Source: Galerina marginata
Taxonomy: Eukaryota > Basidiomycota > Agaricomycetes > Agaricales > Galerinaceae
Direction: 5' to 3'
Assembly: GCA_023014335.1 (NCBI GenBank)
Contig: JAECYW010000036.1
Location: 124,001 to 188,000 of the forward strand
Length of the DNA stretch: 64,000 nucleotides
Shown piece after piece: positions 1 through 64,000 of this stretch. The notes beneath the pieces were generated by a model. It was given only the letters and a program-made list of their open reading frames with translations. It searched no databases and was not told the DNA's origin. How positions within the stretch are numbered: position 1 is the first letter of the stretch; each line of letters starts with the position of its first letter. Position numbers and translations under genes: made by a program.

Positions 1-377
1 AGAATACGATAGAAGAACTCTGTTCCGAGGCGGGGGTGAGTGAGCGAACCTGATGCGCGGCCGTATATCCAAAGGAGGCTGTTCCCGCTCCGGTTTAAAA
101 CTTCCTCCCTCCAATGCTCGCTACACTGTTCCAGTGCGCTCAGCTTTAGGAGACGGCCCCATATGGTGGGAGAGTTAAGAATGAGTGATCGCCAGCTGTG
201 ACAGACTTGAGAACATAGACGAGTAGTGTCCAGACAATTTCTTTCTGTGAAAATGTTGGCATTAGATAGGAATACTTCGCGAAGGATATCGAGGTGAAGC
301 ATCGTAATTGGCGAGTTCGTTTGGCTGGGCGATTCAGATCCTGTTTTTTGATTTTGAGTCATGTTTACTGATTCCAT
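1..377 (-). CDS. F-box protein, 5' part (truncated by window edge)
   Basis: The start codon is at 375-377. The frame stays open to the left edge, giving about 125 residues with the 3' end outside the window. Residues ~22-75 contain the F-box-like signature also seen in three other genes here: a LHLDILREVFLSNAN helix, then SQVCHSWRSLIL and SPTIWGRLL, then EEVLNRSGNSLLWIYG. F-box proteins recruit substrates to SCF ubiquitin ligases, and in Agaricomycetes this family is greatly expanded. The sequence is a close paralogue of the complete gene at 47875-49539; protein and DNA align base for base through the start and into the upstream region. Nothing can be said about the LRR-like C-terminal half. 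The frame has no breaks over the visible part, so I treat it as an intact gene cut by the window. Confidence 0.85.
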   Translation of the reverse strand, partial: MESVNMTQNQKTGSESPSQTNSPITMLHLDILREVFLSNANIFTERNCLDTTRLCSQVCHSWRSLILNSPTIWGRLLKLSALEQCSEHWREEVLNRSGNSLLWIYGRASGSLTHPRLGTEFFYRI

Positions 378-740
378 TTAGAACCTCGGGGTATAATCCA
401 GAATAACAGAAGTAGTAAAATAAGGCGATTTACTGTCGAGGGTAAGGTGGAAGGAGATCCAACAGGACGGTGCGGTTCCAGTCGGTATCTAATCTTTGCC
501 ACTATATCGGGTTGGTGTTGGGTGTTTGGCGACTGGCTCGTCGACATCCCGACACCGTCCGGAGCGCCACCGTCACAGGGTCCGTGCGACAACCTATAAA
601 GTCAGGACCGAAATCGTTTCTGCCTGCCCTCCTTGTTTCCCCCGCCCATCTCGCCTGGCCGCTCCGCTGTTTGCATGCCCTTCGTCACTTCGTTCTTCAT
701 GGCGAACCACACGCCCAATATGTTACACCAATCTCGGGAT
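378..740. repeat. Upstream region duplicated with 49540-49835
   Basis: The DNA upstream of the left-edge F-box gene matches the DNA upstream of the F-box gene at 47875-49539. Shared stretches include AACAGAAG, GGTGTTTGGCGA/GGTGTTTGGCAA, and GGGTCCGTGCGACA followed by a TATAAAGTC element (~592-600 here, ~49713-49721 there). The duplication therefore included the promoter as well as the gene. The TATAAA reads on the plus strand, opposite to the F-box genes, so its use is unclear. Confidence 0.7.
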
Positions 741-3305
741 CGGCCTGTCTTCCTGGCTTCTGCCTGAACGCAGGTAGATAGGGCTTCATTTTTTTTTTTC
801 GTTTTCGTACCTATCTTGACGTGGTTTTAGATATCCGAGGTTCTTACTCCTTGGCCGTTGAACCGCGATTTCCGCACCTTTAGTCTTAAGAAACGCGTCA
901 AATTCGTTAGGATTAACTGTAGACCGGATGATTATTATTGGGCCATCCCCACACCCCACCCCCAAAGTACGCTACCACGATTGTTTCTGATATTTGTGGA
1001 AGATGTCTGACCCTATTACCAATTTTTCTAGGTGTTGTCGACCACCTCTCCCATGAAGTCTTTACAAAATATTGTAAGTCATTTGTTACATTTTTTCTCT
1101 TCGTTTTGTACGAGGTTTCTTGTACCTCGTTACCCAAACATAATGCAATCCGATCCGCTGAACCTCTCGACAGGCTTTTTCCTTTGTTTGACCCAGCCCT
1201 GTTGGACGATTGGCGACTTGGAAAGTGTCGGTGTGTGGTACGTTTCATTATTCCTTCATCGACTCGCTATTAATCACTTAGCGACGTAGGCGCGTCCAGT
1301 AGCTTCTCGGCGTCGACAACTGGCTCTCTCCTCACTCTTGCGCTCAGAGAACAACTGCCCTCCCTGTTTTCCCGACAACAGGATCGAATTGCCCTCAACG
1401 GTACACACGAAGTTACCGCTTCCACCCTGTCCTGGCCCAGTGCCTTATTGCGTCTGCTACGGCGATGGTTCAAACTAGCGCTTATAATTATAATTATTGA
1501 GCAACCCCACCACCAGGAGCAGGCTCAAGATCTCTAAAACGATTGCCTCCTCCCATAAGGTATGCTTTCATCTCTCCCTACTCCAGAGTGCGCGTATTCA
1601 ACACCGCCTTCAGCTCCGTCAGCTCGCGTTAACCTCCTCTGACGTTGCCCTTCGGGACAAACGTATCCTGGGCCCTGCGAGCCAGCGCTCCCCAGCCTGG
1701 CCTGGAGACCGGCTCTCAAGCCCAGCATCCCTCCTGAATTCGTCCCATAATCCTCCTTCTCTGGGCGGCGGGTTGGGTGCTCACTATGACAGGCATCGAC
1801 GACGTTGTAAAACGGTTTCACTTTGCTTATTGCCTGCTAGTTCAGATTCTGGGTAACGGCGGCGACATTTTCGTGGCCCCCTATCGAGGACGTTGGGGGC
1901 CGACGGTGCTTTTTGTCATTCCTCCTTTCGTTTCCTCCAATTGAATTATTTATCACCAAGTCGTCTGTAGTACGTTTCTTTACTCGTAAAGAAACTGCGT
2001 TGTTTTAAATACCATTATTGTAGAATTTCTTTGAATGATTGGTCTACAACTCGGAAGTAACCATCTTGAAGTGCTCGCGCTCCGACGAATATACTTTCTT
2101 GCTAAACAAATGCTTTTCTGCGTACTGAGTCTGAGCTCTGAGTTAGTTATTTACCCATTGTAGTGCTTTCAACCGATACTGAGTGAACCGTTTCAGGCGC
2201 TGTCAGGGTGCGAAACCGCCATTGCTTTTCTCCCTCATAGCCTCTGTATACTCTGCGCCACGTTGGCGGTGCCCCTCTGTTCGGAATGAGGACTGGTTTC
2301 GAACACCAAGTTGCGTCCTGTACCCAGAAGATCTCCATTTCGATAATCAGCCCAACAACAACATGATGAAGCACGATCAGCTGAACTATTACAAAGTTTG
2401 TACTGCGCTCACTCATTTTAAATTGGTCGACGTCTAACTGTCCATGGCCTCAGAAATCCAGCTTTTTCGAACGTTCGGCCACTCCCTAATTGTTCAGGGT
2501 CGGTAACTGGAAGGTCGATGGTTCCTTAGGTGCAAGCACGAAAGCAGGTGTCCCCTCTGTCATTTCCTCTGACTACGCCGCCTCAACCGCTGAACCAGCC
2601 AACCTCACTCTCGCATTCACTAGACCCCCGATTACGAAGCAACTCAACTCGATCGACAGCTTCCTCGCAAGTGACGTAGCACCAGGCTTGTCACTCGAGA
2701 TTGCCATACCTTGCATCTCTTCGCAGCACAGCGCTTCAAGGTGTATGTGTGATACATTGGCGGAGTAGCGGGCGAGACAGGGTCTTGGCTTGGAATTCCT
2801 GGTCCTTGGGTGAGATCCGCTACTTTGAGATTGGCGGCCTCAAGAGGAAGCGCCGTGGAAATCAACTGAGCATATCGGAGGAGCGAATAAAGTCAAAGAG
2901 GATGGGTGCTGTATACAGTTGATGCTGTTGGCGCGGATTTTTGATTTATTTCTCGTCATTCACTTATGGAATTAGACAACCTGCGCACTCTCCTAAATTT
3001 GCATCCGGCCCTGTACCCGCAGAAGTAGCAGAGCACCAACACAATCCTTGAATAAACTTTTTATTATTGTGACGTAACAAGATTGGCAAGACGAAGAGAG
3101 GCGAATAGATATTTCGAAAATGGCTGCCTACCGATAGAGTATTGCCTTTCATCTGGGATGTCATTCTGTTTCGACCCAGGAGTCCAGGACCAAGGGGGAC
3201 GAACCCATTTTATACAGTTCAGCTAGCTCTCTACAAGAAATCGGATTTAATTACAAACGGCAGATGAGACTGAAACTCTCTAGTAATCCAAAATGGAAGC
3301 TCTTT
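741..3305. other. Gene-poor interval, no recognisable gene
   Basis: About 2.5 kb without an ORF I can assign. Pyrimidine-rich stretches with possible GT...AG pairs occur around 1225-1500 (for example a CACTTAG acceptor near 1280 and a GCTCAG acceptor near 1349). Short open stretches occur at 2490-2768 (+). No start codon, conserved domain or continuous spliced frame could be built. It may hold a decayed or very intron-rich gene on the plus strand. Confidence 0.4.
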
Positions 3306-4705
3306 TCAACGTACAACGACATCCACATTGAGAGCAGGTGCGATGGAGGTGCGAGAAGAGGGTAAAATGAGAGATAATAATGTACTCTGAAGCGATCTGG
3401 CCATATCTTCCCCCATGAGTCCCGGGTGTTGAGGCGGGAGATTGACTCTGAGGTCTAATTTCACAGAGACACTTTGGAGGAGGGGGTGTTTTTCGCGTAG
3501 GTTGTCGGGGTCCAAGACGGTCCATGCCGGATTCCCATTGTCGAAGAAATGGAACACCTCAGGTAACCAAACACTAGCATTAAGGTCGATCTCGATCGAT
3601 CGAAGTCGTGTTGGACGTGTGAGATGGGTGAGGAGGACAAAAATTCCTTCCATGGACGGCATGACTCCGGCCATTCTGGTGTGGATACTCAGTCGAAGAT
3701 TGACGAGCTTTGGGAGTCTGCTTATATCTATAGAGGCTTCTGGAAAGCTGTGCCCGGGAACGGGCAGTTCGTACGGAACTGGAAGCTGCCTACGTACAGG
3801 CGTCATCAAATTCCTGTCAAGACAAAGAGAACAACGTCAAAAACCCACAATTCGAGGGACCTGAGGGAAAGTCTTGCGCCTTCGATCAAGTCCCGGGCAC
3901 TCAAGAAATCCCAATGGTTTTCGATCTGCAATCGAAGTCGCCGAAGATTGGATAGATTGATGTTAAGGTGGGCGAGGTTTTGACGGAAGGCGTTTATGCA
4001 CAGTTGTAAGTCAAGTTGCTCGAGTGATGTGGGATGCGATCTACTTTGAGAACTGGTGTTTTCGGCTTGCTTGAATGTGGTAGAAACAAGGTGAAAGGAC
4101 CGCACAGATGGACACCGCGTCAAAATATCTGTTGAAAGGTCCGACAGGCATGAGATCCGCAGATGGCTGAATTTTACTGAACTGAGCAGATTATTTAGTG
4201 GACGGGCTATTAATTGTTCGCTGTGCGGCCAGGAAACGGGGAAAATTTTGTTTCCTGTGATCCAAAGAGTCTCCAGATTTGTCGCATGAGATGCTAGCGC
4301 GCCAAGCACCGAATGTAATCCGGACGAACCACCGAACAGAGTTTTCGATCCTGCTTGGATATGAACTTTGCGTATGAAGGTATGGAAGTCGGACTTGCTT
4401 TCTATGAGTAAGCATAGGGACTCTAGTTGCTGGCGAAGCGCTGATTTTGATTCTGCCCAGTGGGATCGTCTTCCTACCAGGTCCGGTACGCGTTCTGATA
4501 TCACGATTGCTGATAGAAGGTGTTTGCGGGATTTAGCGCTGAAAGAACGGGAGACGAGTGTGCAAGCTTCAAGTGCATTACGTGCTTCATTTTTCTCTAA
4601 TCCTTGGTGAATGTGTTCGATGAGAAGATCGATTAGTTCTTGTGGGAAATGTTGACGCTCTTCGAGAGAAATTGAAGCAAGCGACTTGGTTACTGATGAG
4701 GCCAT
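3306..4705 (-). CDS. F-box-like protein (divergent subfamily)
   Basis: Two exons, 3849-4705 and 3306-3813, give 454 residues. I chose the ATG at 4703-4705 (MASSVTKSLASIS); the open frame runs further upstream but only with non-ATG starts. Residues ~12-55 form an F-box-like helix set (FPQELIDLLIEHIH, then LEACTLVSRSFSAKSRKHL), the style common in agaric F-box-like proteins. It is followed by leucine-spaced strands such as LETLWITGNKIF, LEQLDLQLCINAF and LRRLRLQIENHW, suggesting an LRR-like C-terminal domain. The intron at 3814-3848 is only 35 nt (GTGGGT...ACAG). Splicing it restores the frame and fuses the two leucine-rich halves. The probable role is a substrate receptor of an SCF-type ubiquitin ligase. 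It does not resemble the other four F-box genes closely. Confidence 0.75.
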
Positions 4706-5251
4706 GACTTGTATGTGACTCCGGTATACTGGAAGGACCTGAGAGAGAAAAGAGGCGGGTATTCGTCGAATTCCAAGTACTCGCAAGTAGGGTGGTTCTT
4801 CAAAAAAATGGAGGTGATTAAGAGGCGTGAAGGTATTTTCTCGGCTATTTTACACACACGTGAGAGGCAAACACGGTACGTCATCCACAGATGCCTTTAA
4901 CCTCGCCTTTTCCCCTGCATAAAGGTGGGCACTTCCTTTTGAAATAAATGCGACGGCTCTCTCAGTTGGAGGCCGACGAGAATGACTCGTAAATTCGCCA
5001 TGACCAAGTTCCATAGGCAAGGTGAAGAGAGGAATTAAAGGGCCATTTCTCTGGAAAACCTCAGCCGTCCGCGGAGAGCCAAGTCAGTGACTTCGTGGTT
5101 GACTTTTCTGTTCTGGATGAATGAAAAGAAATAGAATTATAGGCCGAAATCTAAACGGTAAGAACAAATTGATGACGCGGAAGATGCTCGGCATTCCATG
5201 TAAATGAAAAAAAAGAAAGGCCGCCAACTACAGAACCATCTACATGCAACG

Positions 5252-8200
5252 TCACGACCAATCAAGTCTTCTTCTTCTTCGCCGAACAGTCTCAACCGGT
5301 GTCAGTGGCCTGCTCTCGACCTTCTGCATCTCCTCAATATACCGCGTTTCTGTAGACAAAAAACTCTATTAGAATCCAGTGTAAAGTTTCCCAACAAAAC
5401 CAACATACCTTCCCCTTTGTCGGCTTCAACTTCGCCTCCTCCCTTAACTATGTCTCCTTCTCCTTCTCGATCATCGCAAGTAGAGTATTGCCTCTCCTGT
5501 GCAACTCCTGTGGCGACCGACTCATGAAGAACCAGTCAAACCTAAACACTGGGAACTCAGCGATATCCTTCTTGATGCGCTCGTGCACGTTGTCCGCCTG
5601 GATGCCATAGTTGTACAACTGGCAGAGGAGGTACCGGTCCACCTCCTCGTTGTACACCTTGCCCTTCGTCGTCAGGTAGTTTAGCTCCAGCTCCAGCATT
5701 GGGAAACGCATTGAGTGAATCTTCTTCGAAAGGAACTTCTCGAGGTTTTTGCGCTTCCTGCGCTTGGCTTCGCCTTCCTCGGTGCGCACCTTGATGCGGG
5801 GGTATTCTGTAAACGTGGTCACGTAAGGCTAAAATTTTGATAAGGTTTTGTAACAGGCGCATACCGGAAAGGTCTTGTGGTCTTCATCCAGTACTTTTCG
5901 ACGTCTTATCTCGGATTTCGCCCGCCAAAGTGATGTCGTCAGCGCTCCTAAACGAGATATTATTTCAACATCAAATAGGAGCGCGAATGAGAAGGACGTA
6001 CCGCTGTAGATCTCGAGAGCCCTGACCAGCTGCTGGAAGTCGCGACGACTCCGACTGGGGAAATCTTGTTTGATATACACTTCCATTTGCTCGAGATCGT
6101 CGTCGTCGAAAGATTCGGCTAGACAGTCCAAAGAAACATCAGGATATTTTCACACTTATGCGGTAACCAGCGGAGGAACGTACTGTTGTCAATGAACTCC
6201 TGCGCCGCAACCCGTTCCGGCTTCAAAACTTCCGGCGTGTTCTCCTCCATGACGGACTGAGGGGCGACGGCAGGAATGCCATTGAGTCTCTGTAAGTTGA
6301 AAGTCAATTTAAGTCAGGCAAAGATATGAAAGATTACATTCAACGAACCTTATGAGCCGCCAGCTCGCAATCTTGCACCACAGATAGCCTGTCCGGGAAG
6401 AATTGGAAATCCTGGCTGTATAAAAGTGCCACGTCAGAACGTGAAACAGAAAAAAAGAGTGGATGAAATCGTACAGGATTATTTGTTTCGGCGCCCTCGG
6501 TGCCTTGGGTGCCTTATCCAACTTCGATGAGCCCGCACGGGGGGTAGAAATAGTTATCCAACGAGCAGTTCAACTTGCGCTCGCGTTTCGATAACGGAAG
6601 GAGACTCATGATCAAGCCAGGTCCCATTTTCTGTGCCAACAAAAAGAACCAATAAACACACATTCGATAACGCGGACACCAAGAAGAAAAGAACGTACTC
6701 GGCAGGGCGAGTCGCCCTCCCACTGCTGCACCAACACGTCTGACTTGAAGTTATTGAGGTCCTCGAGGTCGAGCCCCTTGTACTTGCTGTTGATCTCGAT
6801 CATGCGTTCTTCGCCAGGTTGGACGATGGCCTCGATGTCTTCGTTAAGGAGCAACCTATGAACTGACGAATCAGCGGTGAGCACTAAAGGGAGAAGTGAG
6901 AAAGTGGAAAATTTAAAACGTACTCTGCAGTATTTGAGTTGACGATCTTCTCGGCACCGTGGGTGATCATTTCCATGAGCTCGTCTATTCGCCGCCGCTG
7001 CAAAAGCCAACGTTAGCCAACTTCAACATTGATTAACTTGAACCACAAACTCTTCGCCTGCTGAGTTCGCCCTTGCAGGATAACGAGCCAATCTAACCTC
7101 AGCCGCTCCTCGACGCTGCCCTCTGTCATAAACCAGAGCACATAAACCTGCTTGGTTTGTCCAATACGACGCGCCCGGTCCATGCCCTGTAAGTCCGCTT
7201 GCGGATTCCTAAAGTCGACGAAATGAGCCACGTCAACCAAACGTCACGTGAGGATAAACGAAAAAGTAAAGGTAGCGTTGTTGCTGATGACGGGGCACAG
7301 CGACGGAAAAAGAACAGGAGAAAATCAAGAGACTAACAACATACCAGTCGTTATAATATGGCACCACAACATCTGCTGTCCGCTCGCCCCGGTAGTGAGC
7401 AAGACGTTCATTTCTTGCTGACAGGCTTGTTGTAGTCACCGACGGCGGCTATACGGTCTTCATGAGTGGTGCTGCCATCGATGAGGCAGTACTCTAAACA
7501 TACATGGTGGTTGATTTATGTGCATGTATTGGAGATCGAGGAATGTGGAAGGACGTACTGTACTGCCTGAACAAACAATAATCTTCGAGTATATCCAATA
7601 CCCAATTCATCTGGCTGAAAACGAGTGCCTGCGGGCCCTTCTCCTTCATGCTCGAGAGAAGCTTGTCGAAGATAAGCATCTTGCCCGAGTTTTGGATGAA
7701 GTGTTCGGAGTCGTGGTGTAGGTAGGGCCGAGTTCCTGAAAACGAGCAACATCAGTACACTTTGCCGACAACGAGCCTGGCGAAGACGAGATACCTACTG
7801 CGCCATCGAGGAGGTAAGGGTGGCATGTTGCCTTGAGCAGCTGCATCGCCATGTTCATGAGCCGCGACCTGCCTTCTTTCTTCCCAGTTAGGCCTGTGTA
7901 AGGTGATAAGAAACAATTCGAAATTCACATACCATTAACAACGCCGATATCTTTCGCCAGTACCAAAATGTACTATTTTGCTGCATCTCCGTAAGCTCAA
8001 CATAAACGTTTGACCTCTTTATCTGTTGAACGAAGGTCAGTAAGGTGACGTACGAGAAAAGAGAAAGAAAGACAACCTACTGGGCGGCAAACTCTTCTCG
8101 CCATCCGCCTTCACCCGCTGCAGTAAGAAAAGTCGGAGGATCTTATCCAGAGCCTCGACGATCGTTTTCTCTTTTCCTCCTCGACCACGCCCTCGGCTTC

Positions 8201-9700
8201 CGAGTCCTCATGCAAGAACCCGTCTAAATTGACGAAATGTTCCGGGCAAAAGAAGTTCAACGACGAGAACAACTGCGGCGGCGTCATGGTAATCAACAAC
8301 CGCCCTCTCGAGCTAAACGCGCTGATGATCTGCGACAGCATCGAATCCATGTCCTTGATCCAGTGCGCCTCGTCGATGACGATGTACCTCAAAGTCGAGA
8401 ACTTCGTCGACGCCGGACTGCTTGATGACGGGGATCTCATACGAGGTCACATAGACCTCGAAGCCTGCGGGATGAGCCATGCCGCGATGATATCAGCACG
8501 CTCCTCTCCTGCCAGTGAGAATGAGATCTGGCGTCCACTGCCCGAGTTTGCGGCCCGGCTCTGCAGGGTGGATTTGCGGACGACGACGAGGTGGGGTGCG
8601 GGGACGTCGTAGTACTGTCCAAGGTAGGCGAGAAAAGAGATAGTTTGGAGGTTTTTCCGAGGCCCTATATGCGTGGGTTGGGTAAGCCGTCCTTGCTGAA
8701 GGCAGGAAACAAACCAAAGGAGGAACATACCATTTCGTCGGCAAGGATGCCATTGAGCCCGTTGTCGTGCAGCGATAGCAACCAGTTGAGGCCTTGCAGC
8801 TGGTGTTCGCGCATTTTGCCCTTGATAACTAGGTATGAACAAAAGTAAGTATAAGGTCAAACATCAACGAAAAAAATGCCACGTACAACTCGGAGATGCC
8901 TCGAACACGAAAGGATAATCGTCTCTAGTTATCCCAGCCTTGCCATCCTTCAGCAACTTCTAATCCTCCTCCTCGGATTTTCGGCGACGGACGCTGCTGT
9001 GACTAGTCGTCAAATCAATGTCAGCGTTTATCGCGTCATTTCAGTGAGGAACGGGCTGACACTACTTTTTTGCGACCTCAGTCCTTCGGCTTTGGTTGCG
9101 AGTTGAGGATAGCAGCATATTCGGGATCGGATGCTTTCTAGAGAACGATCATAATTTATAAGACATACATAGAAAACGAAAGCAATCAAAACAGAAGAGA
9201 CATACTTTTCTACCGACAAAGTTCTTCAAGAACTCCGTTTAGCCAAGGAGGTACGAGTACCGTGTCACAGCACCGGCGATCTTGAAAGAAATTTCACATA
9301 AGAAACTAGACGCGCATACCAAAACCAAAAGACATACTCTCGCTTTATCCACAGCTTTCCGCTTGATCTGCAGCTGTCCTTCGTCATCCTTCCGAAGTTC
9401 CTACTTTGATTCTTCTCCTGCTTCTGCTCCGTAGAAATCTTTTTCGCCTCTGCTGCTGCAACGCTGGCCGCCGCCTAAAACCGTCATCAGAACGCCGCTC
9501 CGAATGACCACAATTGTGGCAACATACCCTCTCGGTCACTAATCAGCTCATCTTCTGCCATGGGCTTCTGACCATCGTACTCGTTTTCGACGTCCACGTC
9601 CTGCCTCAGCTACACAGAAAATGACCGTCAATTTCTGATGAATTCGAAGGAAGTGTGAGGTAACCCATCCGCACCTGGCACGACACAAAGTTGCTGGGCA
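5252..9700 (-). pseudogene. ISWI-type SNF2 chromatin remodeler, decayed copy
   Basis: Read on the minus strand, pieces of a whole ISWI ATPase appear in order. They are: an acidic/charged N-terminus (~9400-9600), [20 protein letters not shown] and ILADEM (~8740-8830), a GLGKT Walker A (~8650), DEAH (~8370), the helicase C-lobe (CHPYLLDGA, VFSQM, ~7500-7860), a GQTKQVYV motif VI (~7160), NNFKSDVLVQQWEG (~6745), HAND (~6310-6540), SANT (SRRDFQQLVRALEIY, ~6020-6060) and SLIDE (DRYLLCQLYNYGIQADNVHERIK, split, ~5560-5640). Introns with GT/AG ends survive, so this is a DNA-level duplicate, not a retrocopy. Lesions: an in-frame TAG at 8960-8962, a one-base loss just after Walker A (~8650), DEAHWIK instead of DEAHRIK, ITMTPPQ instead of ITGTPLQN with a short deletion, a deletion destroying the motif V region (~7400), HRIGQ changed to RRIGQ, and a stop after MIEKEKET (5448). 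It cannot encode a working ATPase. An intact copy presumably lies elsewhere. Confidence 0.88.
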
Positions 9701-12349
9701 CGAACGACATCGCTGAGGATGTCTTCCTCGATTAGTTCGCCGACTTTAAATGCCTATATGCGCCATGATCAGTCAGAAAAGAGAGATGCGAAGGAGGAGA
9801 GAACTCACACTCATCACGACTTGATGGTTTGGCGGAGGGGGCGGAATGTGACATTGTCACAGGTGACGGTACGCGCCTCTCCTCTCACAACCATGATCTT
9901 TGCATGATCTTATCATTTGCAATTGCAGTTAACTGTCTGTTATTCGTGGTCAATGCACTGCTTCACATTTGGCTTTCAAACTCGGGCTTCATTCGAATTC
10001 ATGCCGACGACTTCCAGGGAAAGTAAAATTGGGTTACCACAGGTCTCAGCCTCCGAAGGAGGGCTAACTTCTCGTCTCGATAAGCTCCCCCTGATCCTCA
10101 CAGACTGACCACGAAATTCTGGGCAACTAAGGTCTTATGATAAAGCGAAAGTGTCAATTGTTCTTGCCAGTGCTTTTCGTTCTTACTTTCTCCTTGACTG
10201 CTCCTGGAAATTTTACTGCGTTACGACGCAGTCTTCAATTGATCTTTCCCTCGATCTCTGCGAGAAAAAACACAGGTTACAAGATGCCTCTATCTTCTCT
10301 CATCACCCATTTCATGACTCAAACTTAGGCTCTATCGCATTTTAGGCAACTTCTCCTCAACAAAACGTATCGCTCGCTGGACCAAGCTTTTCTTATCTGT
10401 CTGTCGTGCTACCTCGTCTATATCCTGACATGTCCAACTTGTCATGTTCTCGAGAGCATCAGCGCGGCCTTTCTGAATCAGTACCTTGAGTTTCTTTCCG
10501 TTCGTCGGAACCATGAGCATCAGCTCTGAGGGCTCAAGTGAACGGGAACGATGTGGTCAGTTCTCCTCGTCTATTTTTAATATTCCAAGCCTCCGTTATA
10601 CTAATACTAAACGCAATCTCAAACAGTAAATTCCTCAAGCTATTGCTTTCTGCAAAAGTAAATATTGTTAGCCCCCTCCTCCTCTTCACGTCGGTTACTG
10701 ACGCCACTCTCCCTATCCCGATCTCCCAAGAAAGCCTATTCTATATCTGATCCTAAACAGGTATTTACAGACACCTTGCAGACTGTCAACTTCAGTCGTC
10801 CTTCAAGGTCTCCCTAATTGTCCTTCGCCAGATATCGTCAATACTCATTCTATCTCCGCTTGTCAGTTGAAACCGCGGTCTGGCCTGCGTCAATTCTCAG
10901 ACGCCACGAGTCAAGAGTGCCTTAGTTTGCGCCTCCATGTTCCTTTTGTTCCTCAGTTTCCAAAGTCTCAACTGTGCATGGCGAAGATTGGGCGTCTGAC
11001 ACCGTCTCTGCCCTTCCGTGCTCTCCGGGCATCACTATGGAATGACGATAATTTCCAGGTCCTTTACCGAGCCGTCTAGAATATCATTGACTTTCCTATG
11101 GCTATTACTGACGGTCTCACGATATCACCTCAATTCGCGCCTTCACCTGCATTCTATTCAACATTCCGCCGTCCGGGGCCTTTATCTTCAGTACTCCATA
11201 AACTCGTCCTTCCTCGCGCGCCGGCGGAACGCCTCATGTCCCATCCTCTTTTTGTATTCGCTAGAGGACATGCCGTCACATTTCACGCGGCTCTCGCTAG
11301 ATTCCTCTCCTTCAACTCGGAGCACAAATGTTTGTCGCCTATCTTCCATGCTACAGTATACCCTTCATGCTCGCCCACAAAGTTATTCTAGATCTGACTG
11401 TCTTCATTCGTCGGTTTTTATTGTCCAAACTTTACAATAAACCTCGCTCGTCCCTTGCCGTCCTTTTCAAACAAATAAAACTTTGGACTGAGGCTGTGCA
11501 TCATGATTATCTATCAAGTTAATCTAACATCGCCCACCTGAACAAACGTAACGAGTCCAGGACCCTACAATCCGTCGAACCCCGTCTGCCAACTCTGAGT
11601 CTAAACAAAATATGTGATTGGCTCCTCTCGTTCCTGGCTCAACTCTAAAACGCGACCCACTTCAGCGTTCTCCGTCAGCCGATGGATCAGCTGTCCACGC
11701 CGAAACCAAAACGTGCAGAGGGCAGTGCCGCTCCAAATCCAACCGATGGCAATCAATGACAATCATAATCAGATGTGGGTCGGGTGATAGGCGCTGGATT
11801 GAGGATTCTACGCTTCCAAGTGGATTACTGCCTTCTTATCCGACCCTACGAATTCGTCTAGACTGAAATGGTGCACACAGATCTTCCAACCCACAGAATT
11901 CGTACGCTGGAATCACTCATTCCAGGTAATCATTCCGGATCCAATGATCCGAATGACGACCCTCTTTATGGCTGGCCGGGCGCGGTCAGGGTCATCTATG
12001 TACGTCAGACGCTGTCTCTTCCCTCTTCGTTTTCGCACTTTTTCTCATTCGTTTTAGACCCTTCCCCCTGCACACGACACACCTCCTTCCTATTGCACTA
12101 AGATGAACCAATGACACTGACAGCTCTCCTCAATCCGAATCGCCGCATCTCCGTATAAATGCTCCACCATTCGGATGGCGATAAAGTAAGTACGCTAGTG
12201 CTAACCCACACCCGGGCTTAGGCTTCTCGTACTTGTCCGTGTACCCCCCTCCCTTTTTTTCTCCTTCGCCACCGCTTTTCACGATCTTTCACGCTTGGTT
12301 TGCGACGCCTCGAATTTGTCTTTCATTCCCCTTTCCTCGTAATTAAGCC
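9701..12349. other. Intergenic interval, no assignable gene
   Basis: About 2.6 kb, pyrimidine-rich on the plus strand. Short open frames (for example 62 codons on the minus strand, 10332-10520, starting at a real ATG) show no domain I recognise. Many CAG-ended pyrimidine tracts occur at 10600-11300, but candidate donors are poor (GTCCTT, GTCTGG), so no spliced gene was built. A TATAAAT at 12154-12160 lies about 190 bp upstream of the DUF6534 gene and may be its TATA element. The last 120 bp before that start codon are CT-rich, as is usual for fungal promoters. Confidence 0.4.
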
Positions 12350-14390
12350 ATGGTCGATATCCCCAAGACGTTTGGTGCGCTGATGGTGGGGGGGATCATA
12401 GCCGCGGTGTATGTCCAAGCCTTTTCCTAATTTCACTTTATTATACTGATTATAATATGCAATTGACGACCATCCTATTAGCTTCTCGGGCATGGTAACA
12501 GCGCAGGCGTTCTCATACTTTAAGTACTATGTTAACGACCCGCGTGGGATCAAAGCGTTGGTAAGTATTCGCCGATCATCCTTATACATTTCGCTTCACC
12601 TATAAGACGAGCGAGCTGATGTTGTCTATATTTTCTTTAGGTTGGAGTCGTCTGGTATATTACTCCCACAGGTTTTTGTCTAAATTTTCTTGCTTACCCA
12701 CCCAAGGTTCCTCGACTTCTGCCACACCATCTTCGTCTCCGTTGCCCTATGGGACCACCTCATCGCCCACTTCGGGGACGCAGCCCGGATAGATTATATT
12801 CCATGGTACGCCTACCTTGTCCATCGGCCCCTTCGATCTGCTGCTTAATTGGCTTGCTGTTAACTTGCATCTAGGTCCCTGGCGGTAAGTTCCTTGCTGG
12901 TAAACGATGACCGCAGCGGATGTATCTCACTTTGATTCCTCTCGGCTCCGCACAGATAACAATAGCGTTCACGGTGCGTTTCGCAGATCTCTATTACCAC
13001 GCGTCATTCATAAACTTTAACTGTGAAACTAGGCTGTTCTGACTTTCCTGGTTCATCTGTGAGTACCGTCTTCCTAACGTCGAATTCACCTGAACATGGA
13101 CGCCTGTATGTTCAGATTTTTCATCTTCCGGATCTTCAAACGTAAGCTTGCGAGACTCATACTCGCGATAGCTGTTTCAATCTCAAATTCCATCCAACTT
13201 AGTCAGCATGAACAACTTCGTAATCGCCATCCCCCTTGGTCTCCTTGCTTGCGCTCGTCTTTGTAGGTCTTATTTCTGTATCACGACTTGTTTTTGAACA
13301 CTAAAAGGGATTTATATCTAGGCTTCGCATGTCGTATGTCCCACGCTTTGCCTTCTGTAACGAACAATACTCACAGCCAATTCCTTCAGTTACCACCGCT
13401 AAAATGTCCGTAAAATTTCCCGCTCAATAGGCCTTTTTCTAACGACGTTTGCCTTGTAGGATCAAACTTAAGAGCCTCAAGAGCTTTGTGGCTCTTTACA
13501 CTGTAGTTATGCTCCTTTCAATCTGCCGAATACTTGTTAATCTTTTCCCGCAGTGGTCTTTCTCATGCGGTCTTTCGCTTTCTTCCCTGCTCGACATCCT
13601 CATCACAACGTTGTTGTGCTATCTCCTCTTGCAGAACCATAAGAAAAACTCGAGGTCCGTCTGAAGATTTTTAGTCTGTTTTATTTACTGACCTCTTTAT
13701 CCCGCAGTATGAACGGTATCCTTGATGATCTGATGTTATATGCGTTCGAGAATGGCTCATTAACTTGGTACGCTCTCGGCTTTTTCATTTTTTGAATTTA
13801 TACTGAGGGCAACTCTGAATCCGTAGTGCTGCAACCGTCACGTCGCTCATCTGCGTTCGTTTTCTTTTCCAATTTTTCTATGGGCCATTTCTCATGTCAT
13901 ACCGTATAGTGGTTAACTATGCATACGAACCTCATCTTCATGGGTATACATTTTATCATTAGTAAACGTATGTTTTCGTGTTTCAATTTCCATCACTTTT
14001 CCTAACTCATGCCTGGAATAGTTTATGCCAATTCCCTCCTGGCAACGTAAGTCGCCCACTTGTCTTTTCCACTTATGACTGACGACGAATTTCCACCAGC
14101 CTCAACGCGCGGAAGAACCTTCATCAAACAGGCCATCGCTCCCAGCACTCCGGCTCCAGCGACCGCAACCACGCCATCATGTTCCCAGACAGCTTCGGTC
14201 TTTCAAGAAACACACCTCCAGTAAGCTTATTGGTCCCTCGCCAATCCAAATATCTTACTACTACCCTCGACGAAGGCTGACCATTCTTTCTTCACATTTC
14301 CAGCTCAAAATCAAGGTGCATGAAACAAAGATATCCACGAGCGATGCTAGTTCTGGATTTACAATGAAGACGAGCGAGGAGGTTTGTTAG
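12350..14390 (+). CDS. DUF6534 family seven-helix membrane protein
   Basis: Eighteen exons give 330 residues: 12350-12408, 12482-12560, 12641-12654, 12707-12805, 12875-12884, 12956-12973, 13033-13058, 13116-13141, 13203-13262, 13322-13333, 13390-13405, 13460-13654, 13708-13767, 13827-13854, 13910-13967, 14022-14046, 14100-14220 and 14304-14390. The product starts MVDIPKTFGALMVGG and contains the family hallmarks: FSGMVTAQAFSYFKYY, FLDFCHTIFVSVALWDHL, repeated hydrophobic helices, a SLLDILITTLLCYLL helix, and the closing LYANSLLATLNARK near residue 270. This is typical of fungal DUF6534/DUF6533-type proteins, which are integral membrane proteins of unknown function. Ten exons are under 30 nt (10, 12, 14, 16, 18, 25, 26, 26, 28 and a few more near that size), yet all junctions keep one frame. 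The donor GTTCGT after 13854 is less common but gives the only open join. The C-terminus after NARK is hydrophilic and cytosolic in the family. The gene is convergent with the GST gene. Confidence 0.92.
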
Positions 14391-14613
14391 TTGGCGGAGT
14401 AGTTCATTTTTCGGGGTCCTGTTGTAATATTATCTTGTACTACCCATTTACCTTCATTTGCTTGCGATACTTACTGTACAACGATAATTTATGCTATCTA
14501 GAAACTAGTCAAACAGCCTATACAAAAGCTATCGAGTTCTGGTCTGCTTACCGTTGTGCATCCGCGAAGCGGGATAACATTACTTCAGAAGGTACACATA
14601 TTCACCGCCTTTC

Positions 14614-15681
14614 TCAAGACCCTATGTCCGTCCGGAGAACATGGTCAGCTTTCATTTGAGGTATACAAATCACGAGGACACTTGCCTTTTTGTATGCAGG
14701 ACTAAAAATCGGCAAATATGAATAATAATAGAGACAAGAAGGCGTTCAAAGGCTCACCGATCTTGGATCTGTTTCACATATTCCTTAATACGAGGGCCCG
14801 CAAATTCTGGCGCTCGGTCCATGAAAATCTCAAGGGTGAACCCCATCATATAGTCAGCCGAAGTAAGAGTGTCGCCACCCGCAAACCAGCCTTTGGTCTT
14901 CTCGAGGTGCGCTTCAATCTGCAACCTGTGAATTAGAAAGCAGGCACGCTGCCAACTCGAAACGAGGGACGTGAACACATACCAATTTGCCATGTCTCTC
15001 CAGTTCCGGAACATTCAGTCGTTGGTCTAGATTACTAAAGATGCCTTTCGCAATGGGTCGAATGAGCGCGGGTAAGTTTTGAGGAATTAGTCTGAACAAC
15101 AGCCTGCGAACAAGGATTGGCTGGACGGAGCCTTCTGGGTAATGCGTAACTATGAAATAAACGGTCAGCGGTCCTAAGACCTCTGAGAGCTAACAAATGG
15201 TTCGAAAAGTGACACACAATACAGATTGTCCACCCATCCTGACTCCGGGACTTTCGCCTTTTCGCCTCCGTATTTCGTGATGAGATACTCTATTGATACT
15301 GATTAGAATGTCGACGAACTCCCAAGAAAAGTTTTGATATGAGCTCACCAACGATAGCTCCGCTCTCTGCTAAAGTGACATCTCCATCCGTGATAACCGG
15401 AGACTTTCCTAAGGGGTGGACGTCAAGCAGTTCTTTCGGAGCGAGTCTCTGGGCTGTCCTTTTATATTTCTTCAGGTCATATGGTATTTCTAGTTCCTCC
15501 TAAAGACCAAGTCAGAACAGGGTCCATATATCACAGAAAATCGGCGGAATGGGTGTACCAGTAACCATAGAATGCGTTGCGACCGAGAGTTTTCAAGATG
15601 GTGCACGATTATCGTAGGCTTTTTCGACTGTGTCGGTAGTTCAGTAGTTGGTTGGGGGTTCTGAGTGGAAGAATCGGCCAT
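14614..15681 (-). CDS. Glutathione S-transferase (GTT1/Ure2-like)
   Basis: Six exons give 253 residues: 15559-15681, 15349-15499, 15218-15289, 14983-15149, 14758-14918 and 14614-14701. The ATG is at 15679-15681. The thioredoxin-fold GST N-domain occupies about residues 22-100, with TIIVHHLENSRSQRILWLL (the Ser/Arg active-site loop), then PLGKSPVITDGD with the cis-proline, and LAESGAIVEYL (the glutathione gamma-Glu binding ES pair). The all-helical C-domain follows, with GWFAGGDTLTSADYMMGF (conserved N-capping/hydrophobic staple region). It should conjugate glutathione to electrophiles, or act as a glutathione-dependent peroxidase, in the cytosol. The exon 4/5 join uses the second of two nearby acceptors because the first brings a stop. 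The last exon restores the family RPAYKKA motif but then ends in an unusual tail in place of the usual ALEKGG, so the true 3' end is less certain. Confidence 0.93.
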
Positions 15682-17033
15682 ATTTGAGAGATGTATATTA
15701 GTTGAATATGACGAAATTGCAGCAAGCTCGTAGTCGAGGATGGTGGTCAGATTGAAACGAACACGATTCGGGACCGTGCGGCGTTAGTCATCGGCCCGAC
15801 AGCAACTCATTTGATCCGGCCAACCGATTCACATGGCAATCCTCAAACCACCATGATTCGATGATCCATCTTACCAACATCTTTCAGTTACAGGCAAAAC
15901 CCTAGAGCATACGGCAGAAGAAAAATTTGAGTAGATTGGAGTGGTTCGATATTGCAAGTTGTCGAGGAAATATACCCTCCTGGAGATGCAACCACATTGT
16001 GGCAATCTAAGTAGACGAGCACGACTTCAGTCTCACGAGGCAGCCAGAGAACTTGCAGCATTCCTGAGAGCATTTATTGCAAAACGATTGTTCAGGGAAG
16101 ACGCCGTAATTTATCTAGTCGAACGTCCTCGTTTGCAATGACCATGCAAATCCTTGGCACTAAATTTCAGATGGCGCTGTCGAAAAGCAAAGCACCTTTG
16201 TGTCGACGTGTAATCAGCAATTGGACGTAGTTTTCTTGATAACATCATCTTTCTACTTATTCCGTGGTCAGAGAGCAAAAACAGTAAACATATACATCGG
16301 GCTGGTGCAAGAAACGACCACGACCTGTAGAAATGTATTTGCCCATGCTGTACGGTAGCTTCAAGGATCCGAGATATACGCTAGTCCGAAGCAATAGGAA
16401 CTCCACCACTTAATTCAGATCCTGACGGTCGCATTTTGGAAGGCACCTAAGTCCTGGATGGATATAAGGGGGCGAACGCCTAAGACCGTTTGCGGTTCCG
16501 TCTAAATACTCGTTTGAAAGCGGTTCACTGTGCATCACTTTAGCATAATTTATTGCGAGGGATTTAAGCTTATTTTGTGGGGGTGAAACTGGGGATCTCT
16601 GCCGAAGTATTATTTACGATAATGGGTCCATTGAAATTGACTGCTCAGTAATATGAAATGGATCTGCGCCTGTGATTCAGACTCCTATGGGTTTGATCCG
16701 TTGATCTAGGAGCTGGTGACCATTTTTGATCCAATTTCACTACCTTTTAGAGGGATCGGCAGGGACATGTGAACGACGTGGTGTTTAAATTTACCGCCCA
16801 TTTGTCAACTTCACTCTCGGACAAAATCAAGGGCCGGTGGCAAAACTGAATGCACCAGCCTTGTACGGCGCCAATTTTCAATATGTATACTGCTGATAAC
16901 TGACAGAACTCAAACTCAAGCACATTTCTAAGTTTGTCCACCGTCACTCTGGGTGTTTTTAAACCTCAATGATCTAAGTGTGCCGCCTAGCCAGTCAGCG
17001 CCGAATTTACTGGACCTCACCCCCATCGATAAG
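15682..17033. other. Intergenic interval
   Basis: About 1.35 kb between the divergent GST gene and the next plus-strand gene. No domain, repeat or RNA gene recognised. It must contain both promoters. I see no convincing TATA box for either gene. Confidence 0.5.
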
Positions 17034-18138
17034 ATGCTTGCAATTTCCTACGTTCTGCTCCTGGCCGGCTATTTTTCATTTACTGTCGGGCTTGTGAATG
17101 TAACAATGGACGATCTCGACCCATCAATTCTCTATCAACCCCCGGAGAAATGGAACACGATTTCTGATGCTTCTTGTAGCGGTGGAGGATACAACATTGG
17201 ACACGATAGCTGCGTGAACGCAACAATCCAGTGCACTTGTAAGCTAATATAAACCGCTCCATGACAGACGCTCAACCTACTGATTCTGGTAAAAGGGGTC
17301 TCCTTCTATTACTTATCACCCCGCTGGCCTTATCCAATTTCCACAGAAATTTCGATCGATGGGGAGGCGCCAATCGTTGTCGACCTCCAGGACCACAGCC
17401 TGCCAATCACCGATTCTGGACCGAGTACTGGGGGATCCATTGGCGCTTTTTCTTACCATGGTACCGAGAGCAAGTTACATACAATTGTCGTGACTGGATC
17501 TGCTCAGAACCCTTATGCGGTTGTCGACTCATTAGTGTGCGTCCTTAACTTGCCCATGAAAACCTGACAGCATGATACTAATCTCACGGACATTTAGATT
17601 TGAAACTGAGGATGGTGGGCCCTGTTACGGTAAGTATGGATATGGAGGGAGCAATAATTCATATCCATACGGTTCCACGAAGACGAATACTATCACAACA
17701 ACAACAACGACAACAACAACACAACTCTCGACAGTAGTTATTAAAACGGGATCTTACCCGTCTGGAAGCGGCACTGCGCCTCCCAGCACCTATTCAAGCT
17801 CACCTCCCGTCCGTATTGTGGTGTACTCCAACCATGGCTTGATTATTGGAATCAGTATTCTTGGAGCAATTATAGCGCTACTGGTGCTGCTTCTGTTGAT
17901 GTTCCTTATGTGGCGTCGTCGGCGTCACGCAAACGGGCAGTATGGTCATTCTGTGCCTCCAAGGCCCGGAAGTAGTCATGAATCGCTGAATCCTACCTAC
18001 GGCGGAGGGGATACAAGAACTGGAACCTATGCAGAAGGGGCCGATACAACCCATGGCGGGGGAGTGAGCACATATGGCGGGGCAGGCAGCGCAGCTGGTG
18101 GGGAGAGTGGACAACCATACATGCGAGAGACGAATTAA
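17034..18138 (+). CDS. Signal-peptide, single-pass membrane protein
   Basis: Three exons (17034-17238, 17296-17536, 17598-18138) give 328 residues. The ATG at 17034 begins a good signal peptide (MLAISYVLLLAGYFSFTVGL). The ectodomain has the agaric pattern of two beta-rich jelly-roll-like segments: a Cys-containing CSGGGYNIGHDSCVNATIQCTW part, then GVSFYYLSPRWPYP and EISIDGEAPIVVDLQD, then HTIVVTG and YAVVDSLVFE. A Thr-rich stalk (nine Thr in a row, ~residues 190-200) leads to one transmembrane helix (GISILGAIIALLVLLLLMFL, ~240-260), a basic stop-transfer WRRRRH and a Gly/Ser/Tyr-rich cytosolic tail. Such proteins are common in mushrooms; their role is unknown and may be cell-surface sensing. 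The intron 1 acceptor was chosen because it gives the conserved VSFYYLS block in frame. Confidence 0.85.
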
Positions 18139-18754
18139 TTGTTTACTTTTTTTTTCTTCGATAGTCGACGATCTTACGCACCAATTATGAAATTTATGCT
18201 TAGTAGTTTTTTATAGTAGCAATCTGAAGCCGAAGGCTGGCTCTAATGCAGTGTTTGCTATTCGCCCACACCAATCACTATGCCGCCGTTCGCTTATGTA
18301 CTGACCTCAAATTTTTAAAACCCAATTTATCACACTACTGAAATAATCAAAGCCTTGCCCGTCGTGGAAGAGCGTGAGCGTTGCTGCCTGCTTTTAATTA
18401 AATATCGATTCATGTGCTGCAATTCAAAGTTGTAAATGGCGGAGTTCGGGACATAATTATCGGGATACCCTCTGTTTGTTGTGTACATGTTTCAAAGAAA
18501 TCTTAGAGTCGAACGGCCCTAGTTACCCATTGTTCTAGTCCGGGTTGCCATTGCGCATTGTGAGGGCCATTGCCATATCCAGTAAGAATTGATGGCGGTC
18601 AAAGAAAGCGGCTCCAGAGCCAAATAAGGCAATGTGCCACTGGTAGATGCGCGTCGGCAGTGGAATATATAAACCAGGCGGACTGGTTCCTAATACGAGC
18701 CAGGCATACCCAATCACGTCCTATTATCTCCCTCCCACTCCTATTGTCAACCCA
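18139..18754 (+). promoter_or_regulatory. Intergenic interval with TATA box for the 18755 gene
   Basis: TATATAAA at 18666-18673 lies about 82 bp upstream of the ATG at 18755, a normal spacing for a fungal TATA-dependent promoter. It supports that start codon over any farther upstream. The rest of the 600-bp interval shows nothing recognisable. Confidence 0.55.
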
Positions 18755-19742
18755 ATGTACAGCCAAGTAGGACCCCAAATTCAAAGGCCCGCCGTGATAC
18801 CTAGAAACGCCAGTAGCTTGGCTCCTCCCGACGCGGTTAGATTCAAAATCACCATGCCTCACGGGTCAGACCTCCGCCTTGCATTCCTAATGCATCTCGA
18901 TGAGATTAAAGAAACCCTGGCTCCCGGCATTCACCCATTGAAATTTGGTGTCTTTGGGACATTCAAGTACCTGCAAGACCGCCATCATCAGACCGAAAAG
19001 ACGTTCAAGATCCGATTTTACGAACTCTGCCCAGCAACGGAGCGAGAGCTGGACTGCTTCGCAAGTGTTGAATGGCGAGTGCTGGAAGACCCGGGGACCG
19101 GAGAGCTCAAGTTTTGGAATGGCATGATATCGTTCCCACTCTGTGGGCTGGATAACACCAAAAATTCTATCGATCTGTTCATGAGGAAAGCTGGCTATAA
19201 GACCAGGACGTCAGTTTTTATGTTTTCCACAAGAGATACTCTACTAACGATTTTCCTCAGGTCGCATCTCGCCTCGCCTCCCAACCCAACGTAAGTCATA
19301 TCAATCTTCACGAGGGTGGATATAGTCAGTAATGATTTTACAGCTTGACGCGACAAGTGCTTGTGGACACTAACCGAACTTATCACTCCCTCGAAAATGT
19401 TGTTCAGGCCCATGCCAATGGGACTGACCCGCGCTATTTGTCGGCTAGGGTAAGGCTACGCAAATCCTTTGATTTAGACAAATTTAATGGCTGTCCTCAT
19501 AGCACATCTCTCCTGGGCCCGTTGATTATTATAGCCTGCTCGTCGACCTTCGAAAAGAGCGGTACGAAAGCCGCGATTATGACGGCAGGGTGGAAATGTA
19601 TAACATCCCGCGTTCGAGTGGCTTGAAGTGTAGGGATAGCCCGATCTTGCGGCCCATGATAGTCTGGCTCCTTCTCAGCGCTTTGGAGAGAGATCAGGAG
19701 GCTTTTTCAATCTACGTTGGGGGTGAAGCAGCCCGAACTTAG
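18755..19742 (+). CDS. Conserved-looking hypothetical protein, four exons
   Basis: Exons 18755-19209, 19261-19290, 19344-19449 and 19503-19742 give 276 residues ending at TAG 19740-19742. I do not recognise the family. The protein is soluble-looking, with no signal peptide or transmembrane segment. It begins MYSQVGPQIQRPAV, then a mixed alpha/beta stretch (FKITMPHGSDLRLAFLMHLDE, split by charged turns; KFGVFGTFKYLQDRHHQT; FKIRFYELCPATERELDCFASVEWRVLED), a second half rich in Arg/Asp, and a short hydrophobic helix near the C-terminus (PMIVWLLLSALERDQEAF). All three introns have GT-AG ends and all joins preserve the frame, including a 30-nt exon. This argues for a real gene despite the lack of a known domain. 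Confidence 0.72.
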
Positions 19743-20224
19743 GTGGTTGAATAATTACTCCCACCCTTGATATATTGAGACCTTGAATTAGGTTGTACAG
19801 AGATTACCTTATTTGCTATTTTTATTGTATTTTGGTTGTTGATCTACCAATTTCATGATATTTACTGACAGTTAGTTAACCGTAAAAGGGTTTTGAAGCA
19901 TGAGCTAATAGCGCTTGAATAAAGGGTCATCGATCAACTTGAACATTGTTAACCGTGATTCCATGCAGTGTTAGACTGTTAGTACATAGTGTACGGAAGG
20001 CAGAAGGAAATTGGTACTTTAATGGACTTGGCGTCTACCGTCTACCCAAGTAGTCGACGTTTCTTTGTAAACCTACACCAACAAAGATTGCCCCAGTTTA
20101 TCTGAGTCGTGGGCCTAGGTCGGATAACCTGTTGGCGCCGTTGCTTTGATCAACAATATGCGGTGGAAACGGTGGGTGGAGGTACTCGGTACACGCCTTT
20201 GGGAATGTTCTAACATCCAAATTT

Positions 20225-20365
20225 TGTCTTTACCAGCAATCTTCTACCACTGGCACGGCACAATGATTGATCTAAAAATAGATTTCGATTCCTTTGTTCG
20301 AGTCGATTGTATCTATCTCGAACTTAACCTCCACGCCTGGTATTCACCTTCATCCCGATCTAAAT
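20225..20365 (+). repeat. Copy of a dispersed repeat shared with 27490-27612
   Basis: This ~125-bp stretch, just upstream of an F-box gene, matches the reverse complement of 27490-27612 at high identity. It contains a GGCACGGCACAATNATTGATC block and TTTGTTCGAGTCGATTGTAT. It lies inside an open frame that continues into the F-box gene, but no ATG-based reason requires it to be translated. It is probably a transposed or duplicated non-coding segment in the promoter/5' leader. Confidence 0.7.
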
Positions 20366-20451
20366 ATCGTGCTCTTCGTCTTCGCCTGCATATTCAAACA
20401 TTTCAATCGGGAAAGCATTCCGCTCATCGGAAAAATCCACACCTCCTCCTG

Positions 20452-21842
20452 ATGGCCAACTCCCCACCGATCCACAGGCTGCATTCCGATATCCTTTGGC
20501 GCTTTTTCTCACTCAACGCTGACATGGAGCTTGGATTTGAAGATTATGAACCAGCGATTGATACCCTCCGCACCATTTCCCAAGTCTGTCCTCTTTGGAG
20601 GGACGTCGCGATGAATTCGCCCTCGCTCTGGGGAAGAGTAGTCAACATCGACGTCGTGTTCAAAAGGAGGGCCGGGTCCATAACGAAGTGGGGAAATGAA
20701 GTTTTGAGAAGGTCCGGGGATTCAGGCCTCCATATAAAAGCCAGACTTGACACGGAGTCAAAGAAGATGTCGTGGAGTCGCTGTTACGCCAGAACTGGCA
20801 CAGGATACGAAGTCTTGACCTGGAGTTCCAAAAGAGACCGATCAGTGGCGAAAGGTGGCAAGGGATATTCGGAGTCCCAGCGGTAGCGCTGGAAAGCTTT
20901 CGAATTCATTGTAACGGGTACGAAAAAGAATCAAAATTTGTTCTTTTCCAGAATAATGCACCTTTCTTGCGCCGGGTTTCGACAACCAACTTCATGGTGG
21001 ACTTGAAAAAGCTCCTATGGGTGTCTAATCTTCGCTATATCAAAACGAGCTCACCTATCCCCACCGTCGAACTGCTCAGCTCACTCTTCCTCGCCCCATT
21101 CCCATTCCTCGAATGTATTGAGTGTGACGACTTCGGAGCTCGCCCCAAGGACGCGGACGAGGCAGTCCGACCAGTACTACGCCCAATCTCTTTGCCCTGC
21201 CTACGGAGAATCGAACTTGTGGTTATATACCAAGTCAATAACACTCTGACCATGCTGACGCATATTACCCCAAACGAACAATGCGCCTTCGATTTGGCCG
21301 TCGACAGGGATTTCGTGGACAACTATACCTTCGATCTTCTTCGTGAGGTGCTCCCTAAATACCTGCGGTATGCAGCACGAATGTCGCCAGCAACGGATCT
21401 GCGTCTAGTATTGAAACGAGATTGGTTTATATTCCTCCAATCCTCCGGGGGGTCTTTCTCGTTCCATGTACAGCTGCCAGTTGGCTTACATGAACTGGCC
21501 ATATCCGTATTCCCGTTCTGTTTCGCACACACCACATTTCGGCTCGACAGCATTGAGAAGTTGGTATTCAGAGTCGTCGAAGACGAAGACGTGGACCTTC
21601 TACTAGCCAATGAATCAATGGAGAAACTGGTTCTCCGCCTCCTCTCTGTCAAGTCACTTGAGACCGACTCCGAAACCCTCGTCTATCTCAATAGGTTCCA
21701 GATAGAAACCCGCATAGCCCCGTTCCCTTCCTTGAAGATTGTTAAATCACCACTCAGGGACGACGACGAAATAATTCAAGACTTTCTGGTTTCAAGAGCA
21801 GCGGCCGGGGTGATTGGTACGATTTCTTTCACTGGCTGGTGA
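20452..21842 (+). CDS. F-box protein with a one-base frame break
   Basis: The ATG at 20452 begins MANSPPIHRLHSDILWRFF, the same F-box-like domain as the 60089 and 47875 genes (SQVCPLWRDVAMNSPSLWG, EVLRRSGDSGLHIKA). Family alignment is good to about 20765. There the frame must shift by one base to continue as ESLLRQNWHRIRSLDLEF and onward to the stop at 21840-21842, giving about 460 residues in total with an LRR-like C-terminal half. No intron with acceptable GT-AG ends and conserved flanks fixes this, so either the gene is a young pseudogene or the assembly has a one-base error in the AAAG/AAG run near 20760. If intact, it would be an SCF substrate receptor. Confidence 0.7.
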
Positions 21843-22689
21843 TGTAAGATAGATTGGCTGCAGCGTACTGCCGATAGCGTTCGAAGACTGGATATGAAAT
21901 TGTTGCGACTCCATAAAGAGTAGAGGCTTACGAGAAATTACCCTGAACCATATGCTCTTTTGATATTATTATTCTTCGAAGTGTCAGCCAATGTACGGGG
22001 CAAGTCTGGCAATATTAGTAGGACCGTGAGGTCTGTGTCGTGCCAGCCCAAATAAATCTCCACCTGGACGTTGTCAGTCGAGGTATTTCGTGAGCGACAT
22101 TGCACTGACGACATCGCCTCTAGCTATGACGGGCTGTACTGGACAAAAATGGATAAACATTGACTTGGCATACCCGGTCCTGCACTATCTTGTAAGTTTG
22201 ACAAGATCGCGTCTGATTTTCTCCTGGTCATGGAATCTGCGACCCATGAACGGACTGTGTCGATTCCCAGAATCCACAATTTGTAGTTCATAGGGTATAT
22301 TAAACCAGGACTGTTCTTTTGTAGCCTAGTCGCCGTTGCATCATGAAAAATCAATGGCAAAATCTTTGGCTGTCTCGATGGTTTTTGAGGAAAACTTGGA
22401 CGCAAAGCTTTCTTTTATTTTCCGGTGATATAAATTAGGTCGGAGAAATAGAGTACAGCAAAACTGACCTTAAACTGACAGGAACCGGCCTGATATTCTG
22501 CCCCATGACGGTAATTACGAGAAAAACAGCGATGCAGCCAACTTCTCGGACTCGTGAGCTGCCTTCAGGCTGGGGGTGCAACAAGGCACCTTCCTGTGGG
22601 CAGATGTTCATTCGTAAATCATCATATATCAGAGAGAAAACGTTCCAGAAACCTTCCGTCGACGCCTTAATATTATGAGCAGGCAGCCC
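21843..22689. other. Interval without clear gene
   Basis: No gene supported. The minus-strand frame covering 22435-22803 (122 codons, no ATG-based N-terminus seen) contains hydrophobic stretches (VYFEVFLFCLPDILRYITVF; IAVFLVITVMG). Its 5' part lies in a repeat family also found at 26.7-27.8 kb. It could be an exon of a membrane-protein gene whose relatives have decayed. Confidence 0.3.
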
Positions 22690-22890
22690 AAATACAGTAA
22701 CTGGCAGCTTCTCTGGGGCGTCGCTGTCGTGGATAGATATAAACACTGTAATATACCGTAAGATGTCAGGCAGACAAAACAAGAACACCTCGAAGTAGAC
22801 CACAGATATTCTGAAAATACATTCGACTACAACGCATTTTCGGACAGTTACGACGGCGCTTTTTTCCTGCGGCCTCGAGCCCGGGGGGAG
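22690..22890 (-). repeat. Member of a three-copy repeat family (with 26690-26840 and 26980-27780)
   Basis: On the minus strand this contains a CGAAAATGCG...ATTTTCAGAATATC block, then GGTCTACTTCGAGGTGTTCTTG, and upstream a GGCTCGAGGCCGC...GCAGGAAAAAAGCGCCGTCG block. The same blocks occur on the plus strand near 26700-26760 and 26985-27045, and the last one near 27740-27785. The order and spacing differ between copies, so these are old duplicates or fragments of one element. Confidence 0.65.
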
Positions 22891-23467
22891 AAAAAGTCAA
22901 AGAGTAATCAGCACCTTGCTGGATGAAACCTGCGAGACTTAAGAAGGCTGATACAGTATAGATCGTCCAACTGAAACTGTGATGAGTACATATTGCAGGT
23001 CATCCGGTTTATTTTTGAAAGGCAAGGATCTAGAGTCTAGAGCCAGAAGCTACCTTGAGGCTTGGAGGATATAGATAAGTGATAGATCCTGCGATGTGGT
23101 ACGAGTTACAGCGGTGAGCATGCCTGCTAGACTATATTGGTGAAGGGGCCGACACCGGCGACGGAGAGGGCGAAGGCGAAAGGGAGGGTAAACGTAAACG
23201 TAAACTAGTTACTGGTTACTGGTTACTGGATACGGGATGCGAATGAAAAGAGCGGGATGTATGCGCGGGCTGAGTTGGTCGGGTGAGGAGAGGAGGAGGA
23301 GTGTGGGCAATCAGAAGGTATCAGTACGAGATGCGAATGCGAAGAATGCTGGGTATGAGAATGCGATGAAGAGACAAGGGATCGACGAAAGAATAATATC
23401 GTATAAAAATGCTGCACGGCAGGGATAGTTAGAGACAAGACAGCGAGCAGCAGCAGCGGCCGATGTC

Positions 23468-25006
23468 TCAGATCATGTCAGGCCCACGATTACCGACCGA
23501 GCTATATTTAGCATGGAACGGGGACATCGGCGAGTGCGTATGTGCGCCGCTGGTCTGGTTGATCCCATACCCGACGGACTCGTTCGGCGCGGGCTGGTGC
23601 GTACCAGTTCCAGAGCGCTTGAGGATCTCGTCTGCGATGTCTGCGCCGTATTGTTCTGCTAGTTGGCTGTAAAAAAGGGGAGGTGATCAGAAAAAAAGAA
23701 ATTGGGAGGGAAAGAAGAGAAAGATGTGCCTGGCGTAGTTCTCCATGATGACGGCCATGGTTGTTAGATTTAGACGGTATGCCTCGGGCATCATGCCTTT
23801 TCCGAAGCGGTATGTGACGTGGTTCGAGCAGAGCAGGCCGGCTAGCATGGCTGCGATCTGTAACGGTACCAGGATGAAGGCGGCGCTGTACCATCTTTCC
23901 AATATGAACCTCTCAAATTTGAGGTATGGGCCTTTACACCCGTCCAAGATAGTTCTCGCGTAACACGTCTGGCTGATGGTTGCCTCAACAAAAGGGGAGA
24001 AGTACCCACAGCACTGCAGCTGATTCTGTATCCTCAGCCGGCCTTCAGATCCGAGAGTGCGGGACCACTGCGCATTAATCTTGCCCTCCAAGTTAAACGT
24101 GCGCCTCCGATACGTCACATACCCCGGCGTAACGAGGAACGCAAAGGTGACCCAAGTGAGAAAGGTATACCACGCGAGGAAGCCGCGGTTGTTGAGCAGG
24201 ATGCCAGCGTACCCGATGAGAGAGGTGAAGATCCCGACGCAGGCGGCGATGGTGGATAGGATGAGCTCGGGGCGGTTGCCGACTCTGATGACGTCTGCGT
24301 GTGTCCAGACGTCGAACCAGGTGAGGAGGCAGACGACGAGGGCGGCGAGGGAGTAGAACATCATCTGGATTTAGAGGAAGGAGTAGGTAGGTGAGGAGAA
24401 ATGTGGGAAGAGGAGGAAGGAGGGGAGGAAGAACGTACGAGGGTGTTGGTGAAGAACAGGATCCACTTGAACTTGTTCCACCTTAACCGCCCTTTCCCCT
24501 GCGGCATCCTCGCCTCGTTAGTCTTGAACGCCTCCAGCCCGCCACCTCTCTTCGGGAGGTTCGGCTCATCCGTGCCCTTGCCCTTCCTCATCCTCGCACC
24601 AACAGGCGAGAACGACGAGAACTTGGACGGGAGGTAGTTCACGCTCAGCGAGAGATTACTCGCCGCCCCAGAGAGGTTATCTCTCGACCCGCGGGCAAAG
24701 GGTGCGCTGGGCGGGTTGAGGAGGCCGCCGTAGTCGCTGGAGGAGGAGTTGTTCATGTCTGCTAGCATGTGTCGTGTGGAGCCTGCCTGGGAATACGCCG
24801 AGTTGGCATGCGAGATCACCGAGGACCGTCTAGAGGTGCGGTGGGCGTCGTATAGAGAGTTTTTGAGGATATTGGTGGGTTTTCAAAGACGGAGGATCGA
24901 GGAAAGGTGAAAAAAAAAAAGGAGAAAGGGATCCACAGCGGCGACGTGGCTTGTCAGATCGGGGTACTGACAAACAAGGCTGTACTTACGGCGAATTGGG
25001 ATCCAT
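23468..25006 (-). CDS. Tetraspanin (fungal Tsp2-like)
   Basis: Four exons give 413 residues: 24990-25006 (17 nt), 24439-24829, 23730-24364 and 23468-23666. The first exon holds ATG and joins in frame to SVISHANSAYSQAG. A ~120-residue polar cytosolic N-terminus precedes four transmembrane helices: FKWILFFTNTL/MMFYSLAALVVCLL, ILSTIAACVGIFTSLIGYAG, FLAWYTFLTWVTFAFLV and AAFILVPLQIAAMLAGLLC. The large loop between helices 3 and 4 carries the tetraspanin CCG motif (LQCCGYFSPF) and further cysteines (QTCYARTILDGCKG). This layout with a long N-terminus is that of basidiomycete Tsp2, a membrane organiser. The last intron (23667-23729) starts GC instead of GT (CCAG/GCACAT) and ends TTTACAG; no GT alternative restores the conserved NYA-QLAEQYGADIADEIL join. 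Confidence 0.92.
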
Positions 25007-25870
25007 CTATCGCCGGGATGAGAGATATGAGTTGAAAGAGCGTAGGGTAGAAGTGCAACGTCGGGGCAAGATGTAGATTTGGAAGAGCAGTGGGCAGTGG
25101 GCGGGAGGAGAGGGTAGAAAGAGAGGTTGAGGCGGTTGCGTAAGAAACGACGTCAAACGTTGAAAGAAAAATTCTCATGATCACATACCAAATGGGGGCT
25201 GTCCTGGCGTTCGATTTGGTGCCCATTCTGGTCGAGATAGGTTGACCACACCCGCTGCATCGCGAAAAGAAAGAGAGGAGGAGGAGGAGGGGGGGTATAA
25301 TGGCAGACTAGAATACAACACGGAAGAGAACGAGGGCAAGCACGGTGAACAACAAAACAAACCGTCTCCGGTTCCCCACTTATCGCTGTGGAATGTTCAC
25401 ATGCTACTTAGAACCCATGTTGGCGGGATCGGAGTTGCAATGTCTCCCCCTATTCTGACAACCGTAAGAATAGAGGTCAACAGATATGTCAGTCGAAAGA
25501 TAACGACTTCAAAACCTCTCGTAACTCGGTTTGCTTTTGGGTTGTAAAACTCACAAGCTTGAGCAGATTTTTCAATCGTTGTGGACGTCGTATCGATATC
25601 TTTGCAGAGTTCGGCACGCACGTGCTCCGGTATTCCAGCTCCGACTAACCAAATTCGCCAACAATGTACACTTTGCCTCCGTTCACCCATCATCTCGTCG
25701 CTATGGACGTCGATCCCGCCAAGTTAACCCCCATTCGAGGCGAGCTCTTGGCCGAAGGCGGCCAAAATAAACCTGTTTTAATTTAGACTTACGCAGCCTA
25801 GGCGATTGCCAGATTTGCACCTCTTCCTGCTGCGCACCTCGTACCAAAACTCATCTTCTGCCCCCACCAA

Positions 25871-25907
25871 CATGTACGTATCTGCCACGCTTTGGCAGAT
25901 GTACATG
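25871..25907. repeat. Near-perfect palindrome (hairpin)
   Basis: CATGTAC(GT)ATCTGCC ... GGCAGATGTACATG: about 15-bp arms with a two-base bulge on the left and a short loop. It lies in an otherwise featureless stretch; no terminator-like T run follows. Confidence 0.6.
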
Positions 25908-26112
25908 TCTACCTCGGCTCGCATATCGCGGAATACGCTCACTTCGACCGACTTCTCTGTGACCAATAGCGAGTGGAGAGCTCGATCATTCTGACCAGCT
26001 GTAGCTTACTGTTTCCCAGAGTCTCCTACGCCTCATGAAGGCGACCGAATTTGCCTTTCCATCTGGCTTTCGTTATCTGCGGTCTAACTGAATGGCTGGT
26101 TTGCGTTCTCAT

Positions 26113-27490
26113 GCTCCTACCCGAGTACCTGAGGAAAAATAATTCAACCACTCGTAAGTTCCGGAGCCTGGAGGTTATCTTCCTTACGAAAATTTCCCGG
26201 CTCATCCTCTATTGTGGAACTGGCCAACTCGTCAATTCGATCCACTTCCAACCAACAACGAAGTGCTAGCCGCGGGTTTAACGGTGTGCCGTCTTATAAG
26301 TCGACAGATGCTTTCTGGAACTTTGGACTTGTGATTGACGCCGTTCGTCTGAGAATTTGACCCACTTGCGACGTCGAGAATGGTTATAAAGGGTCTTTTG
26401 GAGCTGATCTGGCCTGCTCTGGGTCGAACGACCTTCCTACCCCATGACGAGGGCACGATTAAGCAGAGGTCAGCTGCGTCTCAGACCTCAACCTGCGACG
26501 TCGAGAATGGTAATGATTCAGAAACGTCCTTTGAAGCAGATATGCCCTGCTTTAGGTCGTCGAGCGACCTTCCAACCACACGACGAGGACCTGGGTTACT
26601 AATATAATTTAACGGATCAGCTTCGTTCGGTGGTTGAAAGTATGCGAACGTTGACTGACTTTCCATCATCCCCTATGATCTAGAATATGTGATGACTCGA
26701 AATGCTCGTTTTCAGGATATCTTTGCATATGCGGTCTACTTGGATGTGTTCTTGTTCTTCTTCCTAGCACTTGATGCAATACAGTCCAACCGCTTCGATG
26801 TTCTGGAAGACGATGGAGTGAACTGACCCACTTCGTATAAAGCACTAGAACGTTGGAAGGCTATCTAAAATTCGGGACGATCCGAGAGGAACACAACACT
26901 CACGACCAATTTTCGCTCCCGTTTCCCAGCCCGAATATAGCCGTCATCGCTATCGATTCCTAACGCGAATGTAGCCGCCCAAAAATGCGTTCTAGGAGAA
27001 TGCATTTTCATAATATCAGCGGTCTACTTCGGTGTGTTCTTGTTTTCCTTGCCTAGCTAATGGGATACGGTTCAACCGCCTCGATGTTCTGAATGTCGAC
27101 GCATGGAGCTAGCCCTCAGGCTCTCTACATATGCAAACTTTCCTCGTACTTCTGGCTGGCCGTCCACGATTCTAATCCACAGCAGCGACGCACCAAAGGC
27201 GCTTCAATGTCAGTTCATCAAGCTCCTCCAAAAATTTCTGTTATGCCTTCTCATAAGATGAAGACGCTGTAGGATCCTGGAAAGGTTTCTACCCGAGTAG
27301 CAGGGGGAAAATCATATAACCACTCATATGTTCAGGAGCCTGGAGGTCGTTATCTTTCTTTTCTTACGGAAATTTTTCTGGTTCTGTCTCTAGAGTCTAT
27401 TGTGGAACTGGCCATCTCGTCAATTGGACCTACTTCCCCTCAACAGCGAAATGCTGGCCGTGGGTTTACTCGTATGTGCCGCCCGGGATG
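26113..27490. repeat. Degenerate direct duplication (26113-26290 and 27290-27490)
   Basis: Two ~190-bp segments about 1.18 kb apart share order and sequence: CTACCCGAGTA, AACCACTC, GGAGCCTGGAGGT, then TATTGTGGAACTGGCCA, CTCGTCAATT and GCTGGCCGTGGGTTTA or its variant. The duplication is old, with indels. Members of another repeat family lie between them. Confidence 0.6.
26366..26597. repeat. Tandem duplication, period ~126 bp
   Basis: GCGACGTCGAGAATGGT recurs at ~26369 and ~26494. It is followed in both copies by a related GGTCTTTTGGAGCTGAT / CGTCCTTTGAAGCAGAT segment and by CGACCTTCC..CC. Two diverged tandem copies. Confidence 0.6.
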
Positions 27491-27780
27491 AAGGTGAAAA
27501 CTGGGCGTGGAAGGTGAGTACGAGATGGATACAATCGACTCGAACAAAGGGATCGAAATCTATTTTTAGATCAATAATTGTGCCGTGCCATGAGATCGCT
27601 GGTAAAGCCAAAATCTGGATATTAGAAAATGCCCATAGACGTGGATCTCGACTCGGGTCGAGCGAAATCCGATGGTTACTCTTTCCATGATTGTACTCCT
27701 TACTCCATCCTTAATCTGACCGACTTTTTTCTGTCCCAGGCTCGAGGCCGCCCATGCGGATCGCAGGAAAAAGCGCCGTC
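26690..27780 (+). repeat. Two plus-strand members of the 22.7-kb repeat family
   Basis: GGTCTACTT..GTGTTCTTGTT occurs at ~26739 and ~27018, each preceded by an ATGC..TTTTCA..ATATC block and followed by TTCGATGTTCTG / CTCGATGTTCTG. Matches to the minus-strand copy at 22690-22890 continue past 27180 (ATCCAC..CAGCGACGC). This is the clearest evidence for a dispersed, decayed element or gene family in the interval. Confidence 0.6.
27490..27612 (-). repeat. Copy of the repeat found at 20225-20365
   Basis: Inverted relative to the copy upstream of the 20452 F-box gene, with high identity over ~120 bp. No F-box sequence adjoins this copy, so the repeat moves or duplicates independently of the gene. 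Confidence 0.7.
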
Positions 27781-29101
27781 GACGCGGCTTGTGTTTAGTT
27801 TACCTTCCTATATACAATTCGACTGCGTTGCAGTCGCGATCTCGCATCTGGCTTGTGTCTGTACGTGTTGCCTTTTTTCATTTTTTTTTCATTTTGAAAA
27901 GTTTTGAATATTCGTTATGGCTGGTGATAAAGACGACGCTCTCTAGGCCGGTGCATGTATTAGCCTCGTGCATCGCAGGATCCCTTCTGAGGATCGTAAT
28001 CAATATCCGATCGGACGTATCATGGATGTGAACTCCAGCTCTAAGGACCCTTGGGGAGAATTCGGTTTTTTAGTTTAGTAGGCAAGACAGGTTTTTACCA
28101 TTCGTACGGAGGTATTGTAACATTCGTCGGTGCTATTCGTATATATACGAGCTCAAGGGACTATTGTATCTTCAGGTTCGAGTGTTAACTTTGCGCACTA
28201 TACCGTCGCTGACTCGCTGGGGTGACCCATACAATTCAAAATGATGAAGGTACTGCTGGACTTCCAGGGCATCTAGGACAAGACAGAGCAGGCGAAGGAT
28301 ACGAATTTTAAGCCTAAAGTTCTGCTAAATTTTTATCACAGTACGGGTAAGCCTCCGGCTGGTGTATCTTGGTATCGTTTTAGATCTCGTCAAGAAGGAA
28401 GAGGGTCATCCGGACCGCGGTGTCAACTATAAACCCGCTTGTTTATCCGAGAAACCGAAAATAAACAACATCAAATTTGTGGTTCCAATTCACCACTAGT
28501 ACGCTCAAGTTCTGAACATGGACATACCTCGATCTCTTCAGAAATTCCGTTAACACGGACCGAATTCAAGTGGAAAACTAGGATTGGTTTTCCAACTTCA
28601 AATAACTCCAAGTTACATTGATTGCGTCGAGCTTCTATCTGTATCGATAACCCATGCATTAGAAGACGCCACCCAAATTCAAGCTGTCAACGATCTCATA
28701 ACTTGGTTATAAAAAATTAGAGCGAATGTCGTTATAATTCATGGTAGTAAGTCCTCCTTTGTTTTCCCCAGTTCGCCCAATTCATCTAAATTTCGGTGCA
28801 GACCGCCTAAAGACCGTAGAAATGTATATTGGGCTCACAAAAGGTTCTTATCACCGTTTTTATCATCTCGTGCCGAAATTCGGCTTTTACACTCCTTCCT
28901 GAACACGCGACACTTGCCAGCCGAAGAACCTCGTTGCGGAATCGCAAGAGAAGCGACCCAACGTGGCTATAGTCATATAAATCTTGGCACCTGACCTTGA
29001 CCACGACTTGATCTTGACCCTCTCCTCGAGTCACCGTTTTACACGGCTTGCTGGCTGCGATTTGTATCTAAAGTCATGAACTACGACTTCACTAGATCAG
29101 A

Positions 29102-29812
29102 ATGTCTTCCTCCAACCCCAGTCGCCCTCATAACCAGCTCCGACGGAGACCACGCGTTCCTCTGCGTATTTCCGAGCCCATAACCCTGCCACGAAGATCA
29201 ACGGATAGCATCATCCCCTCCTCCGCGCCGCCTTTCAAGGTTTCAATCGCTTTCGACCCACGACTTCCTCCTTCCCTTTCGCCTCGGCCACTCTCGCTCA
29301 ATAAGAACGAGTCGTACGTGGACGACGCCTTTCCTTGGACAAACGCTGCACCGGACAAGTTCCGGTATCGCCACCGACACTCTGCTTCTGCGCCAAATAT
29401 CACCTTCAAGCGGAACCCGTCTTTCCACTCTCGCCTGCGTAGTCATGATCCACAGCAATCATCCCCCCTCACTTCGCCGCCGTTGCCTCCAGAACCCGTC
29501 CCTCATGTTCCAGTTCCCTACCCTCCGAAAACAGAAATACCGCCTCTGTCCGCCCCATCTAATGAGTCGACGCAATCATTAACTATTGAAATCAATGCCC
29601 CAGATGTTGTATCGAAGCCGCGAAATAAGCTGAAGAAGAGGAGAAGGGAGGCATATCACGAAGACGAAGGACTGAATCTATTTAGTTCGTCCAATCCAAT
29701 TTACTCGAACCTCGTTTTTGTGACACTGATGCCCGACCAGCTCAAATTGAGACCCTGTTCAGGCGAAAGAGTAAACCACGTCCAGAAGAATATGCGACCC
29801 CAAATCGATTAG
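29102..29812 (+). CDS. Hypothetical proline/serine-rich basic protein
   Basis: A single open frame of 236 residues from an ATG at 29102. There is a TATAAA about 120 bp upstream (28976-28981). The composition is low-complexity: Arg/Pro/Ser-rich N-terminal half (RRRPRVPLRISEPITLPRRS), a Pro-rich middle (PPLPPEPVPHVPVPYPPK) and a basic patch KPRNKLKKRRREAYHEDE that could serve as a nuclear localisation signal. No domain recognised. The length and the promoter element favour a gene, but the biased composition also lets such a frame stay open by chance. Confidence 0.5.
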   Translation: MSSSNPSRPHNQLRRRPRVPLRISEPITLPRRSTDSIIPSSAPPFKVSIAFDPRLPPSLSPRPLSLNKNESYVDDAFPWTNAAPDKFRYRHRHSASAPNITFKRNPSFHSRLRSHDPQQSSPLTSPPLPPEPVPHVPVPYPPKTEIPPLSAPSNESTQSLTIEINAPDVVSKPRNKLKKRRREAYHEDEGLNLFSSSNPIYSNLVFVTLMPDQLKLRPCSGERVNHVQKNMRPQID

Positions 29813-32656
29813 TGCTGGGGTCTCATTTTATTCCAAAATATATCCCCCCGTCATTTGATGACGGAAGAGTGGTAGATTTTCGGAGAAGATATTGATCGGG
29901 CATTCTTAATTAATAATGACGACCTTACTACTGACTAATTACAACCAAGTCGAGTTCGTAACAAAGAAGTACAGAGCTAGACTGTAGAGAACTAATGAAT
30001 TGACTGGGAGAGGGTTCAGCAAATATAAACTAAAGGCCGGTTCGTGATCAAAGAACTCAAGCAAAGGATAAAATCAAAAAATTACCTCTCAAGACCATCC
30101 GCTACGGTGGGAGGCACCGTGGTCCGTCGTCATCGCATTCATACTCAAGTATATGCGTCCCAGCCGAACGCCATCCACTCTTCGTCCTCGATCATGACCA
30201 GCTCGCGAACCCACCTGCTGCGGCGCTGCCTGCAGCAGCGCGCCAGCAACATCAGCTGCCTTTCCCCCAAACACCCATCCCGCGAAACGTGGTGAACACT
30301 TTCCCTTCGCGACTCCTGCACCAGCCCATGCCCATGCCCATCTACCGGTTTACTTTGCCTTTGGGAGCGAAGAAACCCGTACATCAGCAGCAGCGGCGCA
30401 GCGCGCCGGGGTGAGGAAGGACTAAACACGAGCGGGCTGAGAGGAAAGACGGAAGTACGGAAGGAAGGTGGGGTAGCAGCGGGAGGGCTGCGACGATGGA
30501 GCACGGGAAAATGCAGATGGGGAGGCAACGATGACGATACGGAAATCCTACACCCTCCTCAAGGGTCAAGAGGGTAGAGGGTTGACGTAGTGAAATGGTA
30601 GAGATTGGTGGCGACGATCAATCGCGAACATATGGTGCACGCTAGGAGGACTTTGCATGCGTATTGGCGACGACAGCGTCGTTCCGTCTTCCTCGTCCTC
30701 CTTCCCGATTTGGCCTCTGACAGCACCAGCTGCCCACTCCGCCCGACCCCACATTATCGCACCTCTCTTCCGTCCCACTGCCCCCTCAGAGTCATGCACC
30801 CGCCATCGCGACAAAGAGAAAGAGTTTTCCTAGGGGCCATTCCTGCATTAGTGACGATGGTGCGGGCTTTGGAGCGTGCTGTATGGTTTGGTTTTGGTTT
30901 TTGTGGTAAGATGGGCAGATGGGCAGAAGCGGGAATGCCTGAGCTTGAAGGAGGGGGCTGGGTGCGGCTGCGATGAGGGCTGCAGCAGTTGGGGTAGTCG
31001 CTGCATTGAGACCGAATAGAATGAGGTCCTTGCTTCTCCTTTCGACCGCAGGATCCTGCCCTCGGCTCTATCTCCTCTGTACCAGTTGAACGTTTCGGGC
31101 TCAGGCCACGGAGGTGCCGCTCACATTTCAAACTCCCGCCTCACTCCCTTCCCCTTCCTCCTGCGTACGTGTATGCGTCCTCCCAATCATGACCGGCTTG
31201 CAAACTCGCCCGCCTGCCGGCACCAGCAACGCTCTAGCAACATCAGCACTAAGCTACGCGCCCCACCTCTTCGCCTCTCCCCAGCCTCGCCCTGCGGGGC
31301 AGTACCCATCCCACGAACTTGACGAAAAGTCTCCCGTGGGGACACCTCCAGCGGGCAAAGTCAATGCATATACCCCAGGACTAGCAGCGTCCACGACCCG
31401 TGCGAGCGTTCTTTGCTTCTGGGAGTGAAAAAACCGCGGAGCCGCAGGTGGTCATGCACCTGGGTGGGAAGTTGGAACGACCAGACCGCAAGCAGGCCAG
31501 AGGGAAGGACAGTGTAGCAGCGGGAGGGCTGCGACGACGAGCGGACGAAGATACAAGGATACAAGGATTCACCCTGCCCCGAGCAGAGGCGATTGGCAAA
31601 AGGGCAAGGGATAGGTGATAGCGATGACCAAGTTGCGGACAGGCGGTGCGAGTCCCTGCTTGAGGTACGGAGCCAAGCGACGAATCGACGTGGCAGTTGA
31701 GTATCATGGTGATGGTGACAGTTTTCTGGGGGGCTCGGAAGAAGGGGTCAAAAGAGAAGGAGATCTTGGAATGAGTAACGCCAACAGCGAGCTAAGAACA
31801 AAGAATTTCGTTCAGCTTCGACTCCACAAGGAGGTAAAGACGAGGAAGCACGCACCTAGTCGCTTGGTTTCACCGCGAGATACGTTGTAACCGCAGAACC
31901 AAAAGAAAAGGCGGGCTGTTAAGAATGTCAAGCTTCAAGGAGCCATTCTTCTTGAAATCGATTAACAAAAGCTCGAATCCAACATAACGTCCTTCCTCAC
32001 CGGATATCTAGAACTCCCAACGCCATCCAGGAGATCGTGAAAGAAGTCGGTAAAAAGAGAAACAGTATGCACAACTTGAAAGCGCCGGCGTCGTACGAGT
32101 GGCTGGATCTTCAAGCCGTCCAAGATGCCTAAGGATATAGGCCACAGCTGAAGTGCAGTCAGTAACCCGTAAGTAAAGGACCGAGAGATGATTGTGCGAG
32201 GACTCAGGAGATGGAAGAGCGCGAAATGATGAAAATTTGATCCCAACACGTACCACGTGAGTCACAGGTGGTTGGGAACGAGCAAGACGAACAGAACACG
32301 TTGAATACTCGACTACAACTACAGCTGACTTGTCACTTTCCTGAATCCTACATACAATTACAACGATGAAACGAACGGGCAACGAACGGGAGTCGGGAAT
32401 TTCTTTTTACTATGTAGTGATTTGCTTTCGGAAGAATTTCTGGGCTGGTGCGAAAAAAAAATTTGAGATAGCCGAAGCGAGATTGTGGAAAAGAAACTTG
32501 AACTATAAACAGTATCAGACATTCTCTAAACAGAACTACGGGTCTTGAGTGCAACTTGAGTGGAGACCGCGACTGAGATTGGAATTAGGAAAGTTATGGG
32601 TGTTGTTTATTGAAATTTGAAAGACGACTTACCTGGAAAACCACGGTCGTGGAATG
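29813..32656. other. GC-rich repeat-bearing interval without clear gene
   Basis: Overlapping frames on both strands come from biased composition. Two related segments (about 30140-30560 and 31060-31620) share blocks such as CCAGCAACATCAGC / CTAGCAACATCAGC, TTGGGAGCGAAGAAACC / CTGGGAGTGAAAAAACC, and GTAGCAGCGGGAGGGCTGCGACGA. This indicates local duplication. The second is the start of a longer dispersed repeat (31390-32270). No gene supported. Confidence 0.45.
31390..32270. repeat. Dispersed ~0.9-kb repeat, copy 1 (copy 2 at 45950-46860)
   Basis: Long collinear match to 45950-46860 with many shared blocks: GCAGCGGGAGG.CTGCGACGA, GGCAAGGGATAGG / GAGCAAGGGATAGG, GCGATGACCAA.TTGCGGACA, CGACGTGGCAGT.GAGTATC, GCAGAACCAAAAGAAAAGG, GGATCTTCAAGCCGTC, ATATAGGCCACAGCTGAA, AGATGATTGTGCG, and ATGAAAATTTGATCCCAACACGTA at the end, followed by CACGTGA in both. 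No transposase, terminal repeats or target duplication could be identified, and both copies carry indels that break any common reading frame. Confidence 0.8.
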
Positions 32657-35600
32657 TTAGCGAATGAATCTCGTTTGGACGGAAGTGCCTTTGGGGGGAT
32701 GTAGGAAGGTGTAGTCACTTGATATCCGTTTCCATTGTCCGCCTTTGGAGCCTAGCAAGATGGCGAGGTCCCCTTGACCGTCTACCTTGCCAAGAAAAGC
32801 AAGCTCGAGGAAGTCATAATCTTGGCGGGTTTGGAGCGTCAGAGTGATATTCAACGGTTTAGCCAAAGTAATTTCTTGTTCACTATTTTTCATGTGCCAC
32901 TTGCCGGCTGGAATTCTGTAAACCCATAATGGAATACGCAAGCCAAAGTTAGTCAACGCGTAAGACGGGTCAACAATGTCCGTCGATGTCGAGGAGGATA
33001 GTGGCCTGATTGTGAGAGAGGAGGGTTCAGACGAAAAGTTGTCTGGCTTGGCTGCAAGCATGCTGTTGCTGACCGATGACTGTCCCTGCCAGACGAATAG
33101 TCCTATGTCTGCGGTACGTTGGAAAATCTCTACCTGCAATCGATAAAATGCCATCTCCCCTTCACCATAAGCGATGGTAAGTGGAACACCCAATAAACCA
33201 ATGAGAGAATAGGCCATGTCTTCAATCCGGGTTGTCTTCCGCTTTGATAACCACGCAAGAGCATCTCTAGCATGGTCAATCCCAGAATTAAATGTGGTGA
33301 AGTGGTCTGGTGAAATCCCTGTTATATCCGAGACGTGATTCCAGAGATGTTGCTTTAATGCAGAATTAACGATTTTGTCGTTATCATCATCGTTGAAAGA
33401 AGAGGTTGTTATGAGTCTCCATGATTTCCCGAAGAACCTCAGGCTTTTTGGTGCCAAGAGTTCTTGTAAAGTCCAGCCTCGTGTAAACCACTGATCTTTA
33501 CGAAAGCTTGGAACGTCGGTGGTATCGGCAAGGTGCACAATGCAAACCTTGGATTTGGAGTACCAATTGAACATGGATCGAATTGATTCCTCAAGCTCAG
33601 CACTACTGCTTTTGTTAATGCAACCAGAGTCAAACCAAACAAAGCGGCAGGAGCGTTGAGAAGAGATCCAACAAAAGATGATAATCTTTATGAAGCTCGG
33701 AAAGTGGGTTCCTTTTTGATCGGCTGGAAACAGCGCTTGGTATGCCTTCTTTATAGGGTCGTCCAACTGGTCAGTTTGACTTAGTGTGGATTGCACTGTT
33801 CATAACAACAATAATCACCTCAATTGCAATATTTGCACCTTGACTTGGAGAGTCAAATTTGATCAACTCGTGCAGTATGTCTTGATAATCTGCAAATTTT
33901 AATATATCAGTAAATGCCAACTCGCCACCAGGAAGCCATCGATGGGAAAGGATTGAATATGATGTCTCCTGAGTTATCCAGTTTGTGGCAATAGAGTGAA
34001 TGTCTTTCTCAAACACATTTTTGGCACAATGTTCCAGAAATATTGTCGTCTTGTCCAATAAAATAGTCGCAAGAGCACCTCTATGGACAAGTTGCATTTG
34101 TTCAAGATCTAGAAGGAAAATTGGAAGATGATTATGAATGTATGCGCTAATGACGCCATTGATCACTGGAGTAAAAAATATGAGTGACGGAGAGGACACC
34201 ATCTAGCAAATATAGCAAAATTACAGGGGGGGTATGTGTTCTTTAACATGTACGTTGGCAAGAAACAACAAAAAGGAATGGAGTAAAAGATGCACCTTCT
34301 GTAAAATAAAGTAAGCAAAAGATAAATAGCAGGTAATACTGGACAGCAGTACACTTACTCGCTATTGAGATTAAAAAAGGATGGTGAGAGTGAGTGACAG
34401 AAAGCAGAAGAAAAGCAACAGATTCATGTACCAACTGAGAATTTTCATATTTAAGTCAACTCCTTGGAATATTCAATGGATTCACGTACTTCCTGAGAAC
34501 ACAAACCCGTCGCATTTTTGTAAGTAAATTCCTCGGAATATTCAATGGATTCACGTACTTCCTGAGGACAGAAACCCGTCGCATTTTTGTAAGTCAATTC
34601 CTCGGAATATTCAATGGATTCACGTACTCTCTGAGGACGGAAACCCGTCGCATTTTTGTGAGTCAATCCATCGGAATATTCAATGGATTAACGTACTCTC
34701 TGAGGACAGAAACCCGTCGCATTTTTGTAAGTCAATTCCTCAGAATATTCAATGGATTCACATACAGTCTGAGGACAGAAACCCGTCGCATTTTTGTAAG
34801 TCAATTCCTCGGAATATTCAATGGATTCACGTACCGCCTGAGGACACAAACCCGTCGCATTTCTGTAAGTCAATTCCTCGGAATATTCAATGGATTCACG
34901 TACCCCCTGAGGACACAAACCCGTCGCATTTTTGTAAGTCAATTCCTCGGAATATTCAATGGATTCACGTACTTCCTGAGGACAGAAACCCGTCGCATTT
35001 CTGTAAGTCAATCCATCGGAATATTCAATGGATTCACGTACGAACTGAGGACAGAAACCCGTCGCATTTTTGTAAGTCAATTCCTCGGAATATTCAATGG
35101 ATTCACGTACGAGCTGAGGACACAAACCCGTCGCATTTCTGTAAGTCAATTCCTTGGAATATTCAATTAATTCACGTACTCTCTGAGGACACAAACCCAT
35201 CGTATTTTTGTGAGTCAATTCCCCAAAATATTGACTGAATTCACGTACATACTGAGGACACAAACCCGTCGCATTTGTGTAAGTCAATTCTTCAGAATAT
35301 TCAATAGATTCACGTACTCTCTGAGGACAGAAACCCGTCGCATTTTTGTAAGTCAATTTCTCGGAATATTCAATTGATTCACGTACTTCCTGAGGACACA
35401 AACCCATCACATTTGTGTAAGTCAATTCCTCAGAATATTCAATGGATTTATGTACTTCCTAAGGACACACCGTGTTTTCGTTAGAGATTTCACCAACGTA
35501 GCACCCTCACTTACTCTCTGATGACACAACTAAGGGGAGTTTTAATGCCACATTTTTGCCAATATCTGATTGACTCAACGTACGTCCTGAGTTTCCGAAA

Positions 35601-36241
35601 AAAACAACTTCATTAGTTAAACGCCTGCAGTATTCAAGCTACTGTCGCACCAGCTGTGCAGGTATCAACTCCAGTTAGTCGCTTGACACCCAATGGCTAT
35701 ACCGGTTAAGACGCCTCACCGTCTAATGACCGAACAACATTCCATAAAAGTTAGCCGACTTCTAATATATTTGAGGTATCTGAGTCGTGACACACGTTCT
35801 TCAGATGAAATATGAGTCAGAAAGTGCTTTCCGAGCAAGAGGTCTATTCACATACTCCCTAAATGTGATTTACCATCGCCGCAGCGTTGGAAATCATAAT
35901 CTCTGTATTCCATAATTCCACCCACCTCCTGATGCCCAAACTGAGAGGTAAATGTGGGTTTAAACTTTCATTTCGAGAGATAATACTTGCCCACTGATAA
36001 GTCGAGCCAGCATCATAGAGAAAGAGACACAATCAGCATTGTAATAACCACTGCTCAGCATCGGAGAAATCTGCTTGCATCCTAAAGGACACGAGGAGCG
36101 GCAAGGTTACGAACTTGACGTCGTTGACGAATGACATAACTTACAAACTATAAAAATAATGGTATTGCTTCACATTGAGAGGTTTTCTCCCAAATAAACG
36201 GATACCTTGCTCACATGATGAGTCACAGCTTTGTTGGCCAT
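32657..36241 (-). CDS. HET-domain protein with 28 single-codon exons
   Basis: The C-terminal exons (33839-34202 and 32657-33795) encode a HET domain: YSILSHRWLPGGEL, CRFVWFDSGCINKSSSAELE, FRKDQWFTRGWTLQELLAP and MAYSLIGLLGVPLTIAYGEG. HET proteins mediate allorecognition cell death in fungi. Upstream, the start exon 36206-36241 (MANKAVTHHVSK) is followed by 28 exons of exactly 3 nt. They begin at 36145, 36079, 35991, 35926, 35856, 35796, 35720, 35651, 35584 and 35515, then at 35456 and every 69 nt down to 34490, then at 34432, 34359 and 34296. Each has AG before it and GT (GC after 36079 and 35991) behind it, with introns of 55-93 nt. All are phase 0. They read FDWEGNTLDREERYR then LFEGATRREELRK, running straight into MVSSPSLIFF of the next exon. 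The total is 540 residues with no stop. A start at ATG 34202 is the conservative alternative (500 residues). Confidence 0.85.
34435..35514 (-). repeat. Tandem array of near-identical 66-nt introns (69-bp period, 15 units)
   Basis: Fifteen units of 69 bp run from ~34455 to ~35470. On the minus strand each is GTACGTGAATCC...CTGTCCTCAG (66 nt), then one variable triplet. The intron part differs at only a few sites per copy. The triplet takes eight values across the array (GAA, AGA, TAT, CTC, TTC, GGG, GCG, ACT), with all three bases changing. The 5' GTACGT, a TTGACTTAC-like branch region and a pyrimidine-rich CTGTCCTCAG fit fungal splice signals. The outermost copies are the most diverged. As a minisatellite it would be odd for the only free triplet to sit exactly between AG and GT. 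Confidence 0.9.
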
Positions 36242-38035
36242 CTATTCTGGATGTTTAGTAATGATCAATTTCGTCGGTGACTCGATTCAAGCGTTTACCC
36301 TCTAGAGTTTCTGGTTCTAAAATAGTGTTGAGATATATCGTGATCTAAGAAGCACATCCTGACGCACCGCTAACAGCTTGGTTATGTATTCGTCCTTGGG
36401 AGGGTGGAAGCGGAAAGAGGGGAGAAAACGAGTCATCATGCGGTCAATCGTCTACTTAAGCATCAGCCTCTGCGCGATAATCAAATCGATGTCCTGATTC
36501 CTCCACCAGGCTGACAAGTACGGCGCTGGCTGTCACTTGTTGGGATAATTTTAGGGAGCTATTATTATCAAGAGAGTTCAACGCCGGCATGGAAATCAGA
36601 GCGGCCAAAATAAAACAGTTGCCAAGATGGGTTAAGCAGAAGACATAGTTCTCAAAGTAGGAGATCGTTTGGTGGAGGAGCCGCGCATACACTTAGAGGG
36701 CAAAGAGCGAGTCACCTTTGTGCTGCTTACGCGCTCGAAGGATCGTCTAACTGGCCAAATTGGACCCAGATGTACTCGATATAACTGGAAGACTCGGAAT
36801 TGATCATCTTCTTGAACGTACCAATCGGAGTAATGTACAGAGCACCTGACAAGATGTTAACGGGCGGCGGACGTGAACCTCCAGGCAGCTTCACCATCAC
36901 ACCGGGCCTTCATGGAAGAATTGCTGTGCCCATCGCCGCGCCATCACCATCGAATCAGACAAATCACTTCATTTGACTTTCTTCGCCGAAATGAAGGACG
37001 TGAGCCCGCAGAGTAATATTATTATAGTTCTTCGTGATATCACCGAAAATCTTACGATAGATTGGAGTTGTGCTCTCCTCCACCAAATGGAGCGGAGGCT
37101 GTGATTGCAATTGCGACTTGACACGGGCATCCAGTTTACGCCCGCTTTCTGAAGTGTCGATTCGGTGTCGAAAGCGCGTTCCCTGCCCATCCCGCTTGTG
37201 CCCCCGCCTAAGTCAACGTTAGCGGGTGACTGAAGCGTAATTTCGAAGTCGACGACCTTCTTACCTCTTTGAAATTCTCTTTCCGTCCTACCCGCTCTAG
37301 GTTTAGGAGCGCAAGGTGCGAAGAATAAAAAATGGCTTCTGCTATGAAAGGCAGGATGGGGCCCAAGACGGACTGGCAGGGCTGTGCGTAGGCCCTAGGT
37401 ACTTAAGGAACAGAATACGTGGGTTTATGCAGAAAGACAGAAGTGAGTTGTACGTACCTTGGGGTATCAAGGATTTGATAGGGCGTTGATGTTGAACCCG
37501 ACGCCGACGGGCTGGGCACGAGTAACAACGACGAGGTGGGTGGGACGGGCAAGAAGGTGACAGCAGTGATGTCCACTCTTCAACGCTGTGGTCTTTATCG
37601 GACGCCATTGGCCTGGCGGCACGGAATTGTGGCGTCAGATGGCGCAGCTGCGTGATAGACGGTCAAAATCATCGAGTCCTGCTGCTTTCATTAGTATCAA
37701 GTTACGCACTACGCACCTCCCTGTTCTTCGCGTCCGTAGCACATCCCAGCTCCACACACGGCCTGCCATCACACACTCCCTCTCCACCCTCCTTACTCGC
37801 CTAGTCCCGTGCCCGCACATAGGCCGGGCAACTCGCATGTCAGGAAGGAGAACCTTCATCGAGTGTGAAGTTGCAGGTGCAGTCAATCGTATCGTAACCT
37901 CTAGTTATCGGGTAAGGTCGGTTGACATCCAGTATGGTCTACACAGGCTGGTCGGCGTCGAGGTAAACAAGGAGGCTGGCTTAAGGTGATTGCGATTTTT
38001 GTTGAGATTATCGTCTAAAGAGAAGGCCACTAAGG
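36242..38035. other. Interval upstream of the HET gene
   Basis: No gene assigned. A minus-strand stretch about 36745-36900 encodes MVKLPGGSRPPPVNILSG and YITPIGTFKKMINSESSS without stops, followed by a possible 40-nt intron (GTAAGC...CTAAG). The frame 36456-36692 (78 codons) has a hydrophobic segment. These may be parts of a multi-exon minus-strand gene, but I could not find its start or identify a family. Confidence 0.3.
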
Positions 38036-38591
38036 ATGCCGCGCCCGGTAGAACAGTCTCTGGACAGAGCCGTCGATGTTGAGAAACAACCTCCGGAGGC
38101 GTCAAGCAAGCGGCCCGGGGATTTTGATCCAATTAGTCAGCTGCACTCAGTGGTCCCGCGTGATATTGAGTTCGTTGCCACTGTTCCCGACCTGCTATCC
38201 GAGCCTTGCCAGACCCGAGCTGCTAGGGTAGGCATGATAGGCTACTACGGCGACTTGGTAAGTCAATATGCTCTCCTTGTGTGCCTGCAGTTGAGTTAAC
38301 TTTTTGTAGTGGTTTCTCTTCTCCTCTTCGAAAGAAACACTCGAAGATCGAGCATTGAGAATGGATATTATTGAACATGGAATCGGGATCTTCTCAAGCT
38401 CAATCCATTCCATGCGAATAATGGTTCTTTTACCCTCGTTAGGGATTCCTCGGTGGCATAAACCTCGACTGCCACCTCGACCCGGCCTATCATCCAAACC
38501 GCGCATATCAAGTTCTTTGTCCATCTCGGACCTCAGGCCTCAGCGCTTGCGTATTCATGCCTCACTGGTCAGTTTCCTCGGTGCAACATAA
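38036..38591 (+). CDS. Hypothetical protein, two exons
   Basis: The ATG at 38036 opens exon 1 (38036-38257). A 52-nt intron (GTAAGT...TTTTGTAG) joins it in phase 0 to exon 2 (38310-38591), giving 167 residues. The N-terminus is acidic/polar (MPRPVEQSLDRAVDVEKQPP), with a central DLWFLFSSSKETLEDRALRM junction and a basic, Ser/Pro/Arg-rich C-terminus. No domain recognised. The clean splice signals and open junction favour a gene. Downstream DNA (38640-39080) has an Asn/Thr-rich open stretch (NNTIAIDGKVLVSTCFF) that might be further exons if the GTCAGT at ~38573 is a donor. Confidence 0.42.
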
Positions 38592-39740
38592 CCAACGCCA
38601 GCTCAGGCCGACTGCCATCATCCCGGGAGTCTCGAAACTGGGAGCTGGGCGACCCAGGCACGAGCTTGGCACTGTTCGGGCACACGCTCAAGTCCAACCT
38701 CCTCAGCGCCGACTCGAATTCTTCTTGAACTATAGCAGTTACCGCCAACTCCTACCTCCTCACTTCGTTTCACATTCCTCAAAACTTTCTCAGTATCGAG
38801 AACAACACCATCGCCATAGACGGCAAGGTTCTGGTCTCGACTTGCTTCTTCTGCGCCAGTTACATCACTCTTTCCTACTACCCTTCCGTTCATTTACAGC
38901 CCTGCTCCCGGTTCTCTTCCTCCATCCGCATATACACCGTATCCGTAGTCGATATCCTTTCCCATCATTGCCGGGACCACCTCTGCGACCATATCTCCGT
39001 GACTGGAGATCGACGAATGACACTTCATTATACTCTAGGTGTCCGCCAGAGCTGGTCAATAATAAGGCCTCCCCAGCTAACTTACGCGCACTTGTCGTGA
39101 AGTTGATTTCACCATCACGGGCAATACGTACGCCGAGAAAGCGGGAAGTTATACTACGGTGATGTAGTCGTGGAGCTCGACATGTACCGTCTACGTTTTG
39201 GTGCGGTGGAAGCCGGAAGACCGACAATGAGCTCAATACTGGTCAAACATCGACTATATCCAGAACGCTGACGTTCTTCCTCGGACTGCAATTCCTCTTT
39301 TCCTTTTCCACATCGACTTCAGGACAAGCCTGCCGTTCGATCGTGCTCTTCCAAGAGTCACAGCTTTGAAGGTGGGTTCAATGAGAAATAAAATAATTAT
39401 CCTGTTACATTGAAATGGTCAATCCGTGCACTCTAACCAAAAGATAAAGAGATCGGACAAAGGCAACCATTACCGCCATTCTAGGTGCAATAGTTAGTTA
39501 ACACAGACGAGTTCTCCGGCACTTGTATCACGAATCCATGTTAGGACTTTAAGAGAACGGGCGATGCCTCCAACCACGTGAATTCTGACTTAGTCAAAGG
39601 GAAGTGACATATTCGAAGCAAACCAAATGCAAACAAGAATAAGACACGTCCTTCAACTCGACGACACAGAATTTGATTCAACTACTGGTCAATCACTAAA
39701 ATCAGATAACGGCCTTTGCCGCACCAACACCTACAGGACC
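38592..39740. other. Interval with possible further exons
   Basis: Open but unassigned frames at 38557-39162 on the plus strand. See the preceding gene for the possibility that they belong to it. Nothing recognisable from 39250 to 39740 except the first copy of a 27-bp direct repeat (39668-39694). Confidence 0.35.
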
Positions 39741-40073
39741 TCAGGATAAAAAGAGCCATATAAATTGGTCTCGTAATGGACCATCGACAGTGATGTGGGT
39801 CATGGAATCCGAGTCTTCAATCATTATACACTGTCCTCCACCTCCACCGCCACCACCACCACCTCCGCCACCACCCCTCCCTCCCCGATTTCCTGGATTC
39901 CCAGAATGAGGATGCTTCCAACAGGCGGCTCCATCTGCTCCGTCAGCGCCATCATTGCCTCTGTAGCCATTGTAGCCGCCACCGCCCCCGCCGCCCCCTC
40001 CACCTCCACCTCCGCCTCTCCCGTTGGGACAATGTTTTGCTGCTTCTCCCGGTTTTCCTGGAGTTCCGTACAT
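39741..40073 (-). CDS. Small glycine-rich, collagen-like protein
   Basis: The ATG at 40071-40073 opens a 110-residue frame. TATATA at 40205-40212 (minus strand) lies about 130 bp upstream. The protein has collagen-like G-x-y starts (GTPGKPGEAAKHCPNG), a run of about 14 Gly, a second G-x-y block (GYRGNDGADGADGAACW..), PGNRGG, another run of about 14 Gly, and a non-repetitive tail ending PLRDQFIWLFLS. There is no signal peptide in this frame. The two poly-Gly blocks come from GGN-type codon repeats, so the length is probably variable. It could also be a simple-sequence expansion in a non-coding region, but the promoter element and the unique termini argue for a gene. Confidence 0.5.
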   Translation of the reverse strand: MYGTPGKPGEAAKHCPNGRGGGGGGGGGGGGGGYNGYRGNDGADGADGAACWKHPHSGNPGNRGGRGGGGGGGGGGGGGGQCIMIEDSDSMTHITVDGPLRDQFIWLFLS

Positions 40074-43000
40074 AATGCAGAGATTCGACTTTTACAGGAG
40101 GTGAGGACCAAGATGAATGAAAGGAGTAGACAAGTACGCACTGTTAAACGCAGACTAGCACGCAGGTAGGCAAGTAGACTTACGAGGAGTAGCGGTGGAA
40201 GACGTTATATAGGCGTCTTTCATGCCGGTGAACACGAGGCTGCAATGAGGTGATGTTATAGATGTTTTCATTCACCTGTCTTCTTCGGCGAGTCAAGGTC
40301 AATAGTCAACGCTTCAACCTCCTCAAACGGTCTTGCGCCATGCTCCTCATCCCTTCTTTGTTTCTTATCAGACCGCAGTCCCCACAGATTAATTTTGACT
40401 GCATGAGAGTTTCGAACGACAAGGTCTGAGACTAGATTTGGCCTGGGCAACGTAAACTGGCAGTCCCGGTAGGACGTGTGATATAATGCTATCTATAAAC
40501 TTGGTGTCTTCAAATATTGGAAGAAATACGTAGTTGGAAGGCGGGATGGAGAGATACTGAATTAAGAGTGAGGACGGTGGTGGCGCGTCGCGTCGCGATA
40601 CGAGTCACGTGCTCGGTGTCAAGAAAACAACTACCCATCCGAACCATCTTGTCGTAGTCCTTCCCTACGACGACGATCACCGAATTCGATTCAACTAGTG
40701 GTCAATCAATCGTCGTCACGGATGCGCCATTTGTGTCGGCAGCAGCATCTTCTCAGCCCCACCAATGCGTGCGGAAAGACGTCGACCCCAACTCCTCTCA
40801 ATGCTCTCTTCATCACCCTCTCAAGCAGCCATACTGCCTGCGAAGAAAGAGCGACTTTCTACGATCGCCTGCATCATTTCATAAACCAGTTTCCACGATA
40901 GGTCGTTCGTCGGCGCACAAAGGCTCTCCAGCGGGCTTTGCGAAGCTTAGCCTTCCAATCTTCAATGAAGTGGTATCAACGTATGTTTTCTCTCCTTTCC
41001 TCCTCTCCTGGTGCCTCTAACATTCGACTCTAGGACCTCGGATCGGGCTCATCGCTTCTCATTTCCAGCCTCCGTTGCGGACCGTTAGATCCAGGACCTC
41101 TGGGCTGTCGAAAGTAACTGTCAGGCGCAGTCCGCTACTCTATTGGCCCCAACACATCCACCTCGGGCGTCGTGAGGTCAAAGATTGAAGGAGGGGGAAA
41201 CGCCACGAGTTCGTCTACGAATCCGATTTGTCGACGCGGAACGCGAGAGGTTTAGGCGTCTCGACGGTGGTACGAATGTTTCTCTTCTATCCCCCCTTTA
41301 CTTTTTAGATGCTGAGAAAGGCTGATATACCATCGATTGGACAGTTCACCTACCATCTCCGTCGTATTAGGGCCAGCGTGGGACGAGCAGGTTTTCAGCC
41401 CATTCCATATGCATATATGCGTCAAATCTTATTCGTCTTGACCCGAAAAGAACATCTAATAACCTCCGACGGCCCATAACTGAGCAAATTCATCATAACG
41501 GACGAGGTAAATCCAGTTTTGCCTTTTTCGTCCATTGTATGCGCGAACTTAAGCAGTTGAATTGCGTCAGGTTCATATGTGCAACCGGATGTGAAGATTA
41601 TGGAGCACGCTCGTCATTCGCGCCTCAGTTTTCAGCGAGTCCCATGAATCTCGCCGTCGGAGTCTAGGAGTCGAGGAGTCGACGTATATTTACTATCTCT
41701 TTGCTATCTCTTCGTTATCTGAATTCCGTTCTATAGTATTACTATTCGAGGGTCTCAGCTTGCGCGAAGCACATGCATATTATAATATAAAAGATCGCGA
41801 ACGTCTTGTTCATGCCCTTAAGCAGTTCAATTGCGTCAGGTTCAACCGGAATGTAAAGATTTTGGACCAAGCTCGTCATTTGCGCCTCGGTTTCAACGAG
41901 GCCCATGAGCCGGGCCTTCAGAACTTAGGAGTCAAGTACGATGTACGTTTTCTATCCTTTTCTATCTCTCCGTTATCTGAATTCCGTTCTATAGTATTGC
42001 TGTATACGTGTCGGTCCCAGCTGGCGTGAAGCATATAGAAATATCAAGACATTGCGTGTGTACTATGTCCTGCCCATATCCTATATAATTGACATCCCCG
42101 TAGGTCTTCGACTGCATCATCTATCGCGTCGACTAGGTGCTGTATCTCTTCGGCTGCAGGAAATTCTACAAGCCTAGAAAAGCAGAGCAACTGATGAGGC
42201 TACTGGGATCTTCTCATAGCTAGAGTATGCAATAGGTAACTATCTTCCTTCCCCCCCCCTTCTAAGCGGCATAACTAACGATTCATATTATCAGGCGTAT
42301 CCTACACCTGCACCCTTGTGTACCCCTTACCTCTGACGTTTTATAACGATTTTTTCTCTGCCTCAAGGAAGGTTCAGTTCCTCTGATTGCACACCGATCG
42401 AGCGTGCCCAGCAGGGTAGGGTGAGGTTGCCTACCTTCTCCTCGCGACCTCTCGATCGTGAATCCACAGAACTAACTGTTGCACATACGAGCACAGTGAT
42501 GGAGAACATGGGCCTCTAAACCAGTTCTTACGCTCATCTCGTTGCCTGTACGTCGTCTGATCTATACCTATACGTCTTTTCATTTACGAAAGACGTGGTG
42601 GTGCACCCGCTCGGGTGATTGTCAACTCCATCGAGTTGAAAGTGGTACATTATGTACGGAATTCTCGGTCCCAGTTTCTCGACACATTTGGTATCGTTCA
42701 AGAAGCAATTGCAACACCGTATGAGGATGGCGTCATACCCGCCCTTTTTGTCGCTCCTCGTGAGTTCAATGGCATGACATCCCTCTTCGCTTACGAGTAT
42801 TGATTATGATGCCTTCTTTCTTTTGACGATAGGTATTGTAATCCCGTTTCCTCTCGATGTCGAATCGTGCAACGATATCCATGCGTATGAAAGCACGCTT
42901 TCTTGCTCGCACGTCGTCATCTCTTTTTTTCCATTTACTTATCGCTATTGAGATTCCATGAACGCCACAAGTAATGGTATTATACCATTCCAGCTTGCTT

Positions 43001-43445
43001 GAAAGATTCTGCTCTCGTGAGTACCCACATCGAGCAAGCCGTCAAATTAAATCCTAGGTTAACTTGCAGAATTCCTTTTCAGACTTTTCTCTGCGACGGC
43101 AGAATGTGTCTCCTCAATCTGTTCGCAAATAAGGCCCTCGAACGGGCTAAGGACGGTGGGTGTGCTGTCTGAAATGTTCGAAATGGAATGATGAATCAAC
43201 TTGCAGAACAGCATGGTCGAACATTCTGCAATTGTCATCAAGATTCAAAGGCGCATTCGGGTACAGTCCTCTTCCATTGTTGCCACCGCCACAGCTGAAG
43301 TCGAAAATCTATAGGCACAGCATATACTCAACTCGCGTCTGTCCTCGACAACGTCAACATAGTGGAACGAAAAAAAATATAAATACAGATCCGACTTTTC
43401 ATATTTCTTCAGTATCACCAACTCACTCAATCAGCCTCGAATATC
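40074..43445. other. Interval with tandem duplication and unassigned open stretches
   Basis: Apart from the direct repeat at 40682-40708 and the tandem duplication at 41551-42040, I see open stretches that could be exons. Examples are KQFNCVRFNRNVKILDQARH around 41817-41880 (+) and VQEAIATPYEDGVIPALFVA around 42690-42760 (+). No start, stop and splice set joins them. A decayed plus-strand gene is possible. TATAAAT at 43378-43384 belongs to the next gene. Confidence 0.35.
41551..42040 (+). repeat. Tandem duplication, period ~260-270 bp
   Basis: AAGCAGTT(G/C)AATTGCGTCAGG starts at 41551 and 41820. CGCTCGTCATTCGCGCCTC / GCTCGTCATTTGCGCCTC and GTTATCTGAATTCCGTTCTA (41714 and 41972) recur in the same order. 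Two diverged copies; the second keeps an open frame, the first does not. Confidence 0.8.
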
Positions 43446-44117
43446 ATGTCCGTCACACCAGGTATCTACCTCATCAGGAACCGCAAGACCGGGTACTACA
43501 TCGTGCCCAACAACGAGACCAGCTCGGGTGATGCAGTCACCACCATTAAGATTGGCGACCAGGTCCCCAAGGAGGCGGTAAGTGCGCTCGTCAATGTGGT
43601 GAATGTTGAGCTCACAAGTTTAACATTTTTTTTTCTCGCTGTAGAAACTGACCGTCTCCGTCGATCAAACCGGGGCCTACACGATCAAGTCGGACTCCAA
43701 CTTGAGCGTCGCCGACTCCGGGGTTAGTGCATTGTTTTCATATTATTCCCCTTCTCCGTTGCGTAATATTAATACTCGACCTGGTATGATCAGAAAACGG
43801 ATTCGAACGGTAAACGCTACCTCGAGTGGCAGGAAGGCGACTACAAATGGTCACTCAAGGCCGCGAGCACTGGATTGTGGAAGTAAGTGTTCGTTGTACG
43901 CTTACCGTCCTTTAGATTTACGAAGTGTTCCTCCAGCATCAAGCTCGTCAACGACCCCAAGTTCGCTGCTGATAACTTTACCATTGCACGCAACGTGAGA
44001 TTTGACCTGAATTTTGTTCTGATAGCTTTAAATTGTTGAATGATTTCCTCCCAGGTCATCTTGGTCGAAAATGGAGGCGCCTCCGAGACCCGCTGGGAGT
44101 TCGTTAACTCTGGCTGA
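43446..44117 (+). CDS. Small beta-trefoil (ricin-B-like) lectin or inhibitor
   Basis: Five exons (43446-43577, 43645-43722, 43794-43882, 43937-43994, 44055-44117) give 139 residues. TATAAAT is at 43378-43384, 62 bp upstream. The protein begins MSVTPGIYLIRNRKTGYYIV, the usual first strand of small cytosolic beta-trefoil proteins of mushrooms. It shows three internally related strands ending in hydrophobic pairs (YTIKSDSNLSV, YLEWQEGDYKWSLKAA, NFTIARNVILVENG) and closes with ETRWEFVNSG. There is no signal peptide. Relatives include fruiting-body lectins such as CCL2-type proteins and the mycocypin protease inhibitors, often linked to defence against fungal feeders. Sequence alone does not tell which activity, if any, this one has. 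Confidence 0.85.
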
Positions 44118-44800
44118 AATGTCATCCAGCAAATCCGGAAATCTACACTCGGCAAATGGACCTCGAATTTTTTGGTACATCGCGCACTTGTGAAGAACGT
44201 CGTTTTAGTTATTAGAAAAACCCTAGAAAACGTGTATACTTCGACTTGGCAGTGAATTCATACCTTGTGGCTTTCTACCTTCTTCATTTGGCTGACGAGC
44301 TCCACCAAATGCGAAGTACAACTCTTGATTCTGTCGGACGGTATCAAGAGCTAATTCAGTTCAAATTCTCAGGGACTAACGAACTAAAAAGACGACAATG
44401 GCACCTGGAAAATTGAAGAGAGAAAGGTCCGAAAAGGTATGCGGTTCGAGGGATTAAGAGTACCGTGCTGAACTTCTCCGCTCCGCCAAAGGTTCGTTGC
44501 AGATGCGGACCGTCTTCTTATTCAGGAATAACGTTCAAATGAAATAAGTTAAGCCGTCTATCTACAGACAATTACTGGGAGGAAAATGTAGTCTCAATCG
44601 TCATCCGCATTATAGTAGTAGGGTGATTGGGTTTCACTGTCTAGCAGGAATTAAATTTATTGATGAAACGGGCCTTCTTTCTGCTTCTATCTCAATTTCA
44701 CCATTCCTTACCTCCAAAAAGGTTGTATCATCTGTTTCAATACATAAGAATTCCGAGGAGAACAAATTTGCCTAACTTATTAATACATGTTGGACGTTAA

Positions 44801-45686
44801 TTATGCATGCGTCTCAGATCCACCAATTATTCCCTGCTTCTGAACAGGAGAGAGAGGAATATCTTGATCAATCCCAAGGTTTTTCCTCTCTCTGAAGATT
44901 TCGGACAATCGTCGCCTGGTGCGTAGAATATAAACGCGCCATACGACCAGTAGTAGAGCTAAGAAACCAAGAACTCCTAGACAAATTCCTACAATTTCTC
45001 CTTTACTTATCACCTTGGATTTGCTGGGTGCGCCTACTTGTAAGAAGCAAGAGTGATCAGCTGCAGAAAATATGGTCAGAATAGTATCATTTAATTCACA
45101 TAAGAATCTCTCACCACTATCCGTAATTTTGAAAGAAGTGGATTGGTTTGATTCGCCGGTGCCATCAATAACCTTCAAGACAAAGGAGTCACCGACTTGA
45201 GTCGAAAGTTGAGGTGTAAATTTATGAATTGTAACAATGGATACCCACTGAAGTCGAGTGATAGATCAACAGCCCAGTTGTAAGATGTACCGTTCTGAAC
45301 CTCAAATTGCACACGTTCCGTGAGACTATCAGCCGTCTGAGTGCCTGGCGTACTAGCCAGAAATACGTTATAGCAAAGTATAGTCGGCCTTGCAAGACAT
45401 ACTCCTCCCAAAGACTAAATGTGTAGGGGGCTATACCCGGCGGAGATCAGCATTTGGCATCCCAGCGATGCGGAAAGACTCACGAGTTCCCCCAGACCAG
45501 GTAAATGCAAATGGTTTACAGACAGGAACACTTCCACTAGGTTGCACATAAGCTAATCGAGTCTCCAAAACTTCTAACGGCGTAGGAGAGCCGAATTGCT
45601 CACGGGTTATCAACGACTAAAGGCTCAGAGGCAACGGTGTTAGCCGCGAACAACGTAGCAGTGGCAAGGGCGACGAGATACTTCAT
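44801..45686 (-). CDS. Secreted-domain, single-pass membrane protein (WSGGTPPY type)
   Basis: Six exons (45604-45686, 45484-45536, 45403-45430, 45249-45352, 45115-45195, 44801-45060) give 202 residues. The signal peptide is MKYLVALATATLFAANTVAS. The ectodomain has the fungal pattern VPVCKPFAFTWSGGTPPYTF followed by beta strands and Asn-X-Ser/Thr sites (QNGTSYNW, ESNQSTSF). One transmembrane helix (IVGICLGVLGFLALLLVVW, ~residues 142-160) is followed by a basic stop-transfer (RTRRRL) and a ~35-residue cytosolic tail. TATATAAA at 45766-45773 (minus strand) lies about 80 bp upstream of the ATG. The exon 2/3 join across GTGAGT...TATAG was chosen because it creates the conserved GGTPPY motif in frame. 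Related domains occur in GPI- or TM-anchored surface proteins of unknown function. Confidence 0.9.
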
Positions 45687-45949
45687 TTGGGTGCGGAGGC
45701 TATACCTCGAGGACTGGGCGCAAGATAAATGTTACGGAGGAAGAGCGAAATCCATTGGCGTTAGTTTTATATATCACTCTAATCGCTCAAGTCTGTGGGA
45801 AGTACCTGTTCGCCTCGTTTTGGCCTGCATCTGTCAACCTGCGGTCTGGTGACAAGAGTCGTGTTATTCATAGCTTTACCCGAAGCACATCGGTCTGAAG
45901 ATAGTAGATAGTTACGGCTTCATGAGACCGTCGAGAAAAGTCAACGTAA

Positions 45950-46860
45950 ACCAGGTGGGAAAACTTCAAGCGGGCTTAACCCGTTTACATTAGAAATTGG
46001 TTGCGAACGGGCAGGCCGAGAGCAGGACGGAGCCTGAGGGAAGAAGAAGGCAGCAGCGGGAGGCCTGCGACGACGGGAGACGAGGATATCTGGATCAGAC
46101 GATTTGGAAATCATCTGCCCTCCTACCGAGCGGAGACGGATGGCGAACGAGCAAGGGATAGGCGACAGCGATGACCAAATTGCGGACAAGCGGCGCGGGT
46201 CCAGCTCGAGGTACGGATCCAGGCAACAAATCGACGTGGCAGTCGAGTATCGTGGTAATGGCGACGTGCTGGGGGGCTAAGAAAAGGGCGTTGAAGGGGA
46301 AGGAGATCTTAGAATGAGGTAAAGCAAGGCCAACGGCGAGCTAAGAAAGACGAAGTTTGTTCAGCTTCCACTCCAGAGGAAGTAAAGGCGGCGAAGCACG
46401 AACCTAGTCGTCTAGTTTCTCTCGTGTAGACCCGTACCGCGATTCCAATGAAGATGCGAGATCGGCGCGCCGGTGAGCCAGGGGCCTTGTAACAAGTAGA
46501 ATCGCAGAACCAAAAGAAAAGGTGGACTGTTAAGATGCAAGAGCCATTATTCTTGAAAAAGCTTAGAAAACCTTAGATCCAACAAGATGTTCTTGCTCAT
46601 TGGAGATCTAGAACTCACGACGACATCCAGGAGAGTGTGATGTAGGCTGGAAAAAGAGAAACACGATGCCCAAAGTGCGGCATCGTATGAATGGCTAGGA
46701 TCTTCAAGCCGTCGAAGCTGCCCAATAATATAGGCCACAGCTGAACTATATTCAGCAAACAGTAGAGGACTGTCAGATGATTGTGCGCGGAGACACCAGG
46801 GATCGAAGAGTGATGGGAGGATGAAAATTTGATCCCAACACGTAGCACGTGACTAATAGG
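45950..46860. repeat. Dispersed ~0.9-kb repeat, copy 2
   Basis: Collinear with 31390-32270 (shared blocks listed there). The two copies are about 14.5 kb apart in direct orientation. Copy 2 lacks some sequence in the middle and has an insertion around 46430-46490 relative to copy 1. Confidence 0.8.
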
Positions 46861-47874
46861 ACAACGCGACTCGCCCCTATTCTAGTATTCAACGCTTTGC
46901 ATTTCAAGGCGATTTCAAACATTCCAATACAAATTACACCTATGATTGCATTTTTTACTTTTAAAGCCGAAGTTCAGTAATGGACCGTCGCCGATAATAC
47001 TCGAGCATATATACCAGCGTTAACCATCCTGCCTCGTTACTCGTAACACCTAGACCATAGACAATTACACCCGCTCCCCACTGGCATCTCTCCTTTCAGA
47101 GACTGATCAGCATATCCAGCTGTAAATTACTCGTATAGCAGGACCTGTTAGCTTTGGGATATGAAATTAGACAATGAACTGAAAGAGATCTACATACTGG
47201 CATTGTACCGGCATGACTTTAGGAGGACAGGCTCCGGCTGCCGCGCGAGCTACACCCGTAAACGCTAGCTCACGCTGTAGTAGTGAGCTTTGGGCCGAGC
47301 TGCCCTATCCTGGATTAGGTTAAATAGAGATAACATCAGTAGCACAGCCTGTCCGCATAGGCAAACCTGCGATGCTCACTAGAACCCACACACTACCAAA
47401 ACATTGGGCGACTACCGTCGGATCCGCTTTCCAACATAGCTTACCTGATTCCAGAGTTCTAATTGCCATAAAAGAGAAACTTAGGTGCCTATGAGAAATA
47501 ACGCGGGTTAATTGCAATGAGCCTCAAACCTACCCTATAGCCAAGTTACCGGCGTTTCCCTTGCGTAGCCGGGATAAGCCGGTCACGGCGTCCAGCTGAG
47601 CGGCAAGAGTAGGAGTGCCACCTCATCACCTTTCCCTCCGCCATCGCGCTCCTACTCGCCGCCCGCACTGTTAAGCGGCTCAATCATGCCTGTGTTCCGC
47701 GTCAGCTCCGCTGACCCAACCCAACCTCAGCTCTTCATCACCACCTTTGACACCCGTCGTGAGATGAAGCTGGATTCAGAGGTTCCCAGCTTGGCTCACG
47801 ATAACCTTAGAATTTGCAAATAACCTAAGGTAAATTTTCTCGAAATGTTGAGATTGTAGTATTATGAACCGTAG
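46861..47874. other. Intergenic interval
   Basis: About 1 kb downstream of an F-box gene. No ORF, repeat or RNA gene recognised. Confidence 0.5.
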
Positions 47875-49539
47875 TTACTCTGAATCAGTATAATCAGTAT
47901 CAGTATCAGTATCGAAGGAGTCAACAGAAATCGCTCTAAACAACAGCGTCTCTGACTTTCCAGATCCGCACATATAACTAAAACGCTGTTTTTTAATGAA
48001 CCATATTACCTCCAGCCCGGTAATCTCTTCGAGGAATGTCATATCGAAATCCGCCCGATCGCACAATTCCCCACCGTGAAGTGTTTGAATCGGCACTCCG
48101 AGCGCCGCGCGCATGCGGAGGAATCGTAATAGGGGGCTCACAAGGTTGTTATCCACAACAGAATCCCATTGTTTTTCAAACAAGGTCGTTTTGAGGGTGT
48201 GGAGGAGAGGAAAGAAGATGGGGATAGATTCTGCTGCCTCGGCGTATTCGGTTGGGGTCGGGGTGCAGAGGATGGTGGAGATGGTTTTCTCGTCGGAAAA
48301 GAGGTCGGTAACTGATGGGAATGAAAAAAACAGGGAAGCAAAGGCGGTGAAGGAGGTCAGGGGTAAGTGGGGGATTGTCATATTCAAATATGTAACGGTT
48401 GAAAAGTCGCAGCTGGAGAACAATGACGGGAACAAGTTGTAGGAGTCTGGGGGTAGGGACTGCATGGCGGATGTTTTGACGACAATTTTGAATCGTGAAT
48501 TGTGGGATGTGTATGCCCGAAAATTATTGGAATCGAGTTTCAGACTGAATGTGGCGAGGTAGTTCTTGAGGCGGTAGTTCTGAAACCACTCGGAAAGAGG
48601 CTGGGATAGAGCGTGCAGGTCTTCATTCACATTCGAGCTGAACTCGCTTGTACAAAAAAGGTTACATCCCTCGGATGGGCGGATGTATGTTAGCAGTTCT
48701 GCCACTTGTGGCACAGTGATGTCGATAAGACTGAGAGTAGTTAGGATGGTGAGAACCACTGAGGGCAGGGAAGTGTAAGCTACAGAGTGTTTGGCTTTAC
48801 CAGATATGGCGAGGGTTGTAAGGAATGGTGTCGAGCGGAGAGCAGTCAGTATTTCAAAGACAGGAGTGGGGGTGAAAAGACTGAGAGCGTTGAGGTGTGA
48901 AAGCCATGGCGATGTAAGGCGGAAAGCGATACTGTGGGTCCAAAATTTGTGTAAGATCGGTGCGTGGTTGGAAAATAGGAGTTTTGGTTTTGCATAGGTG
49001 CTGGAATCAGATTCCGAAAATAAAAGTGGTTCCGATACCTTCAATGTAACTACTGTGAATGATCGGAGGTAGGGAGCCGGCATTAGAAGAGCCTGCCACA
49101 GTTGTTCGTCGATGGGCAGGTCAATCATTATGTAGAAGTACTCGATCCGTTCCCAGAACGTATTCAGAATTTGATAGAAGAACTCGGTTCCGAGCCTGGG
49201 CTTAGTCAGACACCCAGATACTTGTCCGCATACCCAGAGGAGACTGTTTCCACTCCTCCTCAAAACCTCCTCCCTCCATCGGTCGGTGCTCAGTTCCAGC
49301 TCGCTCAGCTCCAAAAGACGGCCCCAGATGGTGGGAGAACTCAAGATGAGAGATCTCCAGGAATGGCAGACTTGAGAAGATAGACGAGTGGTTTCTATGC
49401 ATTTACTTTTTGCGAGGATGTTGGCGTTGGATAAGAATATTTCGCGAAGGATGTCAGAATGAAGCGTCGTAATTGGCGACTCTGTGAGGCTGGGAGATTC
49501 GGATCCGAATCGTGCATTTTGAATGGTATTTATTTCCAT
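47875..49539 (-). CDS. F-box protein, complete
   Basis: A single exon of 554 residues from ATG 49537-49539 to the stop at 47875. The F-box-like region at residues ~22-75 has LHSDILREIFLSNANI, SQVCHSWRSLILSSPTIWG and WREEVLRRSGNSLLWVCG. It is followed by a long leucine-rich, beta/alpha-alternating C-terminal half (LSLIDITVPQVAELLTYI, FSTVTYLNMTIPHLPL) of LRR-like character and a low-complexity acidic tail (DTDTDTDYTDSE, encoded by a short CAGTAT repeat at ~47885-47915). The likely role is an SCF ubiquitin-ligase substrate receptor. It is the full-length paralogue of the gene at 1-377; both coding and upstream DNA are duplicated. Confidence 0.9.
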   Translation of the reverse strand: MEINTIQNARFGSESPSLTESPITTLHSDILREIFLSNANILAKSKCIETTRLSSQVCHSWRSLILSSPTIWGRLLELSELELSTDRWREEVLRRSGNSLLWVCGQVSGCLTKPRLGTEFFYQILNTFWERIEYFYIMIDLPIDEQLWQALLMPAPYLRSFTVVTLKVSEPLLFSESDSSTYAKPKLLFSNHAPILHKFWTHSIAFRLTSPWLSHLNALSLFTPTPVFEILTALRSTPFLTTLAISGKAKHSVAYTSLPSVVLTILTTLSLIDITVPQVAELLTYIRPSEGCNLFCTSEFSSNVNEDLHALSQPLSEWFQNYRLKNYLATFSLKLDSNNFRAYTSHNSRFKIVVKTSAMQSLPPDSYNLFPSLFSSCDFSTVTYLNMTIPHLPLTSFTAFASLFFSFPSVTDLFSDEKTISTILCTPTPTEYAEAAESIPIFFPLLHTLKTTLFEKQWDSVVDNNLVSPLLRFLRMRAALGVPIQTLHGGELCDRADFDMTFLEEITGLEVIWFIKKQRFSYMCGSGKSETLLFRAISVDSFDTDTDTDYTDSE

Positions 49540-50067
49540 CGTGTGTATACCTGAAAGGTTGTCGTATAACAGAAGAGTAGATGTAGTATGATGTTTCGTT
49601 TTACTGCAGAGAACAAGATGGAAGCAAATGTAACGGGCCTTCGTTATCTACATGATCTCTGTTGTTGATGTTTGGTGTTTGGCAACGAGGGTATACAGGG
49701 TCCGTGCGACAGATATAAAGTCGGAACTTTTTTGTTGCCTTTTTGCCCTGCTCGTTCCTGAATCCTATGTTCCTCCCGCCCATTTCGCGTTGACGCTCAG
49801 CTGTTTCTCCATCCTTCGCCTCTCCCGACAACTATTGTTTTTGGCAGTACTCATGGTCGTTTCGGTACCCAATATTGCAATTCTGATTTAGGCTGGCTTA
49901 GATTTTGTCTTAATAGGTGTGCGGTTGAGTAGGGAATCATTTCCCGTTGTCGTACTTATATAACGTGCTATTAGGTATCTATAATATTCACTCCGCAGTA
50001 GTTGGTGCTGTTTTTTTCCGCATCCTTTCTTTTTCGAAACGGGTCAACGTCTAAGAGTAGAGGCTTG

Positions 50068-51475
50068 ATGAATGCCCACTTCAATCGCCCGAACCCGTCG
50101 CTATTTTCCCCTGACGGGAAGTGGCCGCTAACCGACTACGCGGACCCACTCGAAGGATGGAAGTAAGTTCACCCGTTCATCAATATCTTTTTTTTATCCC
50201 GAAAGTTTCTAGTAAGGTAGGGCTCATGCACGGCTTCACCACATCACGTGAGGTGATTTGGCGGGCAAATTGATGAGAATTTCGTGCAAGTGACCATTTT
50301 GCAAAGCTAATAGCGCTTGCCACATCGCAAGAATAAAAAATCTGGCCGCAGCAAGTTGTTTCAAATAAGCATAGAAACAACTTGCTGCGGCCAGAATTTT
50401 GAATTTAACATTGGTGCATGTGCTATTAGCTTTCTCGTTGGAAATGTCCGTTTTTCGGCCAATTATCACGTGACGTAGTGAGGTCGTGCATGAGCCCTAC
50501 CTTACTGTCGCAGTCATTGACGCCGGAAAGGCTCATGGCGCTCAACCGGAGGACATATATGATTGCCTCTACTTTTTCCTCTCACAACAGCTGCGAAATT
50601 TCGCGCATCGTTTCGGCAATCTTAAGATGTCCTTCAGTCATTTTGCCTCAGATGCGCGGCTTCTCCCAAAGGGTATTCACGAGGATCTAATCTCAGAATG
50701 TGGTATTCCTCGTTCAATCCGATTTTATCGCATCGAGGTTTCGAATATTCTGGATGCCAACTACGTTGGGATAGAGGATGTTCTCCTTAACTGGTCTCCA
50801 TTTCTTACCAAAAGTTCCAGCGCCGCAATAGTAGGATACTTTATGAACTGGTGTGCTGTCCAAGAAGACGGCTTGGCCTCGAATGCAAGCAAGGTCATTA
50901 TTACAAAATTATTAGAACGTGTCACTGAAAACTCGGTGAGCCTCCCCACAAATGTCGATGTTCAGAAAGCTAATTGTTTGAAATGCTGAATGTCCAGGGC
51001 CGCCTTCCAAAATCCAGTACGTCAAATGGGCTTGATCATAGATTAATTTCTTACCCCGGTTCAGTGAATCGAAAGGATATGTTGTGCTTGATAAGTGACG
51101 ACATGGATCCTTGTACGAAAATTCGAAACCCTTTTCGAATTTTTTGAAGAAGCAAGGACTTGACGGTATCCTTGAAAGGCAAAATGTAGGTTGAGGGAAC
51201 AGCATACCATTGTTCCACATGTACGTGATTTGACCTTTTACGACTTAATCATTACTGACTTCTAATAACATTTTGGCGCCTTAGCGTATTCTGGCGCCAT
51301 TGCAGGGACCAGCAACCGCTCTTCCAGTGTTCCCGGATCACGAAAGTTGGTACTACCATGTGAGTTATTGGTTCATTCCTTCGTTTTGAAATTAATATTG
51401 CCCTACTTGTAGAGTAGACGAGGTTAACTTCCTTCACTCGGTCGGAGCGCTTTGTGGAATTTGTACGTTTGTAAT
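50068..51475 (+). pseudogene. Remnant of a mushroom-specific gene (C-terminal region as in DUF4470-type proteins), split by a MITE
   Basis: Exon 1 (50068-50162; LFSPDGKWPLTDYADPLEGW) and exon 2 (to ~50938; YDCLYFFLSQQLRNFAHRF, RIEVSNILDANYVGIEDVLL, SIVGYFMNW-like AIVGYFMNWCAVQEDG) match the C-terminal part of a large agaric family whose members often carry DUF4470. I recall the family from its wording and could not search it. Further fragments follow in order (LREQHTIVPH, ILAPLQGPATALPVFPDHESWYY, SERFVEFVR), but in different frames with stops, so the 3' half is decayed. The N-terminal half is missing. The intron after 50162 originally seems to have ended at TTTCTAG (50206-50212); a MITE now starts right there (see separate entry). 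Confidence 0.7.
50213..50504. mobile_element. Fold-back MITE with TA flanks (Tc1/mariner-like)
   Basis: Terminal inverted repeats AGGTAGGGCTCATGCACG (50215 on) and CGTGCATGAGCCCTACCT (to 50502) are perfect over about 18 bp and continue imperfectly for about 35 bp, with a shared CACGTGA. TA dinucleotides flank both ends (50213-50214 and 50503-50504), as expected for a TA target-site duplication. The interior is also self-complementary: GCTAATAGC / GCTATTAGC, and a perfect 21-bp hairpin CTGGCCGCAGCAAGTTGTTTC near 50344-50394. There is no coding capacity, so it must depend on a transposase supplied elsewhere. Confidence 0.88.
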
Positions 51476-51852
51476 CGGTGTTGATTCCAGATTACTTGCA
51501 AGATTTCCAAGATATAGAGCTGGAATCGATTACAAGGTGATATTTGAATCTCCGTAGGTCGTTATATCATTACAAGGTTCAAAGTTCAGTTCCCGATCTT
51601 CGTCCTTGGTCGATTTTACGGACCAAGGGAGGAAGTGAATACATCGAAAGCCGATTCTCGCTACAGGTGATACTTAGAACGCGACATATATCGAATCGAC
51701 GGATACTTCCGTTCAACATCCAACGAGTCTGAAGAGTTACAGTAGCACAACAATTAATTAGTCAAGAGGACAATAGAACAAAGCTACATGCAACGCCTGG
51801 ATTACACTATGGAATGAACATTTAAGGGATTGCGACGCAGAAAGCAATGTGT

Positions 51853-52759
51853 CTAGCGACTGAATTTCCCGAGAGGGAGACGGAGGAATGGCGAGGGCTC
51901 TGCAGCCATTAATTCGGCTACTCCAATGTAATATGCGATGAAGGCGGTGATCACGCCAATCGTTCCACCAGCTTTGGTAATCCTGTTAGGGGAGGTTAGT
52001 ATTAAAATTATCACAAAGAAGGACAATATCTTACCCAGTGCTGCCCAAGAACATCCCAGCGGTCAACAGGGCGAAAGTCAGGGTTAACGACCCGAAGAGT
52101 GAGATGAATGCGACGCTCTTGCTAAAGGTAACGAGTCTGTTGGGTAAATAGTCAGCGGGGGGTCGGAGGGATAAGCTGACAATGGGAGGCTTCGACTCAC
52201 AGGAAGAAAAAAGTGACTAGGGTCCAAGCAGTCAGGAAGATACCGAGGGCGCTAGTGAGCTCATCGACTTCCTTGTAGGCTTCGACAATTCCAGATCCTG
52301 GCAGCAAGATCGTAGCGTAGGACATCCAGAATGCACCGTACGACGTGAAAGCTAAAAACAAGACAAAGGTTAGGAATGAGGGAGAGGGAGAAGGTAAAGG
52401 CCGACCTGATGCGCCGAACATGTTGCCTTTGGGGAATTCCCACATCCCAGCAAGGAGTTGAGCAAGACCACCGCAGAAAATGGCCATACCGACGACGACA
52501 TTGGGAGTGTGGATGGCGCGCGTCTGGAGGTTGAAAAGAGATAGCATAAATGTGGTAGACGCGAAGGAGAATAGCCCGCTGTGAGGAAGGGATAATATGA
52601 GCGACAATCGAAGAAGGAACAACGCATCACGAACAGGGTAGCTGGGTTTGCGAGTTCTGGGCGTTCGCGAGGAGCACGGCGGTTGTATGTTTCTTTACTA
52701 TCCACTAAGTCGTGTTGAGAGGTAGAAGTGAGTGGAATACCTCGTTCGACGTAAGACAT
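51853..52759 (-). CDS. GPR1/FUN34/YaaH family membrane transporter
   Basis: Five exons (52635-52759, 52406-52578, 52201-52351, 52035-52136, 51853-51982) give 226 residues from ATG 52757-52759. The family signature NPATLGLFSFASTTF (the NPAPLGL-type motif) lies at residues ~37-51. Six hydrophobic helices follow: LGLFSFASTTFMLSLFN, VVVGMAIFCGGLAQLLAGMW, YGAFWMSYATILL, LGIFLTAWTLVTFFFL, VAFISLFGSLTLTFALLTA and TIGVITAFIAYYIGVAEL. Family members (Ato/Ady2) move acetate, ammonium or related small molecules across the plasma membrane. The conserved GMWEFPKGNMFGA segment is present. The first intron uses a GTTCGT donor, the same unusual donor as one intron in the DUF6534 gene. All joins keep frame. 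The length matches the family. Confidence 0.94.
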
Positions 52760-53806
52760 TTTGTTGGAAAGGAGTGTAGGGGTACAAAAGAGTGAGTGGG
52801 GTTGACAGCAGGTTCTTTCAAGTTGGAGAAGGAAGGGAAACGAGGGAAAGCGACGACGGGAAGGGTGTGGGTTTTAAATACGAAACTCGGTCGGTGTCTC
52901 AAATCGATTGGGTAATATTTTCCTTCGTCCCTTCGAGCGCCCATTGCTAAAGCGAGCAAAGGGCCAGGGCGTCGTGATAGAATTTCCTCCCTGCAAATCA
53001 AATTTAATCAACGCACCGCAGAGTTGTGTGTCGAATCTAAAAATAGCCATGAAGAGAACGAAAATATGGTCCTCCCGGCCACCTCAAATACCCTACTTCA
53101 TATCGCATTATGGGTCTGTAATTTGCACGAAGCGGGTCAGTTTTGAAGCCTACTAGTCCATTCAACCACTTACCTTGCGAAATTCACGGTAACGAGGTGG
53201 TCGAGGTGCGGAAGCGTGTCAGGTATTTTGGATTTTCCCTCCCCTTAAAAAGGGCGCCAAACAACAATTAAACTTTATCTAGCGTCCAAAATAGCGCGAC
53301 CAGGGTTTTCATTGACATGGAGCTAGCCATTCTGGAACAAGGCCACCGTTGAAAGAAGTGTTGGAAGCCCGAATGAACCCGCAACGAACGAACACTCATT
53401 CATTGATTCAATCGGATGGCATTTAAGCGCACTATCAAGATGGCTTTAACGATGTGTAAAGACGAGGCTTTCAGTGAGGAAGACAGGTGGAAGGATCGAA
53501 TGGCCGAAGTTCGCGAACATGATAGGATCCGGAAGGGAGGAATTTTAATGTGAAATCGGGACGAGATCAAATATCGGTTTTGCAGGGTGAACGGGAGACG
53601 CGGTGATGCGGGCGTTGACCGGGTTCCAGAAAGCTAGTTTCTCTATAAATAGCTACACCGTCGAGGTCATAAGTATGGTCAATGACCTACGAATGTACCC
53701 ACCTTTCTGGGTAGAGGGGATTTTAATTGCGAGTGCGGCATAGCGTTACGCTGGTATAGGGCTTGAGTAATGGGGAAGGAAAAGACTTCTCAGAGACTTG
53801 ACCAAT
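52760..53806. other. Intergenic interval upstream of the transporter
   Basis: About 1 kb with no ORF of note. A GAACGAAC repeat and CATTCATTCATTG are short simple repeats only. Confidence 0.5.
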
Positions 53807-54185
53807 TCTCAAAACAGGCGACATTTAGCTGAGCCGTCGATAACTAGGAAAATGTAAGAAGAATCGAGTCGTAAGTAGAAAGGTTGGGTTTGTTGTCAGA
53901 CTTACGATTTTAACAGAACCCCGTTCGAAGGTGTTCACTTCCAGTCCAATGATTCCACGAGTAAAGCTTCACCCATGCCTATCGAGGAGACAAAGCCGGA
54001 TTGAAAATTTGAAGTGTGCGGAATAAGCCTCCAGAAACGAAATCGGAAAAGCATAGGATGTTCGTGTTCTTCTCGTCTGGAAACTGAAGCTGTGCTGGTC
54101 AGAAAAACGAGGTAAAAGAGAAAGAATTCGAAAGTACCCAAATGTCGACCACCGCCAACTCAATTGCGGGCCGTAATACTAATAG
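53807..54185. repeat. Dispersed repeat, copy 1 (copy 2 at 63680-64000)
   Basis: Matches 63680-64000 in order: AGGCGACAT, AGCTGAGCC, CGATAACTAGG, AATCGAGTC.TAAGTAGAAA, CAGACTTACGA, ACAAAGCCGGA, TTCGTGTTCTTC.CGTCTGGAAA and CACC.CCAACTCAAT. The copies are in direct orientation, about 9.85 kb apart. The second runs off the window edge, so the element's full length is unknown. Confidence 0.8.
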
Positions 54186-55539
54186 CAATCTTATCGTTGC
54201 GATAGTTAATAAGACATAATTATCAAGAAACTTTACACAAGACAGAGTAAGCGTTTGTAGTGAGCAAATAATCATGACTACCTACATGTGGAACAGGAAC
54301 AGTCAATTTCGACACTGGGTGGAGGCGGGCGAGGGCCAAGGGCCGACGTTATAACTCCCAAATGCATGTAGGTCGTGATGTTGTAATTGGAGTAGGGGTC
54401 ATAGTACCACCAGGAGCGACTGAGGTCAACAGCGTGGATCACATCATTCGATGACGAGCTGCTGGTCGTGACGAACAGGTTCGGATGAAATGGAGGGCTG
54501 GACGGACGCCGGCGCATGTAATAACGGAAACTATTTGCCAGGGAGAGTTCCAGGTCGAGTGCTGTCGACAAAACAACACCGAACAACGCCGTCCTCTCGA
54601 AACTCGAACGTCGAAGATGGCAGCGATCTAGCTCGTATCTCCACGAGCGCGAAGTTGGCCGCCTCTGGCTCAGGAACACCCCTCGTCATTCAGCACTTCG
54701 TCCTCCGTGCCAGTCCTCCAGCAGTTTCACCTAACCCAACTTCCCATCCCCGAATCTCTCCTCATCGACATCGCTCATTCCCTCACATCATTTTCCTTTT
54801 CCAGATACCACAGCACCCAACCGTCGACCTCCACTACCGCTGCCGCCGGTATCAGCAACCCCATCAACGGCAGTGGCAGCCAATGCCACAAATGCCCCAG
54901 CTTCTCGACGGGCAGGGCGGGCAGGGCGGGCAGAACGGAATGAGATGGGGGTGGGGTCGAGCCAGCAAGCAGCAAGCAGCAGGCAGCCACCGCGCAGCCA
55001 GTAGACGTTTGAACGTTCATCGTTCATCCTTCAGTTAATGATGGGTTTGGGTTTGGTATTTGTACCCTCGTTTCCAATGCAGGCCGAGGTCGTTGACGAC
55101 GATGTTGATGTCGATGTTGAGACCCCAACTTGAGGATCGAAGAGAAGAGCTGGCAGGCTGCGCCACGAACTCGAAGATGGTTGAACGAAGAAGAGCGAGT
55201 GATGACGACTGCCAGGTAGCAGGCGGCAGGAAAACCCAAGCTGCCCATGCGCAGAGTGCGATGCGGATGTTGGAACTGATATTCAAATTTCAAAGCTTGA
55301 AGATCGTCGCCTTACGCCGAGACCCCATTTCACATCCACATCACAAATCTCAGCGCAGGCGTCTTTCCAAGCACCCTCTTCTCCCATCGGTCCTCTCTTC
55401 TTCCCGCCCCCTTGCCTCTCCTCTCCTCTGATCGACCCCTTCCCCTCCCGTCACCCCGTCACCCCTCATCGTCTCACCTCCACATATCACCCTCCCGCCG
55501 CTCCTAAAAAAACCGCAGCAGCTCAACATCCACACGTAC

Positions 55540-57910
55540 ATGCGCCTGAACCAGCGACACCCCTCACGCCCCAGTACCCCAAAACACTCAATAGGTCGAT
55601 TCGCGCCGCCGCCGCTGCCTCACGAACCGACACCGACTCCGCACCCCGCTCGGCCGCCTCCTCCTACCCCACCCTCCCGTATCCGAAACTGCCCTCTAAT
55701 CGGAGGCGTGGTGGTACTGATCGTGCTGGCGAGTCGAGGGTGTGAGTTTTTGGTTTCGGGTGTTGGGTTCACGACGGGATGAGATGGCCATGGGGCTGGG
55801 AAGGGAAGGATGGGACAGGGCGGGGCGGGGCGGGGCGGGGCGGGGCGGGGCGGGGCGGGGCGGGGCGGTGTTCTGCTAGCAGGCGCAGGCCCCGTCGTAT
55901 CGAGGTTTACGTTTAGGAACGACTTGAAGTCCATTTGAAGTTTGGTGGGAAGGCGGCGTCCTATGTACAGTTCTGAGAGAGGAAAGGACGAGCCGACGAG
56001 CAGTGGGGTTACGGCGTGCAGGCTGGCAAGCAGGCTGCACCGAGAAGAGGAGAAAACTGACTTGAAGACGACCAGTATGAGCCTGTGTGTGGGGTGGAAA
56101 ACACTGACGGGTGCAGAAGGAAACGTCCTATGAGCCAAGAAGAGGCGTGTTCGCATTCGTCGTCTCGTCATCTATGACGTTCTCTCGAGGCGAGCACTGC
56201 CCAGAACCCTTCTCGCATGAGCTCACTTTGTCACCCGCTCCACTAGCCAGAAGCGAGGACAAGGTCCAAGCACCGCGTTTCGTACATCCGCCGCCCATCG
56301 TCATCCCATCCCATCCCATCCCATCCCCCCCTACCCAACCTCATCGTCGTCAGCATACTCATCCTCAGCACCTCCAATTCTTGAATGTGTGCGCTAAGGC
56401 TAGGAAGCACGGGGCGCGGCGACGTTCAACATTCAGAGTCGACAGGCGAATCGACAGGCGAAAGGCGAAGAAGAAGAGGAACCAAAAAAAACTCGGTCGG
56501 CGGCCATCGAATCGATATCGTTCCTCGTAGGTACATCCTCATCGAGAAGATGAACGTGCAGCGCGGTCGCCGGGTAATGACAACGAACTCATCCACCACC
56601 CACCCACCCAGCCAACGCACCCATCGCGTAGAGTATACGTAGAACCGCTCGTCCGAAGGGCCAGTTCTTCTCCTGCTGCTGGTCTTCCTCCTCACGTGGG
56701 CGACGCCAGATCTAGAGCAGCGCCTCACCGGCACCCCTCGCGCACCAGCACCTCAAACACCCATCTGCACCGCTGCGCCCGAAGCCCCGCCTCACGATCC
56801 CCCTCCTCCTCCTCCTCCTCCTCCTCCCGCTCCTACACCGGCCGATCCCGTATCTGAAACTGTCCTCTAATCGACGACGCGGGGCCGGACTTCGTGCTCG
56901 TCCTGATACCGATGTGAACGCCAACGTTAAGACTGGTGCTGCCCATGTCGATATCGATATCGGTGTCGGGTGTATGTGTGTGGGGATGCGGTAGGGGTAC
57001 CCAATGGCAACGCGCAGTCGGCGGTGCATGGTTGGGAGGTGTAGGTACTGGGTATGATACTCCACGTTGCCAATCGAATGCGGGGCGGGACGGGGCACTG
57101 GCAGGACGGGATGTTGAAGGCTGAAGGTCGAAGATTGAGGTTGAAGCACCTCCTCGCGCCGTGGTATACTGGATACACGATACAGAGTAGAGCATCCCAT
57201 CCCATCCGCGCTTTTGCCGCTGTTGCTGAGGCGCCGCTTCACGAGTCACGAATCGACTCCCCCCCCTCCCCATCCTCTCTCTAAAACTAGGTCAAACGTC
57301 GTCCGAGACGAGCCAGCTACGCTGACAGCAGCACCACGCCACGCCCGACCTATCAGAGGGAACCGAGGGGAGCGGGGAAGGGCGGTATGGTAAGCGCAAG
57401 GGCAAGGGCAAGCGCGGGGCAGGGCCCGGCCAGCCAGTCAGGCATGTACATGAACACGTAGGCTTACGGCCAGGTTGGGTGAGGGCTCGAGTAAACGTAG
57501 GTGTCGAACGGGGCGTGGGGCGTCGTGGTACTGGTCGTGCTGGCGCGTTGAGGGTGTGGGTTTTTGGTTTCGGGTGTTGGGTTCACAACGGGATGAAATG
57601 GGGCTGGGGCTGGGAAGGAAAGGGACGGCAGGATGGGGCAGGGCGGGGTGGGGACTGTGCGAGCGGGCCTGATCGAGTAGAGGTCTAGGAACGGCCTGAA
57701 GTTCGTTTGAAGTTCGTCTGGAGGGAGGGCGTCGTCCTATGCACAGTCTATGAGAGGAAAGGACGAGCCCGGATGGCTTCAGAAGGAAACGTCCACGTCC
57801 TATGAGCCAAGGAGAGGCCTGTTCGCATTCGTCATCTCGTCTTGTCCGTGACGCGTGAGGCCTTGAGGTCTTCTCTAGGCCAGCACTGCCCCACACGATC
57901 GTCGAGGGCG
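55540..57910. repeat. Segmental duplication (55540-56215 and 57470-57910)
   Basis: GGTACTG.TCGTGCTGGCG, GGGTGTG.GTTTTTGGTTTCGGGTGTTGGGTTCAC, GAGAGGAAAGGACGAGCC, AGAAGGAAACGTCC, CCTATGAGCCAAG.AGAGGC and TGTTCGCATTCGTC occur in the same order in both segments, about 1.8 kb apart. A third partial match (CCCGTATCTGAAACTGTCCTCTAATCG) is at ~56848. The copies differ in length because of indels and simple-repeat expansion. Confidence 0.8.
55819..55868 (+). repeat. (GGGGC)n microsatellite
   Basis: About nine to ten GGGGC units in a row inside the first copy of the segmental duplication. The second copy has only short GGGGC pieces, so the run expanded after duplication. The G-runs could form a G-quadruplex. 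Confidence 0.9.
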
Positions 57911-60088
57911 TCCGATCGTGAACTGCGCCCATCTTTTCATCGCCCGCTTGAGTGAGCACCTCCACCCCATCCGCTATCCGCACTCGCACTCGCATCGTTC
58001 CTCCTCCCCACATCCAGCCCTACCGCTCTCACCAGCCCCCCCTCTCCCCACCAAAACAGCATCATCATCATCATTAACGTCATCCCCTTCCTCGTACTCG
58101 TACTCCCGTAGACGTTCATCCCCGTCCCTACACGCGGGAATCCAGAATGTATGCGCCGTCTCCACTTGCAAAACCAGGTCGGACAAGGACAAGGAGGAGT
58201 TCCAGAACGAGGAAGCGTCCGGTCGCCAGTCGCCCGTCGGAGTTGAGAAGATGAAGATGAGCAGTGCGGATATCGACGACTGACGATATACCTGCATGCT
58301 GATGCTGATGCCGATAATGCTGGTGCGGCGGCCAGCTTGATCTTGGGCCTGATCGAAAAACGGGATAACGACGCGGACGCGGACGAGGAGGCGGTTCTGA
58401 ATCTGTTGCCTCTCTGACCGGCATGCCTCAGTGACGAGGAAGGGCATGGGGAGGAAGTGCCAGACGCGTCGGGATGGGCTGTAGGTAGCGACGATTTCGG
58501 GTTTCCTAACGCCGGTAGTCGTAGGATAGCGTGAGTGGGTTTTTGGATTCAGGAAGAGGAGGTCGATTGTGCGTTCAGCCAATGTCAACGATGACGTGAT
58601 TCGCGCGGTTTCGCGTCGTCGCAAAAGAAGAACGCTCCTTGCCTCTTCCGTTGACGTTGAGGCAGCAGACTGTAACGTGTGCCCTCAAATCACTGATTTA
58701 GAAGGGGTAAAGCAGTCGCAAGTCGTTTGCGGAGACGCTAAACGAACAAAAAGAGAACATGAATCAATTTCCTCCTCGTAGCATACGTCGAGAAAAAAAA
58801 CAAACCTATCATCTCTGGAAAACCAAGAAGGAAAGTGCTAACCGATTGTAACTCATGGCGCGGAGAGAAGAGGAGAACCATGGCCTGAATCGGATTGATT
58901 CAAGCAGACTTTCGACCATGGCAGGAGAATATTACACCTTGAGCGAGCAAAGGAAGAGGTCAAGCCCAGGTGTCGTGCGTGATAAGAAAGCGTAAGACGC
59001 GATTTGGACGCGATCAGAGTGTCGTTGTAGGACTCGGCGGAAGAAAAGAGGGAGATCGGATGTTTGGTTTGGGAGGCGAACCAAATACGATGATGACATA
59101 ACATGCTACTTTCGGAAGTCTGCCCCTGAAGCCTTCGCGCATGAGTCGGATTAACGCAACGCGTCTAATTATTTGAGAGGTGATTTGAGTGAGTCTAGTG
59201 TCTAATTGAAAGGTGGGATATTCATCACAGAAAGTAGGGGTGTGTAGACGGTACAGACGGACAAGCCGTGCTCCTAATCTACTCGAGTACTCAAATCCAA
59301 GCTAAAGCAGCCTGGGCGAGAAACGCGAGCAGCAAGCTATCTCTCTATTTGGCCTTATGCTGATATACAACCACAGATTCTCCTAGGCTTAGGCAAATTT
59401 AAATTATCGCTCCATTTAGTGGCAAATTAGTGGACAATTAGCGCTTGAGCAACCTGACGTAGCCTCTACTCGAGTCTCGAGTATTAAGTACTCGCGTACT
59501 TAAGGCTACTCAGTTCCTCCTTCCTTTCCACTGTCAGATGAATTCCGAGTCCATACGGCACGTGAATAGAACGTTAGTGACCCCTTCAACTACGTCCTAA
59601 ATAATGTACAAGGGTCGTGTAGCTCGTTATGTTGGAAAGGGAAAAGGTGAGGGGGTGTAAAGGCGAGGCTAAGTTGCAGTGACTCCGACAACTACGTCCT
59701 AGCAATGTCCAAGTAGTTGGTAGTCACTCGGCGTAACTCGAGAAATAGTGGGTTGGGATAAGAAAATACGTAACTACTATGTACAGGACCTTGATACCTC
59801 ACTAGCTAGGAAAATTTTCTCCGCAAATTTGAAGATGGAATAACTTAAATGATGGAGGAAAATTGCCTCGAGTCTCGAGGTTGGTAGGTGAATAATGGAA
59901 TAAATGTGATTAACGAGCGGCTGTCACCCAGATTTCGCGGGCCTCGCTGAAATGTAGATAGATTTCTTCAGATGAGCTCTCCAAAAGGTGAATCAGAAAC
60001 CCCAATGTCAGTGTCTACGCCGGATGAGAAGTTCCCCAATGCGACCGTTCCCGCATGTATGTTCATATTCTCGGCCTTCGACGCCTGC

Positions 60089-61636
60089 TTACCGAAGAAT
60101 TATTCTAAGCCCACTGAATTTTTCCAGGGATCGTAGATCCGTTTCGACATCAGGATCCATCGGAATGGAAAGATTATTGACCAGCCTGCCCGTTGAAATT
60201 CGTGATGTGAGAAATTGTTCAACAGTTGATAATGTTTCTGGTGGTAAGCACGAAGTGAATTCAACTGTATGGAGGACTGGAAAGGAAAGGGCCTGGACGT
60301 CACTGGGGAGATTGAGCAGAAATCCCAAGGTTTCAGGATTAGTGTACAAAGTTTCGACGGAGGGAAGCGATAAAAAGAACTGGGCAATTCTATGATTGGA
60401 AGGATCGAAAGCCAACGGTGAGATTCCAAGCGCGAGGGTTTCAACGTCTTGAAATTTAACCAAAGGCAAAGCGGTAAAAAGAGCCTCGATTATACCATGT
60501 GCCAGTGGGGAAGGGATTTTGAAATGAAATGGAGCTTCGTGAGGGATTATCGCCTCGAAATTGAAGCGGTATTGATACAAATCGAGGGAAATATAAATCG
60601 CGCTGGCGAGATCAGCACACCTGGAGAAGTTATACAAAACTCGACTGGCCAAGGTCAACGTATCTGTAGGGGGAACGGTGCCGCTATGACTGAAATTCAA
60701 GTAGCATCCGGCAGGTGGTTGTATTTGAGCGAGGAAATCCATGTAAGGGCCCATATCTGTATATGAGAAGAGTGTGATTTCTTGCATTGAAGGAGCTGTA
60801 ATTTGTGGGAGCGAAGAGAACACATTTTCAGTGCAGGTGATGGCATTGTAAGTCTCGTCTACCAAGCATTCAAGAAGCGGCATGCGAGGGATTGCTTGAG
60901 CTACTTCGTAAGCTGATACCTGGGCGCTCAAGGCAAGGTATCGAAGGTTTGCTAACCAAGGAGCATCCAGGTTGAACTTGATGTTGGGAGCGTAGAATAC
61001 GCGCAATGCAGGAGCGAAGTTATTGAAGACAACGAAATCGGAGGGAGAAAGAATGGGTGTGCTTTCATGATCCACACGTTCAAAGACGACCCGAAAGATC
61101 TCAAGGACCTCTGATGGACGCCGAAAAATCTCCCAGAACTGCGCGATGTTGAAGTCGTCCATCCAATAAGAGCTCATGAAATTGAGTTCCAGCCATCGAA
61201 TTCTACCCCAATGGCGTCTGAGAAGATCTGCAGCAATGTCCTCGGAGAGACATGCTTCTCTTGGATGACCCCACAACACGGACAGCAATGACCCACCCGT
61301 CCGCCGTAGAACTTCTTTCCTCCAGTCATCGTCCTCAAGATGGGAAAGATTGACAACCTGACCCCAGAGTGATGAAAACGAAAGGATGATTCGTCGCCAC
61401 CTTGAACAGACTTGCGAGCTATGTCTGAGGGTGTCAATTGCTGCTATTTCATCTTCGTCCAGTGCTTCGTCCTCCATATCTGCATTTAACCAGAAGATCC
61501 ACCATAGTAAATCGTCGTGGAGCTTGAAAATCGGCGGCTTCGCGCTGGAGATGTTGTCGAGATTCTGCTGAGAAAAAGAGCGATGAGGACTCCGAGACGG
61601 TAAGCATAGAAGCTCCGTAACTTTTAGTTCCTCCAT
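60089..61636 (-). CDS. F-box protein, complete
   Basis: A single exon of 515 residues from ATG 61634-61636 to the stop at 60089. The F-box-like block at residues ~35-95 has FKLHDDLLWWIFWLNADME, LRHSSQVCSRWRRIILSFSSLWG and WRKEVLRRTGGSLLSVLWG. It is followed by leucine-rich repeats of LRR-like character (LASRVLYNFSRCADL, VETLALGISPLAFD, FPVLHTVEFTSCLPP). It is the closest intact relative of the frame-broken gene at 20452 and also related to 47875 and 1-377. The probable role is an SCF substrate receptor. No introns, as in the 47875 paralogue. Confidence 0.9.
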   Translation of the reverse strand: MEELKVTELLCLPSRSPHRSFSQQNLDNISSAKPPIFKLHDDLLWWIFWLNADMEDEALDEDEIAAIDTLRHSSQVCSRWRRIILSFSSLWGQVVNLSHLEDDDWRKEVLRRTGGSLLSVLWGHPREACLSEDIAADLLRRHWGRIRWLELNFMSSYWMDDFNIAQFWEIFRRPSEVLEIFRVVFERVDHESTPILSPSDFVVFNNFAPALRVFYAPNIKFNLDAPWLANLRYLALSAQVSAYEVAQAIPRMPLLECLVDETYNAITCTENVFSSLPQITAPSMQEITLFSYTDMGPYMDFLAQIQPPAGCYLNFSHSGTVPPTDTLTLASRVLYNFSRCADLASAIYISLDLYQYRFNFEAIIPHEAPFHFKIPSPLAHGIIEALFTALPLVKFQDVETLALGISPLAFDPSNHRIAQFFLSLPSVETLYTNPETLGFLLNLPSDVQALSFPVLHTVEFTSCLPPETLSTVEQFLTSRISTGRLVNNLSIPMDPDVETDLRSLEKFSGLRIILR

Positions 61637-62384
61637 GAACTATACGATCGCGAACAGTTCGTCTATAAAGGCGGGATCGCGGTAAAGAATGAACCAAGAA
61701 TTTTAGAAGTCGTCAAATTTTCAAAACTCAACTTGAACAAACCTCGGCACATCCGGCATCCCTTTTTAGTACCTACACGCATCAGACACCACGACTTGTA
61801 GGAACGCTCATATCCACTGTGGGCGCTACTAGGAACAAGAATGAATCGTACTTACCATTGACAGGGAGGATACTATCCACCCGTACCCTGGTATCTTTTT
61901 TTGTCTAATCTGCAATCAAGGTCCAGGTGTCATCGTATTGTCATGATTTGAGTTCCGAGTTGATTCAACGGCGTCACGATTTCACGAGGAATAACTCATG
62001 AGCTAAAGAATGGCAACTAACACCGAAATCGTTGAGAAGTGAATACCAACCGTACGCCGTGCAAAGCGACCTGGATTGCTTGCGGGCACCGCTGTTAGAA
62101 TTATTGCACAAGATATCGCTTGCAGGCAATCACGGCGGTTCCATTCCTTTCCAGTTCCTTTTTTAATTTCCCTTGAATCGTAACACAATCCATTTTAAAT
62201 CTACTTTTCGCCACTGAGAGCGGCTTTGTGTGCCGCTCATAAACCTCGATACATGACATCATCAGGTATATACTTCAATTGGTAGGTAAGGAATTCAGTC
62301 AAAGGCTAGGAACGTATGGTAAATCAAATACGACAACAAAAGAGAAATTCTTTTTTGTTGTCAAAGAATACGACTACAAAATTC
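61637..62384. other. Intergenic interval
   Basis: About 750 bp between two minus-strand genes. Contains the F-box gene promoter and the RING gene 3' region. No other feature seen. Confidence 0.5.
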
Positions 62385-63196
62385 TCACCGCGGTTTGGGC
62401 TCTGAGCATGAAAAATTACAGATCTTACACCGATACTTTGCTGCATACTTGTTTGAGCCTGCTCCGGAAAACTCGTGGTACCCGTCAGATGCAGTACACT
62501 CCGGGACGGCCGTCTCTTGTGGGCGACGCCGTCCGATACAGCGGATCTCATTCCCCCTTCTCGTCGCCCTCTCTGTAGGACGTTCCGGGCTGACTGGCTG
62601 TACGACAATTTGACGTTCCTGCAACGTATGAATCTCAGCTCTCGCTCGCCTATGATCGGCCACCTCCTGATGGTACTCCAAAGCAAGATCCGAGAAATTC
62701 TGCTGCGCTTCCCTAATTTCTCTCTCCTGACTGCGAATGAGAGCATCCTTCGCCGGAAGGGTGACGTTGATCACGGCCCTCGCTTCGGCCAATTGGGCTC
62801 TCAGACTTTCTACCTCCGACTCCCTAGCGGCGAGCTGGTCCTGAAGAGATTGCACATCAGGCGCAGGCGCAGGTGTGGTTTGATTGAGGAAGATTCGGCG
62901 AATTTGAGCTTGGCCAGCGCCTGAAAGCAGCGGAACGACACGGTCTATGAGGTTGAGTATTCGTGAAAGGATCGTCAATGACTTACCCGTAACTCTGCGA
63001 CAATTAGGACAAGTCACAGACCAATTTCCTCCTGGGCCTCTCGTCGGGAGGCGACTAGCGCATGGTTCGCAGTAACAGTGACCTAAATAAAATGAGAAGT
63101 GAGTCTTAATAACTTAACGAATCTTGAATTATATATACCGCATGGAAGAGAATATACATGGTCTCCCATGGCCTCGAAACATATTTGACACTCCAT
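62385..63196 (-). CDS. RING finger protein with coiled coil
   Basis: Three exons (63139-63196, 62987-63082, 62385-62920) give 229 residues from ATG 63194-63196. The RING-HC domain fills residues ~3-52: MECQICFEAM, then SLPCGHCYCEPCASRLP, then SVTCPNCRRVTG. It has the C-x2-C, C-x-H-x2-C-x2-C and C-x2-C spacing that binds two zinc ions. A long coiled coil follows (VQSLQDQLAARESEVESLRA and REIREAQQNFSDLALEYHQE). The tail has more cysteines (YRCKICNFSC). RING proteins are E3 ubiquitin ligases; small RING plus coiled-coil proteins of this form are frequent in Agaricomycetes. The substrate is unknown. A GGTAAGTC donor after the RING and matching phases support the exon joins. Confidence 0.92.
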
Positions 63197-63679
63197 GTAC
63201 CAAAAATTGGGTAAGTAGACGGTGGAGTGGTTCAGATTTTGCAGATCGAGATGGGAGGGAAAAGAGAGCTATCTGATATATTTCGAAGTCCGAGTCCTTT
63301 CATGCAGACAAAGAACAAATGCCTCCGAAATGCGCATTGACCACGTGAGTAATGGCGTTGTTGAGCCTGGGTCAACCCAGAAACCCGGTGTGGAGAGGCG
63401 ATATGACTGACAGAATATAAATGCAGAGATAAACGCACAAAGATTTGTTTGCATGGCCAAGCAGATGAGTTTAAATCGTCATGATACGCTCACATTGAGG
63501 CCCGGATAATATTTAAACTCTAAAAGGGACCAAAAAACGGAAGGAATTGAAAACAGAACAGAGAGATTGCTCTTGGATAAGCGAAAAGAAAGGCCGTTGA
63601 AAAATCTCGATGCCTGGAAGAGGAAATGCGTTGTCACCGAGTTGTTTTCACGCAAGGAGTTAAAGAGAATATTCACCAA

Positions 63680-64000
63680 TGCTCAAAAGTCTACAGAAGG
63701 CGACATCCAGCTGAGCCTCCGATAACTAGGGCTAAGACAAATCGAGTCAGAAGTAGAAAACGTTTGTGGTCGGACTTACGAAGTTGACGGGAAAATCGCC
63801 CATACACATCGCGATGATAAAGCCGGACAAAGAATTTCAAAGGTGCAGATAATCTTTCAGAAAAGAAATATATAAGAAATTCGTGTTCTTCCCGTCTGGA
63901 AATCGAGGTTGTGTCGATCAGAAGACACCTAAAGTATAGTAGACAAAGAGTACCTAAACGTCGGTCACCTCCAACTCAATCGCACGTCATAATAGAGATC
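63680..64000. repeat. Dispersed repeat, copy 2 (continues past the window)
   Basis: Direct-orientation match to 53807-54185, with the same blocks in the same order. No coding capacity recognised. Confidence 0.8.

Follow-up and report, generated by a model that had tools for sequence, protein, structure and literature searches.

Mini-exons of 3 bp, by the tens or dozens, are reported in the NACHT-ANK ('nank') genes of the truffle Tuber melanosporum (Iotti et al. 2012, Fungal Biol 116:261, as quoted in PMC4986451, PMC3689799, PMC9815663, and PMC10197012); the same quotations report that alternative splicing of these exons diversifies the C-terminal sensor. In the fungal NLRs HET-D, HET-E, and HET-R, the sections available describe near-identical WD40, ANK, or TPR repeats in which diversifying selection acts on a few hypervariable codons, changes in repeat number, and a link to incompatibility (PMC4986451, PMC12222747). 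Schistosome micro-exon genes (MEGs) have many exons of 3–81 bp; these exons are of mixed size, the introns reach 5 kb, the proteins are secreted, and the passages available do not mention a uniform one-codon array (PMC10526429). Aphid bicycle genes are likewise described as fast evolving, with many small internal exons and with >100 microexons in one related large gene, but almost all of their internal exons are in phase 2, and one-codon tandem units are not mentioned in the parts available (PMC9168663).

Here, on the evidence of DNA sequence, we describe a HET gene, likely a mushroom's, that probably builds an N-terminal peptide from 28 one-codon exons, most of them in 69-bp units, and diversifies it residue by residue. 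As in the truffle genes, in the portions quoted, 3-bp exons follow one another by the dozen (here predicted from sequence, with 28 in the window copy), in a recognition-linked fungal family, with expanded, fast-evolving paralogues; the truffle case, however, is an ascomycete NLR (NACHT plus ankyrin) with a C-terminal run, whereas here the run is N-terminal in a HET gene of what is likely an agaric. Near-identical tandem units with hypervariable codons, the mark of recognition repeats of high internal conservation, are also present; yet in the HET-D, HET-E, and HET-R repeats, as far as the available sections describe them, the constant part is protein, while here it resembles an intron, and the variable codon alone would end up in the protein. 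The initial annotation knew of no run of such length, a view that the truffle genes, as quoted, overturn. A search of mostly open-access literature gave no report of one-codon exon arrays in HET genes or basidiomycetes among the matches listed. One-codon exons in a HET gene would thus stand apart from the truffle case, since the gene family differs and the phylum likely does too.

The triplet chain and its HET gene

The window is a 64,000-nt stretch of Galerina marginata (GCA_023014335.1, contig JAECYW010000036.1, 124,001–188,000). Its copy of the gene (copy A) has the following parts, with the first base given for each triplet.

36215..36241, minus strand: predicted first coding exon, MANKAVTHH in the window copy, donor GTGAGC
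35515..36147, minus strand: ten one-codon exons 5' of the array, none in the repeat, kept in 7/7 copies; exons 1–5 are TTT 36147, GAT 36081, TGG 35993, GAG 35928, GGA 35858, and exons 6–10 are AAC 35798, ACG 35722, CTG 35653, GAC 35586, AGA 35517
34490..35458, minus strand: fifteen one-codon exons in the 69-bp array, their triplet columns the most variable of the unit; GAA 35458, GAA 35389, AGA 35320, TAT 35251, AGA 35182, CTC 35113, TTC 35044, GAA 34975, GGG 34906, GCG 34837, ACT 34768, AGA 34699, AGA 34630, GAA 34561, GAA 34492
34452..35469, no strand: 69-bp minisatellite, 14.8 copies (Tandem Repeats Finder)
34296..34434, minus strand: three one-codon exons 3' of the array; TTG 34434, CGA 34361, AAG 34298
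33819..34202, minus strand: first large exon of the HET gene, frame-keeping acceptor CTAG/ATG; exact acceptor provisional
33767..33818, minus strand: predicted 52-nt intron GTGATT...CCAG in the HET coding region
32657..33766, minus strand: second large exon of the HET gene, HET domain PF06985 (Pfam)

The initial annotation had placed 28 triplets between an ATG exon and the HET exon and had read them as a single open frame, and both points held: all 28 lie where it had put them on the minus strand, each with AG on its 5' side and GT (26) or GC (2, after GAT 36081 and TGG 35993) on its 3' side, and joined in order they give FDWEGNTLDREERYRLFEGATRREELRK, free of stops. The spacing from triplet to triplet is 55–85 nt, and 93 nt separate the last one from the HET exon. 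When the window was scanned for chains of AG/NNN/GT at a spacing of 45–100 nt, with stop triplets barred, the longest chain was 28 at the gene, compared to 4 on the plus strand and 2 once the gene was masked on the minus strand; in simulated first-order Markov sequences, 100 at 64 kb and 1000 for the 2-kb stretch, it never exceeded 4. The pattern also reaches past the repeat, as had been claimed: 15 of the 27 introns lie in the array (similarity to the unit consensus, z 8.9–18.8), and the 12 outside it are unrelated or weakly similar (z 0–3.6). RNA folding of the consensus unit yielded structure no better than that of shuffled sequences (z 0.49), and a tRNA scan and an Rfam scan of the window at the gathering threshold gave no match.

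Seven genomic copies of the gene (A–G) keep the chain, with 24–30 triplets each and 191 in total; these curated chains omit AG/NNN/GT sites that start 4 nt after a chosen triplet start, plus one more site in F. Since A and E are near-identical (5 differing sites in ~4.5 kb), E was left out of diversity counts, leaving six distinct copies. A DNA search of the same genome with ~8 units returned at least 20 matches (a lower bound for the repeats), all in the seven copies, and two other HET genes fetched from this genome, where 23 further match rows (some sharing a gene) were obtained, have no triplet chain upstream.

The HET domain was recognized with 37.9 bits in exon 2 (query 32660–33757) and 37.3 bits in the predicted protein, against a Pfam cut-off of 22.5. 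It is the only domain of the predicted protein to pass its own cut-off, with no NACHT, NB-ARC, or ankyrin, and four ORFs tested downstream gave no NACHT or ankyrin match. Removing the predicted intron joins the two HET frames; its length, no multiple of 3, is 52 nt in 6/6 distinct copies, and a stretch matching it forms part of predicted proteins P0001–P0005. HET dN/dS was 0.16–0.32 in 10/10 pairs of A, B, C, D, and G (first 200 codons; E and F left out). Two findings here count against our reading: the HET frame is broken in two of the seven copies (D and F), and the residues that follow the frame-keeping CTAG/ATG junction, MVSSPSLIFFTP, resemble a pyrimidine tract. They are absent from the relatives compared, and F lacks the AG of CTAG/ATG. 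We also considered a 43-nt exon from TCCAG to AAG, in frame with CCAG/TG, which stays open in A, B, D, and G, runs into a stop in F, and is deleted in C; it was not preferred, as it skips the CGA/GTAAGT exon and reads as a pyrimidine tract.

At the 5' end, the first-exon ATG is kept in A, B, C, D, and F, and G has its own. The initial annotation ended this exon at 36206, but 36215 is more likely: the donor there is GTGAGC or GTAAGC in 6/6 distinct copies, whereas that at 36206 (GTATCC) is missing in F and is GTATTC in C. First-exon lengths are 27 (A), 12 (B), 15 (C), 12 (D), 15 (F), and 96 nt (G), all multiples of 3, and the first intron measures 67 nt in each of the five copies for which it was computed (A, B, C, D, and G). 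Among the residues of exons 1–10, F, W, E, and T are invariant in 6/6 distinct copies and the other six vary. Triplets of these exons are not more conserved than their introns (0.167 vs. 0.128 differences per site), which counts against a coding role. The three 3' exons are all kept in five of the six distinct copies; C lacks the first two by deletion, and its last gap of 26 nt, likely too short to splice, also counts against our reading.

Variation in the 69-bp array and at splice signals

To quantify variation between units, we used only 69-nt units with at least 45 of 66 consensus matches. In the minisatellite part, the 66-nt intron-like stretch is 90% alike between units, and the per-site difference was 0.638 for triplets, near saturation, but 0.101 for introns (68 units, six copies). 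The three triplet columns vary more than any other of the 69, both in 82 units from 7 copies and in the 68 units with E dropped, and no other 3-nt window of the unit is as variable as the triplet. Triplet identity is almost uncorrelated with the similarity of the adjoining intron; in 16 unit pairs with identical 66-nt stretches, the triplet differs in 13. Where both flanks are near-identical (at most 2 differences in 132 nt), the triplet is the same in 5 of 6 pairs, and because such pairs mostly keep it, triplet change is not instantaneous. Unit number varies between copies, and the array peptides are mostly unalignable; A and C share the first five residues, and their orthologous units match in the triplet and in both introns. 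Elsewhere, the array peptides differ between copies although the HET exons are alike.

The stretches between triplets have the features of U2-type introns, namely a GT or GC donor, a CTNAY branch motif, an AG acceptor, and short fungal length. Across the 82 units, GTACGT, CTNAC, and CAG are near-invariant, N being the one clearly variable position of CTNAC. The branch motif lies in range in 22 of the 27 introns of copy A; three introns without it by the same scan count against our reading. Switches between GC and GT donors fall exactly at the predicted borders: the donor of exon 2 is GT only in D, that of exon 3 is GT only in G, and that of exon 11 is GC only in F, and every GC donor is GCAAG. 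Comparison of the seven copies supports reading the triplets as coding exons and the intervening stretches as spliceosomal introns.

Competing readings of the chain

The strongest competitor, unlikely in our judgment but to be taken seriously, is that the triplets are untranslated, with the HET protein starting at ATG 34202 and the array lying in a long 5' leader or intron, removed stepwise by recursive splicing or as one piece. That ATG persists in every copy with an apparently intact HET frame (A, B, C, E, and G) and is lost only in the two broken-frame copies, D (AAG) and F. Moreover, the gene models of the relatives compared start in or after the HET exon or carry unshared sequence before it. 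The initial annotation had held that a peptide without counterpart would refute the exons, and no homologue of the first 50 predicted residues of copies A and B was found in ~5.8 billion proteins by a search that needs shared 5-residue words, as a noncoding array would predict; such absence is also expected for a hypervariable, unannotatable peptide. Stops are kept out of the triplets, with 0/191 in the seven copies and 0/58 among within-copy distinct triplets of the array and the three 3' exons in six copies (P ~0.004 from base composition, a rough value since array units are non-independent), and 61 of 103 triplets are one substitution away from a stop. This stop freedom carries less weight than its counts suggest: shifted by one base, the joined triplets are still stop-free in 5/7 copies, with a single stop in E and another in G; shifted by two bases, they contain 2–5 in every copy. 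We counted this control against the coding reading, which slightly lowered our confidence in it and slightly raised that in an untranslated array. The one-base-on frame is, however, out of phase with both the first exon and CTAG/ATG. We rejected a frame that is in phase 1 throughout, in which the G of the last triplet is joined to the TG of CCAG/TGATC, since it begins with a stop in every copy and contains 2–5 stops. Against an untranslated array also stand the triplet flanked by AG and GT, whose variability is sixfold that of the intron, and the kept upstream ATG exon with indels that are all multiples of 3; we know of nothing in noncoding leaders that would give such triplet variability, stop avoidance, and a kept ATG exon.

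Two further readings compete with ours. That introns invaded a normal 28-codon stretch at every codon boundary, in an introner-like burst that made the array introns copies of one mobile intron, is improbable. The near-absence of correlation between triplets and adjoining introns is what introns moving into an older coding sequence would give, but the units are tandem with an exact 3-nt spacing and varying number, the orthologous units of A and C match in introns and triplet alike while other array peptides differ beside similar HET exons, and protein searches with the A and B peptides found no relative with the peptide uninterrupted. The initial annotation's intron at every codon boundary fits less well than tandem duplication of a unit made of codon plus intron. 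An ordinary, unspliced coding minisatellite with a 23-residue repeat (xVRESIEYSEELTYKNATGLCPQ) and one hypervariable residue per repeat can be all but dismissed, even though the 69-bp unit length is divisible by 3, an open minus-strand frame runs for 256 codons in the window, and in-frame stops occur in only 5 of 82 units. We rejected it since in 7/7 copies its frame is interrupted, either by a stop or by units that are 67, 68, or some other number of nt long, and variability lacks codon periodicity (0.116, 0.082, and 0.102 at positions 1–3); it also leaves 13 one-codon exons outside the array and the GC/GT switches unexplained.

Proposed mechanism and recognition role

If the triplets are coding exons, as we favor, the array would have multiplied as codon-plus-intron units, and we infer that the triplets are spliced into the mRNA. 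Since only 3 nt lie between adjacent introns, the spliceosome could presumably not hold both at once; under intron definition, the introns would instead leave in succession, and the upstream exon would grow by one codon with each removal. Such a process would be akin to recursive splicing in which every ratchet point leaves a codon behind. As far as is known, ratchet points in recursive splicing leave no exon or a skipped one, whereas here one codon would remain per step. The likeness lies in the removal of adjoining introns in succession, as recursive splicing and stwintrons are described in the sections available (PMC6224609, PMC8469720). Because each unit is in phase 0 and exactly one codon long, unequal crossing-over would add or remove one residue, and exon skipping would remove one, with the HET frame intact. 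If spliced, introns 3 nt apart would test exon and intron definition at their limit.

The peptide would likely serve as the variable recognition or specificity part of a HET cell-death protein, by analogy with the hypervariable repeats of fungal incompatibility receptors. We tentatively raise the further possibility of a codon-by-codon diversity machine, independent of the truffle NLR case, in which unequal exchange rewrites the recognition peptide and skipping among 28 frame-neutral exons gives a large peptide family; this would be an RNA-splicing counterpart of one-variable-position repeat codes. A triplet that changes far faster than its adjoining intron would offer a natural readout of single-residue selection in what is likely a nonself-recognition gene, and a second case beyond truffles would show codon-sized exons to be a recurrent route of fungal diversification that gene models can miss.

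Also in line with our reading, 3 of the 5 differences between the near-identical copies A and E fall within 6 nt, in one triplet and its donor (ACT to ATA, GTATGT to GTACGT). By eye, the triplets also suggest an avoidance of NAG or GTN.

The triplet chain and its gene copies

The genome analyzed comprised 43 contigs (69.3 Mb), the window being bases 124001-188000 of contig C30. All 28 triplets described in the initial annotation of copy A, the window copy, were recovered in place on the minus strand, each preceded by AG and followed by GT (26 triplets) or GC (2). Their spacing was 55-85 nt, with a final step of 93 nt to the HET exon. Using dynamic programming, we searched for the longest chain of AG/NNN/GT-type sites 45-100 nt apart, with stop triplets barred (slashes mark predicted exon boundaries). 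This chain was 28 at the gene; the plus strand of the window reached 4, and the minus strand, once the gene was masked, 2. Simulated controls (100 first-order Markov sequences of 64 kb each) gave 2 to 4, while across 260 kb of DNA including the window (eight strands), the chain reached 26-31 on the four strands with gene copies and 2-4 on the other four.

Seven gene copies were found: A and B on C30, and C, D, E, F, and G on contig C43. They carry 28 (A), 30 (B), 24 (C), 28 (D), 28 (E), 25 (F), and 28 (G) triplets, and the single open frame claimed earlier held throughout, with no in-frame stop among all 191; the last gap in the chain of C is 26 nt. The named proteins closest to the HET exon came from Psilocybe cyanescens, Galerina marginata, and Flammula alnicola, other close entries being metagenomic; the host is thus probably an agaric mushroom. 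The genome's other HET genes accounted for 23 match rows, and no chain was seen in the stretch read at two of these genes (45 and 47% identity).

Copy E is near-identical to A and is left out of the six distinct copies. When window positions 32500-37000 were compared with C43:187.4-198.3 kb, A and E differed at 5 sites over about 4.5 kb (32.5-37.0 kb), three of them within 6 nt, in one triplet and its donor (ACT/GTATGT vs. ATA/GTACGT). Upstream, the two 500-bp bins at 37.0-38.0 kb differed by about 9 and 18%; downstream, differences in the 500-bp bins at 27.5-32.5 kb were about 0.2-9% (2.4% in the nearest bin) and changed gradually. This pattern suggests that the A/E block underwent recent gene conversion or cassette exchange.

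Splice signals and triplet variability

Fifteen triplets of copy A lie in a minisatellite array, whose 69-bp unit consists of a triplet and a 66-nt intron-like stretch. In 82 units, the donor GTACGT, a CTNAC branch motif, and the acceptor CAG were near-invariant, N being the sole clearly variable position of the branch motif. Scanning the 27 introns of copy A, we found CTNAY in range in 22 and a relaxed form in two, with three lacking the motif. The strongest sign of intron-like behavior was the switching of donors between GC and GT. Across the six distinct copies, the donor of exon 2 is GCAAG except in D (GTAAGC), and that of exon 3 is GCAAGT except in G (GTAAGT); exon 11 is followed by GT in all but F, where the donor is GCAAGT.

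We also considered an ordinary coding repeat, with the array translated unspliced at 23 residues per unit. This reading was rejected: its frame was broken in 7/7 copies, and variability was without codon periodicity. At 34452-35469, the 66-nt introns are a multiple of three with few in-frame stops (one each in 5/82 units); a retained unit would thus lengthen the protein by 22 residues and preserve the frame.

Per-site difference between array units (68 units, six copies) was 0.638 in the triplet vs. 0.101 in the 66-nt stretch, and the triplet was the top 3-nt window for variability; over the 82 units of all seven copies, the three triplet columns were the most variable of the 69. Among unit pairs with an identical 66-nt stretch downstream of the triplet, the triplet differed in 13/16, and when pairing was on the upstream stretch, in 11/16. 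With both flanking introns considered, the triplet was kept in 5/6 pairs showing ≤2 differences in 132 nt and differed in 27/35 pairs showing ≤4. These counts indicate that orthologous units hold their codon for some time, changing fast but not instantly.

In six copies, none of the 103 triplets counted in the array and on its 3' side is a stop, and 61 of them sit one substitution from a stop; for the 58 triplets distinct within a copy, likewise without stops, the chance was about 0.004. This argument for the triplet frame is tempered by the frame one base on, which is nearly stop-free too (0 stops in 5/7 copies, one each in E and G); two bases on, the joined triplets contain 2-5 stops in every copy. 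Outside the array, exons 1, 3, 4, and 7 (residues F, W, E, and T) did not vary among six copies, unlike the remaining six of exons 1-10. Mean difference was 0.167 for exons 1-10 vs. 0.128 for introns 1-9; since the exon mean is not below the intron mean, conservation alone would not prove coding here.

Ends of the chain and the HET gene

Two features bear on the gene model:
36241-36215, minus strand: first exon, in its most likely extent; donor GTGAGC or GTAAGC in 6/6 distinct copies
33767-33818: stretch in the HET coding region, 52 nt in 6/6 distinct copies; the frame breaks unless it is spliced

The donor thus favors an end at 36215 over the ATG exon of 36206-36241 originally proposed. Intron 1 was 67 nt in the five copies computed, and predicted first-exon lengths (27, 12, 15, 12, 15, and 96 nt) varied only by multiples of 3. 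In G (C43:293k), repeats containing GAGGTATCC enlarge this exon to 96 nt, giving an acidic N-terminus with the frame kept.

At the HET end, the candidate acceptor CTAG/ATG at 34202 is in frame with the triplets. The 12 residues after it are absent from the relatives compared and resemble a pyrimidine tract ending in CCAG/TG, where the sequence shared by the relatives begins; splicing at CCAG/TG (exon from 34165) would break the frame set by the triplets. The ATG at 34202 cannot by itself exclude a start there, since it persists in the five copies whose HET frames are intact and is gone from the two whose frames are broken.

Purifying selection acts on HET exon 2, where dN/dS over the first 200 codons was 0.16-0.32 in 10/10 pairs (A, B, C, D, and G); values for HET exon 1 (0.41-2.48) are uninformative at its very low dS. 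HET exon 2 carries a stop in F and ends at a premature stop in D, leaving five of the seven apparently intact across the HET parts compared. Both D (C43:165k) and F (C43:264k) retain the mini-exon chain despite these broken frames and are without the ATG at the HET exon. The stretch at 33767-33818 looks intronized, its match being coding in the predicted proteins P0001-P0005.

Proposed splicing and known systems

The units, their signals, their variability, and copy-to-copy differences in unit number are directly visible in the DNA, from which we infer that the triplets are spliced into mRNA. Introns 3 nt apart could hardly be bound simultaneously at their shared exon and would thus be removed one at a time by intron definition, so that the upstream exon would grow by a codon with each step. 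Each unit carries exactly one codon in phase 0, so gaining or losing units, or skipping an exon, would leave the HET frame intact. Near-identical introns would favor unequal exchange and conversion, and selection would hold the codons different.

Verified 1-nt microexons have been described in plants. Repeats that are nearly identical but contain hypervariable codons under positive selection are known from fungal NLRs (PMC4986451, PMC12222747). Dozens of 3-bp mini-exons have already been reported for the truffle NACHT-ANK genes, which the present gene resembles in anatomy. It has a HET domain and no Pfam match to NACHT or ankyrin, and therefore lies outside the truffle family.

Elsewhere in the window, ORFs at 60092-61639 (minus strand) and 20128-20883 (plus strand) gave weak F-box-like matches under the Pfam cut-off, and one further repeat was recorded:
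55818-55868: perfect GGGCG pentanucleotide repeat, 10.2 copies
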